Positions 1 to 64,000 of a stretch of 64,000 nt of DNA are shown here, piece by piece. The stretch comes from Smithellaceae bacterium. GTDB taxonomy: Bacteria > Desulfobacterota > Syntrophia > Syntrophales > Smithellaceae. Each line of letters begins with the position of its first letter. Position 1 is the stretch's first letter. A program made the position numbers and the translations under genes. Location: positions 25,718 to 89,717 of the forward strand of contig JAUYFM010000004.1 of assembly GCA_030690945.1 (NCBI GenBank), given 5' to 3'. Under the pieces are notes generated by a model. It made no database searches. It had not been told where the DNA came from and worked only from the letters and a program-made list of their open reading frames with translations.

Positions 1-2
1 AA

Positions 3-689
3 ACAGACCTGACCCGGACGCTCGAGACGATATTATCGCAAAACCCGAACGTGAGATTCCGGCTCAGCTCCATCGAACCCAACGAAATATCGGATGAACT
101 GCTGTCTCTTTTCGGCAAACACGAAAACCTTTGTCCTCACCTGCATATCCCGCTGCAGAGCGGCGATGATTCCATTTTGAAAATGATGAAACGTCAATAC
201 GATACGTCATTTTATCGCGCACTCATTGAAAAAGTGGCAAAAACGGTGAGTGATATCGCCATCGGGATCGACGTCATGGTCGGCTTTCCCGGCGAAGGCG
301 AAAAGGAATTCGGCCACACATTAAAGTTACTGGAAGAACTGCCCGCGGCCTACCTGCACGTCTTCCCTTATTCTGAAAGACCCGGAACGGCCGCGCTGGC
401 CATACAGCCCAAGGTTCCGGAGAAAATCAAGAAAGAACGGGCCGCGATCCTGCGGGAACTCGGCATGAAAAAAAGAGAGACATTTTCCCTCAGGTTTCCG
501 GGGAAAACACTACCGGTTCTGGTGGAACAGACCCGGGACAAAAAAACGGGGTTGCCCAAAGGTTTCTCACACAATTATCTTCCGGTACTGCTGGACAAAC
601 ACCCCTCTTCTTTAGTAAACACTATTGTCATGGCCAGAATCGAATACTATAGGGAAGGCAAACTCACAGGCAGGGTTGTTCATGGGTAA
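3..689 (+). CDS. MtaB/MiaB-family tRNA methylthiotransferase, 3' part (5' truncated by window edge)
   Basis: Frame is open from base 3 (TDLTRTLETILSQNPNVRFRLSSIEPNEI...HLHIPLQSGDDSILKMMKRQY); typical radical SAM methylthiotransferase C-terminal half. Confidence 0.85.
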   Translation, partial: TDLTRTLETILSQNPNVRFRLSSIEPNEISDELLSLFGKHENLCPHLHIPLQSGDDSILKMMKRQYDTSFYRALIEKVAKTVSDIAIGIDVMVGFPGEGEKEFGHTLKLLEELPAAYLHVFPYSERPGTAALAIQPKVPEKIKKERAAILRELGMKKRETFSLRFPGKTLPVLVEQTRDKKTGLPKGFSHNYLPVLLDKHPSSLVNTIVMARIEYYREGKLTGRVVHG

Positions 690-1398
690 CGACAGATTAA
701 AACGATTAACTGCTCTTCAGGGAAAGCTTCAATATGCTTTTCGCAATCCGGATTTGCTTTCGACCGCTCTGACGCATCGGTCCCATGTCAATGAAAATCC
801 GCAGCTTGGCGCTAGCGATAATGAAAGACTGGAATTTCTGGGTGACGCGGTTCTTGGTCTTTGCGTGAGCGACCTGCTGATGAAAAAACATGCCGACTTC
901 GATGAAGGCACGCTTTCCAAAATCCGTTCTTTACTGGTCAATGAAAAACCACTGGCGGATCTTGCGGCGGAACTTGGCCTGGGGGATTGCCTGCTTTTGG
1001 GCCGGGGAGAAGATCATTCCGGCGGGCGGACTAAAGAATCGCTGCTGGCTAACGCGCTCGAAGCGGTCATCGCCGCGATTTACCTCGATTCCAGTTTCAG
1101 CAAAACCAAAACAATTATCAAAAAACTGATGGGCCCCCTGTTGAATGATGAGGCTCTGAATGCGCAATGCTTCGATTATAAAACAGCCTTGCAGGAGCTA
1201 TGTCAGAAAAAATACAAATCCGCGCCGCTTTATGCCCTGCTTGAATCCAGCGGCCCTGATCATGACAAAACCTTTGAAGTCGAAGTAACCGTAGGCCCAG
1301 ACATTCGACAAATCGGCTACGGAAAAAGCAAAAAAGACGCGCAAAAACAGGCGGCGCAAAAAGCCTGGGAAAGTCTGCACAGTGAAAACGGCGCTTAA
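682..1398 (+). CDS. rnc: Ribonuclease III
   Basis: NERLEFLGDAVLGL signature and C-terminal dsRBD; ATG at 682 fits the family N-terminus better than the ORF-track start. Confidence 0.95.
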   Translation: MGNDRLKRLTALQGKLQYAFRNPDLLSTALTHRSHVNENPQLGASDNERLEFLGDAVLGLCVSDLLMKKHADFDEGTLSKIRSLLVNEKPLADLAAELGLGDCLLLGRGEDHSGGRTKESLLANALEAVIAAIYLDSSFSKTKTIIKKLMGPLLNDEALNAQCFDYKTALQELCQKKYKSAPLYALLESSGPDHDKTFEVEVTVGPDIRQIGYGKSKKDAQKQAAQKAWESLHSENGA

Positions 1399-2548
1399 CC
1401 CCCCACACCGGAAAGCCCTCCACCTCCGGCGCTGCGCGCCACCCCCGCCGGCGGGGGACACGGGAGGAAGTTTCCTCCTCCGGCAACCGGAAAAACCGCT
1501 GATTATCCCCATCTTCATCATGAACAGCGGATGTCCTCAGCACTGCACCTTCTGCAATGAGAAAATTGCCGCGGGGAACTTCGCTCCGGAAGTTATGAAA
1601 AGTTTTTTTGACACTGAAGTCGCCTCTTATCTGCGCTGGAATAGAGACAAGCTTAGGCGTGTGGAAATCGCCTTTTACGGTGGCAACTTTACCGGCCTTG
1701 CGCCGGACTATCAAAAGCGGCTCTTGTCCTGGGCCAATACCTATATTCAAAAAGGCCAGGTGGATTCGATCCGGATTTCCACAAGACCGGATTATATTGA
1801 TGACGACCAACTGATTTTTTTACACGCCAGCGGCGTTCGAACCATTGAAATCGGCGCTCAGACATTCAATGATGAAGTCCTTCGTTGCACCGGACGGGGG
1901 CATCATGCCCAAGCCACGATACGGGCAATGAAATTACTCAAGGCGCACGGCTTCCAAACCGGCCTGCACCTGATGGTCGGCCTGCCCGGCGACACCAGGG
2001 AAAGCTTTCGGGAAACGCTTGAGCGCACAGCCGAACTTCGGCCTGATACCGCGCGCATCCATCCTGTGCTTATTTTTGAGGACACCCAACTCGCCTCCGA
2101 CTATCGTCTCGGACACTATCAGCCCCTCAGTCTGGATGAGGCGGTGGATTGGTGCCTTCTCGCCTGGGAGACGCTTACGCCAGCGGGCATTCACATCATC
2201 CGTTTCGGCCTGCAGATGACGCCGGAAATGAGCAAAGAAGGCGCTGTACTGGCAGGCCCGATGCATCCGGCTTTCGGCAGCCTGGTCTATTCGGCCATTT
2301 TTTATTCAGCCACATTGAAATTGCTGCGTGATATTCCGAGAGAGACCAGGATATTGCGCTTTGGGGTTGTCGAACGCGACCTGTCCAATTTTCGCGGCCT
2401 TGGCAATAAGAATGCCGAAGCAATAATAAAGCTTTACCCTGACACCCAAATCGTTATAGACTCTGTTCGCGAAGGCCTTCCGGGACATCTATCGCTTCTT
2501 ATCGAAACAGGGGAATCTTTTTCTCTGGATATTCCGGGAATCATCTAA
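1382..2548 (+). CDS. Radical SAM protein, Elp3-like
   Basis: NSGCPQHCTFCNE Fe-S motif, IEIGAQTFNDEVLRCTGRGH; start codon uncertain (GTG at 1382, or further downstream). Confidence 0.85.
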   Translation: MKTALNPPHRKALHLRRCAPPPPAGDTGGSFLLRQPEKPLIIPIFIMNSGCPQHCTFCNEKIAAGNFAPEVMKSFFDTEVASYLRWNRDKLRRVEIAFYGGNFTGLAPDYQKRLLSWANTYIQKGQVDSIRISTRPDYIDDDQLIFLHASGVRTIEIGAQTFNDEVLRCTGRGHHAQATIRAMKLLKAHGFQTGLHLMVGLPGDTRESFRETLERTAELRPDTARIHPVLIFEDTQLASDYRLGHYQPLSLDEAVDWCLLAWETLTPAGIHIIRFGLQMTPEMSKEGAVLAGPMHPAFGSLVYSAIFYSATLKLLRDIPRETRILRFGVVERDLSNFRGLGNKNAEAIIKLYPDTQIVIDSVREGLPGHLSLLIETGESFSLDIPGII

Positions 2549-2558
2549 TCATTGGAGA

Positions 2559-3452
2559 ATGTTTGTGTTTAAATCCGGCTTTATCGCCATCCTCGGCCGC
2601 CCGAATGTGGGCAAATCAACGTTTTTTAACGCGATTATCGGCGACAAAATTTCCATCGTCGCCAATAAACCGCAGACCACCCGTAACCGCATCACGGGCA
2701 TTAAAAACTTTCCCGATGCGCAGTTGATCTTCCTGGACACGCCGGGAATGCACAATCCGAAGACACCGCTCAACCGGGCGATGGTTCAGGCGGCCCGGGA
2801 CACCATCGGCGACGCCGATGCGCTCTTGGTAATGGTCGAAGCCGATGCCAATATCGGACCGCACGACATTTTTTTAATCGAAGCGCTGGCCTCGGTCAAA
2901 GCGCCGGTGTTTCTGGCCATCAACAAAATTGACCGGGTTGAAAAACCCTCTCTGCTGCCGCTGATCGATCAGTACAGCAAGCTTTACAATTTTTCCGGCA
3001 TTTTTCCAATCTGCGCGTTAAAAGGCGCCGGGCACGATGAGTTGCTTAGCTGCCTGAAAGAGGCGCTGCCGGAAGGTCCGCAACTGTTCCCGGACGACAT
3101 CGCGACCGACGCCACCGAGCGGTTCATCGCGGGAGAGTTTATCCGGGAACAAATTATGCTTTTAACCCAGCAGGAAATCCCCTATGCGTCGGCAGTAACT
3201 ATTGACGCTTTCAAGGAAGACGAGGAAAAAAATCTGATTCGCATCAGCGCGACGATTTCTGTGGAAAAAGAATCGCAAAAAGCGATCATGATCGGCAAAA
3301 AAGGCGCCATGCTCAAAAAAATCGGGACGCAGGCGCGTCTTTCCATGGAAAATCTTTTCGGCGCGAAGGTTTTTCTGGAATTGTTTGTGCGCGTCAAGAA
3401 AGACTGGACCAGCTCCGACCGAATGTTACGTGAGTTCGGACTGATTAAATAG
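2559..3452 (+). CDS. era: GTPase Era
   Basis: GRPNVGKSTFFN, DTPGMH, NKID, C-terminal KH domain (IGKKGAMLKKIGTQAR). Confidence 0.96.
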   Translation: MFVFKSGFIAILGRPNVGKSTFFNAIIGDKISIVANKPQTTRNRITGIKNFPDAQLIFLDTPGMHNPKTPLNRAMVQAARDTIGDADALLVMVEADANIGPHDIFLIEALASVKAPVFLAINKIDRVEKPSLLPLIDQYSKLYNFSGIFPICALKGAGHDELLSCLKEALPEGPQLFPDDIATDATERFIAGEFIREQIMLLTQQEIPYASAVTIDAFKEDEEKNLIRISATISVEKESQKAIMIGKKGAMLKKIGTQARLSMENLFGAKVFLELFVRVKKDWTSSDRMLREFGLIK

Positions 3453-3460
3453 AGGTTTCC

Positions 3461-4780
3461 ATGCAGGCAAAACCCGTTATCGCCATCGTCGGCCGTCCCA
3501 ATGTGGGCAAATCAACCCTCTTTAACCGCATCGCGGGAAGGCAGAAGGCTATCGTCATCGACGAACCGGGCGCGACGCGAGACCGCAACTATATGGACTG
3601 CGTCTGGCACGATAAAGTTTTCACGCTGATTGACACCGGCGGGTTTGAACCGGTCACGGAAGAACGCATTCTGATCCAGATGCGCGAGCAGACGAACCTG
3701 GCCATTGAAGAAGCGGACGTCATCATTTTTCTCATGGACGGCAAAGACGGTCTTACGCCCTCGGACATTGAAATAGCGCGGCAGTTGCGGGGCAAGGGCA
3801 AAAATGTGTTTTACACCGCCAATAAAGTGGACGGCGAGCGCCATGAAGAACTGCTCACCGAATTCTACCGGCTGGGCATCGATGCGTTTTATCCGATCTC
3901 CGCTCAGCACGGATTAGGCGTGGATGAACTGCTGGCCGTTCTGACAGAAGATTTCCCCAAAGTCGTTGAGAGGAATGAGGAGGGGGATAAGCCGATTGCC
4001 GTGGCAATTGTCGGCAAACCCAATGTCGGCAAATCATCGCTGATCAATCTGATTTGCGGTAAGGAAAGAAGTATCGCCAATCCCACGCCGGGCACAACAC
4101 GCGACGCCGTTGACACCATCGTCAAAGTGCATGGCAAACAATACCTGATGATCGACACGGCGGGAATCCGCCGGAAAAACAAGATCAGCCTGACCTTGGA
4201 AAAATACAGCGTCGTCCAGGCGCTCAAAACGATCAACCGTTGCGATATCGCCCTGGTGTTGATTGACGCGGAAGAAGGCATCACCGAACAGGACGCCAAA
4301 ATCGTCGGTCTGGCTTACGAACGCGGTAAGGCTTGTATTATTATCGTCAACAAATGGGATAAAATCGAAAAAGACAACGCCTCTGTGGGTAAGTTTGTTG
4401 AAAAGATTCACGATGAAATCAAGTTCATGGATTACGCGCCCATTCTTTTCATCTCGGCACTGACCGGACAACGCGCGCCCAAGATTTTCAGCATGATTGA
4501 CGAAGTTTACGCCCAATATACAAAGCGAGTGGACACATCGCCTTTAAATGATCTGGTGGAGAAGTCCGTTAGCAGAAATCCGATGGCGCGCGCTCACAAC
4601 CGCTCCATGAGCATTTCCTACGCGACACAAACCAATACCAAACCGCCGACTTTTGTCTTTTTTGTCTCGAACCCCAGGGGCATCCACTTTTCCTATGAGC
4701 GCTATCTGATGAATCAAATTCGCTCCGAATTCGGGTTTGACAAAGTCCCGCTGAAACTGATCTTCCGCAAAAAACGATAA
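3461..4780 (+). CDS. der: GTPase Der (EngA)
   Basis: Two tandem GTPase domains (GRPNVGKSTLFN and GKPNVGKSSLIN) and KH-like C-terminus. Confidence 0.97.
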   Translation: MQAKPVIAIVGRPNVGKSTLFNRIAGRQKAIVIDEPGATRDRNYMDCVWHDKVFTLIDTGGFEPVTEERILIQMREQTNLAIEEADVIIFLMDGKDGLTPSDIEIARQLRGKGKNVFYTANKVDGERHEELLTEFYRLGIDAFYPISAQHGLGVDELLAVLTEDFPKVVERNEEGDKPIAVAIVGKPNVGKSSLINLICGKERSIANPTPGTTRDAVDTIVKVHGKQYLMIDTAGIRRKNKISLTLEKYSVVQALKTINRCDIALVLIDAEEGITEQDAKIVGLAYERGKACIIIVNKWDKIEKDNASVGKFVEKIHDEIKFMDYAPILFISALTGQRAPKIFSMIDEVYAQYTKRVDTSPLNDLVEKSVSRNPMARAHNRSMSISYATQTNTKPPTFVFFVSNPRGIHFSYERYLMNQIRSEFGFDKVPLKLIFRKKR

Positions 4781-4904
4781 CGACAGCCGCCACGTCGATT
4801 GCGGAAAGATGACCCGAGACCTTTGAAAAACGCCTCATTTGTCATTACGCCCATTGCGAGTGACAGGTGAAACGGCGTTCAGCTTCTAAAAAGGATGAAA
4901 CAGA

Positions 4905-5435
4905 ATGAAAGGATCCTTAAAACAAATAATAATGCTGGCCATACTTAACAGGTACATCCTTATACTTTTCAACTTTATCCTATGCGCAATAATCGTTTCG
5001 ATCGTTATGGAATTTATTACCCTGGTCAGGACACCTGAAAACGACATTAAAGAAATGGTGGAAATGTGCAATGGCATCGCAATCATTCTTTATGGGTACG
5101 GGGTAGCGCTTGAATCCAGAGCACCCCTTATGAGGTACCTCAAACTATATCCTGATTTTGCCACCCCGCTCCAGACCGGGGTCGACGAACTGTGTCATAA
5201 ATATGGGATATTTATATTGTTGCTGGCCCTTGCCCAGGAAGTGCTGGTGCACCTTGTCACCATACCAAACCGCGTACTTAATACGGCTGGCAAGGAATTC
5301 TATATTTTTTCAATCTGTATAACAGTGCTGATGTTTGTTTCTTTCCTTCTCCTGCGCCTGACGGTAATGGCGGTACTTCCTGCCCGATTGATCGCGGCGT
5401 ATGGTAAAGAACAAACTTCGACGGTGGACCGTTGA
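4905..5435 (+). CDS. Hypothetical integral membrane protein
   Basis: Several hydrophobic segments; clean ORF between der and the chagasin-like gene. Confidence 0.6.
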   Translation: MKGSLKQIIMLAILNRYILILFNFILCAIIVSIVMEFITLVRTPENDIKEMVEMCNGIAIILYGYGVALESRAPLMRYLKLYPDFATPLQTGVDELCHKYGIFILLLALAQEVLVHLVTIPNRVLNTAGKEFYIFSICITVLMFVSFLLLRLTVMAVLPARLIAAYGKEQTSTVDR

Positions 5436-5519
5436 AACGCGCAATGGTGAACAAATGCTAATTATTCCCAATTAGATTTAATACGGGGAAAAGAAAACAG
5501 GTAATACAGGAGGGGTGAG

Positions 5520-6173
5520 ATGAGAGCGCTGATGAATGTATTGATGGGATTACTGGGGCTATTTATATTTGCGGCTCTTCCGGTTGCTGCCGCGACAATC
5601 GAGCTAACCGAAAAGGACAATGGGGCCGTTATGAAAGTGCAACCGGGAGATCAGATCAAGGTAACGGTGCAGGGCAACCCTACCACCGGCTATACTTGGG
5701 AGTTGGCCGCTATATGCGTTGACGTTCTGGAACCGGGATTGGAACCGGAATACGTCCGGGATTCAACCATGCTGGGAGCGGGGGGGAGATTCACCTTCCA
5801 ATTCACGGCACGCAGTCAGGGATACACCAAGGTGATTCTTGCCTATCTCAGAACCTGGGAAAAGGATAGACCGCCGGTAAAGACCTTTGAGATGACTGCG
5901 GATGTGAATTCATCACAGGGAAAAAAGCCGGTGACCACGGTGCATTACCTGTCGAACAATGGCAAAACGCTTACAGCATCATTTGACCCGAACACCAACC
6001 AGATTCAGGTGACCCTGCCGGATGGGCGAACGGTTTTATTACCCGCGGCTATTTCAGCATCCGGAGCCCGCTACAGCAATGCCTACGAAACATTCTGGGA
6101 TCATCAGGGAAAGGGCATCTACACCAAAGGGGATAAGGTTATCTTCGAGGGAACGGTCCAGGCCGGGAAATAG
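5520..6173 (+). CDS. Secreted chagasin (I42)-like domain fused to MliC-like lysozyme-inhibitor domain
   Basis: Signal peptide; NPTTGYTWEL and YLRTWEK chagasin motifs; then YLSNNGKTLTASF...VTLPDGRTVLLP...SASGARYSN...FWDHQGKG...VIFEGTV resembling MliC. Confidence 0.75.
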   Translation: MRALMNVLMGLLGLFIFAALPVAAATIELTEKDNGAVMKVQPGDQIKVTVQGNPTTGYTWELAAICVDVLEPGLEPEYVRDSTMLGAGGRFTFQFTARSQGYTKVILAYLRTWEKDRPPVKTFEMTADVNSSQGKKPVTTVHYLSNNGKTLTASFDPNTNQIQVTLPDGRTVLLPAAISASGARYSNAYETFWDHQGKGIYTKGDKVIFEGTVQAGK

Positions 6174-6276
6174 TCCGGCCGCCGGTACCTGAACACTTTT
6201 TCGGACTGTGTCCACAATACCGGGTGTCGAGGTAATATCTCCACATGTGTGGGACAATGCAACCTTCTTGAAATAT

Positions 6277-6305
6277 TTGACAGTGTACCCCGTATGTGCT
6301 ACATT
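6277..6305 (+). promoter_or_regulatory. Putative sigma-70 promoter of the toxin-antitoxin pair
   Basis: TTGACA (6277-6282), 17-nt spacer, TACATT (6300-6305), upstream of ATG 6330. Confidence 0.55.
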
Positions 6306-6329
6306 GGTACCACAAGGAGGAATAAAATC

Positions 6330-6605
6330 ATGGCTAAAACAGCGACTAAAATAAAAAGCGCTATGGTTCGCGCTCGTATTGAACCAGAATTAAAGACAAG
6401 GGTGGAGAAATATTTTGATATTTTAGGCCTATCAACAACGCAAGCAATTACGTTGTTCTTCAAACAAGTGGAACTTCATCACGGCTTGCCTTTTGAAATA
6501 AATATTCCCAATGCCGAAACTATGGCGGCCATAAAAGAAATTGAAGATGGCGGCGGAAGACAATTCGAAAATGCAGAAGAATTATTCACGCATCTCGGTA
6601 TTTGA
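6330..6605 (+). CDS. RelB/DinJ-family antitoxin
   Basis: RARIEPELKTRVEKYFDILGLSTTQAITLFFKQVELHHGLPFEI, a RelB/DinJ ribbon-helix-helix signature; AAGGAGG upstream. Confidence 0.88.
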   Translation: MAKTATKIKSAMVRARIEPELKTRVEKYFDILGLSTTQAITLFFKQVELHHGLPFEINIPNAETMAAIKEIEDGGGRQFENAEELFTHLGI

Positions 6606-6607
6606 TA

Positions 6608-6880
6608 ATGAAGCGAGTCCATAGCAGCACTGCGTTTGAAAAAGACATTGAAAGGTTGATTAGAAGAAACAAGGATATGGAAAAGCTTAAATCCGTAATA
6701 CGTTCTCTTTTGCGTGGAGAAAAATTAGATAAAACATATCGGGACCATAAATTGACGGGAAATTATTACGGTTGCAGAGATTGTCATGTGGAATCAGATT
6801 GGTTGCTAATTTACAAATATGATGAAGAAACTTTATTCCTTATAAGAACCGGAACACATTCAGACTTATTTAAAAAGTAG
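6608..6880 (+). CDS. YafQ/RelE-family toxin
   Basis: DHKLTGNYYGCRDCHVESDWLLIYK...LFLIRTGTHSDLF is YafQ-like; directly follows the antitoxin. Confidence 0.88.
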   Translation: MKRVHSSTAFEKDIERLIRRNKDMEKLKSVIRSLLRGEKLDKTYRDHKLTGNYYGCRDCHVESDWLLIYKYDEETLFLIRTGTHSDLFKK

Positions 6881-7697
6881 TGCTGGCGTAATTCCGGTGA
6901 ACATAATACCGTTTTCTCACCCCCACTCACCCGCAAAGCCGGCCGCGGTGAAAAATGATCTCGGTCCGCCGCTCAAGCTCTCAGGGTTGATATTGACGAT
7001 TTTACCGCTCATAGAACATCGCCTTTATGATCATATTTATTACGTAGGCATCACCTTGTCCCTATTTTCATATATTCTGTATTGTCTCACCCTTCTCCTC
7101 CATGTTTCAACAGTTGGGTATTATTCCAGATTTTACAACGCGCTTGGCTTGCCCGCCAGCACATAATACCTTTGAAGCCAATTGGGGCTTTCGAAGTGTT
7201 TCGCTTCTTTGTTTCTAAAATCGACGGCTACGGAGGGATTATCCGGGTTTAAAAAAAGGGAACAAGGTGAGTCTGCGGCGTTTAAATCCCCGCGGCTCAT
7301 CTGGTTGCCTAATCCGGATGCAAACAGATTATTATGAACTCCTATTGCCTGCCCTCGAAGGATCGCAGGATATCGTCCATTTTATGCCCTGTTTTTTATT
7401 GACATATGAGTGCCGCTTTTCTATACTCCCTTCCCTAGAAAGCAAATTCTTATCAGAGATCAATCTTTCAAATCCCCCTTTTATAAAGGGGGACGCAGTG
7501 ATCTTACTTAAAAGCCCCGCCGACCCCTCTTTTACCCTAAAGGGCACACGAGAAAGAGGGGAGTATGTGTTCTCAAGCAGTTAGTATAGATAAAGTGGCG
7601 CGCGGTCACCGATAATCTTAAAATCTTACAGAGGTGCATATGAATACTTTGATGATGAAACAAACGATCACGTTCATTGCCTTTATCTTTTTTTGAA

Positions 7698-7770
7698 GTG
7701 GGCAAGTTTGTGGACACATCGCCGCTCCGAATTCGGGTTCGACAAAGCCCCGCTGAAACTGATCTTCCGC
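7698..7770 (+). pseudogene. Degenerate, internally deleted copy of the der 3' end
   Basis: 7723-7770 matches 4721-4768 with 2 mismatches; 7710-7723 matches 4529-4542; 7698-7711 nearly matches 4385-4398. Confidence 0.8.
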
Positions 7771-7934
7771 TCGACCGGAGATGGGGCTAACTGTAGGGCG
7801 CGGTCCCCGAACGCGCCGCTTTTCGGACTGTTCGGGGAACTGCCGCATCAACTGGATAATCAGGGACACATTTACGATGAACTAATCAGTGGCTGTCCCT
7901 CGTATATTATCCGGGTTTAAAAAAATGGAGCAGG

Positions 7935-8227
7935 GAGACCTTTGAAAAACGCCTCATTTGTCATTGCGACGAGTGCCCTCGCGTAACCTCGCGTGACTTC
8001 GTGTGAACCTCGTGTGACCTTCAGGTCATCAGGTTATTAGGATAGCGAAGCGAAGCAATCTCGTAAGCATTCGATAATTTATGAGATTGCCACCCCCTGG
8101 TCAGGGGGCGCGGCGGCTCCCGAGGGTCGCCTCGCAATGACGGGCTTTGTTTCTTCCATTAATAACCAGCTTGAAGAACTGGTAAATTGCTTGCAATGAC
8201 AGAAAGGACAGAAATTCAAAGGTCTCG
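7935..8227. mobile_element. MITE-like non-autonomous element
   Basis: Starts GAGACCTTTGAA, ends TTCAAAGGTCTC (perfect 12-bp terminal inverted repeat); subterminal gtcattgc / gcaatgac arms; no ORF. Confidence 0.6.
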
Positions 8228-8240
8228 CAAGGTGAGTCCG

Positions 8241-9188
8241 TTAGTCCACCGGTACGCCAAGTACCCGGCAGAGCAGACCCATGCGGAGGAATTGCCCGTA
8301 TTTGATCAGGTCGAAGTACACCGCCCGGGGGTCCTGGTCTATTTCCACGGGCAGTTCGTAGTCCCGGGGAAAGGGGTGCATGATGTAGGTGTCCTTCTTC
8401 ATGATCTTCATGGTCGAAGGCGTGAGGCGGAAGATTTCTCTGGACCGGCCATAATCGTCGGTCCCGTTGGTAAAGTGATCTTTGGGTATCTGGGTAAGAT
8501 AGAGAATATCCGCCTTCGAGACGATCTCCTTAAATTCTTCCGCATGATCCAGAGACTCATGGTAGGGGATATTGTTTTCCCGCAGATATTCCTTCATGTC
8601 GTCCTGAATCTTCAAAACCCGCGGAGAGGCGAAGTAGATTTTGATGCCCGAGTATTTGGCCAGAAAATAGGTCAGGGAACGAATCGTCCGGCTGTTCATC
8701 AAGTCGCCGATAAAGGCGATGGAAAGGCCGTCAATCCCCCCTTTCAGCTTTTCGATGCAGTACAGATCAATTAAGGCCTGGGTGGGATGCTGGGCCGGCC
8801 CGTCGCCGCCGTTGATGATCGGCACAAAGGAAACCTCCGCCGCCCGTTTTGCCGAACCGCTCAGGTAATGGCGCAGGACAATCACATCTACCAGGGAACT
8901 CACCACGCGCACCGTATCTTCGAAATCCCCTCCCACCAGTTCGGAAGAGAAGGTTTCCGGAAAATCGACGTGGCTCACATTTCCGCCAAGGCGCTTCATG
9001 GCGCTGTCAAAGGCGAGATTGGTCCGCATGGATTTGACGAAAAAAAGATTGCCCAGGATTTTCCCCTTCAGCAGGTCCAACGGCAAATTGCGCTCTGTCC
9101 GTTCTTTGATATGGTCGGCGGCGCTCAATATCTCCTGAAGGGCCTTTTTGTTGAATTGCTGGGCTTCGATGATATGGCTGTTCTTCAT
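8241..9188 (-). CDS. Aspartate/ornithine carbamoyltransferase-like protein
   Basis: GGDGPAQHPTQALIDLY, HPFPRDYELPVEIDQDPRAVYF, YGQFLRMGLL; phosphate-loop motif altered (FFVKSMRTNLAF). Confidence 0.85.
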   Translation of the reverse strand: MKNSHIIEAQQFNKKALQEILSAADHIKERTERNLPLDLLKGKILGNLFFVKSMRTNLAFDSAMKRLGGNVSHVDFPETFSSELVGGDFEDTVRVVSSLVDVIVLRHYLSGSAKRAAEVSFVPIINGGDGPAQHPTQALIDLYCIEKLKGGIDGLSIAFIGDLMNSRTIRSLTYFLAKYSGIKIYFASPRVLKIQDDMKEYLRENNIPYHESLDHAEEFKEIVSKADILYLTQIPKDHFTNGTDDYGRSREIFRLTPSTMKIMKKDTYIMHPFPRDYELPVEIDQDPRAVYFDLIKYGQFLRMGLLCRVLGVPVD

Positions 9189-9199
9189 GCTTACCTCCT

Positions 9200-10159
9200 T
9201 CAGGGAACGATGTGGGTTCCCTCTTTATTCTCCACCGCCGACCAGGCCTGGTCCAGGGAGGTAATAATGGCTTCGTCGCCCCCGTATTCAACAAACCGGA
9301 TGCAGGCCAAAACCTTGGGGGCCATGGAACCGGCCAGGAATTGCCCTTCCTGAAGATATTTTTTCGCCTCTTTCACCCCCAGGCGATCTATCGACCGCTC
9401 TTCCGGGCGGCCAAAATCGAGTTTTACCTTCGGCACATCTGTGAGGATCATGAAGAGATCCGCAGCGACAGCCTCGGCGAGCTTTTCTCCGGCCAGATCC
9501 TTGTCGATGACCCCTTCGATCCCTTCAAACTCCCCCCGTTCATTCAGGACAACCGGAACGCCCCCGCCGCCGCCGGCGATCACAATCATGCCGGAATCGA
9601 CCACTTTCTTCAAGGCATTCACCTCCAGAATCCGGATCGGGTCGGGTGAAGGCACCACGCGACGGTATGGTTTTTCCCCTTCCGGCAGTACCTGTTTGAT
9701 CAGATAGCCCCTTTCCGCTTCCAGTTTCTCTTTCGTCGGGGCATCGTAAAAAGGTCCTACCGGTTTGCCCGGGTTCAGGAAGGCCGGGTCATTACGATCC
9801 ACGAGCACCTGGGTAATCATGGTCACCACATTGAAATTCAGATTCAGGGATTTGAGTTCGTTCATGAGGGCCTGCTGCAACATATACCCCAATTGCCCCT
9901 GGGTCATGGCATTGCAACTGTCCATGGGCTGGGGCGGCAGCTGGGCGGCGGCGGCCTCCTGCTGCACGAGCAGGCTTCCCACCTGGGGTCCGTTCCCATG
10001 GGTGACGACGACGTCAAATCCCCTTTTAACAAATTCTAGAATGCAAAGCGAGGCCGACCGGATGCTGGCCCGTTGCTCCTCGTAGGTCCCCTGCTGTCGG
10101 GGGAGCTTGATAGCATTGCCTCCCAGGGCAATCACAATACGCAGACGATTCTTTTTCAT
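9200..10159 (-). CDS. arcC: Carbamate kinase
   Basis: RIVIALGGNAI, VVTHGNGPQVG, VIAGGGGGVPVV, GSMAPKVLACIRFVEYGG. Confidence 0.95.
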   Translation of the reverse strand: MKKNRLRIVIALGGNAIKLPRQQGTYEEQRASIRSASLCILEFVKRGFDVVVTHGNGPQVGSLLVQQEAAAAQLPPQPMDSCNAMTQGQLGYMLQQALMNELKSLNLNFNVVTMITQVLVDRNDPAFLNPGKPVGPFYDAPTKEKLEAERGYLIKQVLPEGEKPYRRVVPSPDPIRILEVNALKKVVDSGMIVIAGGGGGVPVVLNERGEFEGIEGVIDKDLAGEKLAEAVAADLFMILTDVPKVKLDFGRPEERSIDRLGVKEAKKYLQEGQFLAGSMAPKVLACIRFVEYGGDEAIITSLDQAWSAVENKEGTHIVP

Positions 10160-10206
10160 CTTTCCCTCTACTCGAACCCTTTACCCCTTCCCTCGCCACT
10201 TCGAGA

Positions 10207-10347
10207 GTGTGTCGCAATTATAACAATTGTCATTCCGAACGTATGTGAGGAATCTTTATACTTTGAATTTATTAAAAACAAGATTTCTCGCTTTGCTTCG
10301 AAACGCGTGACCTGAAAGGTTATGACATGAAAATGAATTGTGACACA
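10207..10347. repeat. Palindromic MITE-like intergenic repeat
   Basis: Ends gtgtcgcaatt / aattgtgacac are near-perfect inverted repeats; subterminal gtcat / atgac. Confidence 0.5.
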
Positions 10348-10359
10348 GTCACTTCGGGA

Positions 10360-10533
10360 TCAGAGCAGCTGATCGAGAAGGTCCATCATTTCGCGATCGC
10401 CGCCTGCCGGGGGAACCCAGTTTAACTGCACGACCTTCACGCCCTGGATTTGCAGGTTGGCGGCAAAATCCTGAACCCCGATGTTGATGACCTGCGGCCC
10501 TTGTTCCAGGAGTTCCTTGAACTTATCGGACAT
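10360..10533 (-). CDS. 57-aa small protein following FdrA
   Basis: MSDKFKELLEQGPQVINIGVQDFAANLQIQGVKVVQLNWVPPAGGDREMMDLLDQLL; ATG at 10533 overlaps the fdrA stop. Confidence 0.7.
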   Translation of the reverse strand: MSDKFKELLEQGPQVINIGVQDFAANLQIQGVKVVQLNWVPPAGGDREMMDLLDQLL

Positions 10534-12094
10534 CGGAAAGCCCTCCTTTGAGCTGAAGCGCCAGCATGGCCGCAAACCGGGCCGCCCGGGCGCTGCTGGG
10601 CAAAACAACGACCCCTTCCGCCTCCAGGCGGGCGACCTGTTCACAAAGACTCTGGGGATCCCCGTCGGTGCCGCAGACCGAAGCCACCACGGAAAGGAAC
10701 CCTCCCCGCTTTTTAAACTCACCCTTGGCCTCGGCAATGGCCGGGGCAAGTTCGCCCACCGGATCGGCGGCGGAATTGAAACCCAGAAGGAAATCCAGGA
10801 GGATTCCCGCCACCATCGGGTCTTTTGCTTCTGCAAGCAGACGTTCCCGGCGCTGGCGGGAATCGATCATGGGGTGGGGCCGTCCTGCCGTAAATTCGTC
10901 GGCGCCCATATCCACCAGGCTGTGCTCCTTGCTCTGCAGGGGATCGGACAGTCGGAGGTTCCCCGCAATGGGGGCGTTGGAGTAAGCGGCTAATCCCGCG
11001 TCGTTAAATATCTGCTGGGCCTGATAGCAGAAGGTGCCGCCGGCAAAAATCCCCCGGACATATCTTTGCGAGGGATTCATGGCCCTTCGTTCCCGGGAGA
11101 CTAGCACCTCTAAATCGCCGGCGGTGGAACTGAAGTCCGGCGGAAGCTGGCCTTGGACGTTTCGCACGGCCAGCGCCACCGCTTCGTCGATGGTCCGGGC
11201 CTGCTGGAAAAGACGATCGGGTGGCGCAGGTTCCTTTTTCCCTCCCAGGAAACAAACCACCACCGGTTTTTGACATTGAAGGATTTTGGGCAAGAGGTTG
11301 CTCAAGGCCAGCGGACCAGGCGGTTTGGACAAAAGGGCGATGGTCTCGGTCCTGTTGTCCTTCTCCAGAGCCTCAAGGGCACAGAGCAGGGAAATGCCGC
11401 CAAGTTCATCGGAAAGGTCCCGGCTGCCGATGCCAATCGCCTGAGAGATGCCCGACCCTGCCTGGTGCACCAGGCAGGTAAACTCCTGGATGCCCGTGCC
11501 CGAGGCGCCGATAACGCCGACGGGACCCCGCCTGACCACATTGGCAAAGCCGATGCCGATCCCGCCGATAATGGCCGTACCGCAATCGGGCCCCATGACG
11601 ATAAGGCCGCGCTCACGGGCATACTCCTTGAGAGCGCGTTCGGACTCCACTGGAACATTGTCGCTGAAGATAAATACGTTTAACCCTCGTTCCAGGGCCT
11701 GCTGCGCTTCCCGGGCGGCATAGAACCCGGGTACGGAGATCACCGCAAGATTGGCCCGGGGCAGGCGGGTCAAGGCTTCGTCCAGGCTGCGGACAGCCGC
11801 CGCCGTTCCCGATCCTGGTTCGGGCTGTAGCCACCCATCCATATTTTTCAGTACGTCCGTCAATATTTCCGGCGTCGTCGCTTCCACGGCCAGGATAAGA
11901 TCGCCAGGGCTGGCTGGGGCCAATTCCCCGGCGGTAAAACCTATTTCCGCCAGAAATCCTTTGTTTTTCTCCGTTCCCATGAACAGCACTGCCTGAAGAA
12001 TGCCCTCCTGTTCAGAGATGCGCTTAGCCACCCGCATTAAAAATACGGAGTCGTGATATTCATTTTTTCTGATGACCATTCCTTTATGCATCAA
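10523..12094 (-). CDS. fdrA: FdrA-family protein (acyl-CoA synthetase alpha-like fold)
   Basis: NEYHDSVFLMRVAKRISEQEG, MGPDCGTAIIGGIGIGFANVVRRGPVGVIGASGTGIQE. Confidence 0.9.
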   Translation of the reverse strand: MMHKGMVIRKNEYHDSVFLMRVAKRISEQEGILQAVLFMGTEKNKGFLAEIGFTAGELAPASPGDLILAVEATTPEILTDVLKNMDGWLQPEPGSGTAAAVRSLDEALTRLPRANLAVISVPGFYAAREAQQALERGLNVFIFSDNVPVESERALKEYARERGLIVMGPDCGTAIIGGIGIGFANVVRRGPVGVIGASGTGIQEFTCLVHQAGSGISQAIGIGSRDLSDELGGISLLCALEALEKDNRTETIALLSKPPGPLALSNLLPKILQCQKPVVVCFLGGKKEPAPPDRLFQQARTIDEAVALAVRNVQGQLPPDFSSTAGDLEVLVSRERRAMNPSQRYVRGIFAGGTFCYQAQQIFNDAGLAAYSNAPIAGNLRLSDPLQSKEHSLVDMGADEFTAGRPHPMIDSRQRRERLLAEAKDPMVAGILLDFLLGFNSAADPVGELAPAIAEAKGEFKKRGGFLSVVASVCGTDGDPQSLCEQVARLEAEGVVVLPSSARAARFAAMLALQLKGGLSDVR

Positions 12095-12121
12095 TTCTGC
12101 TCCGTAGAAACCCCTTTTTCT

Positions 12122-12231
12122 CTAGTGTCACGTCAACGATACGCTGTCATTTCGAAGGAGTCATAACGACTGAGAAATCTTAGATTTCTCCCTGCGGTCG
12201 AAATGACATTTGTTGATTGACGAGACACTAG
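12122..12231. mobile_element. Hairpin MITE-like element between fdrA and the DUF1116 gene
   Basis: CTAGTGTCACGTCAA ... TTGACGAGACACTAG terminal inverted repeats; internal gtcatttcga / tcgaaatgac and gagaaatct-tagatttctc arms. Confidence 0.7.
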
Positions 12232-13487
12232 CTTGTCCGGTTCGGTCCATATTTCTCGCTAAATCTGACGAGCGCCTTTTTAAAGCACTCGAACGGGGCG
12301 CGAACCAGTCCCGCGCCGATAATAGAATAGCCCGGATTCCGGTGGGCAATCGCCGTATCGATGATCGGGACGATGCCGGTCTGGACGACCTTGCGGATGT
12401 CGATGCCCACAGGCGCACCCTGAAATCCCATAATGGGCATGCGGTAATTATTGCTCGCGCCTACGGTTATCTGCCGCATATCCCTGCTGTAGGCCATCGC
12501 CTCTTCCGGCGTACCTCCCACCAGAGCGAGTATCCCCGTGGCCCCGGCAAGAACGAAGCCGCCCCAGCCGACGGTCTCAGTGATGGCCGAATCTCCCATA
12601 TCGGCGCCGGCATCCGCCGGTCCGTAACCAGGGAAATAAAGCCCCTCGACCCTGGGCGCCGGGGCGGTGAACCATTCGTCGCCCAGGCCGCTGACCCTGA
12701 TACCGAAATCCGTGCCGTTGCGTGCCATGGCCGTGACCACCGTGCTATACTCGATGCCCGCCGCCGGGTCCACCGAAGACTTGGCCGCAGCCATCGCCAG
12801 GGCGAGGAAAATCAGTTCATGGTTCGTGATGTATTTGATGGTGCCGATCAGCTGACCTTTGGGGACGTCTGCCTCAATCAGAGGGCAGGCCATTGCATTG
12901 GCGAACAGGCTCGAGGCGGCGACGGGGCGGTTGTGAAGCTCATCGCCCATCTGGAGCGATTTGGCGATAATAGGCTTTAAAGGAAGTCCCCCCATTTGCC
13001 GGAGACCCTTCTTGAGGGCAGGCGCCCAGACATCCCGCCATAAACGCAATCCTTGCAGCGCCTCCTCGCCATAGTCGCCAAACTGCTGGAACCGCTCTAC
13101 CTGGCGGCAAAAGGCCAGATTGCCAACGGTTTTGTTCTCCACAATCCAAACGGGCATGGAAGGAGAGATGGTTCCGGCCATGGGACCAACGGCCTGGTGG
13201 GGATGATTTGGTTCAAAGCGAATCGCACCGCCGGCGAAGAGTTTTGTCGCCTCTTCGGCATCCTTCGCCCAACCTTCAAAAATGGCCGCCCCCAGCATCG
13301 AGCCACGCTGCGCCCCGCTCATCCGCAGCCAATCCACGGGGGGGCCGGAATGGAGGATCATCCTGTCTTCAAGGCCAGGAATTGCCTCCCCGGCCGGGGC
13401 AATATCCACCAGGACGGGATCCGCCTCATTAATGCGCTTCAGCGCTTCCATATTGGCCATTTCAATCTTTTGCTTGATGTCGTTCAT
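12228..13487 (-). CDS. DUF1116 protein (YlbE/AllG-like)
   Basis: Family context beside FdrA, DUF2877 and carbamate kinase; ATG at 13487 with AAGGAGG upstream. Confidence 0.85.
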   Translation of the reverse strand: MNDIKQKIEMANMEALKRINEADPVLVDIAPAGEAIPGLEDRMILHSGPPVDWLRMSGAQRGSMLGAAIFEGWAKDAEEATKLFAGGAIRFEPNHPHQAVGPMAGTISPSMPVWIVENKTVGNLAFCRQVERFQQFGDYGEEALQGLRLWRDVWAPALKKGLRQMGGLPLKPIIAKSLQMGDELHNRPVAASSLFANAMACPLIEADVPKGQLIGTIKYITNHELIFLALAMAAAKSSVDPAAGIEYSTVVTAMARNGTDFGIRVSGLGDEWFTAPAPRVEGLYFPGYGPADAGADMGDSAITETVGWGGFVLAGATGILALVGGTPEEAMAYSRDMRQITVGASNNYRMPIMGFQGAPVGIDIRKVVQTGIVPIIDTAIAHRNPGYSIIGAGLVRAPFECFKKALVRFSEKYGPNRTS

Positions 13488-13528
13488 GGATAAATTTTTC
13501 CTCCTTGTGATCTTTTTCGTAATAAAAG

Positions 13529-14542
13529 TTAGGGTGGGCCGTTGTTTGCCCCGCCGGCCTTCGCAAGCAATCCCGTAAGCAGACCGGCCAGGATGAACCA
13601 ACCCGTCGTATGACCAATCTTTAACATGCGATAAAGCGTCGCCCCGATTTCTTCCTTGGGTCCGGCGCCCTTCAGCAGCAGCCGTAACAGGTCATGGAGC
13701 GGTTCCGGACCATGACCGCAGGCCAGATCGCCCATAATGGCCTGGCTGACGGGATGGGTCCGGTGGCGCGCCCAGTGTGACAGGTCAGAGGCCGGCGGCG
13801 TTTCTCCGGGAAATTCTCCAGGGTAAGCCGCCTGCAACCCCCAAGCCGCAAAGAGCAGGCCACCCAGAAAATCATCACCCCAGGGGGTCAAGCCCGGGCC
13901 GAAACCGATCACGTCTCTCCCCCGGGTCCCGATATCGGCCAGCCCCTCTTGGAGACAATGTTTCATCAAGTCCATAACAGGAGCTAACATACGGTACTGC
14001 CAGGACCAAGGCAAAAAAGGCCTGAGCTCCTCGCCCTTGGAGAGCGACAAAAGACCAAGAATTACCCGGCCAGGCCCCTCATCGCGGAGCGCCGGGCAAA
14101 TGGTCGCAATGAACTGCCGGACAAAATCATTTACCTGGGCCAGGGGGGCGATCTCTGCTGGTTCGAGCGCCTTTGGTTTCCATTCCACCGCCCAGGTCAG
14201 ATTTATGGTCAGCCCTCCCTCCATTATTAAGCAGTTGCCCGCCTGCAAAAAGCCTTGACCGGCAAGAAGGGAACGGGGCGGGAAGGAGACCGGGATGCCG
14301 CGCCGGTGACGCGGCGCCCCCTCCCGCACTAACCACAGGATTTCGTCACCTCCCCCGGACAGGTAGGCAATATCCGAAAGAACCGCGATTACCTGACCCA
14401 AGAACCCTGGCGCATTAACCAGACTTTTTGCCCGGGCGCCGATCCATTCCGCCTGCCAGATGAACGGCGCGGAATCGATCTGCCCATTCAACTTTTCACC
14501 AAGATCATCCGTTTTACTTGGATTGACCAATAATGCCCTCAA
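13529..14542 (-). CDS. DUF2877 protein (YlbF/AllH-like)
   Basis: GFGPGLTPWGDDFLGGLLFA motif and cluster context. Confidence 0.85.
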   Translation of the reverse strand: MRALLVNPSKTDDLGEKLNGQIDSAPFIWQAEWIGARAKSLVNAPGFLGQVIAVLSDIAYLSGGGDEILWLVREGAPRHRRGIPVSFPPRSLLAGQGFLQAGNCLIMEGGLTINLTWAVEWKPKALEPAEIAPLAQVNDFVRQFIATICPALRDEGPGRVILGLLSLSKGEELRPFLPWSWQYRMLAPVMDLMKHCLQEGLADIGTRGRDVIGFGPGLTPWGDDFLGGLLFAAWGLQAAYPGEFPGETPPASDLSHWARHRTHPVSQAIMGDLACGHGPEPLHDLLRLLLKGAGPKEEIGATLYRMLKIGHTTGWFILAGLLTGLLAKAGGANNGPP

Positions 14543-15614
14543 CCAGCCAATCCATCTTCCCTATTCCCGTAAGGGGAAACGCCTCGCCGGCCTTTACGCG
14601 CTCCACGCCTTTATTGTCTTTCAGCGGCCCCTGGAAGACATTTTTCTTCCCGGCAATAAATTCCTGCTTGGTATCGTTTACCAGTTTAATGGCGCCAGGC
14701 GGCACGGCTGGGCCAAAGGGGGCGATGGTCAGATAATCGCTCGTCAGATTCCCGAAAAGACCCTCGCTCTTCCAGGTGCCGTCCATGACCTGCCTGGCAA
14801 AACGGGTGTATAGTTCGCCCCAGGTAAAGGCGACGCCGCTGATCCAGCCTTTGGGGGCGAATTTCTGCGCGCCCAGGTAGTGGTAGCCGACCGAATAAGC
14901 GCCGCGCTTCTCTGCCGCCTGCACGACCGTAATCGGGGAATCTACAATGACCCCGAGGACATCAACACCCATATCCAGGAGGGCGCTGGCCGCAATAGCC
15001 TCCTTGGGGGCGTCGAGGAAGGTACCCATGAAAACCACCCGCGTTTCAAATTTGGGATTAACCGATCGGGCGCCGAGATGAAAGGCATTGATGTTGGCCA
15101 GGAAAAAGCTGATCGGCAGGGCGACCACGTAGCCCGCCTTGTTTGTTTTCGTGGTTTTGCCGGCGGCAATCCCCATGAGATAAAAGGCCTCCGGAGTGCT
15201 GGCCCAATAAGTGCTCAGGTTCGGAGCAAGCCTGTATCCCCCTGGATGGACGAACTTGACCCCCGGGTACTTTTTAGCCACCCGCAAGGCCGGATCAAGA
15301 TAGCCAAAACTCGCGGGAATGATAAGTTTCGCGCCCTGCTTGATCATGTTCTCCATGACCCGCTCCGCGTCTGCCCCTTCCGGGACATTCTCCGCCTGGA
15401 GGACCTCCACGTTCGGCAGGTTTCGTTTCATCGCCTGCACACCATCGGAATGCGCCTGATTATAGCCCGCATCGTTTATAGAGCCGATGTGAATGATGCC
15501 CACCTTCAATTTTTCCTGGCCCTGGGCAACGGCTGAAAAACTCATTCCCATGATGAATATCAAGCTTATTAAAATCACTAACTGCTTTGGGATCGAACGC
15601 TTTCTTCTTTTCAT
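14514..15614 (-). CDS. BMP-family (Med-like) ABC transporter substrate-binding protein
   Basis: Signal peptide; KVGIIHIGSINDAGYNQAHSDG; next to permeases and ATPase. Confidence 0.9.
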   Translation of the reverse strand: MKRRKRSIPKQLVILISLIFIMGMSFSAVAQGQEKLKVGIIHIGSINDAGYNQAHSDGVQAMKRNLPNVEVLQAENVPEGADAERVMENMIKQGAKLIIPASFGYLDPALRVAKKYPGVKFVHPGGYRLAPNLSTYWASTPEAFYLMGIAAGKTTKTNKAGYVVALPISFFLANINAFHLGARSVNPKFETRVVFMGTFLDAPKEAIAASALLDMGVDVLGVIVDSPITVVQAAEKRGAYSVGYHYLGAQKFAPKGWISGVAFTWGELYTRFARQVMDGTWKSEGLFGNLTSDYLTIAPFGPAVPPGAIKLVNDTKQEFIAGKKNVFQGPLKDNKGVERVKAGEAFPLTGIGKMDWLVEGIIGQSK

Positions 15615-15688
15615 ATTTTTCCCCTTTCTTGCAATGTCTTCAAACCATTAAATTTTTATCAGTCTAACCGTGAATTCGATTTTTTCAT

Positions 15689-16606
15689 TTATTCCGTTCC
15701 CTGAAAAACCCGGCCCAAACTGCCCGGGACGGCCGATCGGCTGGTGCGACCCCAGATGACCAGGACCGTCAGACTCAAAACATAGGGAAGCATATCCAGA
15801 ATGAAGGACGAAACGGGCACGCCCCGGGCCTGCATCTGCAGTTGGAGCGAGATCGCCCCTCCGAAGAGCAGGGCGCCGGCAATCGCCCGGAGCGGGTGCC
15901 ATTTCGCAAAGATTACCAGGGCCACGGCGAAAAAGCCCCGTCCCGCGGTCATCCATTCGGCCCAGTTATGGGCCAGGGCCAGGGAAAGGTGCGCGCCGGC
16001 GATGCCGCCCAGGAGTCCGGAAATAAAAAGAACCTGATATTGCAGCAGGTAGGGATTCTTTCCTGCGGCAAAGGCCGCCGTTGGATTTTCCCCCACGGCC
16101 CGCAGGCTCAACCCCCATCGGGTCTTGAAAAGAAACCACCAGATGACAACAGCCGTCGGAATCGCCAGGTACACCAGGATGTCGTGTTGAAAAAAGGCGC
16201 GGCCAAAAAACGGAAGGTCGGAGAAGACAGGTATCTTGATCGCGTTGAGTCCCTCTATCTGGCGACCGATGAAGGGGGCGCCGATGAGGGCGCTGAGGCC
16301 CACGCCGCAGAACATGAGCGCCAGGCCGCAGGCGAGCTGATTGGCGCGGCGAGTGATCACCAGGAAGGCAAAGATCATATTGAACAGCGCCCCGGCCAGG
16401 GCAGCGGCCACAACCCCCAGGGCGGCATTACCGGTCAGGACCGTGATCACAAAACCCACCACCGCCCCGATAAGCATTATCCCTTCCAACCCCAGGTTGA
16501 TAATGCCGACCCTCTCCCCGATCGTCTCGGAAAGGGTCGCGTAAAGCAGCGGCGTACCGGATTGAATCGCCCCTATCATGATGCTCACCAAAAGTAATTC
16601 ACTCAT
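15689..16606 (-). CDS. ABC transporter permease (nucleoside/simple-sugar type)
   Basis: LLYATLSETIGERVGIINLGLEGIMLIGAVVGF. Confidence 0.92.
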   Translation of the reverse strand: MSELLLVSIMIGAIQSGTPLLYATLSETIGERVGIINLGLEGIMLIGAVVGFVITVLTGNAALGVVAAALAGALFNMIFAFLVITRRANQLACGLALMFCGVGLSALIGAPFIGRQIEGLNAIKIPVFSDLPFFGRAFFQHDILVYLAIPTAVVIWWFLFKTRWGLSLRAVGENPTAAFAAGKNPYLLQYQVLFISGLLGGIAGAHLSLALAHNWAEWMTAGRGFFAVALVIFAKWHPLRAIAGALLFGGAISLQLQMQARGVPVSSFILDMLPYVLSLTVLVIWGRTSRSAVPGSLGRVFQGTE

Positions 16607-17652
16607 TTTCCCCCCTTTTTACCGGTACTGCGGGCCAGGACGACAAACAGGACCAGAGCCATCAGGATATGGATTGCCGCCGCCGGAATCCGGTGGGTCA
16701 TCTGGAGAATATCCCCGCCCGCTGTAATGATGGAAATCAGAAAGGCCGCCGCCACAATGCCCAGCGGACTCCCCATGGTGATCCAGCTGATCAGAAAGCC
16801 CATGTATCCCAGGCCCGGGGAAAGGCTCGGACGGAGCTGCCCGTGAATCGCCGAGACCTCGCCCATGCCGGCCAGACCGGCCATGCCGCCGCCAATGAAC
16901 ATGAGCAGCAGGATATAACGGTTGGTGGAAACCCCGTTGCGGCGCGCCGCTTCCTGGTTGATGCCCATAGCGCGCATCTCCAGACCCCAGCGCGTCCGGG
17001 TCATGACGAAATAGAACAAGAGGAGGCCGGCAATCGCGATCAAGGCCCCCAGGTGTATCCGCGAGTCGAGCAAAGAAGGCAAAATGGCGGCATCGGGAAA
17101 GGGGGCGCTCTGGGGATAATTGGCGCTTTCCGGATCTTTCCAGGGACCGAAGACGAAGAAACTCACCAGCAGGATGGCCACATAGTTCATCAGCAGGGTG
17201 GAGATCGTTTCGCTGGCCCAGCCCTTCGCCCGCATGAACCCGGAGATGGAGGCCCATAACCCGCCGCCCAAAAACCCCAGGAAACAAATCCAGGGCAACA
17301 TGAGCCAGGCGGGCAGGTGGGTGAAATTAACGGCGCCCCAAGTGGCGAACAGAGCCCCGATGAAAAGCTGACCCTCGCCCCCCACGTTGATCAGCCAGAT
17401 GCGGGAAGGTATCGCCACCGCCAGGGCCGTCAAGACCAAGGGAATCATTTTTACCAGCACTTCCGAGAACCCGTGGGAGCTGCCCAGGGTGGCCCGGAAA
17501 ATATCGGCGTAGGCCCGGAAGGGGTTTTGTCCGAATACTAACAATACCATCGCAAAAACTGCCAGGGCCAGCCCGAAGAGTCCGCCGAAGCGGATCACCG
17601 CGGCGACCCGTTTATGCCGTAAAATCTCCATCAATCCCTTTGTCTTATCCAC
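16603..17652 (-). CDS. ABC transporter permease
   Basis: IWLINVGGEGQLFIGALFATW, GMGEVSAIHGQLRPSLSPGLGYMGF. Confidence 0.92.
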   Translation of the reverse strand: MDKTKGLMEILRHKRVAAVIRFGGLFGLALAVFAMVLLVFGQNPFRAYADIFRATLGSSHGFSEVLVKMIPLVLTALAVAIPSRIWLINVGGEGQLFIGALFATWGAVNFTHLPAWLMLPWICFLGFLGGGLWASISGFMRAKGWASETISTLLMNYVAILLVSFFVFGPWKDPESANYPQSAPFPDAAILPSLLDSRIHLGALIAIAGLLLFYFVMTRTRWGLEMRAMGINQEAARRNGVSTNRYILLLMFIGGGMAGLAGMGEVSAIHGQLRPSLSPGLGYMGFLISWITMGSPLGIVAAAFLISIITAGGDILQMTHRIPAAAIHILMALVLFVVLARSTGKKGGK

Positions 17653-19189
17653 GCTCCGCCCCTTCTCCTTTCGACCCGGTCATCAGGTAGCCTATTTCTT
17701 GCACGGTGATGTCCCGCGGGGCGCTTGTCGCCACAATCTCCCCGCGAAGCATGACAGCCAGGCGATCACTGAGCGAAAACAGTTCCTCCAAATCTTCCGA
17801 AATAAGGAGAATCGCCGCCCCGGCATCACGGGAGGCCAAAAGTACCTCCCGTGCCGCCACGGCGCTTTGCACATCGAGACCCCGGGTCGGGTAAAAGGCG
17901 ATGATCAATCGGGGATTATGGGCCATCTCACGAGCCAGAATCATGCGCTGGATATTCCCGCCGGAGAGAATGCCCAGCGGCACATAAAAAGGCGGGATCT
18001 GGAACCCCAGGCGTTTGAGGGAAGCCTGCAGATCGGTGCGCACGGCCTCCCAGTCCATCGAAAGGCCCCCGTGCCTGGCATATCGCGAAACATCGGACAT
18101 GGCCATATTTTCCTGCACGCTCAGCCACGGAAAAGCGGCCATGCCCAGCGGATCTTCCGGGATAAAGGCCGTGCCACTGTTGCGGACTTGTGCCACGGAC
18201 CAACGCGTTGCGTCCTGCCCCCCGAGATATTTAGTTCCCCGGGCACATTTTTCGATGCTCAGGACAACATCGCCCAGCTCCCGCTGGCCGTTGCCCGAAA
18301 CCCCGGCGACTCCGACAATTTCACCGGGCCTGACGGTCAGGTTGATCTCCTTGAGCCCTATGCCGGTTCCTTCCGGCTGGGTGCTTACCCCTTTCAATTC
18401 CAGAAAGGGGATTCCTTCTTCAGGCGGAGATTCACCCCGTCTTTGCGGAGATTCGGCCACGGCCTTCCCAAACATCAGGGAGACCAGCGTATTCTCTGTG
18501 GCCTCCGCACCCAGGAGCGTACTGGCGATTTTCCCCCGGCGCATGACGGTAATGCGATCGGCACACTCGAGAACCTCTTTCATCTTGTGGGTGATAACCA
18601 CTACGGCGTACCCATCTCGGCGCAAATTAGCGAGTACCTGGAATAATCCAATCACCTCGTGGGGCGCCAGGCTCCTCGTGGGTTCGTCAAGAATCAGGAT
18701 TCTGGCATCCGCCAGAAGTAATTTAAGCAGCTCCACTTTCTGACGTTCCCCCACCGAGAGCTGCCAGACGGGCGCTTCCGGTTTAACCTGCAACGAGTAG
18801 CGTTCGGAAATATTTTCGATGCGTGAGACGATGGCGTCATTATCCAGGATGAAGGGCAAGTCAGACAAAAAAAGAGCGATATTCTCGGCCACCGTCAGGG
18901 CCGGAATCAGGATGAAGTCCTGAAAAACCATGCCTATGCGTTGTCCCCGAGCATCATGGGGCGAGCGGATCTGCACGGGCTGACCGTTGACGAGGATGCT
19001 CCCCCCGTCGGCCTGATAAAAACCGTACAGAATTTTCATCAAGGTGCTTTTCCCGGCGCCGTTTTCACCTAAAAGGGCATGGATTTCGCCGCCGTAAATA
19101 TCGAGATCGATATGATCATTGGCCAAAACAGCCGGGAAGGACTTCGTGATGCCACGGAAGGAAAGAAGGGGTGCCGGGTTTATTTTCAT
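17645..19189 (-). CDS. ABC transporter ATP-binding protein (two NBDs)
   Basis: GENGAGKSTLMKILYGFYQADGG, second half GVAGVSGNGQRELGDVV; ATG at 19189 preferred. Confidence 0.93.
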   Translation of the reverse strand: MKINPAPLLSFRGITKSFPAVLANDHIDLDIYGGEIHALLGENGAGKSTLMKILYGFYQADGGSILVNGQPVQIRSPHDARGQRIGMVFQDFILIPALTVAENIALFLSDLPFILDNDAIVSRIENISERYSLQVKPEAPVWQLSVGERQKVELLKLLLADARILILDEPTRSLAPHEVIGLFQVLANLRRDGYAVVVITHKMKEVLECADRITVMRRGKIASTLLGAEATENTLVSLMFGKAVAESPQRRGESPPEEGIPFLELKGVSTQPEGTGIGLKEINLTVRPGEIVGVAGVSGNGQRELGDVVLSIEKCARGTKYLGGQDATRWSVAQVRNSGTAFIPEDPLGMAAFPWLSVQENMAMSDVSRYARHGGLSMDWEAVRTDLQASLKRLGFQIPPFYVPLGILSGGNIQRMILAREMAHNPRLIIAFYPTRGLDVQSAVAAREVLLASRDAGAAILLISEDLEELFSLSDRLAVMLRGEIVATSAPRDITVQEIGYLMTGSKGEGAERG

Positions 19190-19282
19190 GACTTCACCAA
19201 TTCCTTGCAAGTTATGGCAGTTGGCGCTCGGATTTTTATCGGATGTTCCGCCTACATTTATTTATTTATTTATAAGCTGTCA

Positions 19283-19312
19283 AGTTATTTTCTTAAACCT
19301 TATTTTCTTAAA
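19283..19312. repeat. Two tandem copies of TTATTTTCTTAAACC in the amidohydrolase/ABC intergenic region
   Basis: Exact 15-bp repeat at 19283-19297 and 19298-19312, preceded by an (ATTT)n tract. Confidence 0.8.
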
Positions 19313-19361
19313 CCGATCCGCTTCTGCTATCCCGGACACGGAGGAATCATACCGGCGGAGG

Positions 19362-21056
19362 TCACCCATTAAAAGGGGCTTGATAGACCTGTTTCCCCTG
19401 AAAGATGGTCAACAGGATCCGGGCTTGGGATATTTCTGAAGGCGGGAGGGCGAAAATGTTCCTGTCGAGGCAGATGAGATCGGCCGACCGGCCGACGATG
19501 AGGGCGCCGGTGAGGTGCTCCTGGAAATCGGCGTAGGCGCCGCCGGTTGTGTGGGCATCGATAAGAGCAGTAAGCGAGACACATTGTTCGGGCGCATAGA
19601 CAGGCGCCGCGTCGGCATCGAGCCCCCTGCGGGTAGCGCCCACTTGGATGGCCGTGAGGGGATTGAAGGTGTTGAGCTCCCCGCTGAAAGGCCAGTCCGT
19701 TCCGCAGGTCACGGCGGCTCCTGACGTCAGGAGGCTCTGCATGGGGTAGAGTCGCCCGGCCCGTTCTCTGCCCAGGAAGGTCCGTGTCGTTTTCCGAAAA
19801 TTCCTTTCGGCGTAAAACCACAGGGGTTGCAGGTTGGCGACTACGCCGAGAGAATGGAACCGGGGCAGATCGGCTGGATCAATGAGATCGCAATGGGCAA
19901 TCATGGGGCGGCGGTCCCGGTGGCCGTTAACCAGAGCCACATGTTCGAAGGCGTCCAGAGCCATACGGACGGCGCCGTCACCTACGGCGTGGAGGTGGAG
20001 CTGGAAACCTGCCCGGTCCAGGGCGGCGGCCATGCCGTTCAGTTCTTCCGGCGACCAGAGCCGCTCGCCGCAAAAGCCCGGACGGTCTGCATACGAATCG
20101 ATGAGCCAGGCTGTGTGTCCCTCCACAACACCGTCAACAAAGATCTTCACGGTTCGGGGCGTAAGAAGGCCGCCTTGATAGGTTTGCCTGAGGGCCAGTA
20201 AATCTTCGATCTGATCCATCCCCTTTTCCGGTTCGCACAGGAGGGCCGCCTGAACCCGGAGGGTCAGCTCGCCACTTTGGTCCAGCACTCGGTAGGCCGC
20301 CAGTTCATCCTCCTTGGCCATGGCCTCATGGATAGAGACGATACCCAGTCGGGCCGCCATCTCCACGAAGGCCCAGCTGGCGGTGACACGATCCGCAAGT
20401 GTAGGGGACGGCAAGCGTGAAGCAACGAGATCCATGGCCGACCATTCCCGGAGAGTGCCGGTTGCCTCGCCGCTTCTGGGGTCTCTTTCGATAAGACCGC
20501 CGGGAGGGTTCGTCGTATCCGCTGTGATTCCCGCCAGCTCCAGTGCCCTGGTGTTGATCCAGGCGCTGTGCCCGTCGATGGATTTGAGGAGAACAGGCCG
20601 GTCGGCAACGATGGCGTCCAGGTCACTGCGGTGGGGGCCACAATCGGGAAAGGCATCGGGCAGCCAACCGCCCCCACGGATGAAGGGCTGGTCCTCATTG
20701 GCCCGGGCATAGACGGCTACCTGAGACAGATAGGCGCGCGGGTCCGCGGAACCGATCAGGCGGCATTCGAACAGATTCAGACTCCCCGTCAGAGGATGGA
20801 TGTGAGCATCCCGAAAACCGGGGAGAATCAGGCGCCCGGGCAGTTCCCGGACCTGTGTCTCGGGGCCGACAAATGGTCGAAGACCGTCGGTCGAACCGAC
20901 ATAGATAATGGTCCCCTTGCGGATGGCCACAGCCTCTGCCCAGGATTGCCGTTGGTCAGCGGTATAGACGAGGGCATCACGAAGTACCAGATCGGCAAAA
21001 GTGTTTGCCGGTGTTCCCCGTTGCCGGCTATGAATAGGGCGGGCGATATCGTTCAT
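19362..21056 (-). CDS. Amidohydrolase (YtcJ-like)
   Basis: LPGFRDAHIHPLTGSLNLFECRL, FVDGVVEGHTAWL, TCGTDWPFSGELNTFNPLTAIQVG. Confidence 0.9.
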   Translation of the reverse strand: MNDIARPIHSRQRGTPANTFADLVLRDALVYTADQRQSWAEAVAIRKGTIIYVGSTDGLRPFVGPETQVRELPGRLILPGFRDAHIHPLTGSLNLFECRLIGSADPRAYLSQVAVYARANEDQPFIRGGGWLPDAFPDCGPHRSDLDAIVADRPVLLKSIDGHSAWINTRALELAGITADTTNPPGGLIERDPRSGEATGTLREWSAMDLVASRLPSPTLADRVTASWAFVEMAARLGIVSIHEAMAKEDELAAYRVLDQSGELTLRVQAALLCEPEKGMDQIEDLLALRQTYQGGLLTPRTVKIFVDGVVEGHTAWLIDSYADRPGFCGERLWSPEELNGMAAALDRAGFQLHLHAVGDGAVRMALDAFEHVALVNGHRDRRPMIAHCDLIDPADLPRFHSLGVVANLQPLWFYAERNFRKTTRTFLGRERAGRLYPMQSLLTSGAAVTCGTDWPFSGELNTFNPLTAIQVGATRRGLDADAAPVYAPEQCVSLTALIDAHTTGGAYADFQEHLTGALIVGRSADLICLDRNIFALPPSEISQARILLTIFQGKQVYQAPFNG

Positions 21057-21059
21057 TGC

Positions 21060-22589
21060 TTACAAATCTGCATTGTGGTCCCGGGCTTGGATATAAGCCA
21101 GGACATCTTTCGCCACATCGGAATAGGCTTGAATTTTGCCATAATCCAGGGCGACGTTGTTGAGATACTGAAGGATCAGGACGTCGCCCAGATAGGTTTC
21201 CGGTAAGATGCCGGCAAAGAAGAAACCGAGTTTTTCAATTTCCTCCGCGACGAACCAAGTGGTCGGGTTTTCCAGGGGGAGAAACAAGTTGATCGCAGCG
21301 ACCTGACGGAGGCACAAGTCGCGCAGGATGCCCCGGATCTCCCGGACGATCTCGGCGCCGTAGCGGTTCACCCAGATCTCCCCGCAATGCTCCGATGTGA
21401 AGATGCTTGTTTCGATGAGAGAGACATCGCCGTCAAACAGAGGCGCTGCTGTCTCTGGTTCGGCACAGGTGTGACCGGCCTGGATATTGTCATACAGGTG
21501 GGTGATCATGGCCCGATGCTGAGGCGGTGCGTAGATGGACCGGGCCGGGGGCGTTGTGATATAGCGGAAGCTCAAAACCACACTGATCCGTTGTTCGTTT
21601 TCTTCGGCGATACCCTTGAACCGCCAGGTGGTGGGGCTGGTGGCGAGCAGGATGCCGCAGTCCCTGAAGGCCAGGTTGAGGACGCCCCGCTGTGTATAAA
21701 CATGATTGGCCACGGAATAAGAATAGACACCGGTCAGGGGATGCTTTTTCGGCGTCGTGATGAGGAACTGGCACAGGCGGCCCATGCATCCCTGACTTCG
21801 GTAGGCCTGATTGACGAAAACAAAGGTAAACTCGGCGATCCGTGCTCCCGGGGCAGGATAGACGAGGGCTGAATGCCCCATGAACGTATTGTCTTCGGTG
21901 ACCGCTACGGCGGATATCATCTCATCCGTCGCGTTAAGATCAATGATTCGATCCGGGTAGTAGATGTGATCGTCGAAAAAGGTGTAACCATGTGATTTAT
22001 AGGCGCACCGGGAGATCTCGATAGCCTCGTCGGCGGCCATGCGCCGGACGGTGTAAGGGATTTTTTCCACGGTCCGTGTCTTTTCGGGTGCTTCCGGTTT
22101 GGCCTCTGCCACGTCCTGCCGTTCGGCCGGGGTCAGTAAGTTCTCGACGCTTTCCCGGGGAAAAAATTTTGTGAGGTGGGTCTCTTTTCCTTCCGGTCCA
22201 AGATTGAGGAAATTTAATTCATCCATGGATTCCCGCATGAGGAACATCCCCATGCCTGAAGAGGCCATTTGATCCAAATCGCACGCGGGATCGAATTTGG
22301 GGAGATGCTCGGGATCAAAAGGGATGCCTTTCTCCTTGATGATAATCCGTATGCCCAACTGGACCCGTTCGCAGATGACATCGAAAGTTGCCGGTTCATC
22401 ATCGTCGTCGTCGAAGGCGTATTTCATGACGTTGGTGATCCCCTCTTCAATGGCCAGTTCGATCTTGTAGAGGTCGTTACCGGTAAAACCATAGATCTCG
22501 GCCGCCCCACGCACAAAGGACTGGACGAGGTGCAGATAGGAAAGATCACAGGGGGCTGTTAGCTTCAGGGTGTGTTTTCTTTGGGGCAT
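21060..22589 (-). CDS. RsbW-like HATPase domain fused to GNAT acetyltransferase domain
   Basis: KIELAIEEGITNVMKYAF (N-box), SSGMGMFLMRESMDEL (G-box), then a GNAT-like region (FVFVNQAYRSQGCMGRLCQFL). Confidence 0.82.
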   Translation of the reverse strand: MPQRKHTLKLTAPCDLSYLHLVQSFVRGAAEIYGFTGNDLYKIELAIEEGITNVMKYAFDDDDDEPATFDVICERVQLGIRIIIKEKGIPFDPEHLPKFDPACDLDQMASSGMGMFLMRESMDELNFLNLGPEGKETHLTKFFPRESVENLLTPAERQDVAEAKPEAPEKTRTVEKIPYTVRRMAADEAIEISRCAYKSHGYTFFDDHIYYPDRIIDLNATDEMISAVAVTEDNTFMGHSALVYPAPGARIAEFTFVFVNQAYRSQGCMGRLCQFLITTPKKHPLTGVYSYSVANHVYTQRGVLNLAFRDCGILLATSPTTWRFKGIAEENEQRISVVLSFRYITTPPARSIYAPPQHRAMITHLYDNIQAGHTCAEPETAAPLFDGDVSLIETSIFTSEHCGEIWVNRYGAEIVREIRGILRDLCLRQVAAINLFLPLENPTTWFVAEEIEKLGFFFAGILPETYLGDVLILQYLNNVALDYGKIQAYSDVAKDVLAYIQARDHNADL

Positions 22590-22602
22590 CTTACGTTACC
22601 TT

Positions 22603-23826
22603 TCATGTGAATTGGATGGCCAGCATGGAGAAGTCATCCTCCAGCACGTCCTGACCGTGATAGGCCTGCATCTTCCGATACAGGGCATCAATATCTTCGT
22701 TTTTCTCCAGTCGGTTCTGAAGCAAATAGGTTCCCAGTTCGTCCATGGACCACATGCCGCCCTCGGGACGTTCCACCTCATAAACGCCGTCGGAGAAGAC
22801 ATAGAGATGGGCCCCGGGCGGAACGGTTGCGGAACCTCCCTGATACACGCTCTCGGGAAGTCCGCCAATGAATAAATTGGCCGTTATCAGTCGGGCAAGG
22901 GTTCCTTCCCGGGAAATGAGGAAGGCCGGCGGATGACCGCCGCTGGCGAAGCGAAGCTCGCGGGTCCGGCGGTCGAAAACGCCGTACCAGATGGTGAAAT
23001 AGAGGTTGTTGTTGTGCTCCATGGGGAAGGCGTCGTTGAGCGCTGCCAGCACCTGCTGGGGTACCCGGAAGTCCGTGTTCGGAAGCGTCTGGGAGCGGAT
23101 GGCGTTGAAGGCCGAAACGGACAAAAGGGCCGAGCCGACCCCGTGACCGCAGACGTCGAGGAGATACATGGCAAACATGTTCTCATCAATCCAGTGGTAG
23201 CCGAAGCTGTCGCCGCCTAACTGGGCGCTGGGGAAAAAGCGCCAGGCTGTGGTGATGGTTCCTTCGGATAAGGGCGCGGGCATGAGAGAAACGACATAGT
23301 CCGCCGCCTGGGCCAGCTCTGCGGCCAGGGCCTGGCGGCTGGCGAGAAGGGCGGCGAAGGCCTCGTTTCTCTGGAGGAGGTTGATATAGCCCTGGGAATG
23401 GTAACGGATTCGGGCGATGAGCTCAATTCGATCAGGGAGCTTCACCATATAGTCGTTTGCTCCCAGGGCAAACGCGTCGGCCTTGGTCTCCGCCTCTTCC
23501 TTGGAGGACAGGACGATCAGGGGCACATCCTTAAGCTGCGGGTGGACCCGGAAGAATTTCACCAGGGTCAGGCCATCGATATCCGGCATGATGAGATCCT
23601 GGAGGATAACCGTCGGTTCAAATCTGGCGGCGGTCGGGATGGCCTGGGTGGGGTCCTGACAGAACTGAAAGACGATATCCGTTTCCGGTTCGAGCATCCG
23701 CTTCACCGCCGCGCCGACAATGGCTTGATCGTCGATGAGAAGGACCTTGATTTTATGTGCCGTCAGGGTGGCCACTGAGGCTGGGTTTGCGGACCGGGCG
23801 GCGTTTTGTGTTTCGTTTTCCGTCAT
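22603..23826 (-). CDS. Response regulator with PP2C/SpoIIE (RsbU-like) phosphatase output
   Basis: REC: VLLIDDQAIVGAAVKRML...ILQDLIMPDIDGLTLVK; PP2C: GGDSFGYHWIDENMFAMYLLDVCGHGVGSALLS...LYVFSDGVYEVERPEG. Confidence 0.92.
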   Translation of the reverse strand: MTENETQNAARSANPASVATLTAHKIKVLLIDDQAIVGAAVKRMLEPETDIVFQFCQDPTQAIPTAARFEPTVILQDLIMPDIDGLTLVKFFRVHPQLKDVPLIVLSSKEEAETKADAFALGANDYMVKLPDRIELIARIRYHSQGYINLLQRNEAFAALLASRQALAAELAQAADYVVSLMPAPLSEGTITTAWRFFPSAQLGGDSFGYHWIDENMFAMYLLDVCGHGVGSALLSVSAFNAIRSQTLPNTDFRVPQQVLAALNDAFPMEHNNNLYFTIWYGVFDRRTRELRFASGGHPPAFLISREGTLARLITANLFIGGLPESVYQGGSATVPPGAHLYVFSDGVYEVERPEGGMWSMDELGTYLLQNRLEKNEDIDALYRKMQAYHGQDVLEDDFSMLAIQFT

Positions 23827-24860
23827 GATATGTTTCCTTTGCTGATGGGTATCTTTTTCAAAATTGCTCCCGCGATCATTTCCAGAGGCAGGATTTCGAC
23901 CGCGCCGCCCAGTTCCACCGCCGCTGCCGGCATGCCATAGACAATGGAAGTTTTTTCATCCTGGACGATGGTGTGCCAGCCCGCCCTGCGCAATGAAGCC
24001 AATCCTTCTCCGCCGTCCCGCCCCATCCCCGTGAGGAGGATCGCCAGATCTTTCCGGGGCCAGTATTTCTGGAGACTTTCAAAGAAGGCGTTGACGGACG
24101 GACGATAAGGATAATCCCGGGGATCGGCCGTATAATGGAAGGCCCGATCCTGTCCCAGAACAAGATGATCGTTCGTTCCCGCAACCAACGCGATGCCGGA
24201 TTGGGGCCGCATTCCCTCCCGGGCAAGGGCCACGGTGAAGGATGTCTGGGAGTTCAACCATTCTGCCAGGCCCTGGGCAAACTGGAGATCGACATGCTGA
24301 CAGATAACAATGGCGGCATCCAGACCTTTCGGGAGAGCAGACAGGATAGCCGCCAGGGCCTTGGGGCCTCCTGTGGAAGAGCCGATGGCAATCAGAGGCG
24401 GCCAGTGATCCAGTTCAGACCGGGTCACGGAAGTGCCTGCTCGCAAAGGTTTAGACACGCTTCCCAGAAGCTTGGCCATCGTGGCCATTTTTTTAAGCAG
24501 GGCGTCTCCGCCATTTAAGGAACCGTCCTCCTCACGGGTGGGTGTGGCGATGGCATCCAGCGCTCCGCAACCCATCGCCTCGAAGACCTTTCCCGCCTGC
24601 TTCGCGATGGCATCGGACAGGACCAGGATAGCGCAGGGTGTCTCTTTCATCACGTCACAGATGAACCGGGCGCCGTCCATGTCGGCCAGGGCGAGATCAA
24701 CCAGCAGTATATCCGGTAGGTCACGCCGGCACATCCCGAGAGCCTCAACCCCGTTACCGGTTATCCAGGCAACGGTGTAGTCTGCTTCCAGGGTGATAAC
24801 CTGACGCAGAATTCTCAGGGCGGCAACGTCATGATGAACAAGGGCAATCTTGAGGGGCAT
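23823..24860 (-). CDS. CheB methylesterase (WspF-like)
   Basis: N-terminal REC, then LIAIGSSTGGPKALAAILSALP...ICQHVDLQFAQGLAEWL...LTGMGRDGGEGL. Confidence 0.93.
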   Translation of the reverse strand: MPLKIALVHHDVAALRILRQVITLEADYTVAWITGNGVEALGMCRRDLPDILLVDLALADMDGARFICDVMKETPCAILVLSDAIAKQAGKVFEAMGCGALDAIATPTREEDGSLNGGDALLKKMATMAKLLGSVSKPLRAGTSVTRSELDHWPPLIAIGSSTGGPKALAAILSALPKGLDAAIVICQHVDLQFAQGLAEWLNSQTSFTVALAREGMRPQSGIALVAGTNDHLVLGQDRAFHYTADPRDYPYRPSVNAFFESLQKYWPRKDLAILLTGMGRDGGEGLASLRRAGWHTIVQDEKTSIVYGMPAAAVELGGAVEILPLEMIAGAILKKIPISKGNIS

Positions 24861-27235
24861 CAGGGGGCTCCGATCAGGTCGCGTACAGCGGTAAGCAGGC
24901 TTTCATCATGAAAGCTACCTTTGGTAAGATAATAGTTGGCCCCGGCTTCGAGGCCCCGCAGGCGGTCTTCCTCGCGGTCCTTGTAGGAAACGATCATGAC
25001 CGGCATTTCCTTGAGAAGAGGATCGGCCTTAACCGTTCGGACAAGGTCGATCCCGTTCATCCGGGGCATATCGACGTCAGAGATGAGCAGGTCAAAAGGC
25101 TGGGCTTTCAAGGTGTTCCAGCCATCCACGCCGTCAATGGCCGTGGCGACCTCATAGCCGGCGGTCACCAGAAGCCTGCGCTCAACCTCACGCACGGTGA
25201 GGGAATCGTCAACGACGAGGATTCGTTTTTTTTCTGCCGGCAAGGTCTGAGGGCCTTTGCCGATTTTCTGGAGCTTGCCCGTGGTCAATAGTTGATGGAT
25301 GGACCGGACCAGATCGTCCACATCGAAGATGACGACCAGTGAACCGTCGTCCAGAATGGCGCCGGCGCTGATGTTGGGAACCTTTCCCAGGCGTTGGTCG
25401 AGGGGGCGGACAACGAGGTTTTCTTCACCGATGACGTGATCAACCGCCAGGCCATAGCGATTCAACCGGTCGCTGATGACGACAACGTCGAACCGTTCCG
25501 ACGGGGTAGCCGCCGGCGGCAATTGAAAAAGCTGACGGGCATCGAGGATGCCCACATGCTCCCCGTCCAGGGTGCAGTATGGGCGGTCTTCAATCTCCCG
25601 GATATCGGCGTGGGTAAGAGACAGAATCCGGTCAATGCGGGACAGGGGCAGAGCGTAAGGCTCACCGGCAATCGAAAGCAACAAGGTCCGCAGGACCGAA
25701 AGCGTCAGCGGCAATTGGAGGTGGAAGCGGGCCCCCCGACCGGCGCCGGCGTCAACGCGCACGGCGCCGCCCACCTCATGGGCCATGTTGAACACGACAT
25801 CCAGACCGACACCCCGTCCGGAGATCTCCGTCACGGCCTTGGCCGTCGAGAACCCCGGCAAAAACAAAAACTCGAACAGTTCGGTTCGGCTCAGACTCCC
25901 GGCCATCTCCGGTGTGACATATCCCTTTTCGACAATCTTGCTCCGGAGGTCTTCCGGATTGATTCCCCGACCGTCGTCGGCAAGCGAGATGTTCAACATC
26001 CCCGCTACATGCCGGGCCTCCAGGATGATGGTCCCTTCGGCTGGTTTGCCTGCCGCCTTCCGTTCACCCGGTGTTTCCATGCCATGATCGATGGCGTTGC
26101 GGATGAGGTGGGACAGGGGCGCCTCCAATCTCTCCAGAATGTCTCGATCGACCGGTGTCGCGGCTCCGGCAATTTCGAAGTTGACTTGTTTCCCCGTTTC
26201 CCGGGCCAGGTCCCTGACCATCCGGGGAAAGCCGTGCAGGCCGTCGGAGAAGGGCACCATCCGGCTGCTGATCACCTCGTTGTACAGGCGATGGGCCAGA
26301 TGTTCCATGCGGCGGGAGAAGCGTTCAAACAAGACAATATCCTGAGAGGCCGCCTGCTCGGCAGCAGTGATACGGGCCAGAGCTTCCTGGACGCCTTCCT
26401 TTGTAACACCGTCTCCCTCTTGTGTCTGGGATTCAAGGGAGATCTGCAGGGACTTGGCCGCCTCGACGATATTCTTCTTCAGGGCCAGCAGGCTCTGATA
26501 CACCGTTTTAACCGACTGAGTCTGAACAAGGCATTCCCCGGCCAGGGCCATGAGACGATTCATGTTTTCCGCCCGGACGCGAACCAGGCCGCCCTCTCCC
26601 TTGTCTTGTGCCGTGCGGGGGCGCAGGGCCGGCGGAGCGGTTGGTGCATCATAGCAGGCGTTGTCTTGCGTGGAAGTAACAGGCGGCGGTTGCCCGGGAA
26701 GAAGGGCTTCCGTAACGACAGGGGGAACAGTCAGCGCTATTCCGGAAACGGCGGCGTCCGGCGGCTTCTCTGCTGTTACGGTTGCTGCTCGCGGGGGTGT
26801 CTCCGGAACGGCTTCCATTGGCGATGACAAGAAGTCTCGCAAGTGATCGGACAGAACTTGAATCTCCGCGGATCCTTTTTCCAAAGCGGCAGGCAGTTCG
26901 CTGATTTCCAGGCGGGCAAGAGAGGCAAAAAAATCATTTCCCTTCAAGAGCCTATCCACCCCATCGGGCGTCAGAGACCGTTTCCCATGCTGGGCAGCCG
27001 TAAGGACGTCCTCCATGGCGTGGGCAAGGGTAACGGCCGTATTTAAACCGACAATTCGGGCAGCCCCCTTGATGGAGTGGGCGGCCCGCATAAGGGGTTC
27101 TATCCGTTCCGGCGTTTGGTCCCGTTCCGCCGTAACCAGCCCCGACTCCAGGGTTCGGGTGTTGTTCTCCAACTCCACGCGGAACAGATCCAGCATGAGG
27201 GGATCGATGGAAAAGTTGGTGTCTTGAGCGGTCAT
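24860..27235 (-). CDS. Hybrid CheA kinase with C-terminal REC (WspE-like)
   Basis: Hpt (MRAAHSIKGAARIVG), HATPase (HLIRNAIDHGMETPGER), CheW-like domain, REC (ILVVDDSLTVREVERRLL); start at 27235 overlaps the upstream stop. Confidence 0.93.
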   Translation of the reverse strand: MTAQDTNFSIDPLMLDLFRVELENNTRTLESGLVTAERDQTPERIEPLMRAAHSIKGAARIVGLNTAVTLAHAMEDVLTAAQHGKRSLTPDGVDRLLKGNDFFASLARLEISELPAALEKGSAEIQVLSDHLRDFLSSPMEAVPETPPRAATVTAEKPPDAAVSGIALTVPPVVTEALLPGQPPPVTSTQDNACYDAPTAPPALRPRTAQDKGEGGLVRVRAENMNRLMALAGECLVQTQSVKTVYQSLLALKKNIVEAAKSLQISLESQTQEGDGVTKEGVQEALARITAAEQAASQDIVLFERFSRRMEHLAHRLYNEVISSRMVPFSDGLHGFPRMVRDLARETGKQVNFEIAGAATPVDRDILERLEAPLSHLIRNAIDHGMETPGERKAAGKPAEGTIILEARHVAGMLNISLADDGRGINPEDLRSKIVEKGYVTPEMAGSLSRTELFEFLFLPGFSTAKAVTEISGRGVGLDVVFNMAHEVGGAVRVDAGAGRGARFHLQLPLTLSVLRTLLLSIAGEPYALPLSRIDRILSLTHADIREIEDRPYCTLDGEHVGILDARQLFQLPPAATPSERFDVVVISDRLNRYGLAVDHVIGEENLVVRPLDQRLGKVPNISAGAILDDGSLVVIFDVDDLVRSIHQLLTTGKLQKIGKGPQTLPAEKKRILVVDDSLTVREVERRLLVTAGYEVATAIDGVDGWNTLKAQPFDLLISDVDMPRMNGIDLVRTVKADPLLKEMPVMIVSYKDREEDRLRGLEAGANYYLTKGSFHDESLLTAVRDLIGAP

Positions 27236-27900
27236 TGGTTGAGACTCCTCGTCATGGCGGGGAATAGCCGCTCCTCGTCCAGAAGCCCCACATGATGGCC
27301 ATTGAGCATGAAAATCCCCCGGGTCAGGGATCTTGCCGAGCGGGACAATGTGGCGGGGACTTCCCCGAGATCCTCCGGGGCGACCCGATGGACCCCCAGA
27401 ATCTGTTCGACGGGAAATACAAAGCGCTGTCCCTCGCATCCAACCACTAACATTCGTTCATAGACCACCGGTGATGTATCGCCCTCGGCCCCGACCGTCA
27501 ACTCCAGAAGATCCGCAACGGAAAGACACAGCAAAAGCTCGCCGTTAATGTTGGCCAACCCTCGAAAGACGCGGTTGACCTTCAGCGGCAAGGTGTGGAC
27601 CGGCGAAGGCTCCGCTGCCTCCTGAAAAAAGATAGTCTTCAGGGCAAACCGCTCTTCGGCCAGGCGAAAGGCCATCACCGACAGGGTCCCCATTCTGACC
27701 GTCTCTTTCGGCTGGGCCATGACGGAAGTCCGCTCAGCCAGATATCCTGGCGGCAGCTCCTGATCCAGATGCTGTCTTCCGGCAGCGGCATAAATCGGGC
27801 AACGGCGGCAGTGGATCAGGCGCACCAGTTCCGGACATGACCCATCGCCGAAGATCCCATTTTCCTTCCAGCAGGAAACATGGATACTTTTTATATCCAT
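27232..27900 (-). CDS. CheW-like coupling protein (WspD-like)
   Basis: N-terminal CWKENGIFGDGSCPELVRLIHCRRCPIYAAAGR plus CheW domain. Confidence 0.9.
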   Translation of the reverse strand: MDIKSIHVSCWKENGIFGDGSCPELVRLIHCRRCPIYAAAGRQHLDQELPPGYLAERTSVMAQPKETVRMGTLSVMAFRLAEERFALKTIFFQEAAEPSPVHTLPLKVNRVFRGLANINGELLLCLSVADLLELTVGAEGDTSPVVYERMLVVGCEGQRFVFPVEQILGVHRVAPEDLGEVPATLSRSARSLTRGIFMLNGHHVGLLDEERLFPAMTRSLNQ

Positions 27901-29300
27901 CCGTTCGTCCTTATCCTGAAATGCTCATCCGTTTTGATCGTGGAGAGCGTTGGGGATGATTCCACTGTCTTTCCCTGCCTGTCTGCCTTTCGTTCGGCCC
28001 GTTCCCGGTAGAGGGCCGCCTTGCGTTCGTCCCCTTTTTGCCGATAGATGAGGCTTACATGAACGAGACTCTCGTAGTGGCCGGGATCGAGATAGAGGGC
28101 CTTCCGAAAGCAATCCCCGGCGCCGTTCATATCCTGCCTGGCCATGTGGATGATACCCATGAGGCAGTATGTTTCAGCGGCCGGTCCAGCCGTTCGGGCA
28201 ACTTCCTGACAAATTTGCACGGCGGCGTCCATATCGCCCCGATCCGCCAGGCGGCGGGCCTCCTTAAGCTGCCCGTCTGCGAATGGTGCAATCGGGCCCG
28301 CGTCTGCTATGATGGACTTGACCGGTTGCTCTCTTTCAACAGCCGCAGGCGATGGCGAAGGGGCCGCAAAGGTCTTCTCATTGGGTGGCGTATTGCCGGA
28401 AGCCGGGCCAAGCCCCGTCGGGGCTTTTATCTCTTTGTGTCGGGCGCCCGGGAGCGGCGACGATTTCAGGGTTGTTGCCGTTGTTTTTATCCCTGACGAC
28501 AGTGGAGAAGCGGGTTTGGTCAAAACAAAGGCCCGATCCCACTGGATGGGAAGATAGCCCTGCTGATGCCAGAAGAGCGTTTCCGTGTGGCCGGCAAAGA
28601 GGAGTCCTCCGGGCAGAAGGAGCCGGTCCAGCCGCTCGAAGACCTGTCGGCGGGACTCGGAGTTCAGGTAAATGAACAGATTCCGGCAGAAGATGACTGC
28701 GTAGGGGCCGTGTCCGACAAGACTTCCCTGCGATACCAGATTGTCATGATGAAAGGTAACCTGCCGGCGCACCCTTTCCGTAACCTGACGACCGTCAGGC
28801 GTTACCTGGAAAAACTGGGCGACATCCGCCCCGATGGTTCCCCGGAAGGAGCCGCTTCCATAATATCCCCGGCGGGCCTTCTCCAAAGCCTGAACACTGA
28901 TATCCACCCCAGCGACGGCAAAGGCCGAAGGATTTAAACCGGCGGCAAGGAGAGTCATGGCGATCGAATAGGGTTCCTCGCCGGTTGCGCAGGGTGCGGA
29001 CAGGATATTCAGAACCTCTCCTGTGCGGGCCTGTCGTAAGGCCTGGGCGTGATGGGCCAGATAGGTAAAGGGGCCCCGGTCGCGGAAAAACCAGCTTTCC
29101 CCGACAACGACGGCGTCAATAAGGCGTTGCCGTACTTCCCCGGATGAGGCGAACACCTTTTCATAAGCCTGTAGATCAAGGATACCTTCCTGGTGCATGG
29201 CTGCGTCAACGGCCCGGCTGATAGCCCCTTTGCCGGCATCATTCTCTTCCATCCCGAGAGAGGCAGCCAGGAATTGTCTAATGGCAGGAGGCGTTTTCAT
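27891..29300 (-). CDS. CheR methyltransferase with C-terminal TPR (WspC-like)
   Basis: VVGESWFFRDRGPFTYL, SAPCATGEEPYSIAMTLL, VIFCRNLFIYLN, C-terminal TPR repeats. Confidence 0.93.
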   Translation of the reverse strand: MKTPPAIRQFLAASLGMEENDAGKGAISRAVDAAMHQEGILDLQAYEKVFASSGEVRQRLIDAVVVGESWFFRDRGPFTYLAHHAQALRQARTGEVLNILSAPCATGEEPYSIAMTLLAAGLNPSAFAVAGVDISVQALEKARRGYYGSGSFRGTIGADVAQFFQVTPDGRQVTERVRRQVTFHHDNLVSQGSLVGHGPYAVIFCRNLFIYLNSESRRQVFERLDRLLLPGGLLFAGHTETLFWHQQGYLPIQWDRAFVLTKPASPLSSGIKTTATTLKSSPLPGARHKEIKAPTGLGPASGNTPPNEKTFAAPSPSPAAVEREQPVKSIIADAGPIAPFADGQLKEARRLADRGDMDAAVQICQEVARTAGPAAETYCLMGIIHMARQDMNGAGDCFRKALYLDPGHYESLVHVSLIYRQKGDERKAALYRERAERKADRQGKTVESSPTLSTIKTDEHFRIRTNGWI

Positions 29301-29761
29301 CCGTTAGAGACCTCCGGCGGGAAAAGGGTAAAGAGCATATCCCTTGTTAAAAGCCGTTCCATATCCAGAACCTGGATAGAACCACGCTTATCGAAGATCA
29401 TATCTCCCAGATAAGAGGAGCCGCTGACGGAGACAACCGGCTGCTGGAGGTTTTCTTTCGTGCAGCGCGTCATTTCCGTTACCGCTTCAGCGAGAAGACC
29501 CAGAATGTGGGACCGCCCGTCGGCGCCTTCGTGGCTTACGAGGATGATGCGTGTGCTCATCCGGGGGCGGGAGGGGAGGCCGGTAAGCAGGGCCGTCAGA
29601 TCCACTACCGGTGTGAGAGTCCCCCTGTAGTTGAAGGTCCCCGCTACTTCCGGAGGCGCGTGGGGGATAGCTCTCAGAGACACCAGAGAGGACACCTCGA
29701 TGACCTGTTCAATATCGAGGCCATAGCGCTCTGTCCCGGCCTGAAACTGAAGTAGTAACAT
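29297..29761 (-). CDS. CheW-like coupling protein (WspB-like)
   Basis: FQAGTERYGLDIEQVIEVSSLVSLRAIPHAPPEVAGTFNYRGTLTPVVDL. Confidence 0.9.
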   Translation of the reverse strand: MLLLQFQAGTERYGLDIEQVIEVSSLVSLRAIPHAPPEVAGTFNYRGTLTPVVDLTALLTGLPSRPRMSTRIILVSHEGADGRSHILGLLAEAVTEMTRCTKENLQQPVVSVSGSSYLGDMIFDKRGSIQVLDMERLLTRDMLFTLFPPEVSNG

Positions 29762-29773
29762 GATATTATCCGA

Positions 29774-31972
29774 TCAGGTGCTGATTCTGAACCGGGAAAC
29801 TTCTCCTTGAAGACCCTGCGTGGCCTCGTTGAGTTGCTCCGTCGCCAGTTTGAATTCATGAAGCGAATCCTTTGTCTGTTCCGCCGCCAGGGACAACTGG
29901 CCCATGGCTTCGCTGATCTGCTGGGCTCCCTGGGACTGTCCGTACATGCCGTCTTTAACAGCGGTAAACTGGGGACCGTGGATGCGCACCTGGTCAATGA
30001 TCCGGGTGAGTTGGCCGCTCTGGGCAACCATCGTATCCACCCCTCGCCTGACCTCATCGGCAAACTTGTCCATCTCCATCACACCGGTCGAAACGGAGGT
30101 CTGCATTTCGGCCACCACCTGTTCGATGTCCTGGGTGGCAATGGCCGTTTGATCGGCCAGACGGCTGATCTCACGGGCGACAACAGAGAAGCCCCGCCCG
30201 AATTCACCTGCCTTTTCCGCCTCGATGGCGGCGTTTAAGGAGAGAAGATTCGTTTGGTCGGAAATCTTGTTGATCGTGGTGACCACATGGGATATCTTGT
30301 TGGCCCGGTCGTTGATGATGGCCAGCTTGGAGGAGATAGATGAGGTGGCCTTGACCAGTCCCCGCATGGCCACTTCCATGCGGGAGAGGTCCGTGCGGCC
30401 CGATTCAGCCATACCGATCGTTTCGTTGAGAGAGGCGTTGACGCCGTCCATGGTTTGGGCAAGATCGTCTGCCGTGGCGGATATTTCCCGGCTGGTGGCC
30501 GATACTTCGGTTGTGGATGCCGCCTGCTGGGCCACGGTCGCTTCCAGCTCGCGCGCCGAGGCGGCGATTTCCGTGGCGGATGTGGTAACCTGGATGCCCG
30601 ACCGATGGACCTGACCGATCAGGGAATCGAGATTGCCTGTCATGGTATTGAAGGCCCGGAGGAGTTCCCCGGTTTCATCGCCTGATTTGATGATCCGGGC
30701 CGCTTCCGCTCCCGCCAATTCCTCACGGGTCTGTTGAATGTCTCCTGCCGCAATTTTCTGGGCCAGGGCGGTGGTCAGTTCCAGGGGCTGAATCATTCGC
30801 CGTCCCAGGAACACCGCCAGGAACACCGCCAGAATGATGATCAGCACCCCCGCCAGGACCAGCTTCAGGAAAAGGGACCCGATCATGCTGCTGAAGCGGC
30901 TGATGGGCTGGAAGAAGTCATCCTCATAGGTTCCCGCCACGATGACCCAGTCGAAGGGTTCGAAGTATATCACCGATGAGACCTTTTTCCGGGGGCGCGG
31001 ATCGCCGGGATTTTGCCAGATGTACTCGTGATAAAAGGATTCACCTTTCGGCTGACGCAGGGCCTTGCTCACAATGGCCTGGACGACCGTATTGCCATAG
31101 ATGTCCTTTTCATTCCAGATGCTTTCGCCGTCACGGGCGCTGTCTTTGGAGATGACGTATTTGCCCTTGTGCTCGCCTTTACCGCCGATGACGCCCACAT
31201 AGCCTATCTGGCCCACCTTCATGCCCAGAATCACCTTCCTGAGAGACGTCACGCTCTCCGGTTTCTCTCCCACATAAAGCATGCCGATAATCTTTCCTGC
31301 TCTGTCCATGATGGGTTCATAGACGGTAAGATACCAGGTGTTGACCACATAGGCGAGTCCCCGGTAGGACTGGCCCTTCAAAACTGCCGCTGTAACCGGG
31401 TTTGTCGTTCCGTCCGGCAGCAGGGCTGGAATATAGGTGCCAATGGCCCGGCGGTTTTCGAAGTCCTGCACGTTTGTTGCCACTCTCAACATGTCGCCGC
31501 CGTCGTTCATGCGCTGAAAGATTGTGCAGGTCCCGCCTACGAGACGTTTCACCTCGTCGACGATGGGCGTCGGCGTCGCCGGATTGCTGTTCTGGCCGAG
31601 CCAGACGCCGCCTGCCATCAATTTGGGCAGTGCAATTTTCTGATTCTGTTTGGTGAGTTGGTTGACTGCATCCCAGGTAACCGTTTCCTTGCCCGTTTCG
31701 ATGCCTTTATGCTGTTTCAGGATGTCTCTGGCTACATTCAAGTCGTTGTTAATTTTTTTCTGGATGAGATCATTGGAGGTTTCGCAGAGCCCGTAGACGT
31801 CCCGGGCAATCTGGGCCATATTGGACCTGGCAATGTCGCTCAACTCTTTCGTGGTCAGGTTCGAGACGGAGTATTGGAACTGTCCCATGAGGATCATCAT
31901 GACAATAACCGGTAAAACGGCAGCCAGCACGGCAAGGCCGATGATCTTTCGTTTGAGTGTCCATTTCATCAT
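29774..31972 (-). CDS. Methyl-accepting chemotaxis protein with Cache sensor
   Basis: Large periplasmic Cache region, HAMP, signalling hairpin ([39 protein letters not shown]). Confidence 0.94.
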
Positions 31973-32012
31973 CGCGACATGTCCTTTTTTAAAGAATTTT
32001 TTGCGTAGGGGA

Positions 32013-32056
32013 GTATAGGAAACGTCGTCCTACCTGTCAAGGAAATCTTGGCCACA
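32013..32056 (-). promoter_or_regulatory. Repeated promoter motif, copy upstream of the chemosensory operon
   Basis: Minus strand: GTGGCCAAGATTTCC-TTGACA-N17-TATACT; matches copies at 47762, 48341 and 59399. Confidence 0.75.
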
Positions 32057-32409
32057 ACAGGAAAAAGCGACCTGATATTCGCGTATGCCTTCGTGTGATC
32101 TCGTGTGCCCTTCGAAACCCTGCTTCTTTAATCAGAGAATTATACAACGGTCTGAAATCAAATCCCGATACCATCGTCAATGTATTGGTCGGCTTAAACG
32201 TTGATCTCCATAATTTCCAACTTATCAGCGATCAAAGAAATTAAGCTGCTCAAGCAGGAGTTAGGCTTTGACTATCTGCTTAAAGAAAAAGCCCGCCAAA
32301 AGGATATGGCCAAAGAAATCATTATCGCCATTGAGAATCGTAAATTATAACTTTGATTTCTTAGGAAAATATGTCAGAATAATTATACGTTTCAACTTGA
32401 GGTGCAAAG

Positions 32410-32889
32410 ATGAAGAAACTCAAAATATATCTGGACACATCAGTAATTAATTTTCTTTTTGCCGATGATGCGCCTGAATATAAATCGGTTACTGAAGATT
32501 TTTTTCATAATTTTCTTCATGAATATGATGTGTACATTTCCGAGATTGTATATTTGGAAATTAACAAAACGGATAATCCGCAAAAGAAAAAAAGTCTTCT
32601 CGATACTGTAAAGCAATACAAACTGAAAGTTTACGATACTGTAAATGAGGAAATTGAAAACCTTGCTAATATTTATGTAAAGTCTGGTGTTATTCCTCAA
32701 AATAAATATGAGGATGCTTTGCATATAGCTTTTTGCACATACTATGAATTTGATATTTTGCTGAGTTGGAATTTCAGGCATTTGGCCAATATCAGGAAGC
32801 AGATGGCGGTAAATTCCATCAATAGAAACAATGGTTACTGCAAAGACCTTAATCTATTTAACCCAATGGAGGTTATTTATGAAAAATAA
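32410..32889 (+). CDS. PIN-domain protein, putative toxin
   Basis: LKIYLDTSVINFLFADD, EIVYLEINKT, YEDALHIAFCTYYEFDILLSWNFRHL. Confidence 0.8.
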   Translation: MKKLKIYLDTSVINFLFADDAPEYKSVTEDFFHNFLHEYDVYISEIVYLEINKTDNPQKKKSLLDTVKQYKLKVYDTVNEEIENLANIYVKSGVIPQNKYEDALHIAFCTYYEFDILLSWNFRHLANIRKQMAVNSINRNNGYCKDLNLFNPMEVIYEK

Positions 32890-33061
32890 TTACGAAAAGT
32901 ATATTGAAGAAGTATTGAAGATGAAAGATAAAGCCTATGCTGATTTCAAAAAAAGCGGCTGTGCAAAATATACCGAATATCTCAAAAATGAACTGCAAGG
33001 GACTAAACTTCAGTATGCAAAAAATACTTCAATTGAGAGAATTGCTTCACCTTTGAGCTGA
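32879..33061 (+). CDS. Small protein overlapping the PIN gene stop; possible partner
   Basis: ATG 32879 overlaps the PIN stop by 11 nt; 60 aa, charged. Confidence 0.55.
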   Translation: MKNNYEKYIEEVLKMKDKAYADFKKSGCAKYTEYLKNELQGTKLQYAKNTSIERIASPLS

Positions 33062-33092
33062 ACAAATATTATAGTCTTTTAAAGTGCACTAG

Positions 33093-33326
33093 ATTTCTGC
33101 TCTTCTGGTTCCTGATGATATCCTGCGCCGGGAACTTGCCGGCGAATCGCCGGTGAAGCTCTGGCGCACTCAGCGAAACCTGACCCAGGATGAACTCGCC
33201 GGGCTGGCGGGGATCAGTAAACCTTACCTGTCCCAGATCGAAACCGGCAAGCGGCAGGACACGGTCGATACGTTGAGAGCGATTGCCCAAGCCCTCGACG
33301 TGCCGCCGGATGTGCTTATTGGCTGA
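33093..33326 (+). pseudogene. N-terminally truncated XRE-family HTH antitoxin-like gene
   Basis: ISALLVPDDILRRELAGESPVKLWRTQRNLTQDELAGLAGISKPYLSQIETGKRQDTVDTLRAIAQALDVPPDVLIG; stop at 33090-33092 and no standard start. Confidence 0.75.
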
Positions 33327-33345
33327 GAAGAACGGAAATTGGTAC

Positions 33346-33402
33346 ACTTCCCAGAATATTTTATTCATTTAATACGGGAAGTTACTCCCGTTTATTGAGA
33401 TC
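33346..33402. repeat. Left copy of direct repeat flanking dinD
   Basis: ACTTCCCAGAATATTTTATTCATTTAATACGGGAAGTTACTCCCGTTTATTGAGATC. Confidence 0.7.
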
Positions 33403-33462
33403 GGATCTGTCGAATTGGGAGAAGGTAGAATTTGCTCCGGGAAATTTATCAGGGGGTAGCAG

Positions 33463-34329
33463 ATGAAAAGTGAGATAATCCAAAAAATGCAGAGCAAATT
33501 TGATGACCTGGCGCAGACAGTGCCAAATGAGGGCATTGAATTCTGGTTTGCCCGAGACATTCAAGAACCTCTGAATTACGCCCGGTGGGAGAACTTCATG
33601 ACGGCCATCAAACGGGCCATTGAGTCTTGCGAAACAACTGGTTACGATCCGAACAACCATTTTCGTGGTGTCACGAAAATGGTCAAGCTGGGCAGCGGCG
33701 CAGAACGGCCCATCGAAGATTTCATGCTCACCCGCTATGCAGCCTATCTGATTGCTCAAAACGGAGATCCCCGCAAGGAAGCCATTGCTTTTGCCCAGAG
33801 CTATTTTGCCATTCAAACCCGGAAGCAGGAGCTGATTGAAGACCGGATGCGCCTGCAGGCCCGGCTGGAAGCTCGAGAACGGCTCAGGGAATCAGAAAAG
33901 ACACTCTCCCAGAACATATATGAACGCGGGGTGGATGATGCCGGGTTTGGTCGGATTCGCTCCAAGGGTGATGCTGCTCTGTTCGGCGGCAACACCACCC
34001 AAGCCATGAAAAACAAATTCGGCATCACTCAAACCCGCCCACTGGCGGATTTCCTACCGACCCTGACTATTGCAGCTAAAAATCTTGCTACGGAAATGAC
34101 CAACCACAATGTGAATCAGGATAATCTGAATGGTGAGCCCGCCATTACTCATGAGCATGTCCAGAACAACCAGAGTGTCCGCGAGATGCTCGATCAGCGA
34201 GGTATCCAACCGGAACGTCTACCTCCCGAGGAAGACATCAAAAAGCTGGAAAGAAGGGTTAAGTCAGACGAGAAGAAACTGGAAAAGCAATCAGGCAGGC
34301 TGCCAACGCCGGAAAATTTGAATAACTGA
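33463..34329 (+). CDS. dinD: DNA-damage-inducible protein D (DinD-like)
   Basis: GIEFWFARDIQEPLNYARWENFMTAIKRAIESC...DFMLTRYAAYLIAQNGDPRKEAIAFAQSYFAIQTRKQE. Confidence 0.92.
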   Translation: MKSEIIQKMQSKFDDLAQTVPNEGIEFWFARDIQEPLNYARWENFMTAIKRAIESCETTGYDPNNHFRGVTKMVKLGSGAERPIEDFMLTRYAAYLIAQNGDPRKEAIAFAQSYFAIQTRKQELIEDRMRLQARLEARERLRESEKTLSQNIYERGVDDAGFGRIRSKGDAALFGGNTTQAMKNKFGITQTRPLADFLPTLTIAAKNLATEMTNHNVNQDNLNGEPAITHEHVQNNQSVREMLDQRGIQPERLPPEEDIKKLERRVKSDEKKLEKQSGRLPTPENLNN

Positions 34330-34377
34330 TATATGTGACTTCTGGACCATGCCAGAGTAAAGTACTTGGAAGTAAGG

Positions 34378-34435
34378 ACTTCCCGGAATAATCTTCGATT
34401 TAATACGGGAAGTGTCCCTCCGTTTATTCGAGTTC
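34378..34435. repeat. Right copy of direct repeat flanking dinD
   Basis: ACTTCCCGGAATAATCTTCGATTTAATACGGGAAGTGTCCCTCCGTTTATTCGAGTTC aligns with the left copy. Confidence 0.7.
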
Positions 34436-34904
34436 TGCGCTGGCATGACGGTTTTTCCCTCCTTTTTCAGAGAGCAAAACTTTTGGAGCGTCGCGTATTC
34501 GATAATAATATCGTAGCCTTTCGAATGCCGGCACGCCAGCATTGATTTTAAAACCCGGGGCCGCCGCCGGGGTATTGGATGAACAGGGTGCTTGATGTTC
34601 TGTCGGACAGTGAATAAGTGATGTCCCCGGATTACAAGGAGTTTGTAAAATCATTGACATATGGAACGCGCCGTAGTTATGTGACCATGTACCCAATCGG
34701 TGGGTGTTCGCAGTCCGATGGACGGGCTTTGAGCCAATCGAGGAGGTTGTCTTATGGCGATCCGCATAAGATACCGTGATTAACCGCGATATTGGCGCAA
34801 CAAAATGAATATAAAGAGCTTATCGCGTTTTTGGTAATCGCTCTGATGGCGTGTTATGCGGACAGGAAACCAAAATTTGGTGTGTTATACGGATCAATCT
34901 AATT

Positions 34905-35483
34905 ATTGTTAGACGGACGACGCAGACATGACGACTATTACACTACCGCCAGAGTTCTCAAGCTTTCTGGACGACTTTCAGAAGGAGAGTGACCGTGCTG
35001 CAGCGGTTTTAGGTGCGGCCTATTTGGACGAGCGACTTGAGCGGTTACTGTGTTCGGTGTTCGTGGGAACCCCAAAATTTGTCGAGGAGCTCCTCAAGGG
35101 CCAGGGCGGGTTGGCGACCTTCAGTTCGCGCATCAGCATTGCGTATGCCACCGGGCTCATTACTTTGCCTGTAGCCCAGGATCTACACGTGATCCGAAGA
35201 ATCCGTAATGACTTTGCTCATACGAGGACACAGGTCACCTTTGCCTTGGTAACTGTTGCTCAGCGCGTCGACAAAATGCAGGTTCTGGACATGCTTGGAA
35301 TGGGCCAGCGTGAAGCGCTTCAGGGCAGTGCGAATACACGAGGAAAATTCAATGCTGCGGTAGCGCTGCTTATATTTCTTGGAGTTCACGTTCGCATTAG
35401 TACCTCCGCACGATTCAAGGAAGCGGAGCCGTTAATAGTTCATTGGGAGACAAGTGGACGAGAACCTTCAGCCGTCTAACAAT
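34905..35483 (+). mobile_element. Possible orphan integron-like gene cassette
   Basis: ATTGTTAGACGG (34905-34916) and CCGTCTAACAAT (35472-35483) are a perfect 12-bp inverted pair, containing GTTRRRY and RYYYAAC core-like motifs; ORF stop lies inside the right motif. Confidence 0.4.
34928..35479 (+). CDS. MtlR-like protein (mannitol repressor family fold)
   Basis: FLDDFQKESDRAAAVLGAAYLDERLERLL...STFSSRISIAYATGLI...IRRIRNDFAHT. Confidence 0.75.
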   Translation: MTTITLPPEFSSFLDDFQKESDRAAAVLGAAYLDERLERLLCSVFVGTPKFVEELLKGQGGLATFSSRISIAYATGLITLPVAQDLHVIRRIRNDFAHTRTQVTFALVTVAQRVDKMQVLDMLGMGQREALQGSANTRGKFNAAVALLIFLGVHVRISTSARFKEAEPLIVHWETSGREPSAV

Positions 35484-35550
35484 GGCATTAAGGGCGAAAT
35501 AATTGGGAACAGCCACCAATGTTCTTGACAGCCGGGAAAAGGAACTGAAT

Positions 35551-35629
35551 GTGCGGCCGGGCAAGGTCGTGTAATCCAGTGGGTGTGAATCCCGCCCCGG
35601 AAGGAAGACCATCCACCGGGTAGCAGGAA
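35551..35629 (+). other. Possible group II intron 5' remnant
   Basis: Begins GTGCGGCCGGGC with a GC-rich structured stretch; no domain V or reverse transcriptase seen. Confidence 0.25.
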
Positions 35630-35742
35630 AATCCGTGACATTCCAACTATTTGGGGAATGGTGGAACAATTCCCATATTTTACCGACTGCTCACCTTGAA
35701 AAAGGGTGGCGACATCGGAGGAATATGTAGCGTGAAAATTGA

Positions 35743-38700
35743 ATGTACCGTCGTAGATTAGTTTTTTATTTCAGGGCTTCGAAACCGGAGGCGTTTTTAC
35801 TGAGATATTTCGGAAGGAAAATGGAGTGGCACCTCCCACTGTTTTTCAAATGTGGGCAGCATTCATGTATTTTCTATGGCACAGAGGGAAACGTGGCAAA
35901 CGATAATTTAGTAACAGATCACATAACGCGGGTACTTGCACCGGAATCCAGTGCTGACAAGGCGGGTCCATTGGATAGCGTAGTGCTCGGTCATATTGAT
36001 GCTGCCCGCGTCAAGGCACAGATGCGTCGATGGCAAGATCGAGTGCTTGATCTCACCAAATCGAATCCCCTGATCGGACTCAACCGATCCCGTGTTGCGA
36101 AATTTCAGGTGATCGCACCTGAAATGAATGCCCTCTTTTCGACGTTCGTGATCGACGAGAAGCAACTTCGGATGCCTCTTGTCCGTAAGCGTAAGAAACA
36201 GTCTGAGCAAATATTGTTCGTTCCGTCTGACGATGAGCCCGAGCTTGTCATCGAGCCCGGAGATATTACTCTCGACGCGAAGCCTATTGACCTCATGCGA
36301 AGGCTCCGTCGCATACATAACAATGCGCGTACCACATTAGAGGAACGTGGCGTAACCACGCTGTACCTGACGTTTGGCGCACTTAGGTGGAAAGACGATC
36401 TATTGGGTGAATCGGTGAGCCCCCTCTGGATGGTACCTTGCGAGTTCGAGAGCAAGGGACCGGACTCTCCCCTGAGACTCTGCATGGCAGATGAAGATGC
36501 CCAAATAAATCCAGCGCTTGAATACTACCTCCGCGAACGACATAAGATTGAACTGCCGGAACTGCCTGATGAACCGGAACAGCCGTCTCTGACAAAGCTT
36601 CTCAAGCATATTAACCATATTGTTCGGGAGCAGGCATGGCAAGTAACCGAGGAGGTTTGGCTCAGCACTTTTTCCTTCGAGTCCTTGGTCATTTACCGAG
36701 ATCTTCAGGCCCTCATCGGCGTTGCAATCACACATCCCGTTATTGGTGCACTCTCCCGTGCGACTAAATCTACCGGTAAATCTGAAACACTCCCCCACGA
36801 TCTCGATACGCTGCCGATACCAACAACTGTTCCAATTCCAGTACTGCCGACCGATTCGAGCCAGCTTGAGGCGCTGACTTTGTCGTCTTTAGGACATCAT
36901 GTAGTCGTGCATGGCCCCCCAGGTACCGGGAAAAGCCAAACGATAGCCAATCTCATTGCAAATGCGCTGGACAGAAACAAAAAAGTGTTGTTCGTGAGTG
37001 CGAAAATGGCTGCGCTCAATGTCGTCCATGACCGGATCAAGGAACTAGGATTACAGTGTTTTTGTCTGGAAGCTCATAGTACCAAGGCCGGGAAACAGAA
37101 GATCGTCGATGAACTTCGGCGGACATTGGAAGCAGAAACGAGCCACGACGGAGAGGCATTGGATCGAGAACTACATGCACTATTGAGAGTCCGTGACGAG
37201 CTCAACACCTACGCCAGGGAACTCCATGCCACTCTCCAACCTTTGGGGCTCTCGGTGTACAGTGCGAACGCTCACCGCGCCCATCTTGAAGACGTTCCTG
37301 ATGTCCGTGGCGCTTTACCTTGGGCCAATCCCCTCGACGCCTCGCAGAATGATTTTGAACAATGTATACATGCTCTCGAAGAAATTGCCGCGAACGCAGA
37401 TATTTTCGACCAACGGACAACCCATCCTTGGAGGGGGTTTTCGCCCAGTCAATTCGGACTTGTAGAACAGGAAAGTCTCGAAGCATCACTGCGGGCCGTT
37501 GCAGATCTATACCAGAAAATCAGCCCACTGGCTGAACAGCTTGAAGGTCTCATTTCTGAAGCCAGTTCTTTGTCTATCAGCGAATGGATTCTTTTCAGGC
37601 AAGTCCTTACGGCAGTTGCAGAAACTGAGCGATTACCGAAGGACTGGTGGCGACACAATGAAGAAACACTTGCCAATCTGGCAAAGACATTCGCAACTGC
37701 AGCCGAACAAAGGAGGGAACTGGATTCACTTTTACCGGAAATCCATGGCGCGATCGATAGACCACTAAAGGATGTGGTAAACCTCCTCTCTCCTATCGCC
37801 GATCTTTATGGGACATGGCAGGCGTTCTTCATGCCATCGCATTGGAAATGGCGAAAACAGGTAATATCCTCTCTCTGCAAAGGCAGAAAGTTCGGACGTG
37901 AAAGGATTAAGTCACTTTACGAGAAGTGTCGTCGCGCCTCTGAGATAGAACGTTGGTTCGATGAGCAGCGTACAAGGATCGATTCGTACCTCGATACATC
38001 AATGGCGCCGAGCCCAATCATTTTCAAAGACCTCTCTCTTTCTTTCACGGTTGCAGTGCTCTGTAAGCAGGCATTAACTGCCGCAGGTAAAGAGGCAGTA
38101 CCCATTCTATCCCTGAGTGCTGAACTGCGAAGCGCCGCCGAGAAACTGCTTCTTTTGATCCCATCTTCAGATACCTCTCTACCGGCATCGATACAACGAA
38201 TCGATAATGATTGGCCGCATGGTTTCATCCATGACGCGCTTGCGAGCAAATCCCCTCAACCTGCGGTCGCCAACCGCGCCATATCTCTTCTTTCATCGAT
38301 GAAACAGGTGCGTGAGTGGGTGCTGCTTGATCGTGCACTGAAACGCTGCGCAGGATGTGGCTTACCGACTTTTTTGGATAGTTTTGGGACGGTAAGCGCA
38401 AGTAATGCACACCGCATCTTCGAGCGTCGCTTCCTCAATCTCTGGATAAGCGGAGCGATGGATCGCAGCCAGATGCTCGCAGGATTCACGGAGGCAAAAG
38501 GGCAAGATCTCCTGAACAAGTACCGGGCACTCGATGAAAGCGTCCGCCGACTCGCGATCGCACGTATACATATGACCGCTTCCTCGGCCTCAGCACGTGT
38601 CCGCGCCGCGGAAATCATCCCTGAGAGCGCCAGTGAAATAGGCATCCTTCGACGTGAGTTGCAGAAAAGGAAACGGATCAAACCGTTGCGGAAACTCTTT

Positions 38701-40698
38701 GCAGAAATCCCCCATGTCCTGCAAGCCCTGAAACCATGCCTTCTGATGAGTCCTATCTCCGTCTCAACATACCTGAAACCGGAAGTGTTTCATTTCGATC
38801 TCGTGGTCTTCGACGAGGCATCCCAGTTGCCTACCGCCGAAGCGATCCCCTCTATTCTACGGGCATCACAAGTTGTCGTGGCCGGCGATCCCAAGCAACT
38901 ACCGCCGACGTCTTTTTTCGAGTCAGCGCTTATACCCGAGGAGGAAGAGGACGATGAAGACCTGGACGGAGGGCAGGCGCCGTTGGAATCACTGCTCGAC
39001 GATTGCATAGCGGTTGTGCCGGTATTTCATGAATCCTACCTCCGATGGCACTATCGGAGCCGAGATGAACGGCTCATAAAGTTTTCTAATCACTTTTTCT
39101 ACGAGAACAAGCTCATCACATTCCCTGCAGCCAATACGGGAGTGGCTGGGCAAGGTGTTCGCTTCAAATATGTTCCTGATGGGGTTTATGACCGCGGGCG
39201 AAGCCGCATGAATCGAATTGAGTCTCGAATTGTTTCACGGTTGGCGCTGGAACATTTTGAACATTATCCGGAACGTTCGCTCGGAATCGTAGCCCTCAAT
39301 CTGAGTCAGACGGAGGCAATCGAGGATGCCATTGCGGAGGCGTTGCTCTCACGGCCTGATCTTGTCACTTTCTTCGATAAGAGTCGCCATGAGGGTGTTT
39401 TTGTTAAATCGCTGGAAAATGTCCAAGGCGATGAACGGGACACCATGATCATCAGCGTCGGGTATGGCCGGGATCATGCTGGCGGACTCAGCATGAACTT
39501 CGGTCCAATAAACACCGATGGTGGCTGGCGCCGCTTAAATGTCCTGATCACGCGCGCCAAGTGGGAGTGCATTCTGGTTTCTAGTCTGCGGGCGCAAGAT
39601 CTCAGCGGAGTCAATCCCGACAACCGAGGCGCAGTATCACTCCGGAGTTTCCTGGAATTTGTGGAACGGAGTGGTGATCTACTTCCAGAGGCTGCTGTCC
39701 AAACGAATGCCGAAACGAACGAATTCGAAGAATCGGTGCGCGCGGCTATCCTCGATAGAGGCTTCAAGGTGGACATGCAGGTAGGCGCGAGTCGCTACCG
39801 TATCGACTTGGCTGTGCGCGACCATCGCGACGAGCGGCGATATTTGCTCGGCATCGAATGCGATGGAGTCACATACCATAGTTCACGGACTGCCCGGGAC
39901 CGTGATTTGCTCCGCCAGTTAGTTCTCCAGCGCATGGGTTGGCGCATCCATCGTGTTTGGTCAACCGAATGGTTTCATGATCGAGAACAAGCCATAGCCG
40001 GCATACTGAGAAGTATCGAGCAAGCTCAACAAGAACCTGTGGAGCGTCCGGTGTACGCGCCCCCCCCCGATCCCAATCCAATTACAATGGTATCTCCTCA
40101 TCTGTCCGGCAAAGCCAAACCTGAGAGGAAGGATACACGGCTGCATAAACCAGGTGTCCCCTATGTACTTTACAATCCATCACAAACACTAAACCGCGAT
40201 GCTCTTCTCAAGGAGTCGTGCTGCAATGAACTCTCAAATTCCATTATTGATCTTGTCAATACCGAGGGGCCGATCCATCACGATTTTCTTGTAACGCGCT
40301 TGAAAGAAATTCATCGTGTCGCGAAGGCAGGATCGAATGTCCAGTCGAATATCAAACAAGCGCTTCGGTCCGCTGAGAATAAGCACGCTATTATACACAA
40401 TGCCAAGCCTTCTTTTTACTGCTCACCTCATGGGCAAATCAAATCATTCCGTTTACCGACAGAAACGGTGAGGCGTCCTATTGAGCACATTGCTCCAAGT
40501 GAACTATCGCTTGCAGTGCTATATTTCGTAGAGGATCAGTTTGGTGTTGTCGAGGAATATCTACCGACGGCAATTGCAAGACTCTTCGGTATTGAACGGC
40601 TCGGCGGCGAGAGTGCGGACATTATCCGCCATGTGATCGAAGAACTGGTATCCGAGGGATCGCTTCGCCGGAATGGAATGCAGGTGCATCTCAGATGA
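35743..40698 (+). CDS. DUF4011-type SF1 helicase with C-terminal Vsr/REase-like and DUF3320-like domains
   Basis: VLDLTKSNPLIGLNRSR, GPPGTGKSQTIANLIANAL (Walker A), VFDEASQLP, VAGDPKQLPPTSFF, LNVLITRAKWECILVSSL, nuclease-like YLLGIECDGVTYHSSRTARDRDLLRQLVLQRMGWRIHRVWST; likely start GTG at 35893. Confidence 0.9.
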   Translation: MYRRRLVFYFRASKPEAFLLRYFGRKMEWHLPLFFKCGQHSCIFYGTEGNVANDNLVTDHITRVLAPESSADKAGPLDSVVLGHIDAARVKAQMRRWQDRVLDLTKSNPLIGLNRSRVAKFQVIAPEMNALFSTFVIDEKQLRMPLVRKRKKQSEQILFVPSDDEPELVIEPGDITLDAKPIDLMRRLRRIHNNARTTLEERGVTTLYLTFGALRWKDDLLGESVSPLWMVPCEFESKGPDSPLRLCMADEDAQINPALEYYLRERHKIELPELPDEPEQPSLTKLLKHINHIVREQAWQVTEEVWLSTFSFESLVIYRDLQALIGVAITHPVIGALSRATKSTGKSETLPHDLDTLPIPTTVPIPVLPTDSSQLEALTLSSLGHHVVVHGPPGTGKSQTIANLIANALDRNKKVLFVSAKMAALNVVHDRIKELGLQCFCLEAHSTKAGKQKIVDELRRTLEAETSHDGEALDRELHALLRVRDELNTYARELHATLQPLGLSVYSANAHRAHLEDVPDVRGALPWANPLDASQNDFEQCIHALEEIAANADIFDQRTTHPWRGFSPSQFGLVEQESLEASLRAVADLYQKISPLAEQLEGLISEASSLSISEWILFRQVLTAVAETERLPKDWWRHNEETLANLAKTFATAAEQRRELDSLLPEIHGAIDRPLKDVVNLLSPIADLYGTWQAFFMPSHWKWRKQVISSLCKGRKFGRERIKSLYEKCRRASEIERWFDEQRTRIDSYLDTSMAPSPIIFKDLSLSFTVAVLCKQALTAAGKEAVPILSLSAELRSAAEKLLLLIPSSDTSLPASIQRIDNDWPHGFIHDALASKSPQPAVANRAISLLSSMKQVREWVLLDRALKRCAGCGLPTFLDSFGTVSASNAHRIFERRFLNLWISGAMDRSQMLAGFTEAKGQDLLNKYRALDESVRRLAIARIHMTASSASARVRAAEIIPESASEIGILRRELQKRKRIKPLRKLFAEIPHVLQALKPCLLMSPISVSTYLKPEVFHFDLVVFDEASQLPTAEAIPSILRASQVVVAGDPKQLPPTSFFESALIPEEEEDDEDLDGGQAPLESLLDDCIAVVPVFHESYLRWHYRSRDERLIKFSNHFFYENKLITFPAANTGVAGQGVRFKYVPDGVYDRGRSRMNRIESRIVSRLALEHFEHYPERSLGIVALNLSQTEAIEDAIAEALLSRPDLVTFFDKSRHEGVFVKSLENVQGDERDTMIISVGYGRDHAGGLSMNFGPINTDGGWRRLNVLITRAKWECILVSSLRAQDLSGVNPDNRGAVSLRSFLEFVERSGDLLPEAAVQTNAETNEFEESVRAAILDRGFKVDMQVGASRYRIDLAVRDHRDERRYLLGIECDGVTYHSSRTARDRDLLRQLVLQRMGWRIHRVWSTEWFHDREQAIAGILRSIEQAQQEPVERPVYAPPPDPNPITMVSPHLSGKAKPERKDTRLHKPGVPYVLYNPSQTLNRDALLKESCCNELSNSIIDLVNTEGPIHHDFLVTRLKEIHRVAKAGSNVQSNIKQALRSAENKHAIIHNAKPSFYCSPHGQIKSFRLPTETVRRPIEHIAPSELSLAVLYFVEDQFGVVEEYLPTAIARLFGIERLGGESADIIRHVIEELVSEGSLRRNGMQVHLR

Positions 40699-41159
40699 TT
40701 GGTACGAATTGGGAATCATTAGTGGAATCGATAATTTACGGCGAACGAATCAGTGGACATCCCTCGTATTTCGAAACTGTGCCGCCCTATCCGGTCACAA
40801 TCGACAGTGGCGGCAAGACACTGACCACTGCCGACTACCGTGTAACGAAGATGAAGTACGGCAAACAGGGCAAAGACAAAGATCTCGCCACGCTGCATTA
40901 CAACGACAAGATTACCCTCACCGGCATTCCGCTGGAAGCCTACGACTACATCGTTAATGGCAAACCGGCGCTGGATTGGGTGGTGGAGCGCCAGTGTGTC
41001 AAAACCGACAAGGACAGCGGCATCGTCAACGACGCCAACGACTGGGCGGTGGAAACCATGAAAAATCCCCGCTACCCGCTGGAACTATTCCAGCGAGTCA
41101 TCACGGTCAGCCTGGAAACAATGAAGATCGTCAGAAGCCTGCCGGGGTTGGAGATTTGA
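40695..41159 (+). pseudogene. C-terminal remnant of a large restriction-type DEAD/DEAH helicase
   Basis: YFETVPPYPVTIDSGGKTLTTADYRVTKMKYGKQGKDKDLATLHYNDKITLTGIPLEAYDYIVNGKPALDWVVERQCV...NPRYPLELFQRVITVSLETMKIV; no helicase core present. Confidence 0.7.
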
Positions 41160-41232
41160 AGGGAAGCCGGAAATAACATGGAATAATCTGGAAAGTGCCA
41201 CTTTTTTATTGACAGAAAGGTGCAGGAAGAAC

Positions 41233-42129
41233 ATGTTTTATAGAATTGTTGTTGATTCTTGGAATGACCTCCTTCTATTATGCGATCATATCACTGATAA
41301 AAGTTCAAACTGGGCATTTAGGGGCCAATCTGATGAGAGTTGGCCTTTGTCTACCAAATTTGAAAGGGAAGCAGAGAAATATGTTTATGGCCCCGATTGG
41401 TTCAAAAATCGTGAGGAGATAATATTAGAAGATTTTCAACGTAGAGCGCATCAATATGTCCATCATTTGCCCGACTTAGAGGACTATATCGAATGGTTAT
41501 CCTTGTTGCAGCATTATGGAGGGCCAACTCGGCTTCTCGATTTTACATGGTCATATTATTTTGCTGCATTTTTTGCCGTGGAAACATCGCATGTTAAACC
41601 GACTAATTCGATTATATGGGCCGTGAATATCAACCGATTGATTGACCAGTTGTCGAAAATTCCTGATTACAGCTCAATAAAAAAATGGGGCAAGTTTAAT
41701 ATTACACTCGAACAAAATAAGCACTGGGCTGATACCGTCATTAAGGGTAGAAAAAATGATGATGTTATTTTCATAATTGACCCTTTTCTGCAACATGAAC
41801 GAATTTCGATACAGCAAGGGCTCTTTCTTTTTCCAGGCAATATAGAAAAGCCTTTTGAGCACAATTTATGTTCAATGTTCGAATTTGATTTCAAAGACCT
41901 TTCAACTAATGCGTTGGATGCTAAGTTTTCAGAAACCGGCGCATTTAATTTTTCAGATATCTCAATTATTAAGATTGTTATACCAGCCAGTTTGCGTTTA
42001 AAAGCACTTGCTGAGCTGTATAATATGAATATAACAGCGGCTACACTTTTCCCTGGGCTTGATGGATTTGCAAGAAGTCTTTCTTTTCGCATTCCGCAAC
42101 TTGATTTTCTCCTCAATCGCAAGAGCTGA
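41233..42129 (+). CDS. FRG-domain protein
   Basis: NWAFRGQSDESWPLSTKFER...LQHYGGPTRLLDFTWSYYFAAFFAVE. Confidence 0.88.
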   Translation: MFYRIVVDSWNDLLLLCDHITDKSSNWAFRGQSDESWPLSTKFEREAEKYVYGPDWFKNREEIILEDFQRRAHQYVHHLPDLEDYIEWLSLLQHYGGPTRLLDFTWSYYFAAFFAVETSHVKPTNSIIWAVNINRLIDQLSKIPDYSSIKKWGKFNITLEQNKHWADTVIKGRKNDDVIFIIDPFLQHERISIQQGLFLFPGNIEKPFEHNLCSMFEFDFKDLSTNALDAKFSETGAFNFSDISIIKIVIPASLRLKALAELYNMNITAATLFPGLDGFARSLSFRIPQLDFLLNRKS

Positions 42130-42218
42130 GACCAAGGGTTGCGAGGATGGGACCGAAGCCAACACTGGATGTTGGTCATCTCAAGAAGTACCTGAACGCG
42201 GATTAATAAGGAGGGGGA

Positions 42219-42776
42219 ATGAAATTTGAACAGTTGCTGACTCTCTTTCAAGAAACCCACCGGGAGTTGCAGAAACGGGCCGCCCGGTCAGTGGATATTG
42301 CCCTTGTTATTCGAAACTGGCTCTTTGGCTGGTATATTGTGGAGTTCGAGCAAGGCGGGGCCGACCGAGCGGAATTGTATGGGAAACGGTTGATCGAACG
42401 TATTGCGGAGGAACTTACCGCCCGGTTGGGCAGGGGATTCTCCAAGCGCTCCTTGGAACAGTATCGCCGGTTCTACGATAGTTATCGAGAGATTGCGCAG
42501 GCAATGCCTGCGCAATCTCTCGAGGGCAGTCTTGACCGGCAAAAGATTCGTCAGGCAATATCTGGCGAATCTCCTGATTCCCTTTCGGATGCCGTCATCA
42601 CCCTGCAGGCGCTTTCTACTGAATTGGCAAGCCGCTTCACTCTCGGGTGGACACACTATGTCGCTCTGTTGACCATACATGAGCATAAAAGTAAAAATCT
42701 TTTCCGACTATATCTGACCCTTCTGTTACATCGGCAAGGGCATTGTCGACAAGTTAAAAGAAATCTACGCCATTGA
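42219..42776 (+). pseudogene. Truncated DUF1016 (YhcG-like) N-terminal domain gene
   Basis: IVRNW-like N-terminus, YGKRLIERIAEELTARLGRGFSKRSLEQYRRFY...FTLGWTHYVALLTI; the PD-(D/E)XK C-terminal half is missing. Confidence 0.75.
42486..42522. repeat. Perfect 18-bp inverted repeat inside the DUF1016 remnant
   Basis: CGAGAGATTGCGCAGGCA-A-TGCCTGCGCAATCTCTCG. Confidence 0.9.
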
Positions 42777-42796
42777 AAACATAAAGGACTAGCCAT

Positions 42797-43645
42797 ATGG
42801 AAACAACGAAGATAGCATTATTCAAAGGTAAAGAAATTAGAAAGACTATACATAACGATGAATGGTGGTTTGTTATTAACGATGTTATAGAAGCATTAAC
42901 CGATTCGCGTGATCCGGCGCAATATTTCAAAAGACTCAAACAACGTGATGAAGAACTTTCAAAATTAACAGATCAAGGGGCGGTACAATTTGTACCACCC
43001 CTTACGCTGGACTTTATTACAGCGGGCGGTAAACAAAAAATGTATTGCTGGAATACGGAAGGGATTTTCCGGCTTATCCAATCAATCCCCTCGCCCAAGG
43101 CGGAACCGTTTAAACGCTGGCTGGCGAAAGTGGGTTATGAACGCGTGCAGGAAATCGAAAATCCCGAACTGGCAACCCAGCGCACCCGGATGCTCTATAA
43201 ACTCAAAGGCTATTCCGATGATTGGATAGAAAAACGCATGCGCGGCATTGCCATACGCGAAGAACTGACGGACGAATGGCAAAATAGAGGCGCGCAGGAA
43301 AAAAGGGATTACGAAATACTGACTGCGGAAATATCCAAAGCCACTTTCGGCGTTACGCCCAGCGAATACAAAGACCTCAAGGGATTACAGCGAGAAAACC
43401 TGCGCGATCACATGGATGATTTTGAACTCATCTTCACCATGCTGGGAGAGCGCTCCACCACGGAAATTCACCGCAATGAAGATTCGCAAGGCACGGCCAA
43501 ATTAAGAAAGGATGCCCATGCTGGCGGGAAAATTGCCGGTAATGCGCGCAAAGAACTGGAAAAGAAACTGGGACGAACCGTTGTGTCTCCTAAAAACTAT
43601 TTGCCAAAATCCAAAAGTGTCCGCCGGTTGAAAAATGACCAATGA
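42797..43645 (+). CDS. BRO-N/phage antirepressor-like protein
   Basis: WWFVINDVIEALTDSRDPAQYFKRLKQRDEEL...YCWNTEGIFRLIQSIPSPKAEPFKRWLAKVGYERVQEIENPELA. Confidence 0.88.
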   Translation: METTKIALFKGKEIRKTIHNDEWWFVINDVIEALTDSRDPAQYFKRLKQRDEELSKLTDQGAVQFVPPLTLDFITAGGKQKMYCWNTEGIFRLIQSIPSPKAEPFKRWLAKVGYERVQEIENPELATQRTRMLYKLKGYSDDWIEKRMRGIAIREELTDEWQNRGAQEKRDYEILTAEISKATFGVTPSEYKDLKGLQRENLRDHMDDFELIFTMLGERSTTEIHRNEDSQGTAKLRKDAHAGGKIAGNARKELEKKLGRTVVSPKNYLPKSKSVRRLKNDQ

Positions 43646-43808
43646 CGCGCATTCTTTTTCATGGATGCCCGACAAAAGCATTCGGGCATGACAAGGATTA
43701 TTGATCCCCGATAGGTAATTTCGGGGATGACAGTTTCAGGTTTGTCATTCCCGCAGTTCCCCGACAGAAACCTTCGGGGACAAGCTTCAGGCGGGAATCC
43801 ATGCGGGG

Positions 43809-44170
43809 TTGCTTCACGCGGAATATCATCGTCCGCCGGACAAAGAGATTCCCCTCCGATTGTCGCGCCATTACTACGATACGTCCCGGCTGATCTTGTC
43901 CGGGATCGGTGGAAAGATCACCGGCCATCCCGGATTGTTGCAACGCGTGGTGGAACACAAAAAGGTGTTTTCCCCCAGCGGATGGGCCCATTACGACGAG
44001 GCAATCCAGGGAAGCCTCCGGTTGACCCCGCATCCTGGACGTATCCGGCAGCTTGAGGAGGATTACGACAAGATGCGGAAGTGTTCTTTGCCGAGCGCCC
44101 TGCATTTGCGGAGGTATTGCGGATTTTAGAGGAGTGGGAAGCTCACTTCAACCAAGGGGCATTACGATAA
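43809..44170 (+). pseudogene. AbiEii-like nucleotidyltransferase toxin remnant
   Basis: RHYYDTSRLILSGIGGKITGHPGLLQRVVEHKKVFSPSGWAHYDEAIQGSLRLTPHPGRIRQLEEDYDKMRK, then a frameshift to FFAERPAFAEVLRILEEWEAHFNQGALR. Confidence 0.65.
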
Positions 44171-44340
44171 GTGCTGATAAGTTCTTTCCCCCACGTCCCA
44201 ATTCCAAGCCGACCATTTACGCCTATGAGGATACAAATCCCCAATACCGGGGCTTGCTTAAAATCGGCTATACCACAGTGGATGCGAAGAGTCGTGTGGC
44301 GCGGCAAAATAACATGTCGATGACATTATTTATATGCTCA
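44164..44340 (+). pseudogene. N-terminal remnant of a large helicase (GIY-YIG/T5orf172-like start)
   Basis: FFPPRPNSKPTIYAYEDTNPQYRGLLKIGYTTVDAKSRVARQ, then unrelated sequence. Confidence 0.6.
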
Positions 44341-44603
44341 AGAGGAAAAAGAGCGTTCTTTGATGCTTCAATCAATTGAAGGTGCCAAATCGGGTGCCGT
44401 CTCCCCTTCCCTTTGCAGGGTTCCATGAAAAATAAGTTCTTATCAACATTTCAACCCTTAATCATTGCGGTTGTCTCATTAAAAATTATACATAACGCGT
44501 TGAAATACTATAGCACCTGATATCCATTGACAAGCAAATACAGGCACACTATATAATCAATCCGTCAAAAAAATATCTTATCAACTTTAGAAGGAGGTCA
44601 TGC

Positions 44604-45896
44604 ATGGCACAAGAATCGGGTGATTCTAAAGAGTACAAAACCGGTGGAGGGAATTCACATTATATCCTCATCATCTGCACCCTGCTCTACATGGTGAATT
44701 ACATGGACAGGCAGGTTCTGGCGGCCGTGGTAGAGCCGATGAAAGCAGCTCTAAACCTGAACGACAGCCACATCGGCATCCTGGGTTCAGTATTCCTGCT
44801 CAGCATCGCGTTTTTTTCATTCCCTGTTGCATACCTGGTGGACCGCTGGAGCAGGCGCAAGGCCATCAGTATCATGGCAATCTTATGGAGCGGTTTCACT
44901 TTTCTCACCGGCAAATCCGGGAGCTTTTTGACCCTGCTCATCCCGCGCACCCTGGTAGGCGTGGGCGAAGCCGGTTTTTCAGCTGGTGGAACGGCTATGA
45001 TCGGCGCTGCTTATTCATCCAAGAAGCGCGGCGCTATGATGGGCATATTTAACATGGCCATCCCTCTGGGTGTAGCTTTGGGATCAGTACTCGGTGGAGT
45101 TCTGGCCAAGTTGCACGGCTGGCAGGCTCCGTTTCTCGTATTTGCCATACCGGGTATCATTCTTGGCATTCTGGCATTCTTCATGAAAGACTACAAAACA
45201 GTGGAGCATACCCATGAATCCGGGGCAAAGGTCACTTTTTTTCAATCGACAATAAAACTCTTCAAGATACCATCACTGGTCTGGGTGTTAGTCGGATACG
45301 GTTTGGCCAATATCATGTCCATGTCCTTCCTTTTCTGGACACCGGCTTTCATCGGTCGCGCCTGGGGCGTTGATGTGGCGGCGGCTAATGCTGTCATGGT
45401 TCCTATCGTCCTGGCCGCCATTGTCGGCTCCCCGGTGGGAGGTATCCTGGCGGATGTCTGGTTTAAGAAAAACCCTCGCGGCAGGCTCTACTTGCCGGCC
45501 ATAACCATTATACTGAGCGCTTTCTGCATGGCCGGCGCCATCTACTTCCAGATGAAAGGCATCGGCCTGGCGCTGATCATTGCTTACGGTGTGCTCAATG
45601 TGATGTCCCTGCCCTGCCTGAGCGCAATATCACAGGACGTGGCTCCTGCTGCCCAGAAGGGACTTGTCTGGGGACTGATGGTCTTCTGCATGTATGCCTT
45701 TGGCGGAGGCTGGAGTCCTTACATGGTTGGAGCTATCTCGAACGCTCTGGGACAGGGTGCGCAGGCATTGGGCACCGCTCTCACCATAGCAACGATAGGT
45801 GGCGTCCTGGGCGGAATATGCTACTTAATGGCCGCCAGGCCTTATCCCGCCGATATGGATAAGGTAAAGGACGATCAACTGATGGCCGAAAGATAG
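44604..45896 (+). CDS. MFS transporter
   Basis: 12-TM-like; LYMVNYMDRQVLAAVVEPMKAALNLNDSHIGIL. Confidence 0.93.
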   Translation: MAQESGDSKEYKTGGGNSHYILIICTLLYMVNYMDRQVLAAVVEPMKAALNLNDSHIGILGSVFLLSIAFFSFPVAYLVDRWSRRKAISIMAILWSGFTFLTGKSGSFLTLLIPRTLVGVGEAGFSAGGTAMIGAAYSSKKRGAMMGIFNMAIPLGVALGSVLGGVLAKLHGWQAPFLVFAIPGIILGILAFFMKDYKTVEHTHESGAKVTFFQSTIKLFKIPSLVWVLVGYGLANIMSMSFLFWTPAFIGRAWGVDVAAANAVMVPIVLAAIVGSPVGGILADVWFKKNPRGRLYLPAITIILSAFCMAGAIYFQMKGIGLALIIAYGVLNVMSLPCLSAISQDVAPAAQKGLVWGLMVFCMYAFGGGWSPYMVGAISNALGQGAQALGTALTIATIGGVLGGICYLMAARPYPADMDKVKDDQLMAER

Positions 45897-45942
45897 AATC
45901 GTTTTAATGATCTATATCAGGCGCAGGGTAATGTAAAAAAAT

Positions 45943-45962
45943 GGGAGGGGCAATCCCCTCCC
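45943..45962. terminator. Convergent stem-loop between MFS and ligase genes
   Basis: GGGAGGGG-CAAT-CCCCTCCC with flanking A and T runs. Confidence 0.65.
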
Positions 45963-45978
45963 TAGTATTATGATTCCG

Positions 45979-47673
45979 CTACGAATCCCATTTACCTTCA
46001 GCTCTCAGTTTTATGACGAGCTCTTTTGCTTTGTCCTTCAGTACCATGAAATCGGTTTTGGCCACTCTGTTTAGCGGCATCTCACCGGCTGAAAGGATTT
46101 CGACATGTGAAGGCCTGGCGTAGGAAGCGATCTCTTTGCACACGTCCATTACTTCATCAACCGTTACGTTTTTCCCTTCAATTTTTTCCACGAATGCCAT
46201 GACACCTTCTGTAAACATTTCGTGTTCAACGCCAACGATGGCGACATTGGCAACACGGTCTTTTAATTTTTCAGTTATATGATTTGCGATATCATCAGGA
46301 TATACTTGGTATCCTTTAGGTTTGATCACCAGCTTCGATCTCCCGGAAAAGTGGAGGCCGGTATCGTCGTAGAAGCCTAAATCTCCGGTGTAGCAAACCC
46401 CGTCACTGGAAACAGTTTTTTTCGTGTTCTCCTCGTCTCCCAGATAACCAAGGAATATCTGCGGACCTGAAAAACATATTTCCCCCACTTCCCCCGTCTG
46501 AAGTTGGTCGCCGGCGGCGCCGTCACTCTTCATCGGTTTTCTTATACTGATCGGAAAGAGGGGCATATCAAACCCGATACTCTTTGCTATATCTTCAACC
46601 TGAGCATTCATGTCGGTATATGTACAGAAACCGCCCGTCTCTGTAAGCCCGAGACCGGAACCCATCCTCGGCGCCATCTTCTGCATCTTCCTTAAAAACT
46701 CAACAGATACAGCCTGCCCTCCGTAAAGGACAAACCGGAGGGAAGACAGATCGTAACTCCCGTAATTCGAAAGTTTCCATTGCATATTGAAGAGGGCGGG
46801 TATCTGCCCCATCAAAGTGATTTTATGTTCCTGGACAGCTTTCAGGCTCATCTCTGCGTCGAATATGTGGAGTATCACCGAAGTCCCCCCCCCGAATATG
46901 GTCGTTGCGAGTTGTTCTGTTATGCACCCGACATGGGATGGCGGAAGGTTGACGAGCATGATGTCGTTTTTATCAAACTGGAAAGCGTTGACCAAGCCGA
47001 TATTCTGAACGAGTATGTTCTCGTGACAAAGGAGCGCAGGCTTGGGTGATCCGGTGGAACCTGTGGTGAATATTATCAGGCAAGCATCCCGCTTACCTGT
47101 TTTTTTTGATGCTCTTCTTACTGAGCCGGTAAAGAGGCTTATCAGGAATATCTTTTTTATGTCTGCGGCAAAATCCGCAATCCCCATGGCTCCTTCGATA
47201 ATCATATCTTTTTCTTTCTGGAACTGGACCCATGTTTTAACGTAATTCGATTTCTTCATTACCTCCTGAATCATAGGCCTGAAGTCAACAACCGGGGTTT
47301 TCCCCAGGAAAAAATAAATTTTCGGTTTTATCTTATCGAGGCAATATTGTATTTCAGATGTTTTTAGCCTGAGATCAAGAGGCGCCACTATCAAACCGAC
47401 TCTGTAACACGCGTAAATAAGATAGATATGTTCCTTGAGAAGGGGAAGGGATGTGGCGACAACATCGCCCTTTTTCAATCCGAGGGAGAGAAGCTTTGCC
47501 GCAAACGCCGAGACGGACGTATTGAATTTTTTCCATGATACTTTTTCCCCGGTGTTGTATTCGATAATGGCTGTACCGCCGGGATTCTCTCCCGAAAATT
47601 TTTTCACATAATCGGCCTGGTTCGTGAGAAGTTCGTTGTACTGTCTGACATAATCCTGCTTCGCAATAGTCAT
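45979..47673 (-). CDS. AMP-forming acyl-CoA synthetase/ligase
   Basis: CLIIFTTGSTGSPKPALL, GLGLTETGG, YTGDLGFYDDTGLHFSGRSKLVIKPKGYQVYPDDI. Confidence 0.93.
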   Translation of the reverse strand: MTIAKQDYVRQYNELLTNQADYVKKFSGENPGGTAIIEYNTGEKVSWKKFNTSVSAFAAKLLSLGLKKGDVVATSLPLLKEHIYLIYACYRVGLIVAPLDLRLKTSEIQYCLDKIKPKIYFFLGKTPVVDFRPMIQEVMKKSNYVKTWVQFQKEKDMIIEGAMGIADFAADIKKIFLISLFTGSVRRASKKTGKRDACLIIFTTGSTGSPKPALLCHENILVQNIGLVNAFQFDKNDIMLVNLPPSHVGCITEQLATTIFGGGTSVILHIFDAEMSLKAVQEHKITLMGQIPALFNMQWKLSNYGSYDLSSLRFVLYGGQAVSVEFLRKMQKMAPRMGSGLGLTETGGFCTYTDMNAQVEDIAKSIGFDMPLFPISIRKPMKSDGAAGDQLQTGEVGEICFSGPQIFLGYLGDEENTKKTVSSDGVCYTGDLGFYDDTGLHFSGRSKLVIKPKGYQVYPDDIANHITEKLKDRVANVAIVGVEHEMFTEGVMAFVEKIEGKNVTVDEVMDVCKEIASYARPSHVEILSAGEMPLNRVAKTDFMVLKDKAKELVIKLRAEGKWDS

Positions 47674-47761
47674 AATTACCTCCTGGATTTTTTATCTTTG
47701 CTTCAAAAAGAACAAGGAGATTGTTAATACTAAAGCTGTTTTTTTTAATCAAGCTTTAAAT

Positions 47762-47803
47762 GGTCAAGATTTCATTGACATGCAAGACCACGTTTCTTAT
47801 ACT
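47762..47803 (+). promoter_or_regulatory. Repeated promoter motif, copy upstream of the CMD gene
   Basis: GGTCAAGATTTCA-TTGACA (47775-47780)-N17-TATACT (47798-47803). Confidence 0.75.
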
Positions 47804-47874
47804 TCGCCCGCAAAAAGGATGCGAAACCGTCAAACCTGGTCATGGTAACGAAACAACAATAAGGAGCCACAACG

Positions 47875-48258
47875 ATGGACAAGAAACGCTACAAAGAAGG
47901 GATGGCTGTCAGAAAGGCTGTTTTGGGGGCAGAATATGTCGACAAGTCGCTTCGCGAGGCCGATGAGTTCACCCGTCCGATGCAGGAACTGGTGACCGAA
48001 TACTGCTGGGGCGAGATCTGGACACGGCCCGGCCTCGACCGCAGAACGCGAAGCTTCCTCAACCTCGCCATGCTCACGGCCCTGAACCGCCCGCACGAAA
48101 TCAAGCTGCATGTGCGCGGGGCGCTAAACAACGGCCTGACCAAAGACGAGTTGATGGAAGTCTTCCTGCAGAGCGCCATCTATTGCGGGGTTCCCGCCGC
48201 ACTCGACGCGATGCGCGTCGCGAAGGAGGTCTTTGCCGAGATGGACGGCGGCCGATGA
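47875..48258 (+). CDS. Carboxymuconolactone decarboxylase-family protein
   Basis: EYCWGEIWTRPGLDRRTRSFLNLAMLTALNRPHEIKLHVRGALNNGLTKDELMEVFLQSAIYCGVPAALDAM. Confidence 0.92.
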   Translation: MDKKRYKEGMAVRKAVLGAEYVDKSLREADEFTRPMQELVTEYCWGEIWTRPGLDRRTRSFLNLAMLTALNRPHEIKLHVRGALNNGLTKDELMEVFLQSAIYCGVPAALDAMRVAKEVFAEMDGGR

Positions 48259-48292
48259 CAACCGGCAACCGGTTTCTCATAAGGACGGATAT

Positions 48293-48338
48293 CACAATGT
48301 ATCATCGGCACGGTCATCGAGGCCGATGATACATTGTG
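48293..48338. repeat. Perfect 17-bp inverted repeat between CMD and the sigma-54 regulator
   Basis: CACAATGTATCATCGGC-12 nt-GCCGATGATACATTGTG. Confidence 0.9.
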
Positions 48339-48340
48339 GG

Positions 48341-48381
48341 GCCAAGATTTCATTGACACACAAAACCACGTTTCTTGTACC
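48341..48381 (+). promoter_or_regulatory. Repeated promoter motif, copy upstream of the sigma-54 regulator
   Basis: GCCAAGATTTCA-TTGACA (48353-48358)-N17-TGTACC. Confidence 0.65.
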
Positions 48382-48494
48382 CCCCACAAAAAGGAATTTC
48401 TTATCAAAGCATGTGCATATTTTGATTGACATCCAGTGGTGTCCTCTTGTAGCATCCACACACAAAAAAAACCAACTAGAGATGGTGAGAAGCG

Positions 48495-50270
48495 ATGAAG
48501 GGTGAAAAAGTACTCTGTTTAGACTGCTATTTTCAGACGATTCTCGATACTGTGCTGCTTGGGGTGCTGGTTACGGATTCCAAAGGCTATCTGATCTATA
48601 TCAACAACATGGCCCGATCCCTGATTGGTTTTAAAGACGATATCAATACCCAAAAAGTACACTATGCGGAAATCGATTATGCCTCCTGGTTGAATTTTAG
48701 AAAAATCATCGAGACCAAGGAACCTCAGATCGGAATTCCAGTCATGAGTTTTTCTAAGCCGATGCTGGCCAATCGTTCACCCATAACCAAAAACGGCGAG
48801 GTTGTCGGGATCATCAGTGTTTTTCATGAACTCGACAAGTATGAAAACATATCCGAATATCTTCAGAAATATAAGAATTTGACGAAACAACTGGAAGCTA
48901 TCCTCGATTCCTCCTATGACGGCATTTTCATAACCGATAGCGAGGGGGTCGGCATCCGTTCCAATGCCGCTTATGAGCGGATCACGGGGGTTGACGCCTC
49001 CGAATTCATCGGCAGGAACATGCGGGATTTGGAGCAGGAAGGACAGATCAACCAGAGCGCCACCCTGAAAGTCCTGCAATCGCGGAAGACGGAAACAATC
49101 ACCCAGAGAAGCAGGACCGGCAAAGTGGTTTTAGCGACGGGCAATCCAATCTTCAACGATCAGGGAGAGATCAGCATGGTGCTTACCAATCTGCGGGACA
49201 TGACCGATCTTAACAAACTAAGTCTCCAGTTACAGCAATCCCAGGAAATTAATTTAGAATATAAGAAAAGGCTTCAAGAACTCCAGCGTGCTTCACGATC
49301 AGGAAAATCAAAGGTGGTGGCTACCTCCGAAGCCATGAAGCACGTCTACCAGGCGGCACAGTGCGTCTGCAACACCGATACTCCCGTTTTTATCCATGGC
49401 GAAACCGGCGTGGGCAAGGATCTCATCGCCCAGGAGATTCACAATCTGTCGGATCGTTCATCAACCGGAATCCTCGTCAAGATCAATTGCGGCGCCATTC
49501 CCGAGACGCTATTGGAAAGTGAGCTTTTTGGTTATACGGCGGGAGCCTTTACCGGTGCAAATGGTCGCGGCAAGCCTGGTTTATTTGAAGTTGCGGACAA
49601 CGGCACCCTTTTTCTGGACGAGATTGATTCCATGCCGCTGTCCATTCAATCTAAACTGCTGAGAGTCCTGCAGGATTTTGAGATCAGACGGCTGGGCAAC
49701 ACGGTAACCAAGAAGGTAAACGTGCGGTTGATTTGCGCTGCCAACCAGGACATGAAGGAACTCATTGAAAAAAAGATGTTTCGTTCTGACCTTTATTATC
49801 GCCTGAATGTCATCCCCATCCATATCCCACCTCTGAGGGAACGTTCAGAAGAAATTCCCACGCTCCTTCAAATATTTATGAAGCGTTTCAACCTGAAACA
49901 TTCTATGAGGAAGACCATAAGCAGGGACTGTTATACGATTCTGACCCAATACAACTGGCCCGGAAATGTGCGCGAACTGGCCAATGTTATTGAGAGACTT
50001 GTCATCCTTACCCCTGGCGACTGTATCACGACACGAGATCTCCCGACTGAGATTCAGAACCAATTTCAAAGTGAGAAGGCCGGCGCGGATCTTCACTCCC
50101 TGAAAGAGCAGCTGAGATGTGCCGAGGCAAAGATTATCTCCGAGGCGCTTAAGAAGCATGGAAACGCGCGGCGGGCAGCCATGTATCTGGGGGTCAATCC
50201 ATCCACAATATGCCGCAAGCTTTGCAAAAAGGAACAGAAACTTGCGTTTCGCGTTGCAATTGCGCAATAA
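48495..50270 (+). CDS. Sigma-54-dependent PAS/AAA+/Fis-type regulator
   Basis: PAS domains, GETGVGKDLIAQEIHNLS, ELFGYTAGAFTGANGRGKPGLFE, C-terminal HTH. Confidence 0.94.
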   Translation: MKGEKVLCLDCYFQTILDTVLLGVLVTDSKGYLIYINNMARSLIGFKDDINTQKVHYAEIDYASWLNFRKIIETKEPQIGIPVMSFSKPMLANRSPITKNGEVVGIISVFHELDKYENISEYLQKYKNLTKQLEAILDSSYDGIFITDSEGVGIRSNAAYERITGVDASEFIGRNMRDLEQEGQINQSATLKVLQSRKTETITQRSRTGKVVLATGNPIFNDQGEISMVLTNLRDMTDLNKLSLQLQQSQEINLEYKKRLQELQRASRSGKSKVVATSEAMKHVYQAAQCVCNTDTPVFIHGETGVGKDLIAQEIHNLSDRSSTGILVKINCGAIPETLLESELFGYTAGAFTGANGRGKPGLFEVADNGTLFLDEIDSMPLSIQSKLLRVLQDFEIRRLGNTVTKKVNVRLICAANQDMKELIEKKMFRSDLYYRLNVIPIHIPPLRERSEEIPTLLQIFMKRFNLKHSMRKTISRDCYTILTQYNWPGNVRELANVIERLVILTPGDCITTRDLPTEIQNQFQSEKAGADLHSLKEQLRCAEAKIISEALKKHGNARRAAMYLGVNPSTICRKLCKKEQKLAFRVAIAQ

Positions 50271-50492
50271 GTTACGGCAATTTTATTTATCATCAAAAAC
50301 AAGCATCTGTAAGCGCTTAACGCTAAGTCGCACTTTCATCTGTTGCTTTTATGCAAAATTATCGCCCGGGAAAACTGGTCTTTTTAACAAATAATTTCAA
50401 GCAGCTTATTTATTGGTTCACTATCCAATACCTCGTATTCTATACTATTTTAATGCGTGTTCGTGGCCATTTCGAGGCTGTTGATGGGCAAT

Positions 50493-50508
50493 TGGTATAG
50501 TCATTGCT
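50493..50508 (+). promoter_or_regulatory. Putative sigma-54 promoter of the TRAP/catabolic operon
   Basis: TGGTAT-AGTCA-TTGCT with the required GG-N10-GC spacing, about 50 bp before dctQ ATG 50560. Confidence 0.7.
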
Positions 50509-50559
50509 TGTAAACTAGGGATGCACCCGTGTTACAAAATATTTCCGAGGAGTGTACGC

Positions 50560-51090
50560 ATGGAAAAGTTCATCAGAACAATTGAGACCATAAGCGAATA
50601 TTCGGGCCGATGGGCATCGTGGATCGTTTATGCCGGAATCATCATGCTCTCAGCCGAGGTGTTGCTTCGTTACATCTTTAACAGCCCGACTGTCTGGGCC
50701 CACGGCTACACCCAGCGCCTTTACGGGAGTTACTTTGTCCTGGTCGGGGCATACACCTTCATTCACAAGGGGCACGTTCGGGTCGATGTGCTCTATGAAC
50801 ACCTGTCCGCAAAAGTGAAGGCCTGGCTGGATATCTTAAACTGCGTATTTCTGCTGGTATGGGCCGGGATCCTGATTCCGGTCAGTTGGCTATTTTTTCT
50901 GAAGTCCTACAACATGGGTGAGGTCGATGAAATGGTTCTTGCCCACCCGATGTGGTGGGTGAAGTTTCTGATAACTGTGGGCATGATACTCATTTCCCTG
51001 CAGGGTATAAGTGAAATTTTGAAACAGTTTTCAGTGCTGTCCGGGCTGAAGATATCATCCGTTACCATCGAGAAGAGGGAGGAAGTATGA
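50560..51090 (+). CDS. TRAP transporter small permease (DctQ)
   Basis: About four TM segments; SAEVLLRYIFNSPTVWAHGYTQRLYGSYFVLVGAYTF; followed by DctM. Confidence 0.88.
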   Translation: MEKFIRTIETISEYSGRWASWIVYAGIIMLSAEVLLRYIFNSPTVWAHGYTQRLYGSYFVLVGAYTFIHKGHVRVDVLYEHLSAKVKAWLDILNCVFLLVWAGILIPVSWLFFLKSYNMGEVDEMVLAHPMWWVKFLITVGMILISLQGISEILKQFSVLSGLKISSVTIEKREEV

Positions 51091-52406
51091 GTCCTGAATT
51101 GATTCTGACCATCGGTATGTTTAGTGCATTAATAATAGCTATTATGCTCGGCATTTCACTTGCCTTTGCCATGGGCGGGATAGCCATCGTTACCGCCTTT
51201 ATCCTCTGGGGATCGGACGGATTTTTTACAATAATAAGCGGTGTGTTCAAGTATATGTGGATGGTGGAACTTGCTGCGGTACCCCTTTTCATATTCATGG
51301 GGGTTGCACTGGCCAAGAGCACTATTGCCAAAGAGATGTACGAAGCGTTTTACGTCTGCGCCGGATCGATTCGTGGCGGCCTGGCGGTCGGTTCCTGCGG
51401 TTTTGCCGCCGCGCTTTCGGCCATGACGGGGAGTTGTGCGGCCTCGACCCTCACGGCCGGTCTCGTAGGTATTCCTCCCATGCGCCAACGGGGATATAAC
51501 GAATCTCTGATTTTCGGGACAATCTGCGCCGCCGGGTCCATGGGCGTCCTCATCCCGCCAAGCATTACGCTGGTTATTATCGGCATGACGTCAGGCGAGT
51601 CCATCGGTAAACTCTTTGCCGGGGGGATGACCTCCGGCCTGTTCATCGTGTCGCTCTTCATCGCCTATATCCTGATTTTAACCTGGCTTAAGCCCTCTTA
51701 CGCTCCGGCGCGGGTGGAAAAATCAACTCTGAAGGAAAAGATATTTGCCATGCGGACAGTTATTCTGCCCGGTGTCGTCATTATTTCAGTGCTCGGTTCG
51801 ATTTTTGTCGGCATTGCCACACCCACCGAAGCAGCCGCAATCGGGTGTGTAGCGGTCTTCCTTTGTGTCCTGGCCCGGGGAGAAGCCAACATGAAATTCA
51901 TCACAGATGTTGTCTACAGCACATCGAATGTGACCGGAATGGTCATCTGGATCATGTTCGGCGCCGCCGGTTTCGTCAGCGTTTACATGGGCGCCGGCGG
52001 AGCAGGCTTCATTCAGGAGTTCCTCTTGGGTCTGGAGATCGGGCGGTGGGGTGTTTTCACCATCACCATGGTTATCGTGTTCATTCTGGGATGCTTTCTT
52101 GATCCGGTGGGGATCATCCTGCTCGTTCTGCCAATCTTCTACCCGGTCATCAAATCGCTCGGATTCGACCCGGTCTGGTACTGCGTCCTTTTCCAGGTCA
52201 ACCTCTGTATGGGGTATATCACACCGCCTTTCGGCTACAATCTCTTCTACCTCAAGACGCTGACGCCTGAGACACCCATGTGGGCTATCTATAAAAGTAT
52301 CGTTCCCTTTGTTGCCATAATGATATTTAGTATGCTTTTTATGATTATTTTCCCCGGTATCATCACCTGGCTGCCCGGAGTCATGATCGGAAACGTCGGT
52401 AAATAA
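51087..52406 (+). CDS. TRAP transporter large permease (DctM)
   Basis: CGFAAALSAMTGSCAASTLTAGLVGIPPMRQRGYNESLIFGTICAAGSMGVLIPPSITLVIIG. Confidence 0.93.
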   Translation: MSPELILTIGMFSALIIAIMLGISLAFAMGGIAIVTAFILWGSDGFFTIISGVFKYMWMVELAAVPLFIFMGVALAKSTIAKEMYEAFYVCAGSIRGGLAVGSCGFAAALSAMTGSCAASTLTAGLVGIPPMRQRGYNESLIFGTICAAGSMGVLIPPSITLVIIGMTSGESIGKLFAGGMTSGLFIVSLFIAYILILTWLKPSYAPARVEKSTLKEKIFAMRTVILPGVVIISVLGSIFVGIATPTEAAAIGCVAVFLCVLARGEANMKFITDVVYSTSNVTGMVIWIMFGAAGFVSVYMGAGGAGFIQEFLLGLEIGRWGVFTITMVIVFILGCFLDPVGIILLVLPIFYPVIKSLGFDPVWYCVLFQVNLCMGYITPPFGYNLFYLKTLTPETPMWAIYKSIVPFVAIMIFSMLFMIIFPGIITWLPGVMIGNVGK

Positions 52407-52483
52407 ACCGGCAGTCTGCGGTGAAATGAGGGCGCACGACGCCTGAAACATTAACCCTTATCCAGAAAAAAAAGGAGGTTCGA

Positions 52484-53545
52484 ATGGAAAACAAGGAGAT
52501 GACACGAAGAGATGTCCTAAAGTTGAGTGCCGCAGCAGGTCTGACCGCTGTGGCTGGTTCCCTGGCCGGCACCACCAGTTCCTTCGCCCAGAGCGGAAAA
52601 CAGCCCAAGTTCAAACTTCGCATGCAATGCCACTGGCCGATAGGGGTTGGGTATTACAAATTTGCTTTTGTTGAGTACTGCGACCGGGTGCGACAGGCGA
52701 CCGATGGGGACGTGGTCATCACCCCGTATGCTCCGGATTCCATCGTTCCGACCAAAGATACACTGGAGGCCTGCGGCAGCGGTCTTTTGGACATGAACTG
52801 GTGCTGGGGATCCTATTGGCAGGGTAAGATGCCGGTTGCTTCACTCTTTTGCGGACATACTTTCGTGTGGGAAGACTTGTCTGCGATGTACTGGAATAGT
52901 TACATGCAGGATTGCATGTCAATTTATCGCGCCGCCTACAAGGAGCATGGTGTGCATCTGCTCGTTCCCATTGGAATAGACGGCATCACCTTGTGGTCAA
53001 AGAAGCCGATCCGGACCATGAATGATTTCAAGGGGCTGAAAGTACGCAGCACAGGGCTGCCTGCCGAAACTCTGAAAAAGGCAGGCTGCACCCCGGTCTT
53101 CTTCCCCGGTTCGGAATTATATCAGGCCCTGCAGTCCGGTGTCTGCGATGCGGCACACTGGGGGGCAGTATATACCGGCGCCGAGATGAAATTCAACGAG
53201 ATTACCAAATATATTGTCCAGCCCGATCTGGCGCGCGTCAGCAACGCCGAAATTTCTGTGAACAAAAAACTGTGGGACAAACTGCCCAAAGATATCCAGC
53301 GTATCCTTGAGGACTGCGGCATGGCAATCAACTATGAGTGCTATGCGCGTTGCGACTACCTGAGCAAGGTGGGCTTGAAAAAATTTGTTGCGGCAGGAGG
53401 CCAGGTCAGCCAGATTGAGCCCGCGGCCGTCAAACAACTCCAGAAATTCTCGGATCAGGTCCTTGACGAATATGCTAAGAAGGATCCCAAATACTGCGGG
53501 CCGGTAGTAAAGAAGTATCGCGAGATGTTCGATCTCGTGCGCTAA
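52484..53545 (+). CDS. TRAP transporter substrate-binding protein (DctP)
   Basis: TAT-like N-terminus (MTRRDVLKLSAAAGL), FKGLKVRSTGLPAETLKKAGCTPVFFPGSELYQALQSGVCDAAHWG. Confidence 0.92.
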   Translation: MENKEMTRRDVLKLSAAAGLTAVAGSLAGTTSSFAQSGKQPKFKLRMQCHWPIGVGYYKFAFVEYCDRVRQATDGDVVITPYAPDSIVPTKDTLEACGSGLLDMNWCWGSYWQGKMPVASLFCGHTFVWEDLSAMYWNSYMQDCMSIYRAAYKEHGVHLLVPIGIDGITLWSKKPIRTMNDFKGLKVRSTGLPAETLKKAGCTPVFFPGSELYQALQSGVCDAAHWGAVYTGAEMKFNEITKYIVQPDLARVSNAEISVNKKLWDKLPKDIQRILEDCGMAINYECYARCDYLSKVGLKKFVAAGGQVSQIEPAAVKQLQKFSDQVLDEYAKKDPKYCGPVVKKYREMFDLVR

Positions 53546-53735
53546 GCAATTACCAGACAATGAGAATGCCGGCAGGGCTGTGGCCCTGCCGGCCGTTAAA
53601 TCGCCATCCATGGCAGGAATGTGGAGAATTGCAAAAAAACAGACGAAGTCCGGCAAGCTCTTTAAGAGACTGTTGTGACAAGCAATTTCTGAAAACACGG
53701 ACGTAAGACAAGAAAGTTAAACACGGGAGGTACCG

Positions 53736-55034
53736 ATGAAAGAAACAAAACCAGGACCACTGGCCAAATACACCATACTGGATTTCACCTGGGTGCTGGC
53801 CGGTCCCCATGCCACCAAGATGTTTACCGATCTGGGCGCAAATGTCATCAAGGTGGAGCAGTACCAGGCCGGCGCCAACGAACGGTGGCTGCCCATGCGC
53901 GTGGATCATGACGGCGTTACCCAGAGCTCTTACAGCATTAATGTCAATCGAGGCAAGAAGAGCATCTGCGTCAACCTGAAAAGTAATGAAGGAATGGAGC
54001 TGATCAGGGAACTCATCCAAAAGAGTGATGTCCTTATAGAGAACTTTTCTCCCGAGGTCATGGGGCGTCTGAATCTGGATTACGAATCGGTAAAGAAGAT
54101 CAAAAAGGACATCGTCTATTGTTCGATCTCCTGCTTCGGCCACTGGGGTCCTTACAGTCACAAACCCGGCTACGACATCATCGCCCAGAGCGCCAGCGGC
54201 TGGATCGCCCAAAGCAAACCCAATATCATGGCCCCGGTTTCCATCGGGGACATGAATGCCAGCATGTACGCCTGTACCGCGATTCTGTCGGCGCTGCTGT
54301 TCCGTGAGCAAACCGGGACCGGGCAGAATATCGATATCTCCATGATGGACTGTTTGTTCGGACTTCATGAGAACACGCTGCCCTGGTATATGATCAGCGA
54401 GGCCATCGGTGTCCCAAAAGAGCCTATGCAAGTCGGCGCGAAGCATCCCGGGTATTCGCCTTATGGCATTTATCAGGGGAAAAACGGCTCGATTGCCATT
54501 GCCTTGCTGACCGAAGCCCGCTGGCCTGCGCTTGTAAAAGCAATGGGAGAAGATTTCTGCTGGTTGAAGGATGACCCTCGTTTTAAAACCGTTTCATTGC
54601 GCTGCACGACCGATAATGCGCCGCTTCTTCACGAAACATTGGAAAAATGGGTCATGACTCTGCCGACCGTCGAAGAGGCCGAGAAAATCCTCGAAGAGGC
54701 AGGTATCCCCTGCATGCGGGTGAGAACGCTGGTCGAACTGGCCACGAAAGACCCTCAGATCAAGGCCCGAGAGATGATATCACGGGTGTACCAACCCTTC
54801 ATCGGCCCCATGATGATGTATGGCTGCCCGTTGAAGATGTCCGAAACGTCCGGCTGCATACGCGGGTATGCGCCGCTCCTTGGGGAACATAACCGTGAAG
54901 TTCTGCAAAAGATGCTGGGGCGATCCGACGAATCCATCGACAAGCTCTATCAGGAAGGTGTGCTCTATCACGAGGAAGCCATTAACAGGCTGCCTGCAGA
55001 ATTGGCCAAGATGGAGCAATTGCAATCACAATAG
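53736..55034 (+). CDS. CaiB/BaiF family III CoA-transferase
   Basis: LDFTWVLAGPHATKMFTDLGANVIKVEQ, NVNRGKKSICVNLKSNEGMELIRELIQKSDVLIENFSPEVM. Confidence 0.95.
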   Translation: MKETKPGPLAKYTILDFTWVLAGPHATKMFTDLGANVIKVEQYQAGANERWLPMRVDHDGVTQSSYSINVNRGKKSICVNLKSNEGMELIRELIQKSDVLIENFSPEVMGRLNLDYESVKKIKKDIVYCSISCFGHWGPYSHKPGYDIIAQSASGWIAQSKPNIMAPVSIGDMNASMYACTAILSALLFREQTGTGQNIDISMMDCLFGLHENTLPWYMISEAIGVPKEPMQVGAKHPGYSPYGIYQGKNGSIAIALLTEARWPALVKAMGEDFCWLKDDPRFKTVSLRCTTDNAPLLHETLEKWVMTLPTVEEAEKILEEAGIPCMRVRTLVELATKDPQIKAREMISRVYQPFIGPMMMYGCPLKMSETSGCIRGYAPLLGEHNREVLQKMLGRSDESIDKLYQEGVLYHEEAINRLPAELAKMEQLQSQ

Positions 55035-55087
55035 ACCGTCCGGAGAAACATCTGCAGAATCATTCGTACAACGAAAAGGAGCAAAGC

Positions 55088-55867
55088 ATGGGCGCAGATC
55101 TGTTTGCAAGGCTGTTCTCCCTGCAAGGGAAGACAGCCCTGATCAGCGGGGGATATAAGGGAATCGGCCGGATGTTTGCCGAAACTTATGCCGAGGCGGG
55201 AGCCAATGTGGCCATCGTCGCCAGAAATCTCGAAGGCTGCATGCAGGCCGCCTCAGAGATATCCGGCAGGTTCGGCGTCAAGGCGATCGGCCTGTCCATG
55301 GACATCCGGAAAACCGAAATCGTCAACCGGGTCGTCAGGGAAGTCGTGGACGCCTTCGGCAGGATCGACATCCTGGTGAACAATGCCGGAATCACCGGAA
55401 CCGAAAAACCGGTTCTGAAAATGTCCGACGAAGACCTGGACGACGTGATGAGCGTTGATTTCCGCGGCGCCTTTGTGACATCACGGGCAGTGGCCGGATA
55501 CATGGTGCCACAAAAAAGCGGCCGAATCATCAACGTATCCTCCATTCTGGGTAAGATCGCCGCCCGCAACATGACGGGATACTGCGCCAGCAAGGCGGCT
55601 GCGATCCAACTGACCAAGGTCATGGCCCTGGAACTGATCCGCGACAATATCCAGGTCAATGCGCTGTGCCCCGGTTATTTTCTGACGGATTTCAACCGTG
55701 AATTCTTCAATTCCGAGGCTGGAACGACCCTGGTCAAGAAGATGATTCCCATCAACCGGGTGGGCAATCTCGACGAACTCCGTTCAACAGCGCTGTTTCT
55801 GGCGACGTGCCCCTCATTCCTGACAGGAGCCGAGATTTACGTTGACGGCGGGCACACGCTTGTATAA
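55088..55867 (+). CDS. SDR-family oxidoreductase
   Basis: ALISGGYKGIGRMFAETYAEAGANV, LVNNAGI, YCASKAA. Confidence 0.94.
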   Translation: MGADLFARLFSLQGKTALISGGYKGIGRMFAETYAEAGANVAIVARNLEGCMQAASEISGRFGVKAIGLSMDIRKTEIVNRVVREVVDAFGRIDILVNNAGITGTEKPVLKMSDEDLDDVMSVDFRGAFVTSRAVAGYMVPQKSGRIINVSSILGKIAARNMTGYCASKAAAIQLTKVMALELIRDNIQVNALCPGYFLTDFNREFFNSEAGTTLVKKMIPINRVGNLDELRSTALFLATCPSFLTGAEIYVDGGHTLV

Positions 55868-55921
55868 TTAATGATAAATAGGATACAGGACATTACAGAT
55901 AAACAAACAATTAGGAGGTAA

Positions 55922-57373
55922 ATGGGAGATATGATCAAGACAAAAGAGGATTACATCGAGAGTTTGAAACAGCAGAAATTGAACGTATATTACAAAGGGG
56001 AACGCGTGGAAGACGTCACGACCCATCCGGCTTTAATTCCCCATATCAACTCGGCGGCAAAAACTTATGAGCTGGCGCTGCGGCCCGAATATGAAGACTT
56101 GATGACCGCCACGAGCCATCTGACGGGGAAGAAAATCAACCGGTTCACTCACATCCACCAATCCATCGACGACCTGATCAAAAAAGTCCAGATGCTCCGC
56201 CTCATCTCCCATGAAACGGGTAGCTGTTATCAGCGTTGCGTAGGATTCGACGCCATGAACGCACTTTACATGACCACTTATGAGATCGATCAAGCCCATG
56301 GGACCCAATATTTCAAACGGTTCGTGGAATTTCTCAAGATGGTCCAATCGGAAAATATCATGATCGTTGGCGGCATGACGGACCCCAAGGGAGACCGATC
56401 AAAACGCCCCAGTGAACAGCGCGATCCGGACCTTTTTACCCATGTCGTTGAAAAAAGAGAAGATGGCATCGTCATTCGCGGAGCCAAGGCGCACATGACC
56501 GGCTCCATCAACAGCCATGAGATTCTCATCATGCCCACCCAGAACATGGCCAAAGGCGATGAAGCCTATGCCGTTGCAGCGGCAATTCCTTTAACGGCAA
56601 AAGGGATCACCCTTATTTTCGGCCGCCAGTCCAATGAGGAAAGAAAGCTCGAAGAAGGGATTGACGCCGGGAACAAGGAATTCGGAGTTGTCGGCGGTGA
56701 AGCCCTCATTATTTTTGAAGATGTTTTCGTCCCCTGGGAAAGGGTCTTCATGTGCGGCGAAATCGATTTCAGCGGCATGCTCGTCGAGCGTTTTGCCACT
56801 CTGCACCGGCAGAACTACGGAGGCTGCAAGGGCGGCGTGTCCGACATCATTATCGGAGCCACAGCCCTGTCTGCCCAGTATCAGGGGACAGCGAACGCCT
56901 CTCACGTCAAGGATAAGCTAATTGAGATGATGCATTTGGCCGAAACCGTCTATGCGGGCTCGGTGGCTTGCTCCGCCATGGGGTTTAAAACAGCTAGCGG
57001 CGCTTTTTATCCCGATCCACTCCTGGCCAATTGCACCAAGCACAACATCACTCGCAACATCTATGAAATCTCGCGCCTGGCTCATGATATAGCCGGCGGG
57101 ATCATGGCAACCCTTCCCTTTGACCAGGATCTGAGAAGTCCGGAGGTCGGCAAGTATGTAAAGAAATTCCTGGCTGGCGTGGAAGGTGTTTCGACGGAAA
57201 ACAGAATGAAAATACTGCGACTGATCGAAAATATGACGGGCGGCACATGCATGATTGAAAGTATGCACGGCGCCGGTCCTCCTCAGAGCCAACGGGTCAT
57301 GTACCAGCGTCTGGGGAACTTGCCGAATAAGATCAAGTGGGCAAAAAATCTGGCAAAAATAAAGGATGCATAA
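55922..57373 (+). CDS. 4-hydroxybutyryl-CoA dehydratase-like (HpaB fold) enzyme
   Basis: CYQRC (C-x3-C) and HRQNYGGC (H-x6-C) match the spacing of the AbfD [4Fe-4S] ligands. Confidence 0.85.
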   Translation: MGDMIKTKEDYIESLKQQKLNVYYKGERVEDVTTHPALIPHINSAAKTYELALRPEYEDLMTATSHLTGKKINRFTHIHQSIDDLIKKVQMLRLISHETGSCYQRCVGFDAMNALYMTTYEIDQAHGTQYFKRFVEFLKMVQSENIMIVGGMTDPKGDRSKRPSEQRDPDLFTHVVEKREDGIVIRGAKAHMTGSINSHEILIMPTQNMAKGDEAYAVAAAIPLTAKGITLIFGRQSNEERKLEEGIDAGNKEFGVVGGEALIIFEDVFVPWERVFMCGEIDFSGMLVERFATLHRQNYGGCKGGVSDIIIGATALSAQYQGTANASHVKDKLIEMMHLAETVYAGSVACSAMGFKTASGAFYPDPLLANCTKHNITRNIYEISRLAHDIAGGIMATLPFDQDLRSPEVGKYVKKFLAGVEGVSTENRMKILRLIENMTGGTCMIESMHGAGPPQSQRVMYQRLGNLPNKIKWAKNLAKIKDA

Positions 57374-57445
57374 AGTTCATATCATTTTCATCACATAGAT
57401 CCAGGCGTTGCGTCCGGTTTTTACGGAGCCATTGATGAGGAGTCT

Positions 57446-58642
57446 ATGAAAACAGAAATTGATCGCTTGGCAAAAGAAGTGGAAGCCAAGGTAATCGCCT
57501 GGCGACGAGACATTCACCAGCATCCGGAGCTTTCCAATCGAGAGTTCAGAACTGGAGCGCTTGTCGCCCGGCATCTGAAAGGTCTCGGCTTGGAGGTTAA
57601 AACGGACGTTGCCAAGACGGGCGTCACCGGTCTGCTTCATGGCAAAAAGAAAGGCGCCGTTGTAGCCTTGCGCGCCGATATGGATGCACTGCCCGTAATT
57701 GAAATGACGAAGGCGTCCTATGCCTCCAAAAACGCTGGTGTGATGCATGCCTGTGGTCATGATTGCCACACGGCGATCCTCATGGGAACCGCTGAAGTGC
57801 TCACGAAAATGCGCGAGAAAATTACCGGCAGCGTAAAATTCATTTTTCAACCGGCAGAGGAGGGTCCTCCGGAAGGTGAAGAAGGCGGGGCATTCTTAAT
57901 GATCAAGGAAGGCGCCTTGAAAGATCCGATGCCGGATGCCATCATCGGCCTCCATGTCGGCCGCTTTCCGGGGCGGGTGTTCTTCTACCGATCGGGCCCT
58001 TTTATGGCGTCGGGAGATGTCCTAAATATTGTGGTCAAGGGATCTCAAACCCACGGGGCTATGCCCTGGCAAGGCGTTGATCCCATTGTCGTGGCGGCCC
58101 AGATTGTTATCGGATTGCAGTCGATTGTCAGCCGCCAAACCGATCTGACCCGAACGCCTGCCGTGATTTCCATCGGTAAAATCAGTGGCGGCCAAAGGTT
58201 CAACATCATTCCCCAACAAGTCGAGATGATGGGGACGATTCGTGTTGCTGACAACAATATCCGCGAAGAAATCCTTGTGAAGGTTAGAAAGACGGCACAG
58301 ATGATCGCGAAAAGTGCCGGTGCAACGGCCAAAGTGACCGTGAAACGAGCATTCGCCGTGACGTTTAATGATCCGGCGCTTACGGCAAAGGTTGTCCCAA
58401 TCCTTCAGAAACTTGTAAGCAAGGAGGACGTTGTTGAAGTACCATTAATGACCAGTTCGGAAGACTTCAGCTTTTATCAGGAAAAGATACCGGGGTTCTT
58501 CTTCTTCATGAACGTCAAGCCGCCTAACGGCGATGTAATACCGATACACTCCCCCTTCTTCGACGTAGACGAAAAGGCCTTGATAACAGGCGTACGCGCA
58601 CTTTCCCACTTGGCTGTGGACTTCTTGAAAGCGAAACGCTGA
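57446..58642 (+). CDS. M20-family amidohydrolase/peptidase
   Basis: WRRDIHQHPELSNREF, LRADMDALPV, MHACGHDCHTAILMG, FQPAEEG. Confidence 0.95.
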   Translation: MKTEIDRLAKEVEAKVIAWRRDIHQHPELSNREFRTGALVARHLKGLGLEVKTDVAKTGVTGLLHGKKKGAVVALRADMDALPVIEMTKASYASKNAGVMHACGHDCHTAILMGTAEVLTKMREKITGSVKFIFQPAEEGPPEGEEGGAFLMIKEGALKDPMPDAIIGLHVGRFPGRVFFYRSGPFMASGDVLNIVVKGSQTHGAMPWQGVDPIVVAAQIVIGLQSIVSRQTDLTRTPAVISIGKISGGQRFNIIPQQVEMMGTIRVADNNIREEILVKVRKTAQMIAKSAGATAKVTVKRAFAVTFNDPALTAKVVPILQKLVSKEDVVEVPLMTSSEDFSFYQEKIPGFFFFMNVKPPNGDVIPIHSPFFDVDEKALITGVRALSHLAVDFLKAKR

Positions 58643-58709
58643 ATGGCGGAACCCAAAGAAGAAAAAATTTTTCTTATCGCTTTCTTATATTTTGACAGCA
58701 ATATTTTAT

Positions 58710-59171
58710 TTACTTCTCGAAGAACAATTCGTCTTCAATCTTGATACATCCGATAACACTCTGGGCGGCTGGACAACGAGTGATATAATTGGAGAAACAC
58801 TCTTTCGCATCGGCCACCTTTTCCTCGGTCACTTTCAGGTGGTATTTAACGCGAATGGTTGTGATCTTGAGAACGCTATTAACATTTTCAATGTCTCCTT
58901 CCACATCAGCCCAATAAAGAGTTTCCGGGGTGGAAATCTTTTTTCCGGCCATCACCGTGGCCAGTGTTCCCATCATTCAGCCTGCTGTTGCTGCAACAAT
59001 ATGATCGAGTGTTGCCGCATGCTCCTTTTCCGGTTCGACTTTGTAGAACTTCATGATCCCCCCGTGGACACCATAATAGACCGGTTCCGAAAAACCCTCT
59101 ATCATCGCTCTCCGAGTCGGTCCTTTTTCCCTGACGATTTTAATTTTTGATGTATGAACAACTTCTCCCAT
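58710..59171 (-). CDS. OsmC-like protein read through an in-frame UGA (candidate selenoprotein)
   Basis: MGEVVHTSKIKIV...TLDHIVAATAG-[UGA 58979-58977]-MMGTLATVMAGKKISTPE...ITRCPAAQSVIGCIKIEDELFFEK; both halves in one frame, AGGAGG before ATG 59171. Confidence 0.75.
58945..58964 (-). promoter_or_regulatory. Candidate bacterial SECIS hairpin
   Basis: RNA CUGGCCA-CGGUGA-UGGCCGG: 7-bp stem, 6-nt loop with GGU, starting 12 nt after the UGA. Confidence 0.6.
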
Positions 59172-59220
59172 ATTAAACCTCCTTTGATCTTTTATACCAA
59201 GTTGCATTCAAATGTTAACA

Positions 59221-59273
59221 GTAGTTCGGGTCTTTAGACCCGTTGAACACGCGAACCTAAAGGTTCGGACTAC
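59221..59273. repeat. Intergenic palindromic repeat
   Basis: GTAGTTCGGGTCTTTAGACCCG...CGAACCTAAAGGTTCGGACTAC: two small hairpins with complementary outer ends. Confidence 0.7.
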
Positions 59274-59398
59274 GTTGGTTCGTTATCCTTTGAATGCGAC
59301 TGGGTATTACCACATGTTAACTTAGCAGAAGGGTAAATGTCAATAGTCGCCTTAATCATAGTCGCCATCCTCACCGATACCGCGCCCCACATTTTGTG

Positions 59399-59439
59399 GT
59401 CAAGATTTCCTTGACATACAAGACCGCGTTTCCTATAGT
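59399..59439 (+). promoter_or_regulatory. Repeated promoter motif, copy upstream of the TPR gene
   Basis: GTCAAGATTTCC-TTGACA (59411-59416)-N17-TATAGT (59434-59439). Confidence 0.75.
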
Positions 59440-59500
59440 TAAGCATGAATAAGCAACGTCTTATCAAAAAATAATCCCGACCTCAAGGAGGGTTGACAAG

Positions 59501-60757
59501 ATGAAGATCAAAACAGGTATCTTGTGCTCCATGTCAATCATGATGCTATCTTTCCTGTTTGTGGCCAATCCACTCTTTGCCCAAAAAAGGACCAATGATA
59601 TAACCCTGCAGGCGGTAAGCACTTTAGAACAAGCCAGGGTCTATCACGAGAAAGGCGCCTATCAGCAGGCTATCCAGGAGTACGGAAAGTTCATGACGCT
59701 GGTTCCGGGAAAGGCAGATACCTATTACAGACGGGGCCTATCCTACTATTATCTTGGTGATTCCAATCGGGCAATGCAGGATTACAACAGGGCCGTTGAG
59801 ATAAATCCAAACCATGCAGAGGCCTATAATAATCGAGGGATTGTCCACGATGATCTTGGCGATTTCAATCGGGCAATCAAGGATTATGACAAGGCCATCA
59901 AGCTGCGACCAGACTATGCAGAGGCTTATAATAATCGGGGATCTGCCTATGTTAAACTTGGCGACCTGGAAAAAGGGTTAAAAGATTTCTACGCGGCCAT
60001 CTCATGGAATCCAAAATTTGCGGAGGCCTATTATAATCGGGGAACGGTCCACAATAGACTCGGCAGCTTCAGTCAAGCGATCAAGGATATGGATACAGCC
60101 ATCGATCTCAACCCGGAATACGCAAGCGCCTATTATAACCGGGGAGTCATCCATGGTAAGCTGGGCAACAAAGTTAAAGAGATGGAGGATTATAACAAGG
60201 CCAGCGAGCTCAACCAGCGAACCAAAGCCGACAAGCCCATGGCAGTCCTTCACAAAGATAACGAAAGAACAAAGGAACTGGCGGAAAGCAAGAAACGGTT
60301 GGACGACCTTGCAAGGGAGAATGAAAAGCTGCGGAAAGAATTGACGGCAGTAACGAGTGTCAAGAAGCAGGAACCGGCAATGGACCATAATAAAACCGTT
60401 AGAGAACTCTCGGCAATCGACTGGTTTAAAAAGGGATACGCTTCTTCCGTATCGGGAAACTATCAGGAAGCCATTGATTCATATGACAAGGCCATCGAGC
60501 TGAACCCGAATCTTGCAGAGGCCTATTATGTCCGGGGGAATGCCCGCCATAGTCTTGGCGACCCCGATCGGGCGATACAGGATTTTGACAAGACAATCGA
60601 GCTGAGCCCTGAATATGCAAGCGCTTATTATAGAAGAGGGTTGGCCTATGACAAGCTTAGTAATCCCAAACAGTCGGTTGAAAATTATAAAAAGGCGGCA
60701 AGATTAGGGTTTAAAGCGGCACAAGACGTTTTAAAGGTGAAGGGGATTGCGTGGTAA
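59501..60757 (+). CDS. TPR-repeat protein with signal peptide
   Basis: Repeated AEAYNNRGxxxxxLGDxxRAIxDYDKAIxLxP units. Confidence 0.93.
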   Translation: MKIKTGILCSMSIMMLSFLFVANPLFAQKRTNDITLQAVSTLEQARVYHEKGAYQQAIQEYGKFMTLVPGKADTYYRRGLSYYYLGDSNRAMQDYNRAVEINPNHAEAYNNRGIVHDDLGDFNRAIKDYDKAIKLRPDYAEAYNNRGSAYVKLGDLEKGLKDFYAAISWNPKFAEAYYNRGTVHNRLGSFSQAIKDMDTAIDLNPEYASAYYNRGVIHGKLGNKVKEMEDYNKASELNQRTKADKPMAVLHKDNERTKELAESKKRLDDLARENEKLRKELTAVTSVKKQEPAMDHNKTVRELSAIDWFKKGYASSVSGNYQEAIDSYDKAIELNPNLAEAYYVRGNARHSLGDPDRAIQDFDKTIELSPEYASAYYRRGLAYDKLSNPKQSVENYKKAARLGFKAAQDVLKVKGIAW

Positions 60758-60820
60758 CCCTGCTTCAACCTGACCTTTTTCATCTACGCTGCGGAGAATG
60801 ACTGAGTGAGGATAGAGCGC

Positions 60821-60858
60821 CTTTAAAAAAGACGGATCAAGAGCCGTCTTTTTTAAAG
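60821..60858. terminator. Bidirectional terminator between TPR and aldolase genes
   Basis: CTTTAAAAAAGACGG-ATCAAGAG-CCGTCTTTTTTAAAG. Confidence 0.9.
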
Positions 60859-60874
60859 TTGTTAAGCTTATAAA

Positions 60875-61825
60875 CTAAGCGTTTCCTGCTGTTCCAAGAA
60901 CTTCCATTTTATGTTTTACAAGTTCTTTAACTGCTGTTCTTGCAGGCCCCAGGTAGTTTCTTGGATCGAAGTTTGCTGGTTTTTCAACAAAAGCTTTTCT
61001 GATAGCGCCAGTTAGCGCCAGTCTCAAGTCTGTATCGATATTGATTTTTGCAACGCCATTTTTAGAAGCAAATGCCAGCATTTCTTCAGGAACACCTTTG
61101 CTGCCTGGGATATCAGCGCCGTACTTATTACATTCTGCAACTAAATCTGCAGGAACTGAAGAAGCTCCGTGAAGAACTAGAGGGAAGTCATATCCAACAA
61201 CTGCATCAACTGCTTTTTTAATTTCAGCTAGTCTGTCAAAATCAAGTCTTGCTTCACCGCTGAATTTGAAAGCGCCGTGGCTTGTACCAATAGCAATAGC
61301 TAATGAATCACAGCCAGTTTCTTTAACAAATCTTGCAGCTTCTTGCGGATCTGTGAATGTAGAATCTTTAGCGTGTACATTAACGTCATCTTCAATACCA
61401 GCTAGTTTTCCAAGCTCAGCTTCAACTGAAACGCCTTTAGCGTGAGCATAGTCAACAACTTGTTTTGTAAGAGCAATATTTTCATCTAGTGGGAATCTTG
61501 AACCATCGATCATAACTGATGAGAAACCACCGTCAATACAAAGTTTGCAGATTTCAAAATCTTCACCGTGATCAAGGTGTAAAGCGATAGGAATAGTTGA
61601 TGTTTCTAATGCAGCTTCAACTAGTTTTACAAGGTAAGTTTGGTTTGCATATTTTCTTGCGCCAGCTGAGCACTGAAGAATGATTGGCGATTTTGTTTCT
61701 TCTGCAGATTCAACGATTGCTTGAAGCAACTCCATGTTGTTGACGTTGTAAGCGCCAATAGCGTATTTTCCAGCTAATGCTTTTTCAAACATTTCTTTAG
61801 TGCTTACCAGTTTTCTTTTACTCAT
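60875..61825 (-). CDS. fba: Class II fructose-bisphosphate aldolase
   Basis: ALHLDHGEDFEICKLCIDGGFSSVMIDGS, LGKLAGIED, LVLHGASSVP, KINIDTDLRLA. Confidence 0.94.
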   Translation of the reverse strand: MSKRKLVSTKEMFEKALAGKYAIGAYNVNNMELLQAIVESAEETKSPIILQCSAGARKYANQTYLVKLVEAALETSTIPIALHLDHGEDFEICKLCIDGGFSSVMIDGSRFPLDENIALTKQVVDYAHAKGVSVEAELGKLAGIEDDVNVHAKDSTFTDPQEAARFVKETGCDSLAIAIGTSHGAFKFSGEARLDFDRLAEIKKAVDAVVGYDFPLVLHGASSVPADLVAECNKYGADIPGSKGVPEEMLAFASKNGVAKINIDTDLRLALTGAIRKAFVEKPANFDPRNYLGPARTAVKELVKHKMEVLGTAGNA

Positions 61826-61924
61826 TTTTTTCTCCTTTAATATGATTACACATATATAGAATAAACTATCGTTTATATTTTCATGGGTTTATTCCGCGAT
61901 AAAACATCCGCAGTAAAGCCCCGG

Positions 61925-63691
61925 CTAATCCAACCGTGTGATCTTGTGCACGATCAAATAACGCTCAACGGCTTGCTCGATTGTAGGGAAGAAATTCTCG
62001 ATGCCCAGCCTGTTAAACAGGCCATAGCGCTTTAACTTGTCTTTCACCGGGCCTTTCATCTCTGCGAAAAACAAATCCATACCGGCCTGATGCAGCGCGG
62101 AATCGAGGTCGGCCAGCACGTCGGCAGCCGTAATATCCACATCGGTAATTGGTTCCGCCGCAACGACAACCCACTTGGTCGGTGTCGGAGCATTTGCCAC
62201 CGCGCGCAAAATCTGATTGCGGAATATCTCCGCATTGGCGAAAAACAGCGGAGCATCCCAACGGAAGAGCACCAGGCCGTCAATGCGTTTGGCCTCGGGA
62301 TGGCGGGAAATATCGTGATAGCTTTTCAGACCATCCACGTGACCGAGCACAGCGTCATAAGGCTGCCACGCGCGCCAGATGAAAGAAAGCAACGCCAGAC
62401 CGACCGCAATGAAGATGCCCTGAATAACGCCCAGCAGCACGACACCGAGAAAACACACAAGGGATAACACAAACTCGTCGCGCCGCAGTTTATAAAGGCG
62501 CAGAACACCACGAACTTCAACCAGACTGATACAGGCGGCAATCACAATAGCACCGAGCGCTGCCTGAGGCAGATTTGTAAGCAGCCTTGGCGCAAATATC
62601 AACAAGAGTGCAATACATACCACACCGACCACGCCGGTGATTTGCGTTTTGGCGCCGGCAGATTCGGCAACCGGCGTGCGCGACGCGCTGCTGCTCACGG
62701 GAAACCCCTGAAAAAAACCGGCAGCAACGTTGGCTGCGCCGAGCGCAATGATTTCCTGATTGCTGTCAACTTCAGAACCCGTCCGATGAGCAAACGTGCG
62801 CGAAAGCGCGCTCATGTCGGCAAAAGACACCAGCGCAATCGCAACGGCGGCGGCGCACAAGCTGCCGAATTCGGCAAGCGAGACGACCGGAATTTGGAAC
62901 TGAGGCAAGCCTTGCGGCAACGGGCCGATCACAGCAATTCCTGCCATGGCGGACAAATCCAACAAGGAAACAAGAATCGTCGCGCCGGCCACAGCAATCA
63001 ATACGCCCGGAATTCTGGGCGCCCACCGCCTGAACCCGAGAATCACCATCAGGCAAGACAAACCGATGATACAAGCCGTCTCGTTGATTTCTCCATTCCA
63101 AATGCTTAGCAGGAGGCCATTTGCTTCCTTTAAAAAGCTACTGCCGCTAACGGAAAAGCCGAGAACTTTCGGCAACTGGCCAATCAATACCGTGAGCGCA
63201 ATCCCGTTGAGATAGCCGTCGCGAATGGGCTTGGAGAGAAGATCGGTAATGAAACCGAACCGGGCCAGACCCGCCCCAATACATAATACCCCCGATAAAA
63301 TAGCCAGCATGGAGGCCAGAGCCAGAGCCTTATCCGGATTACCTGCGGCCAGCGGCAGAATCGTTGCAGCAATGAGCGCAGCCAACGCCGAATCCGGCCC
63401 CAGAACCAGAATGCGGCTCGGACCAAAGATAGCGTACGCGATCAGCGGAACGATAGTGGCATACAGGCCGTAAATGGCAGGCAAGCCTGAGGCCGCGGCA
63501 TAGCCCATACCGACAGGGACGAGGATCGCGGTAAGGACCAGCCCGGCGGCAATATCAGGTAACACCCAGTCGCGTTGATAACTGCGCAGGGTTGTGAGAA
63601 TGGGCAGCAAGCGGTATAGGCCGCGAGGGCGAATCTTACGCGCAAAGGGATCAGTTTTAGGAATTTGTGGAGTCGCCAAACTGCACCTCAT
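61925..63691 (-). CDS. SulP-family anion transporter with STAS domain
   Basis: LPDIAAGLVLTAILVPVGMGYAAASGLPAIYGLYATIVPLIAYAIFGPSR, C-terminal STAS. Confidence 0.94.
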   Translation of the reverse strand: MRCSLATPQIPKTDPFARKIRPRGLYRLLPILTTLRSYQRDWVLPDIAAGLVLTAILVPVGMGYAAASGLPAIYGLYATIVPLIAYAIFGPSRILVLGPDSALAALIAATILPLAAGNPDKALALASMLAILSGVLCIGAGLARFGFITDLLSKPIRDGYLNGIALTVLIGQLPKVLGFSVSGSSFLKEANGLLLSIWNGEINETACIIGLSCLMVILGFRRWAPRIPGVLIAVAGATILVSLLDLSAMAGIAVIGPLPQGLPQFQIPVVSLAEFGSLCAAAVAIALVSFADMSALSRTFAHRTGSEVDSNQEIIALGAANVAAGFFQGFPVSSSASRTPVAESAGAKTQITGVVGVVCIALLLIFAPRLLTNLPQAALGAIVIAACISLVEVRGVLRLYKLRRDEFVLSLVCFLGVVLLGVIQGIFIAVGLALLSFIWRAWQPYDAVLGHVDGLKSYHDISRHPEAKRIDGLVLFRWDAPLFFANAEIFRNQILRAVANAPTPTKWVVVAAEPITDVDITAADVLADLDSALHQAGMDLFFAEMKGPVKDKLKRYGLFNRLGIENFFPTIEQAVERYLIVHKITRLD

Positions 63692-64000
63692 GAGATAAAT
63701 ACTTCCGTATTTTTATAAACCGGACGCTTCCCAGACTGGCCATGTTGATCTTTTTAATTGTATCAATGCCTCTTGTCAAGAAACAACTGGTTTGGCGCCC
63801 CCGGAATATCCCGAAATATTTAACAGTTTCATTTTTTGGGGGAAATCGTACAATTCCCTACATGCCGTCAAAGCCAGCCGGCCTCCTGATATATTTCGCC
63901 CGGAACCCCGAGAACAGCGGCGAAAAGGACAGCCCCATGCGTTTCAATCGTCTCTTCCACTTCCCGGGTATTAATACCAAGTCGCCGTCAAAAGTCAACA

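Follow-up and report, generated by a model that had tools for sequence, protein, structure and literature searches.

A split open reading frame encodes a candidate OsmC-family selenoprotein

The window, by which we mean the whole 64,000-nucleotide stretch analysed here from a Smithellaceae bacterium, contains two minus-strand open reading frames at 58977–59207 and 58710–58976. These share one frame and only the TGA at 58977–58979 lies between them. An earlier note on this DNA had described them as the two halves of a single gene that automatic annotation would misread. Both points are borne out: one frame runs through the TGA, and standard annotation cuts the gene in two. The features of the locus are as follows.

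58710–59171, minus strand: the Sec-OsmC gene, 153 codons and a TAA stop, with selenocysteine (Sec) 65 predicted at TGA; assigned from Pfam OsmC PF02566 (3.1e-9) and orthologues
59178–59184, minus strand: Shine-Dalgarno sequence AAGGAGG, identified from the sequence; orthologues have a similar one
58977–58979, minus strand: TGA codon 65, predicted Sec, in the column of the first, peroxidatic Cys of OsmC/Ohr; TGA in 68 orthologues and TGC in 2; aligned to Cys in 1nye, 1qwi and 6d9n
58945–58964, minus strand: SECIS-like stem-loop CUGGCCACGGUGAUGGCCGG, with a 7 bp stem and a 6-nt loop containing G, at positions 16–35 counted from the U of UGA
58773–58775, minus strand: codon for Cys133, in the CPAAQ motif, the counterpart of the second redox Cys in OsmC/Ohr; invariant in 70 of 70 orthologues

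The gene almost certainly starts at ATG 59171, because AAGGAGG lies just upstream and the orthologues begin at the same methionine with a similar Shine-Dalgarno sequence; the ORF-finder start at 59207 was rejected on these grounds. This start makes the Sec residue 65 and the second conserved cysteine residue 133. Translation from ATG 59171 with the TGA read as U gives 153 residues, with U65 within DHIVAATAGUMMGTLATVMAG and Cys133 within ITRCPAAQS. When queried with C in place of U, the protein matches Pfam OsmC (PF02566) at 37.6 bits against a cut-off of 27.5 (3.1e-9). That this is a genuine, intact Sec-encoding gene seems to us very nearly certain.

Orthologues conserve the TGA and are under selection beyond it

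Of 156 genomes sampled from the class, 37 had a match by protein search; by profile search, 39 of 396 sampled from the phylum did. Named orthologue records come mainly from Syntrophaceae/Syntrophales and from other deltaproteobacterial metagenome-assembled genomes. Among 70 distinct full-length orthologous genes, codon 65 is TGA in 68, spread over many genera and genomes, and TGC (Cys) in the remaining two (L077 and L078). All homologues examined have Sec or Cys in this column, which is Cys in both E. coli OsmC and Ohr, as the earlier note had expected for a redox position. The second family cysteine to which that note also pointed, in ITRCPAA, is Cys133, kept in all 70 orthologues. With 68 distinct genes sharing the TGA, resequencing would not be expected to turn it into TGC or TGT.

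The coding signal persists 3′ of the TGA, where dN/dS is ∼0.03–0.3 and nonsynonymous changes are far fewer than synonymous ones, as they also are 5′ of the TGA. This pattern indicates that the protein downstream of the TGA is under purifying selection. In several family members the gene that carries TGA at codon 65 also terminates with TGA, which excludes a general reassignment of TGA. One further locus (L084, on contig C44 of genome G010) appears to be a decayed copy of the family, with a match limited to approximately the first 26 codons.

A conserved SECIS-like hairpin and the selenocysteine machinery

The stem-loop has the features of a bacterial SECIS element, lying right after the UGA and having a small apical loop with a G; its folding energy in the window mRNA is −11.4 kcal/mol. 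Across 45 distinct genes, the codons that form the stem are nearly uniform, with Leu70 being CTG in 43 of 43, Ala71 GCC in 40 of 43 and Ala75 GCC in 42 of 44. Synonymous codon conservation for Ala, Leu, Gly and Thr in these genes averages 0.86 inside the stem versus 0.49 outside. In a comparison of 24 sequences, 97% of cells were paired in the stem and compensatory changes were seen at two pairs, while sliding the partner strand abolished the pairing. Single-sequence folding against synonymous shuffles gave a modest difference (mean z of −1.2), and the case for a SECIS element therefore rests on the comparative evidence. An Rfam scan of the window gave no match at the gathering score.

The genome examined (3.15 Mb, 69 contigs, 100% complete) was found to contain selA, selB, selD and a tRNA-Sec with anticodon TCA, the set whose presence the earlier note had proposed as a check. 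The selD gene (L018) itself encodes Sec, with a TGA in the usual place (QSAGUACKIG, with the GUACK motif).

Two orthologues appear to have reverted to cysteine

The Cys-form genes L077 and L078 cluster together inside the Sec family in the tree, and a single Sec-to-Cys change is thus the simplest reading of their history. Loss of the Sec pathway was considered as the cause and rejected, since selA is present in both Cys-form genomes (G037 and G038). The hairpin region of the two TGC orthologues folds at −5.0 kcal/mol, as against approximately −11.4 kcal/mol for the gene in the window and for most orthologues with Sec; in both TGC genes, CTGTCC replaces CTGGCC and the stem is broken. The family would therefore display a Sec-to-Cys reversal accompanied by decay of the SECIS hairpin. 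In a few genomes, both Cys-form ones among them, a second OsmC gene, of Cys type, adjoins the family gene (at ∼2503–2900 beside L077, and near L078 and L082).

The predicted fold places Sec65 and Cys133 at the OsmC redox positions

A search of the PDB with the single protein returned matches to polyketide synthases that were dismissed as spurious, and profile and fold searches were needed instead. In alignments to the family profile, the first redox Cys of E. coli OsmC (1nye and 1qwi) and of Ohr 6d9n falls in the U65 column, although each match taken singly is weak (E-values 0.04–0.4). The AlphaFold2 model has an OsmC fold with a pLDDT of 84 and a low-confidence loop at residues 42–49. Using Foldseek, its best PDB match was E. 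coli OsmC 1nye (E 2.0e-6, probability 1.00), and the matches were to OsmC/Ohr proteins throughout. TM-scores against single OsmC chains were ∼0.5, values that are probably depressed by the intertwined, dimeric arrangement of OsmC proteins.

Both redox positions of the superfamily are present in the predicted fold, with Sec65 on the central helix and Cys133 near the C-terminus. When the family is aligned to OsmC, Ohr, YhfA and NF041052 members, no column other than U/C65 and C133 is invariant. The protein resembles E. coli OsmC in fold, and U65 and C133 coincide with the two redox cysteines of OsmC; it differs in having Sec for Cys, in an identity of only ∼16% and in its N-terminal third. This N-terminal part (VHTS..R..GPTR, YGVHGGI, EHAATLDH) is unlike that of Ohr as well.

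Ohr (6d9n, 1zb9 and the copy encoded in the same genome, L001) likewise shares the fold and the two redox positions. Its cysteine is activated by Arg19 and Glu51, and its reductant is lipoylated proteins (PMC5962072). The window protein has Sec for this Cys, and the column of the catalytic Glu (10 residues before the Cys; Glu51 in the X. fastidiosa enzyme, PMC5962072) is Leu55. The protein therefore appears not to be an Ohr proper, and Ohr-type catalysis is not assured. The adjacent Asp56 is invariant and, with Glu50, is one of the nearest invariant acids; Arg14 and Arg20 are also invariant.

A clade apart from the UxxT selenoproteins

Sec-containing OsmC-like proteins have a precedent, as the earlier note had said: one with a UxxT motif was reported in the Sargasso Sea (PMC1088965) and GOS (PMC2398784) selenoproteomes, and the NCBIfam model NF041052 (OsmC_like_Se) is named OsmC-related (seleno)protein. 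The UxxT/NF041052 family and the window family both belong to the OsmC superfamily and have Sec at the first-Cys column encoded by an in-frame TGA, which is also found in the true NF041052 members of the phylum (L144, L145 and L153). The motifs are different, however, with UMMGT in the window family (UxxG in orthologues) and ULLT (L144 and L153) or UMFS (L145) in the NF041052 members. The window protein scores 14.7 bits against the NF041052 cut-off of 95, at ∼15% identity, and the best E-value among the 44 members scanned was 1.5e-5; none of the NCBIfam models scores this family above its cut-off. In the tree the two groups form separate clades, each with full support. Motif, score and tree thus all set the window family apart from the UxxT proteins already reported. 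The deep branches of the OsmC tree are long and weakly supported, and do not settle the number of Sec origins within OsmC.

Among the 119 selenoprotein families and subfamilies in a 2026 inventory, the UxxT protein is the only OsmC entry; the inventory treats a different Sec motif as a separate subfamily. By this rule, the UMMGT motif makes the window family a new subfamily. It appears to have no separate earlier description in the open-access literature, although one may exist elsewhere.

Proposed decoding and chemistry

We consider that the gene encodes an OsmC-superfamily selenoprotein in which UGA65 is read as Sec, with hydroperoxide reduction as the likeliest chemistry (probability of roughly 0.9 for this reading as a whole). 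Given the machinery and the hairpin, UGA65 would be decoded by tRNA-Sec and SelB via the downstream SECIS element, placing Sec65 on the central helix, where OsmC and Ohr have their peroxidatic Cys. In the chemistry that the fold and the paired Sec and Cys suggest, the Sec65 selenolate would reduce a hydroperoxide, probably an organic one, Cys133 would resolve the product to a selenenylsulfide and a cellular dithiol would then recycle it. From sequence and model, a Sec-based hydroperoxidase with Cys133 resolving is the function we somewhat favour. The particular substrate is put forward with less assurance: the catalytic surroundings differ from those of Ohr, with Leu55 in the Glu column and Asp56 beside it, and so a substrate other than an organic hydroperoxide has to be allowed for.

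An ordinary gene caller would agree with a reading of the TGA as a nonsense mutation or as a miscalled TGC, TGT or TGG, since the ORF is split. This is refuted by the orthologues: across many genera, 68 of 70 distinct genes have TGA at this codon and selection continues after it, making a pseudogene or sequencing error extremely improbable. We found no point in support of readthrough without Sec, such as near-cognate Trp insertion or genome-wide recoding of TGA; the two orthologues without the TGA have Cys rather than Trp in this column, as do OsmC and Ohr, family members terminate with TGA and the genome has the complete Sec machinery. Such readthrough is accordingly very improbable. The antisense ORF at 58692–59150 (plus strand, 152 aa) is open and similar openings recur in orthologues, but it begins with TTG, substitutions are synonymous in the minus-strand frame, and it is to that frame that the Pfam match, the Shine-Dalgarno sequence and the fold belong. 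There is scarcely any likelihood of it being a real gene.

A weightier alternative accepts Sec and the OsmC fold but assigns the protein a role other than peroxidase, such as thiol/disulfide chemistry, reactive-sulfur or selenium handling, binding or delivery. The absence of the Ohr Glu, the distinctive N-terminal part, the anaerobe-type lineages of the relatives and the separate Cys-type Ohr in the same genome all speak for it, whereas the retention of both OsmC-fold redox positions, including the resolving Cys in all 70 orthologues, speaks against it; on balance we think it doubtful, though well worth keeping in mind. A more specific proposal is that this is an almost purely Sec-using branch of OsmC that lacks the Ohr Glu and has an N-terminal signature of its own, and that in anaerobic lineages of deltaproteobacterial type it carries out redox chemistry other than the hydroperoxide reduction of Ohr/OsmC, acting for instance on reactive species of sulfur or selenium. 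We regard this as rather unlikely. No gene neighbour is kept beyond four loci, and the neighbourhood offers no operon partner that points to function.

With UGA65 read as Sec, the gene represents a widespread, nearly all-TGA family that standard annotation splits or loses, adds a distinct Sec-OsmC clade to the known UxxT proteins and points to a predicted selenium-based redox protein in syntrophic anaerobes.

The upstream region

A MITE-like element of ∼115 bp lies at 59194–59307 on the minus strand, inserted 22 nt 5′ of the ATG. It has inverted ends (ATACCMAGTYGCATTC / GAATGCAACTTGGTAT), TA borders and strong internal hairpins, and has 31 matches in the genome; the corresponding site is empty in the close orthologues L021 and L022. 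Just upstream of the element is a promoter-like sequence, TTGACA-18-TAACAT (59314–59343, minus strand), and the element may therefore lie in the transcribed leader.
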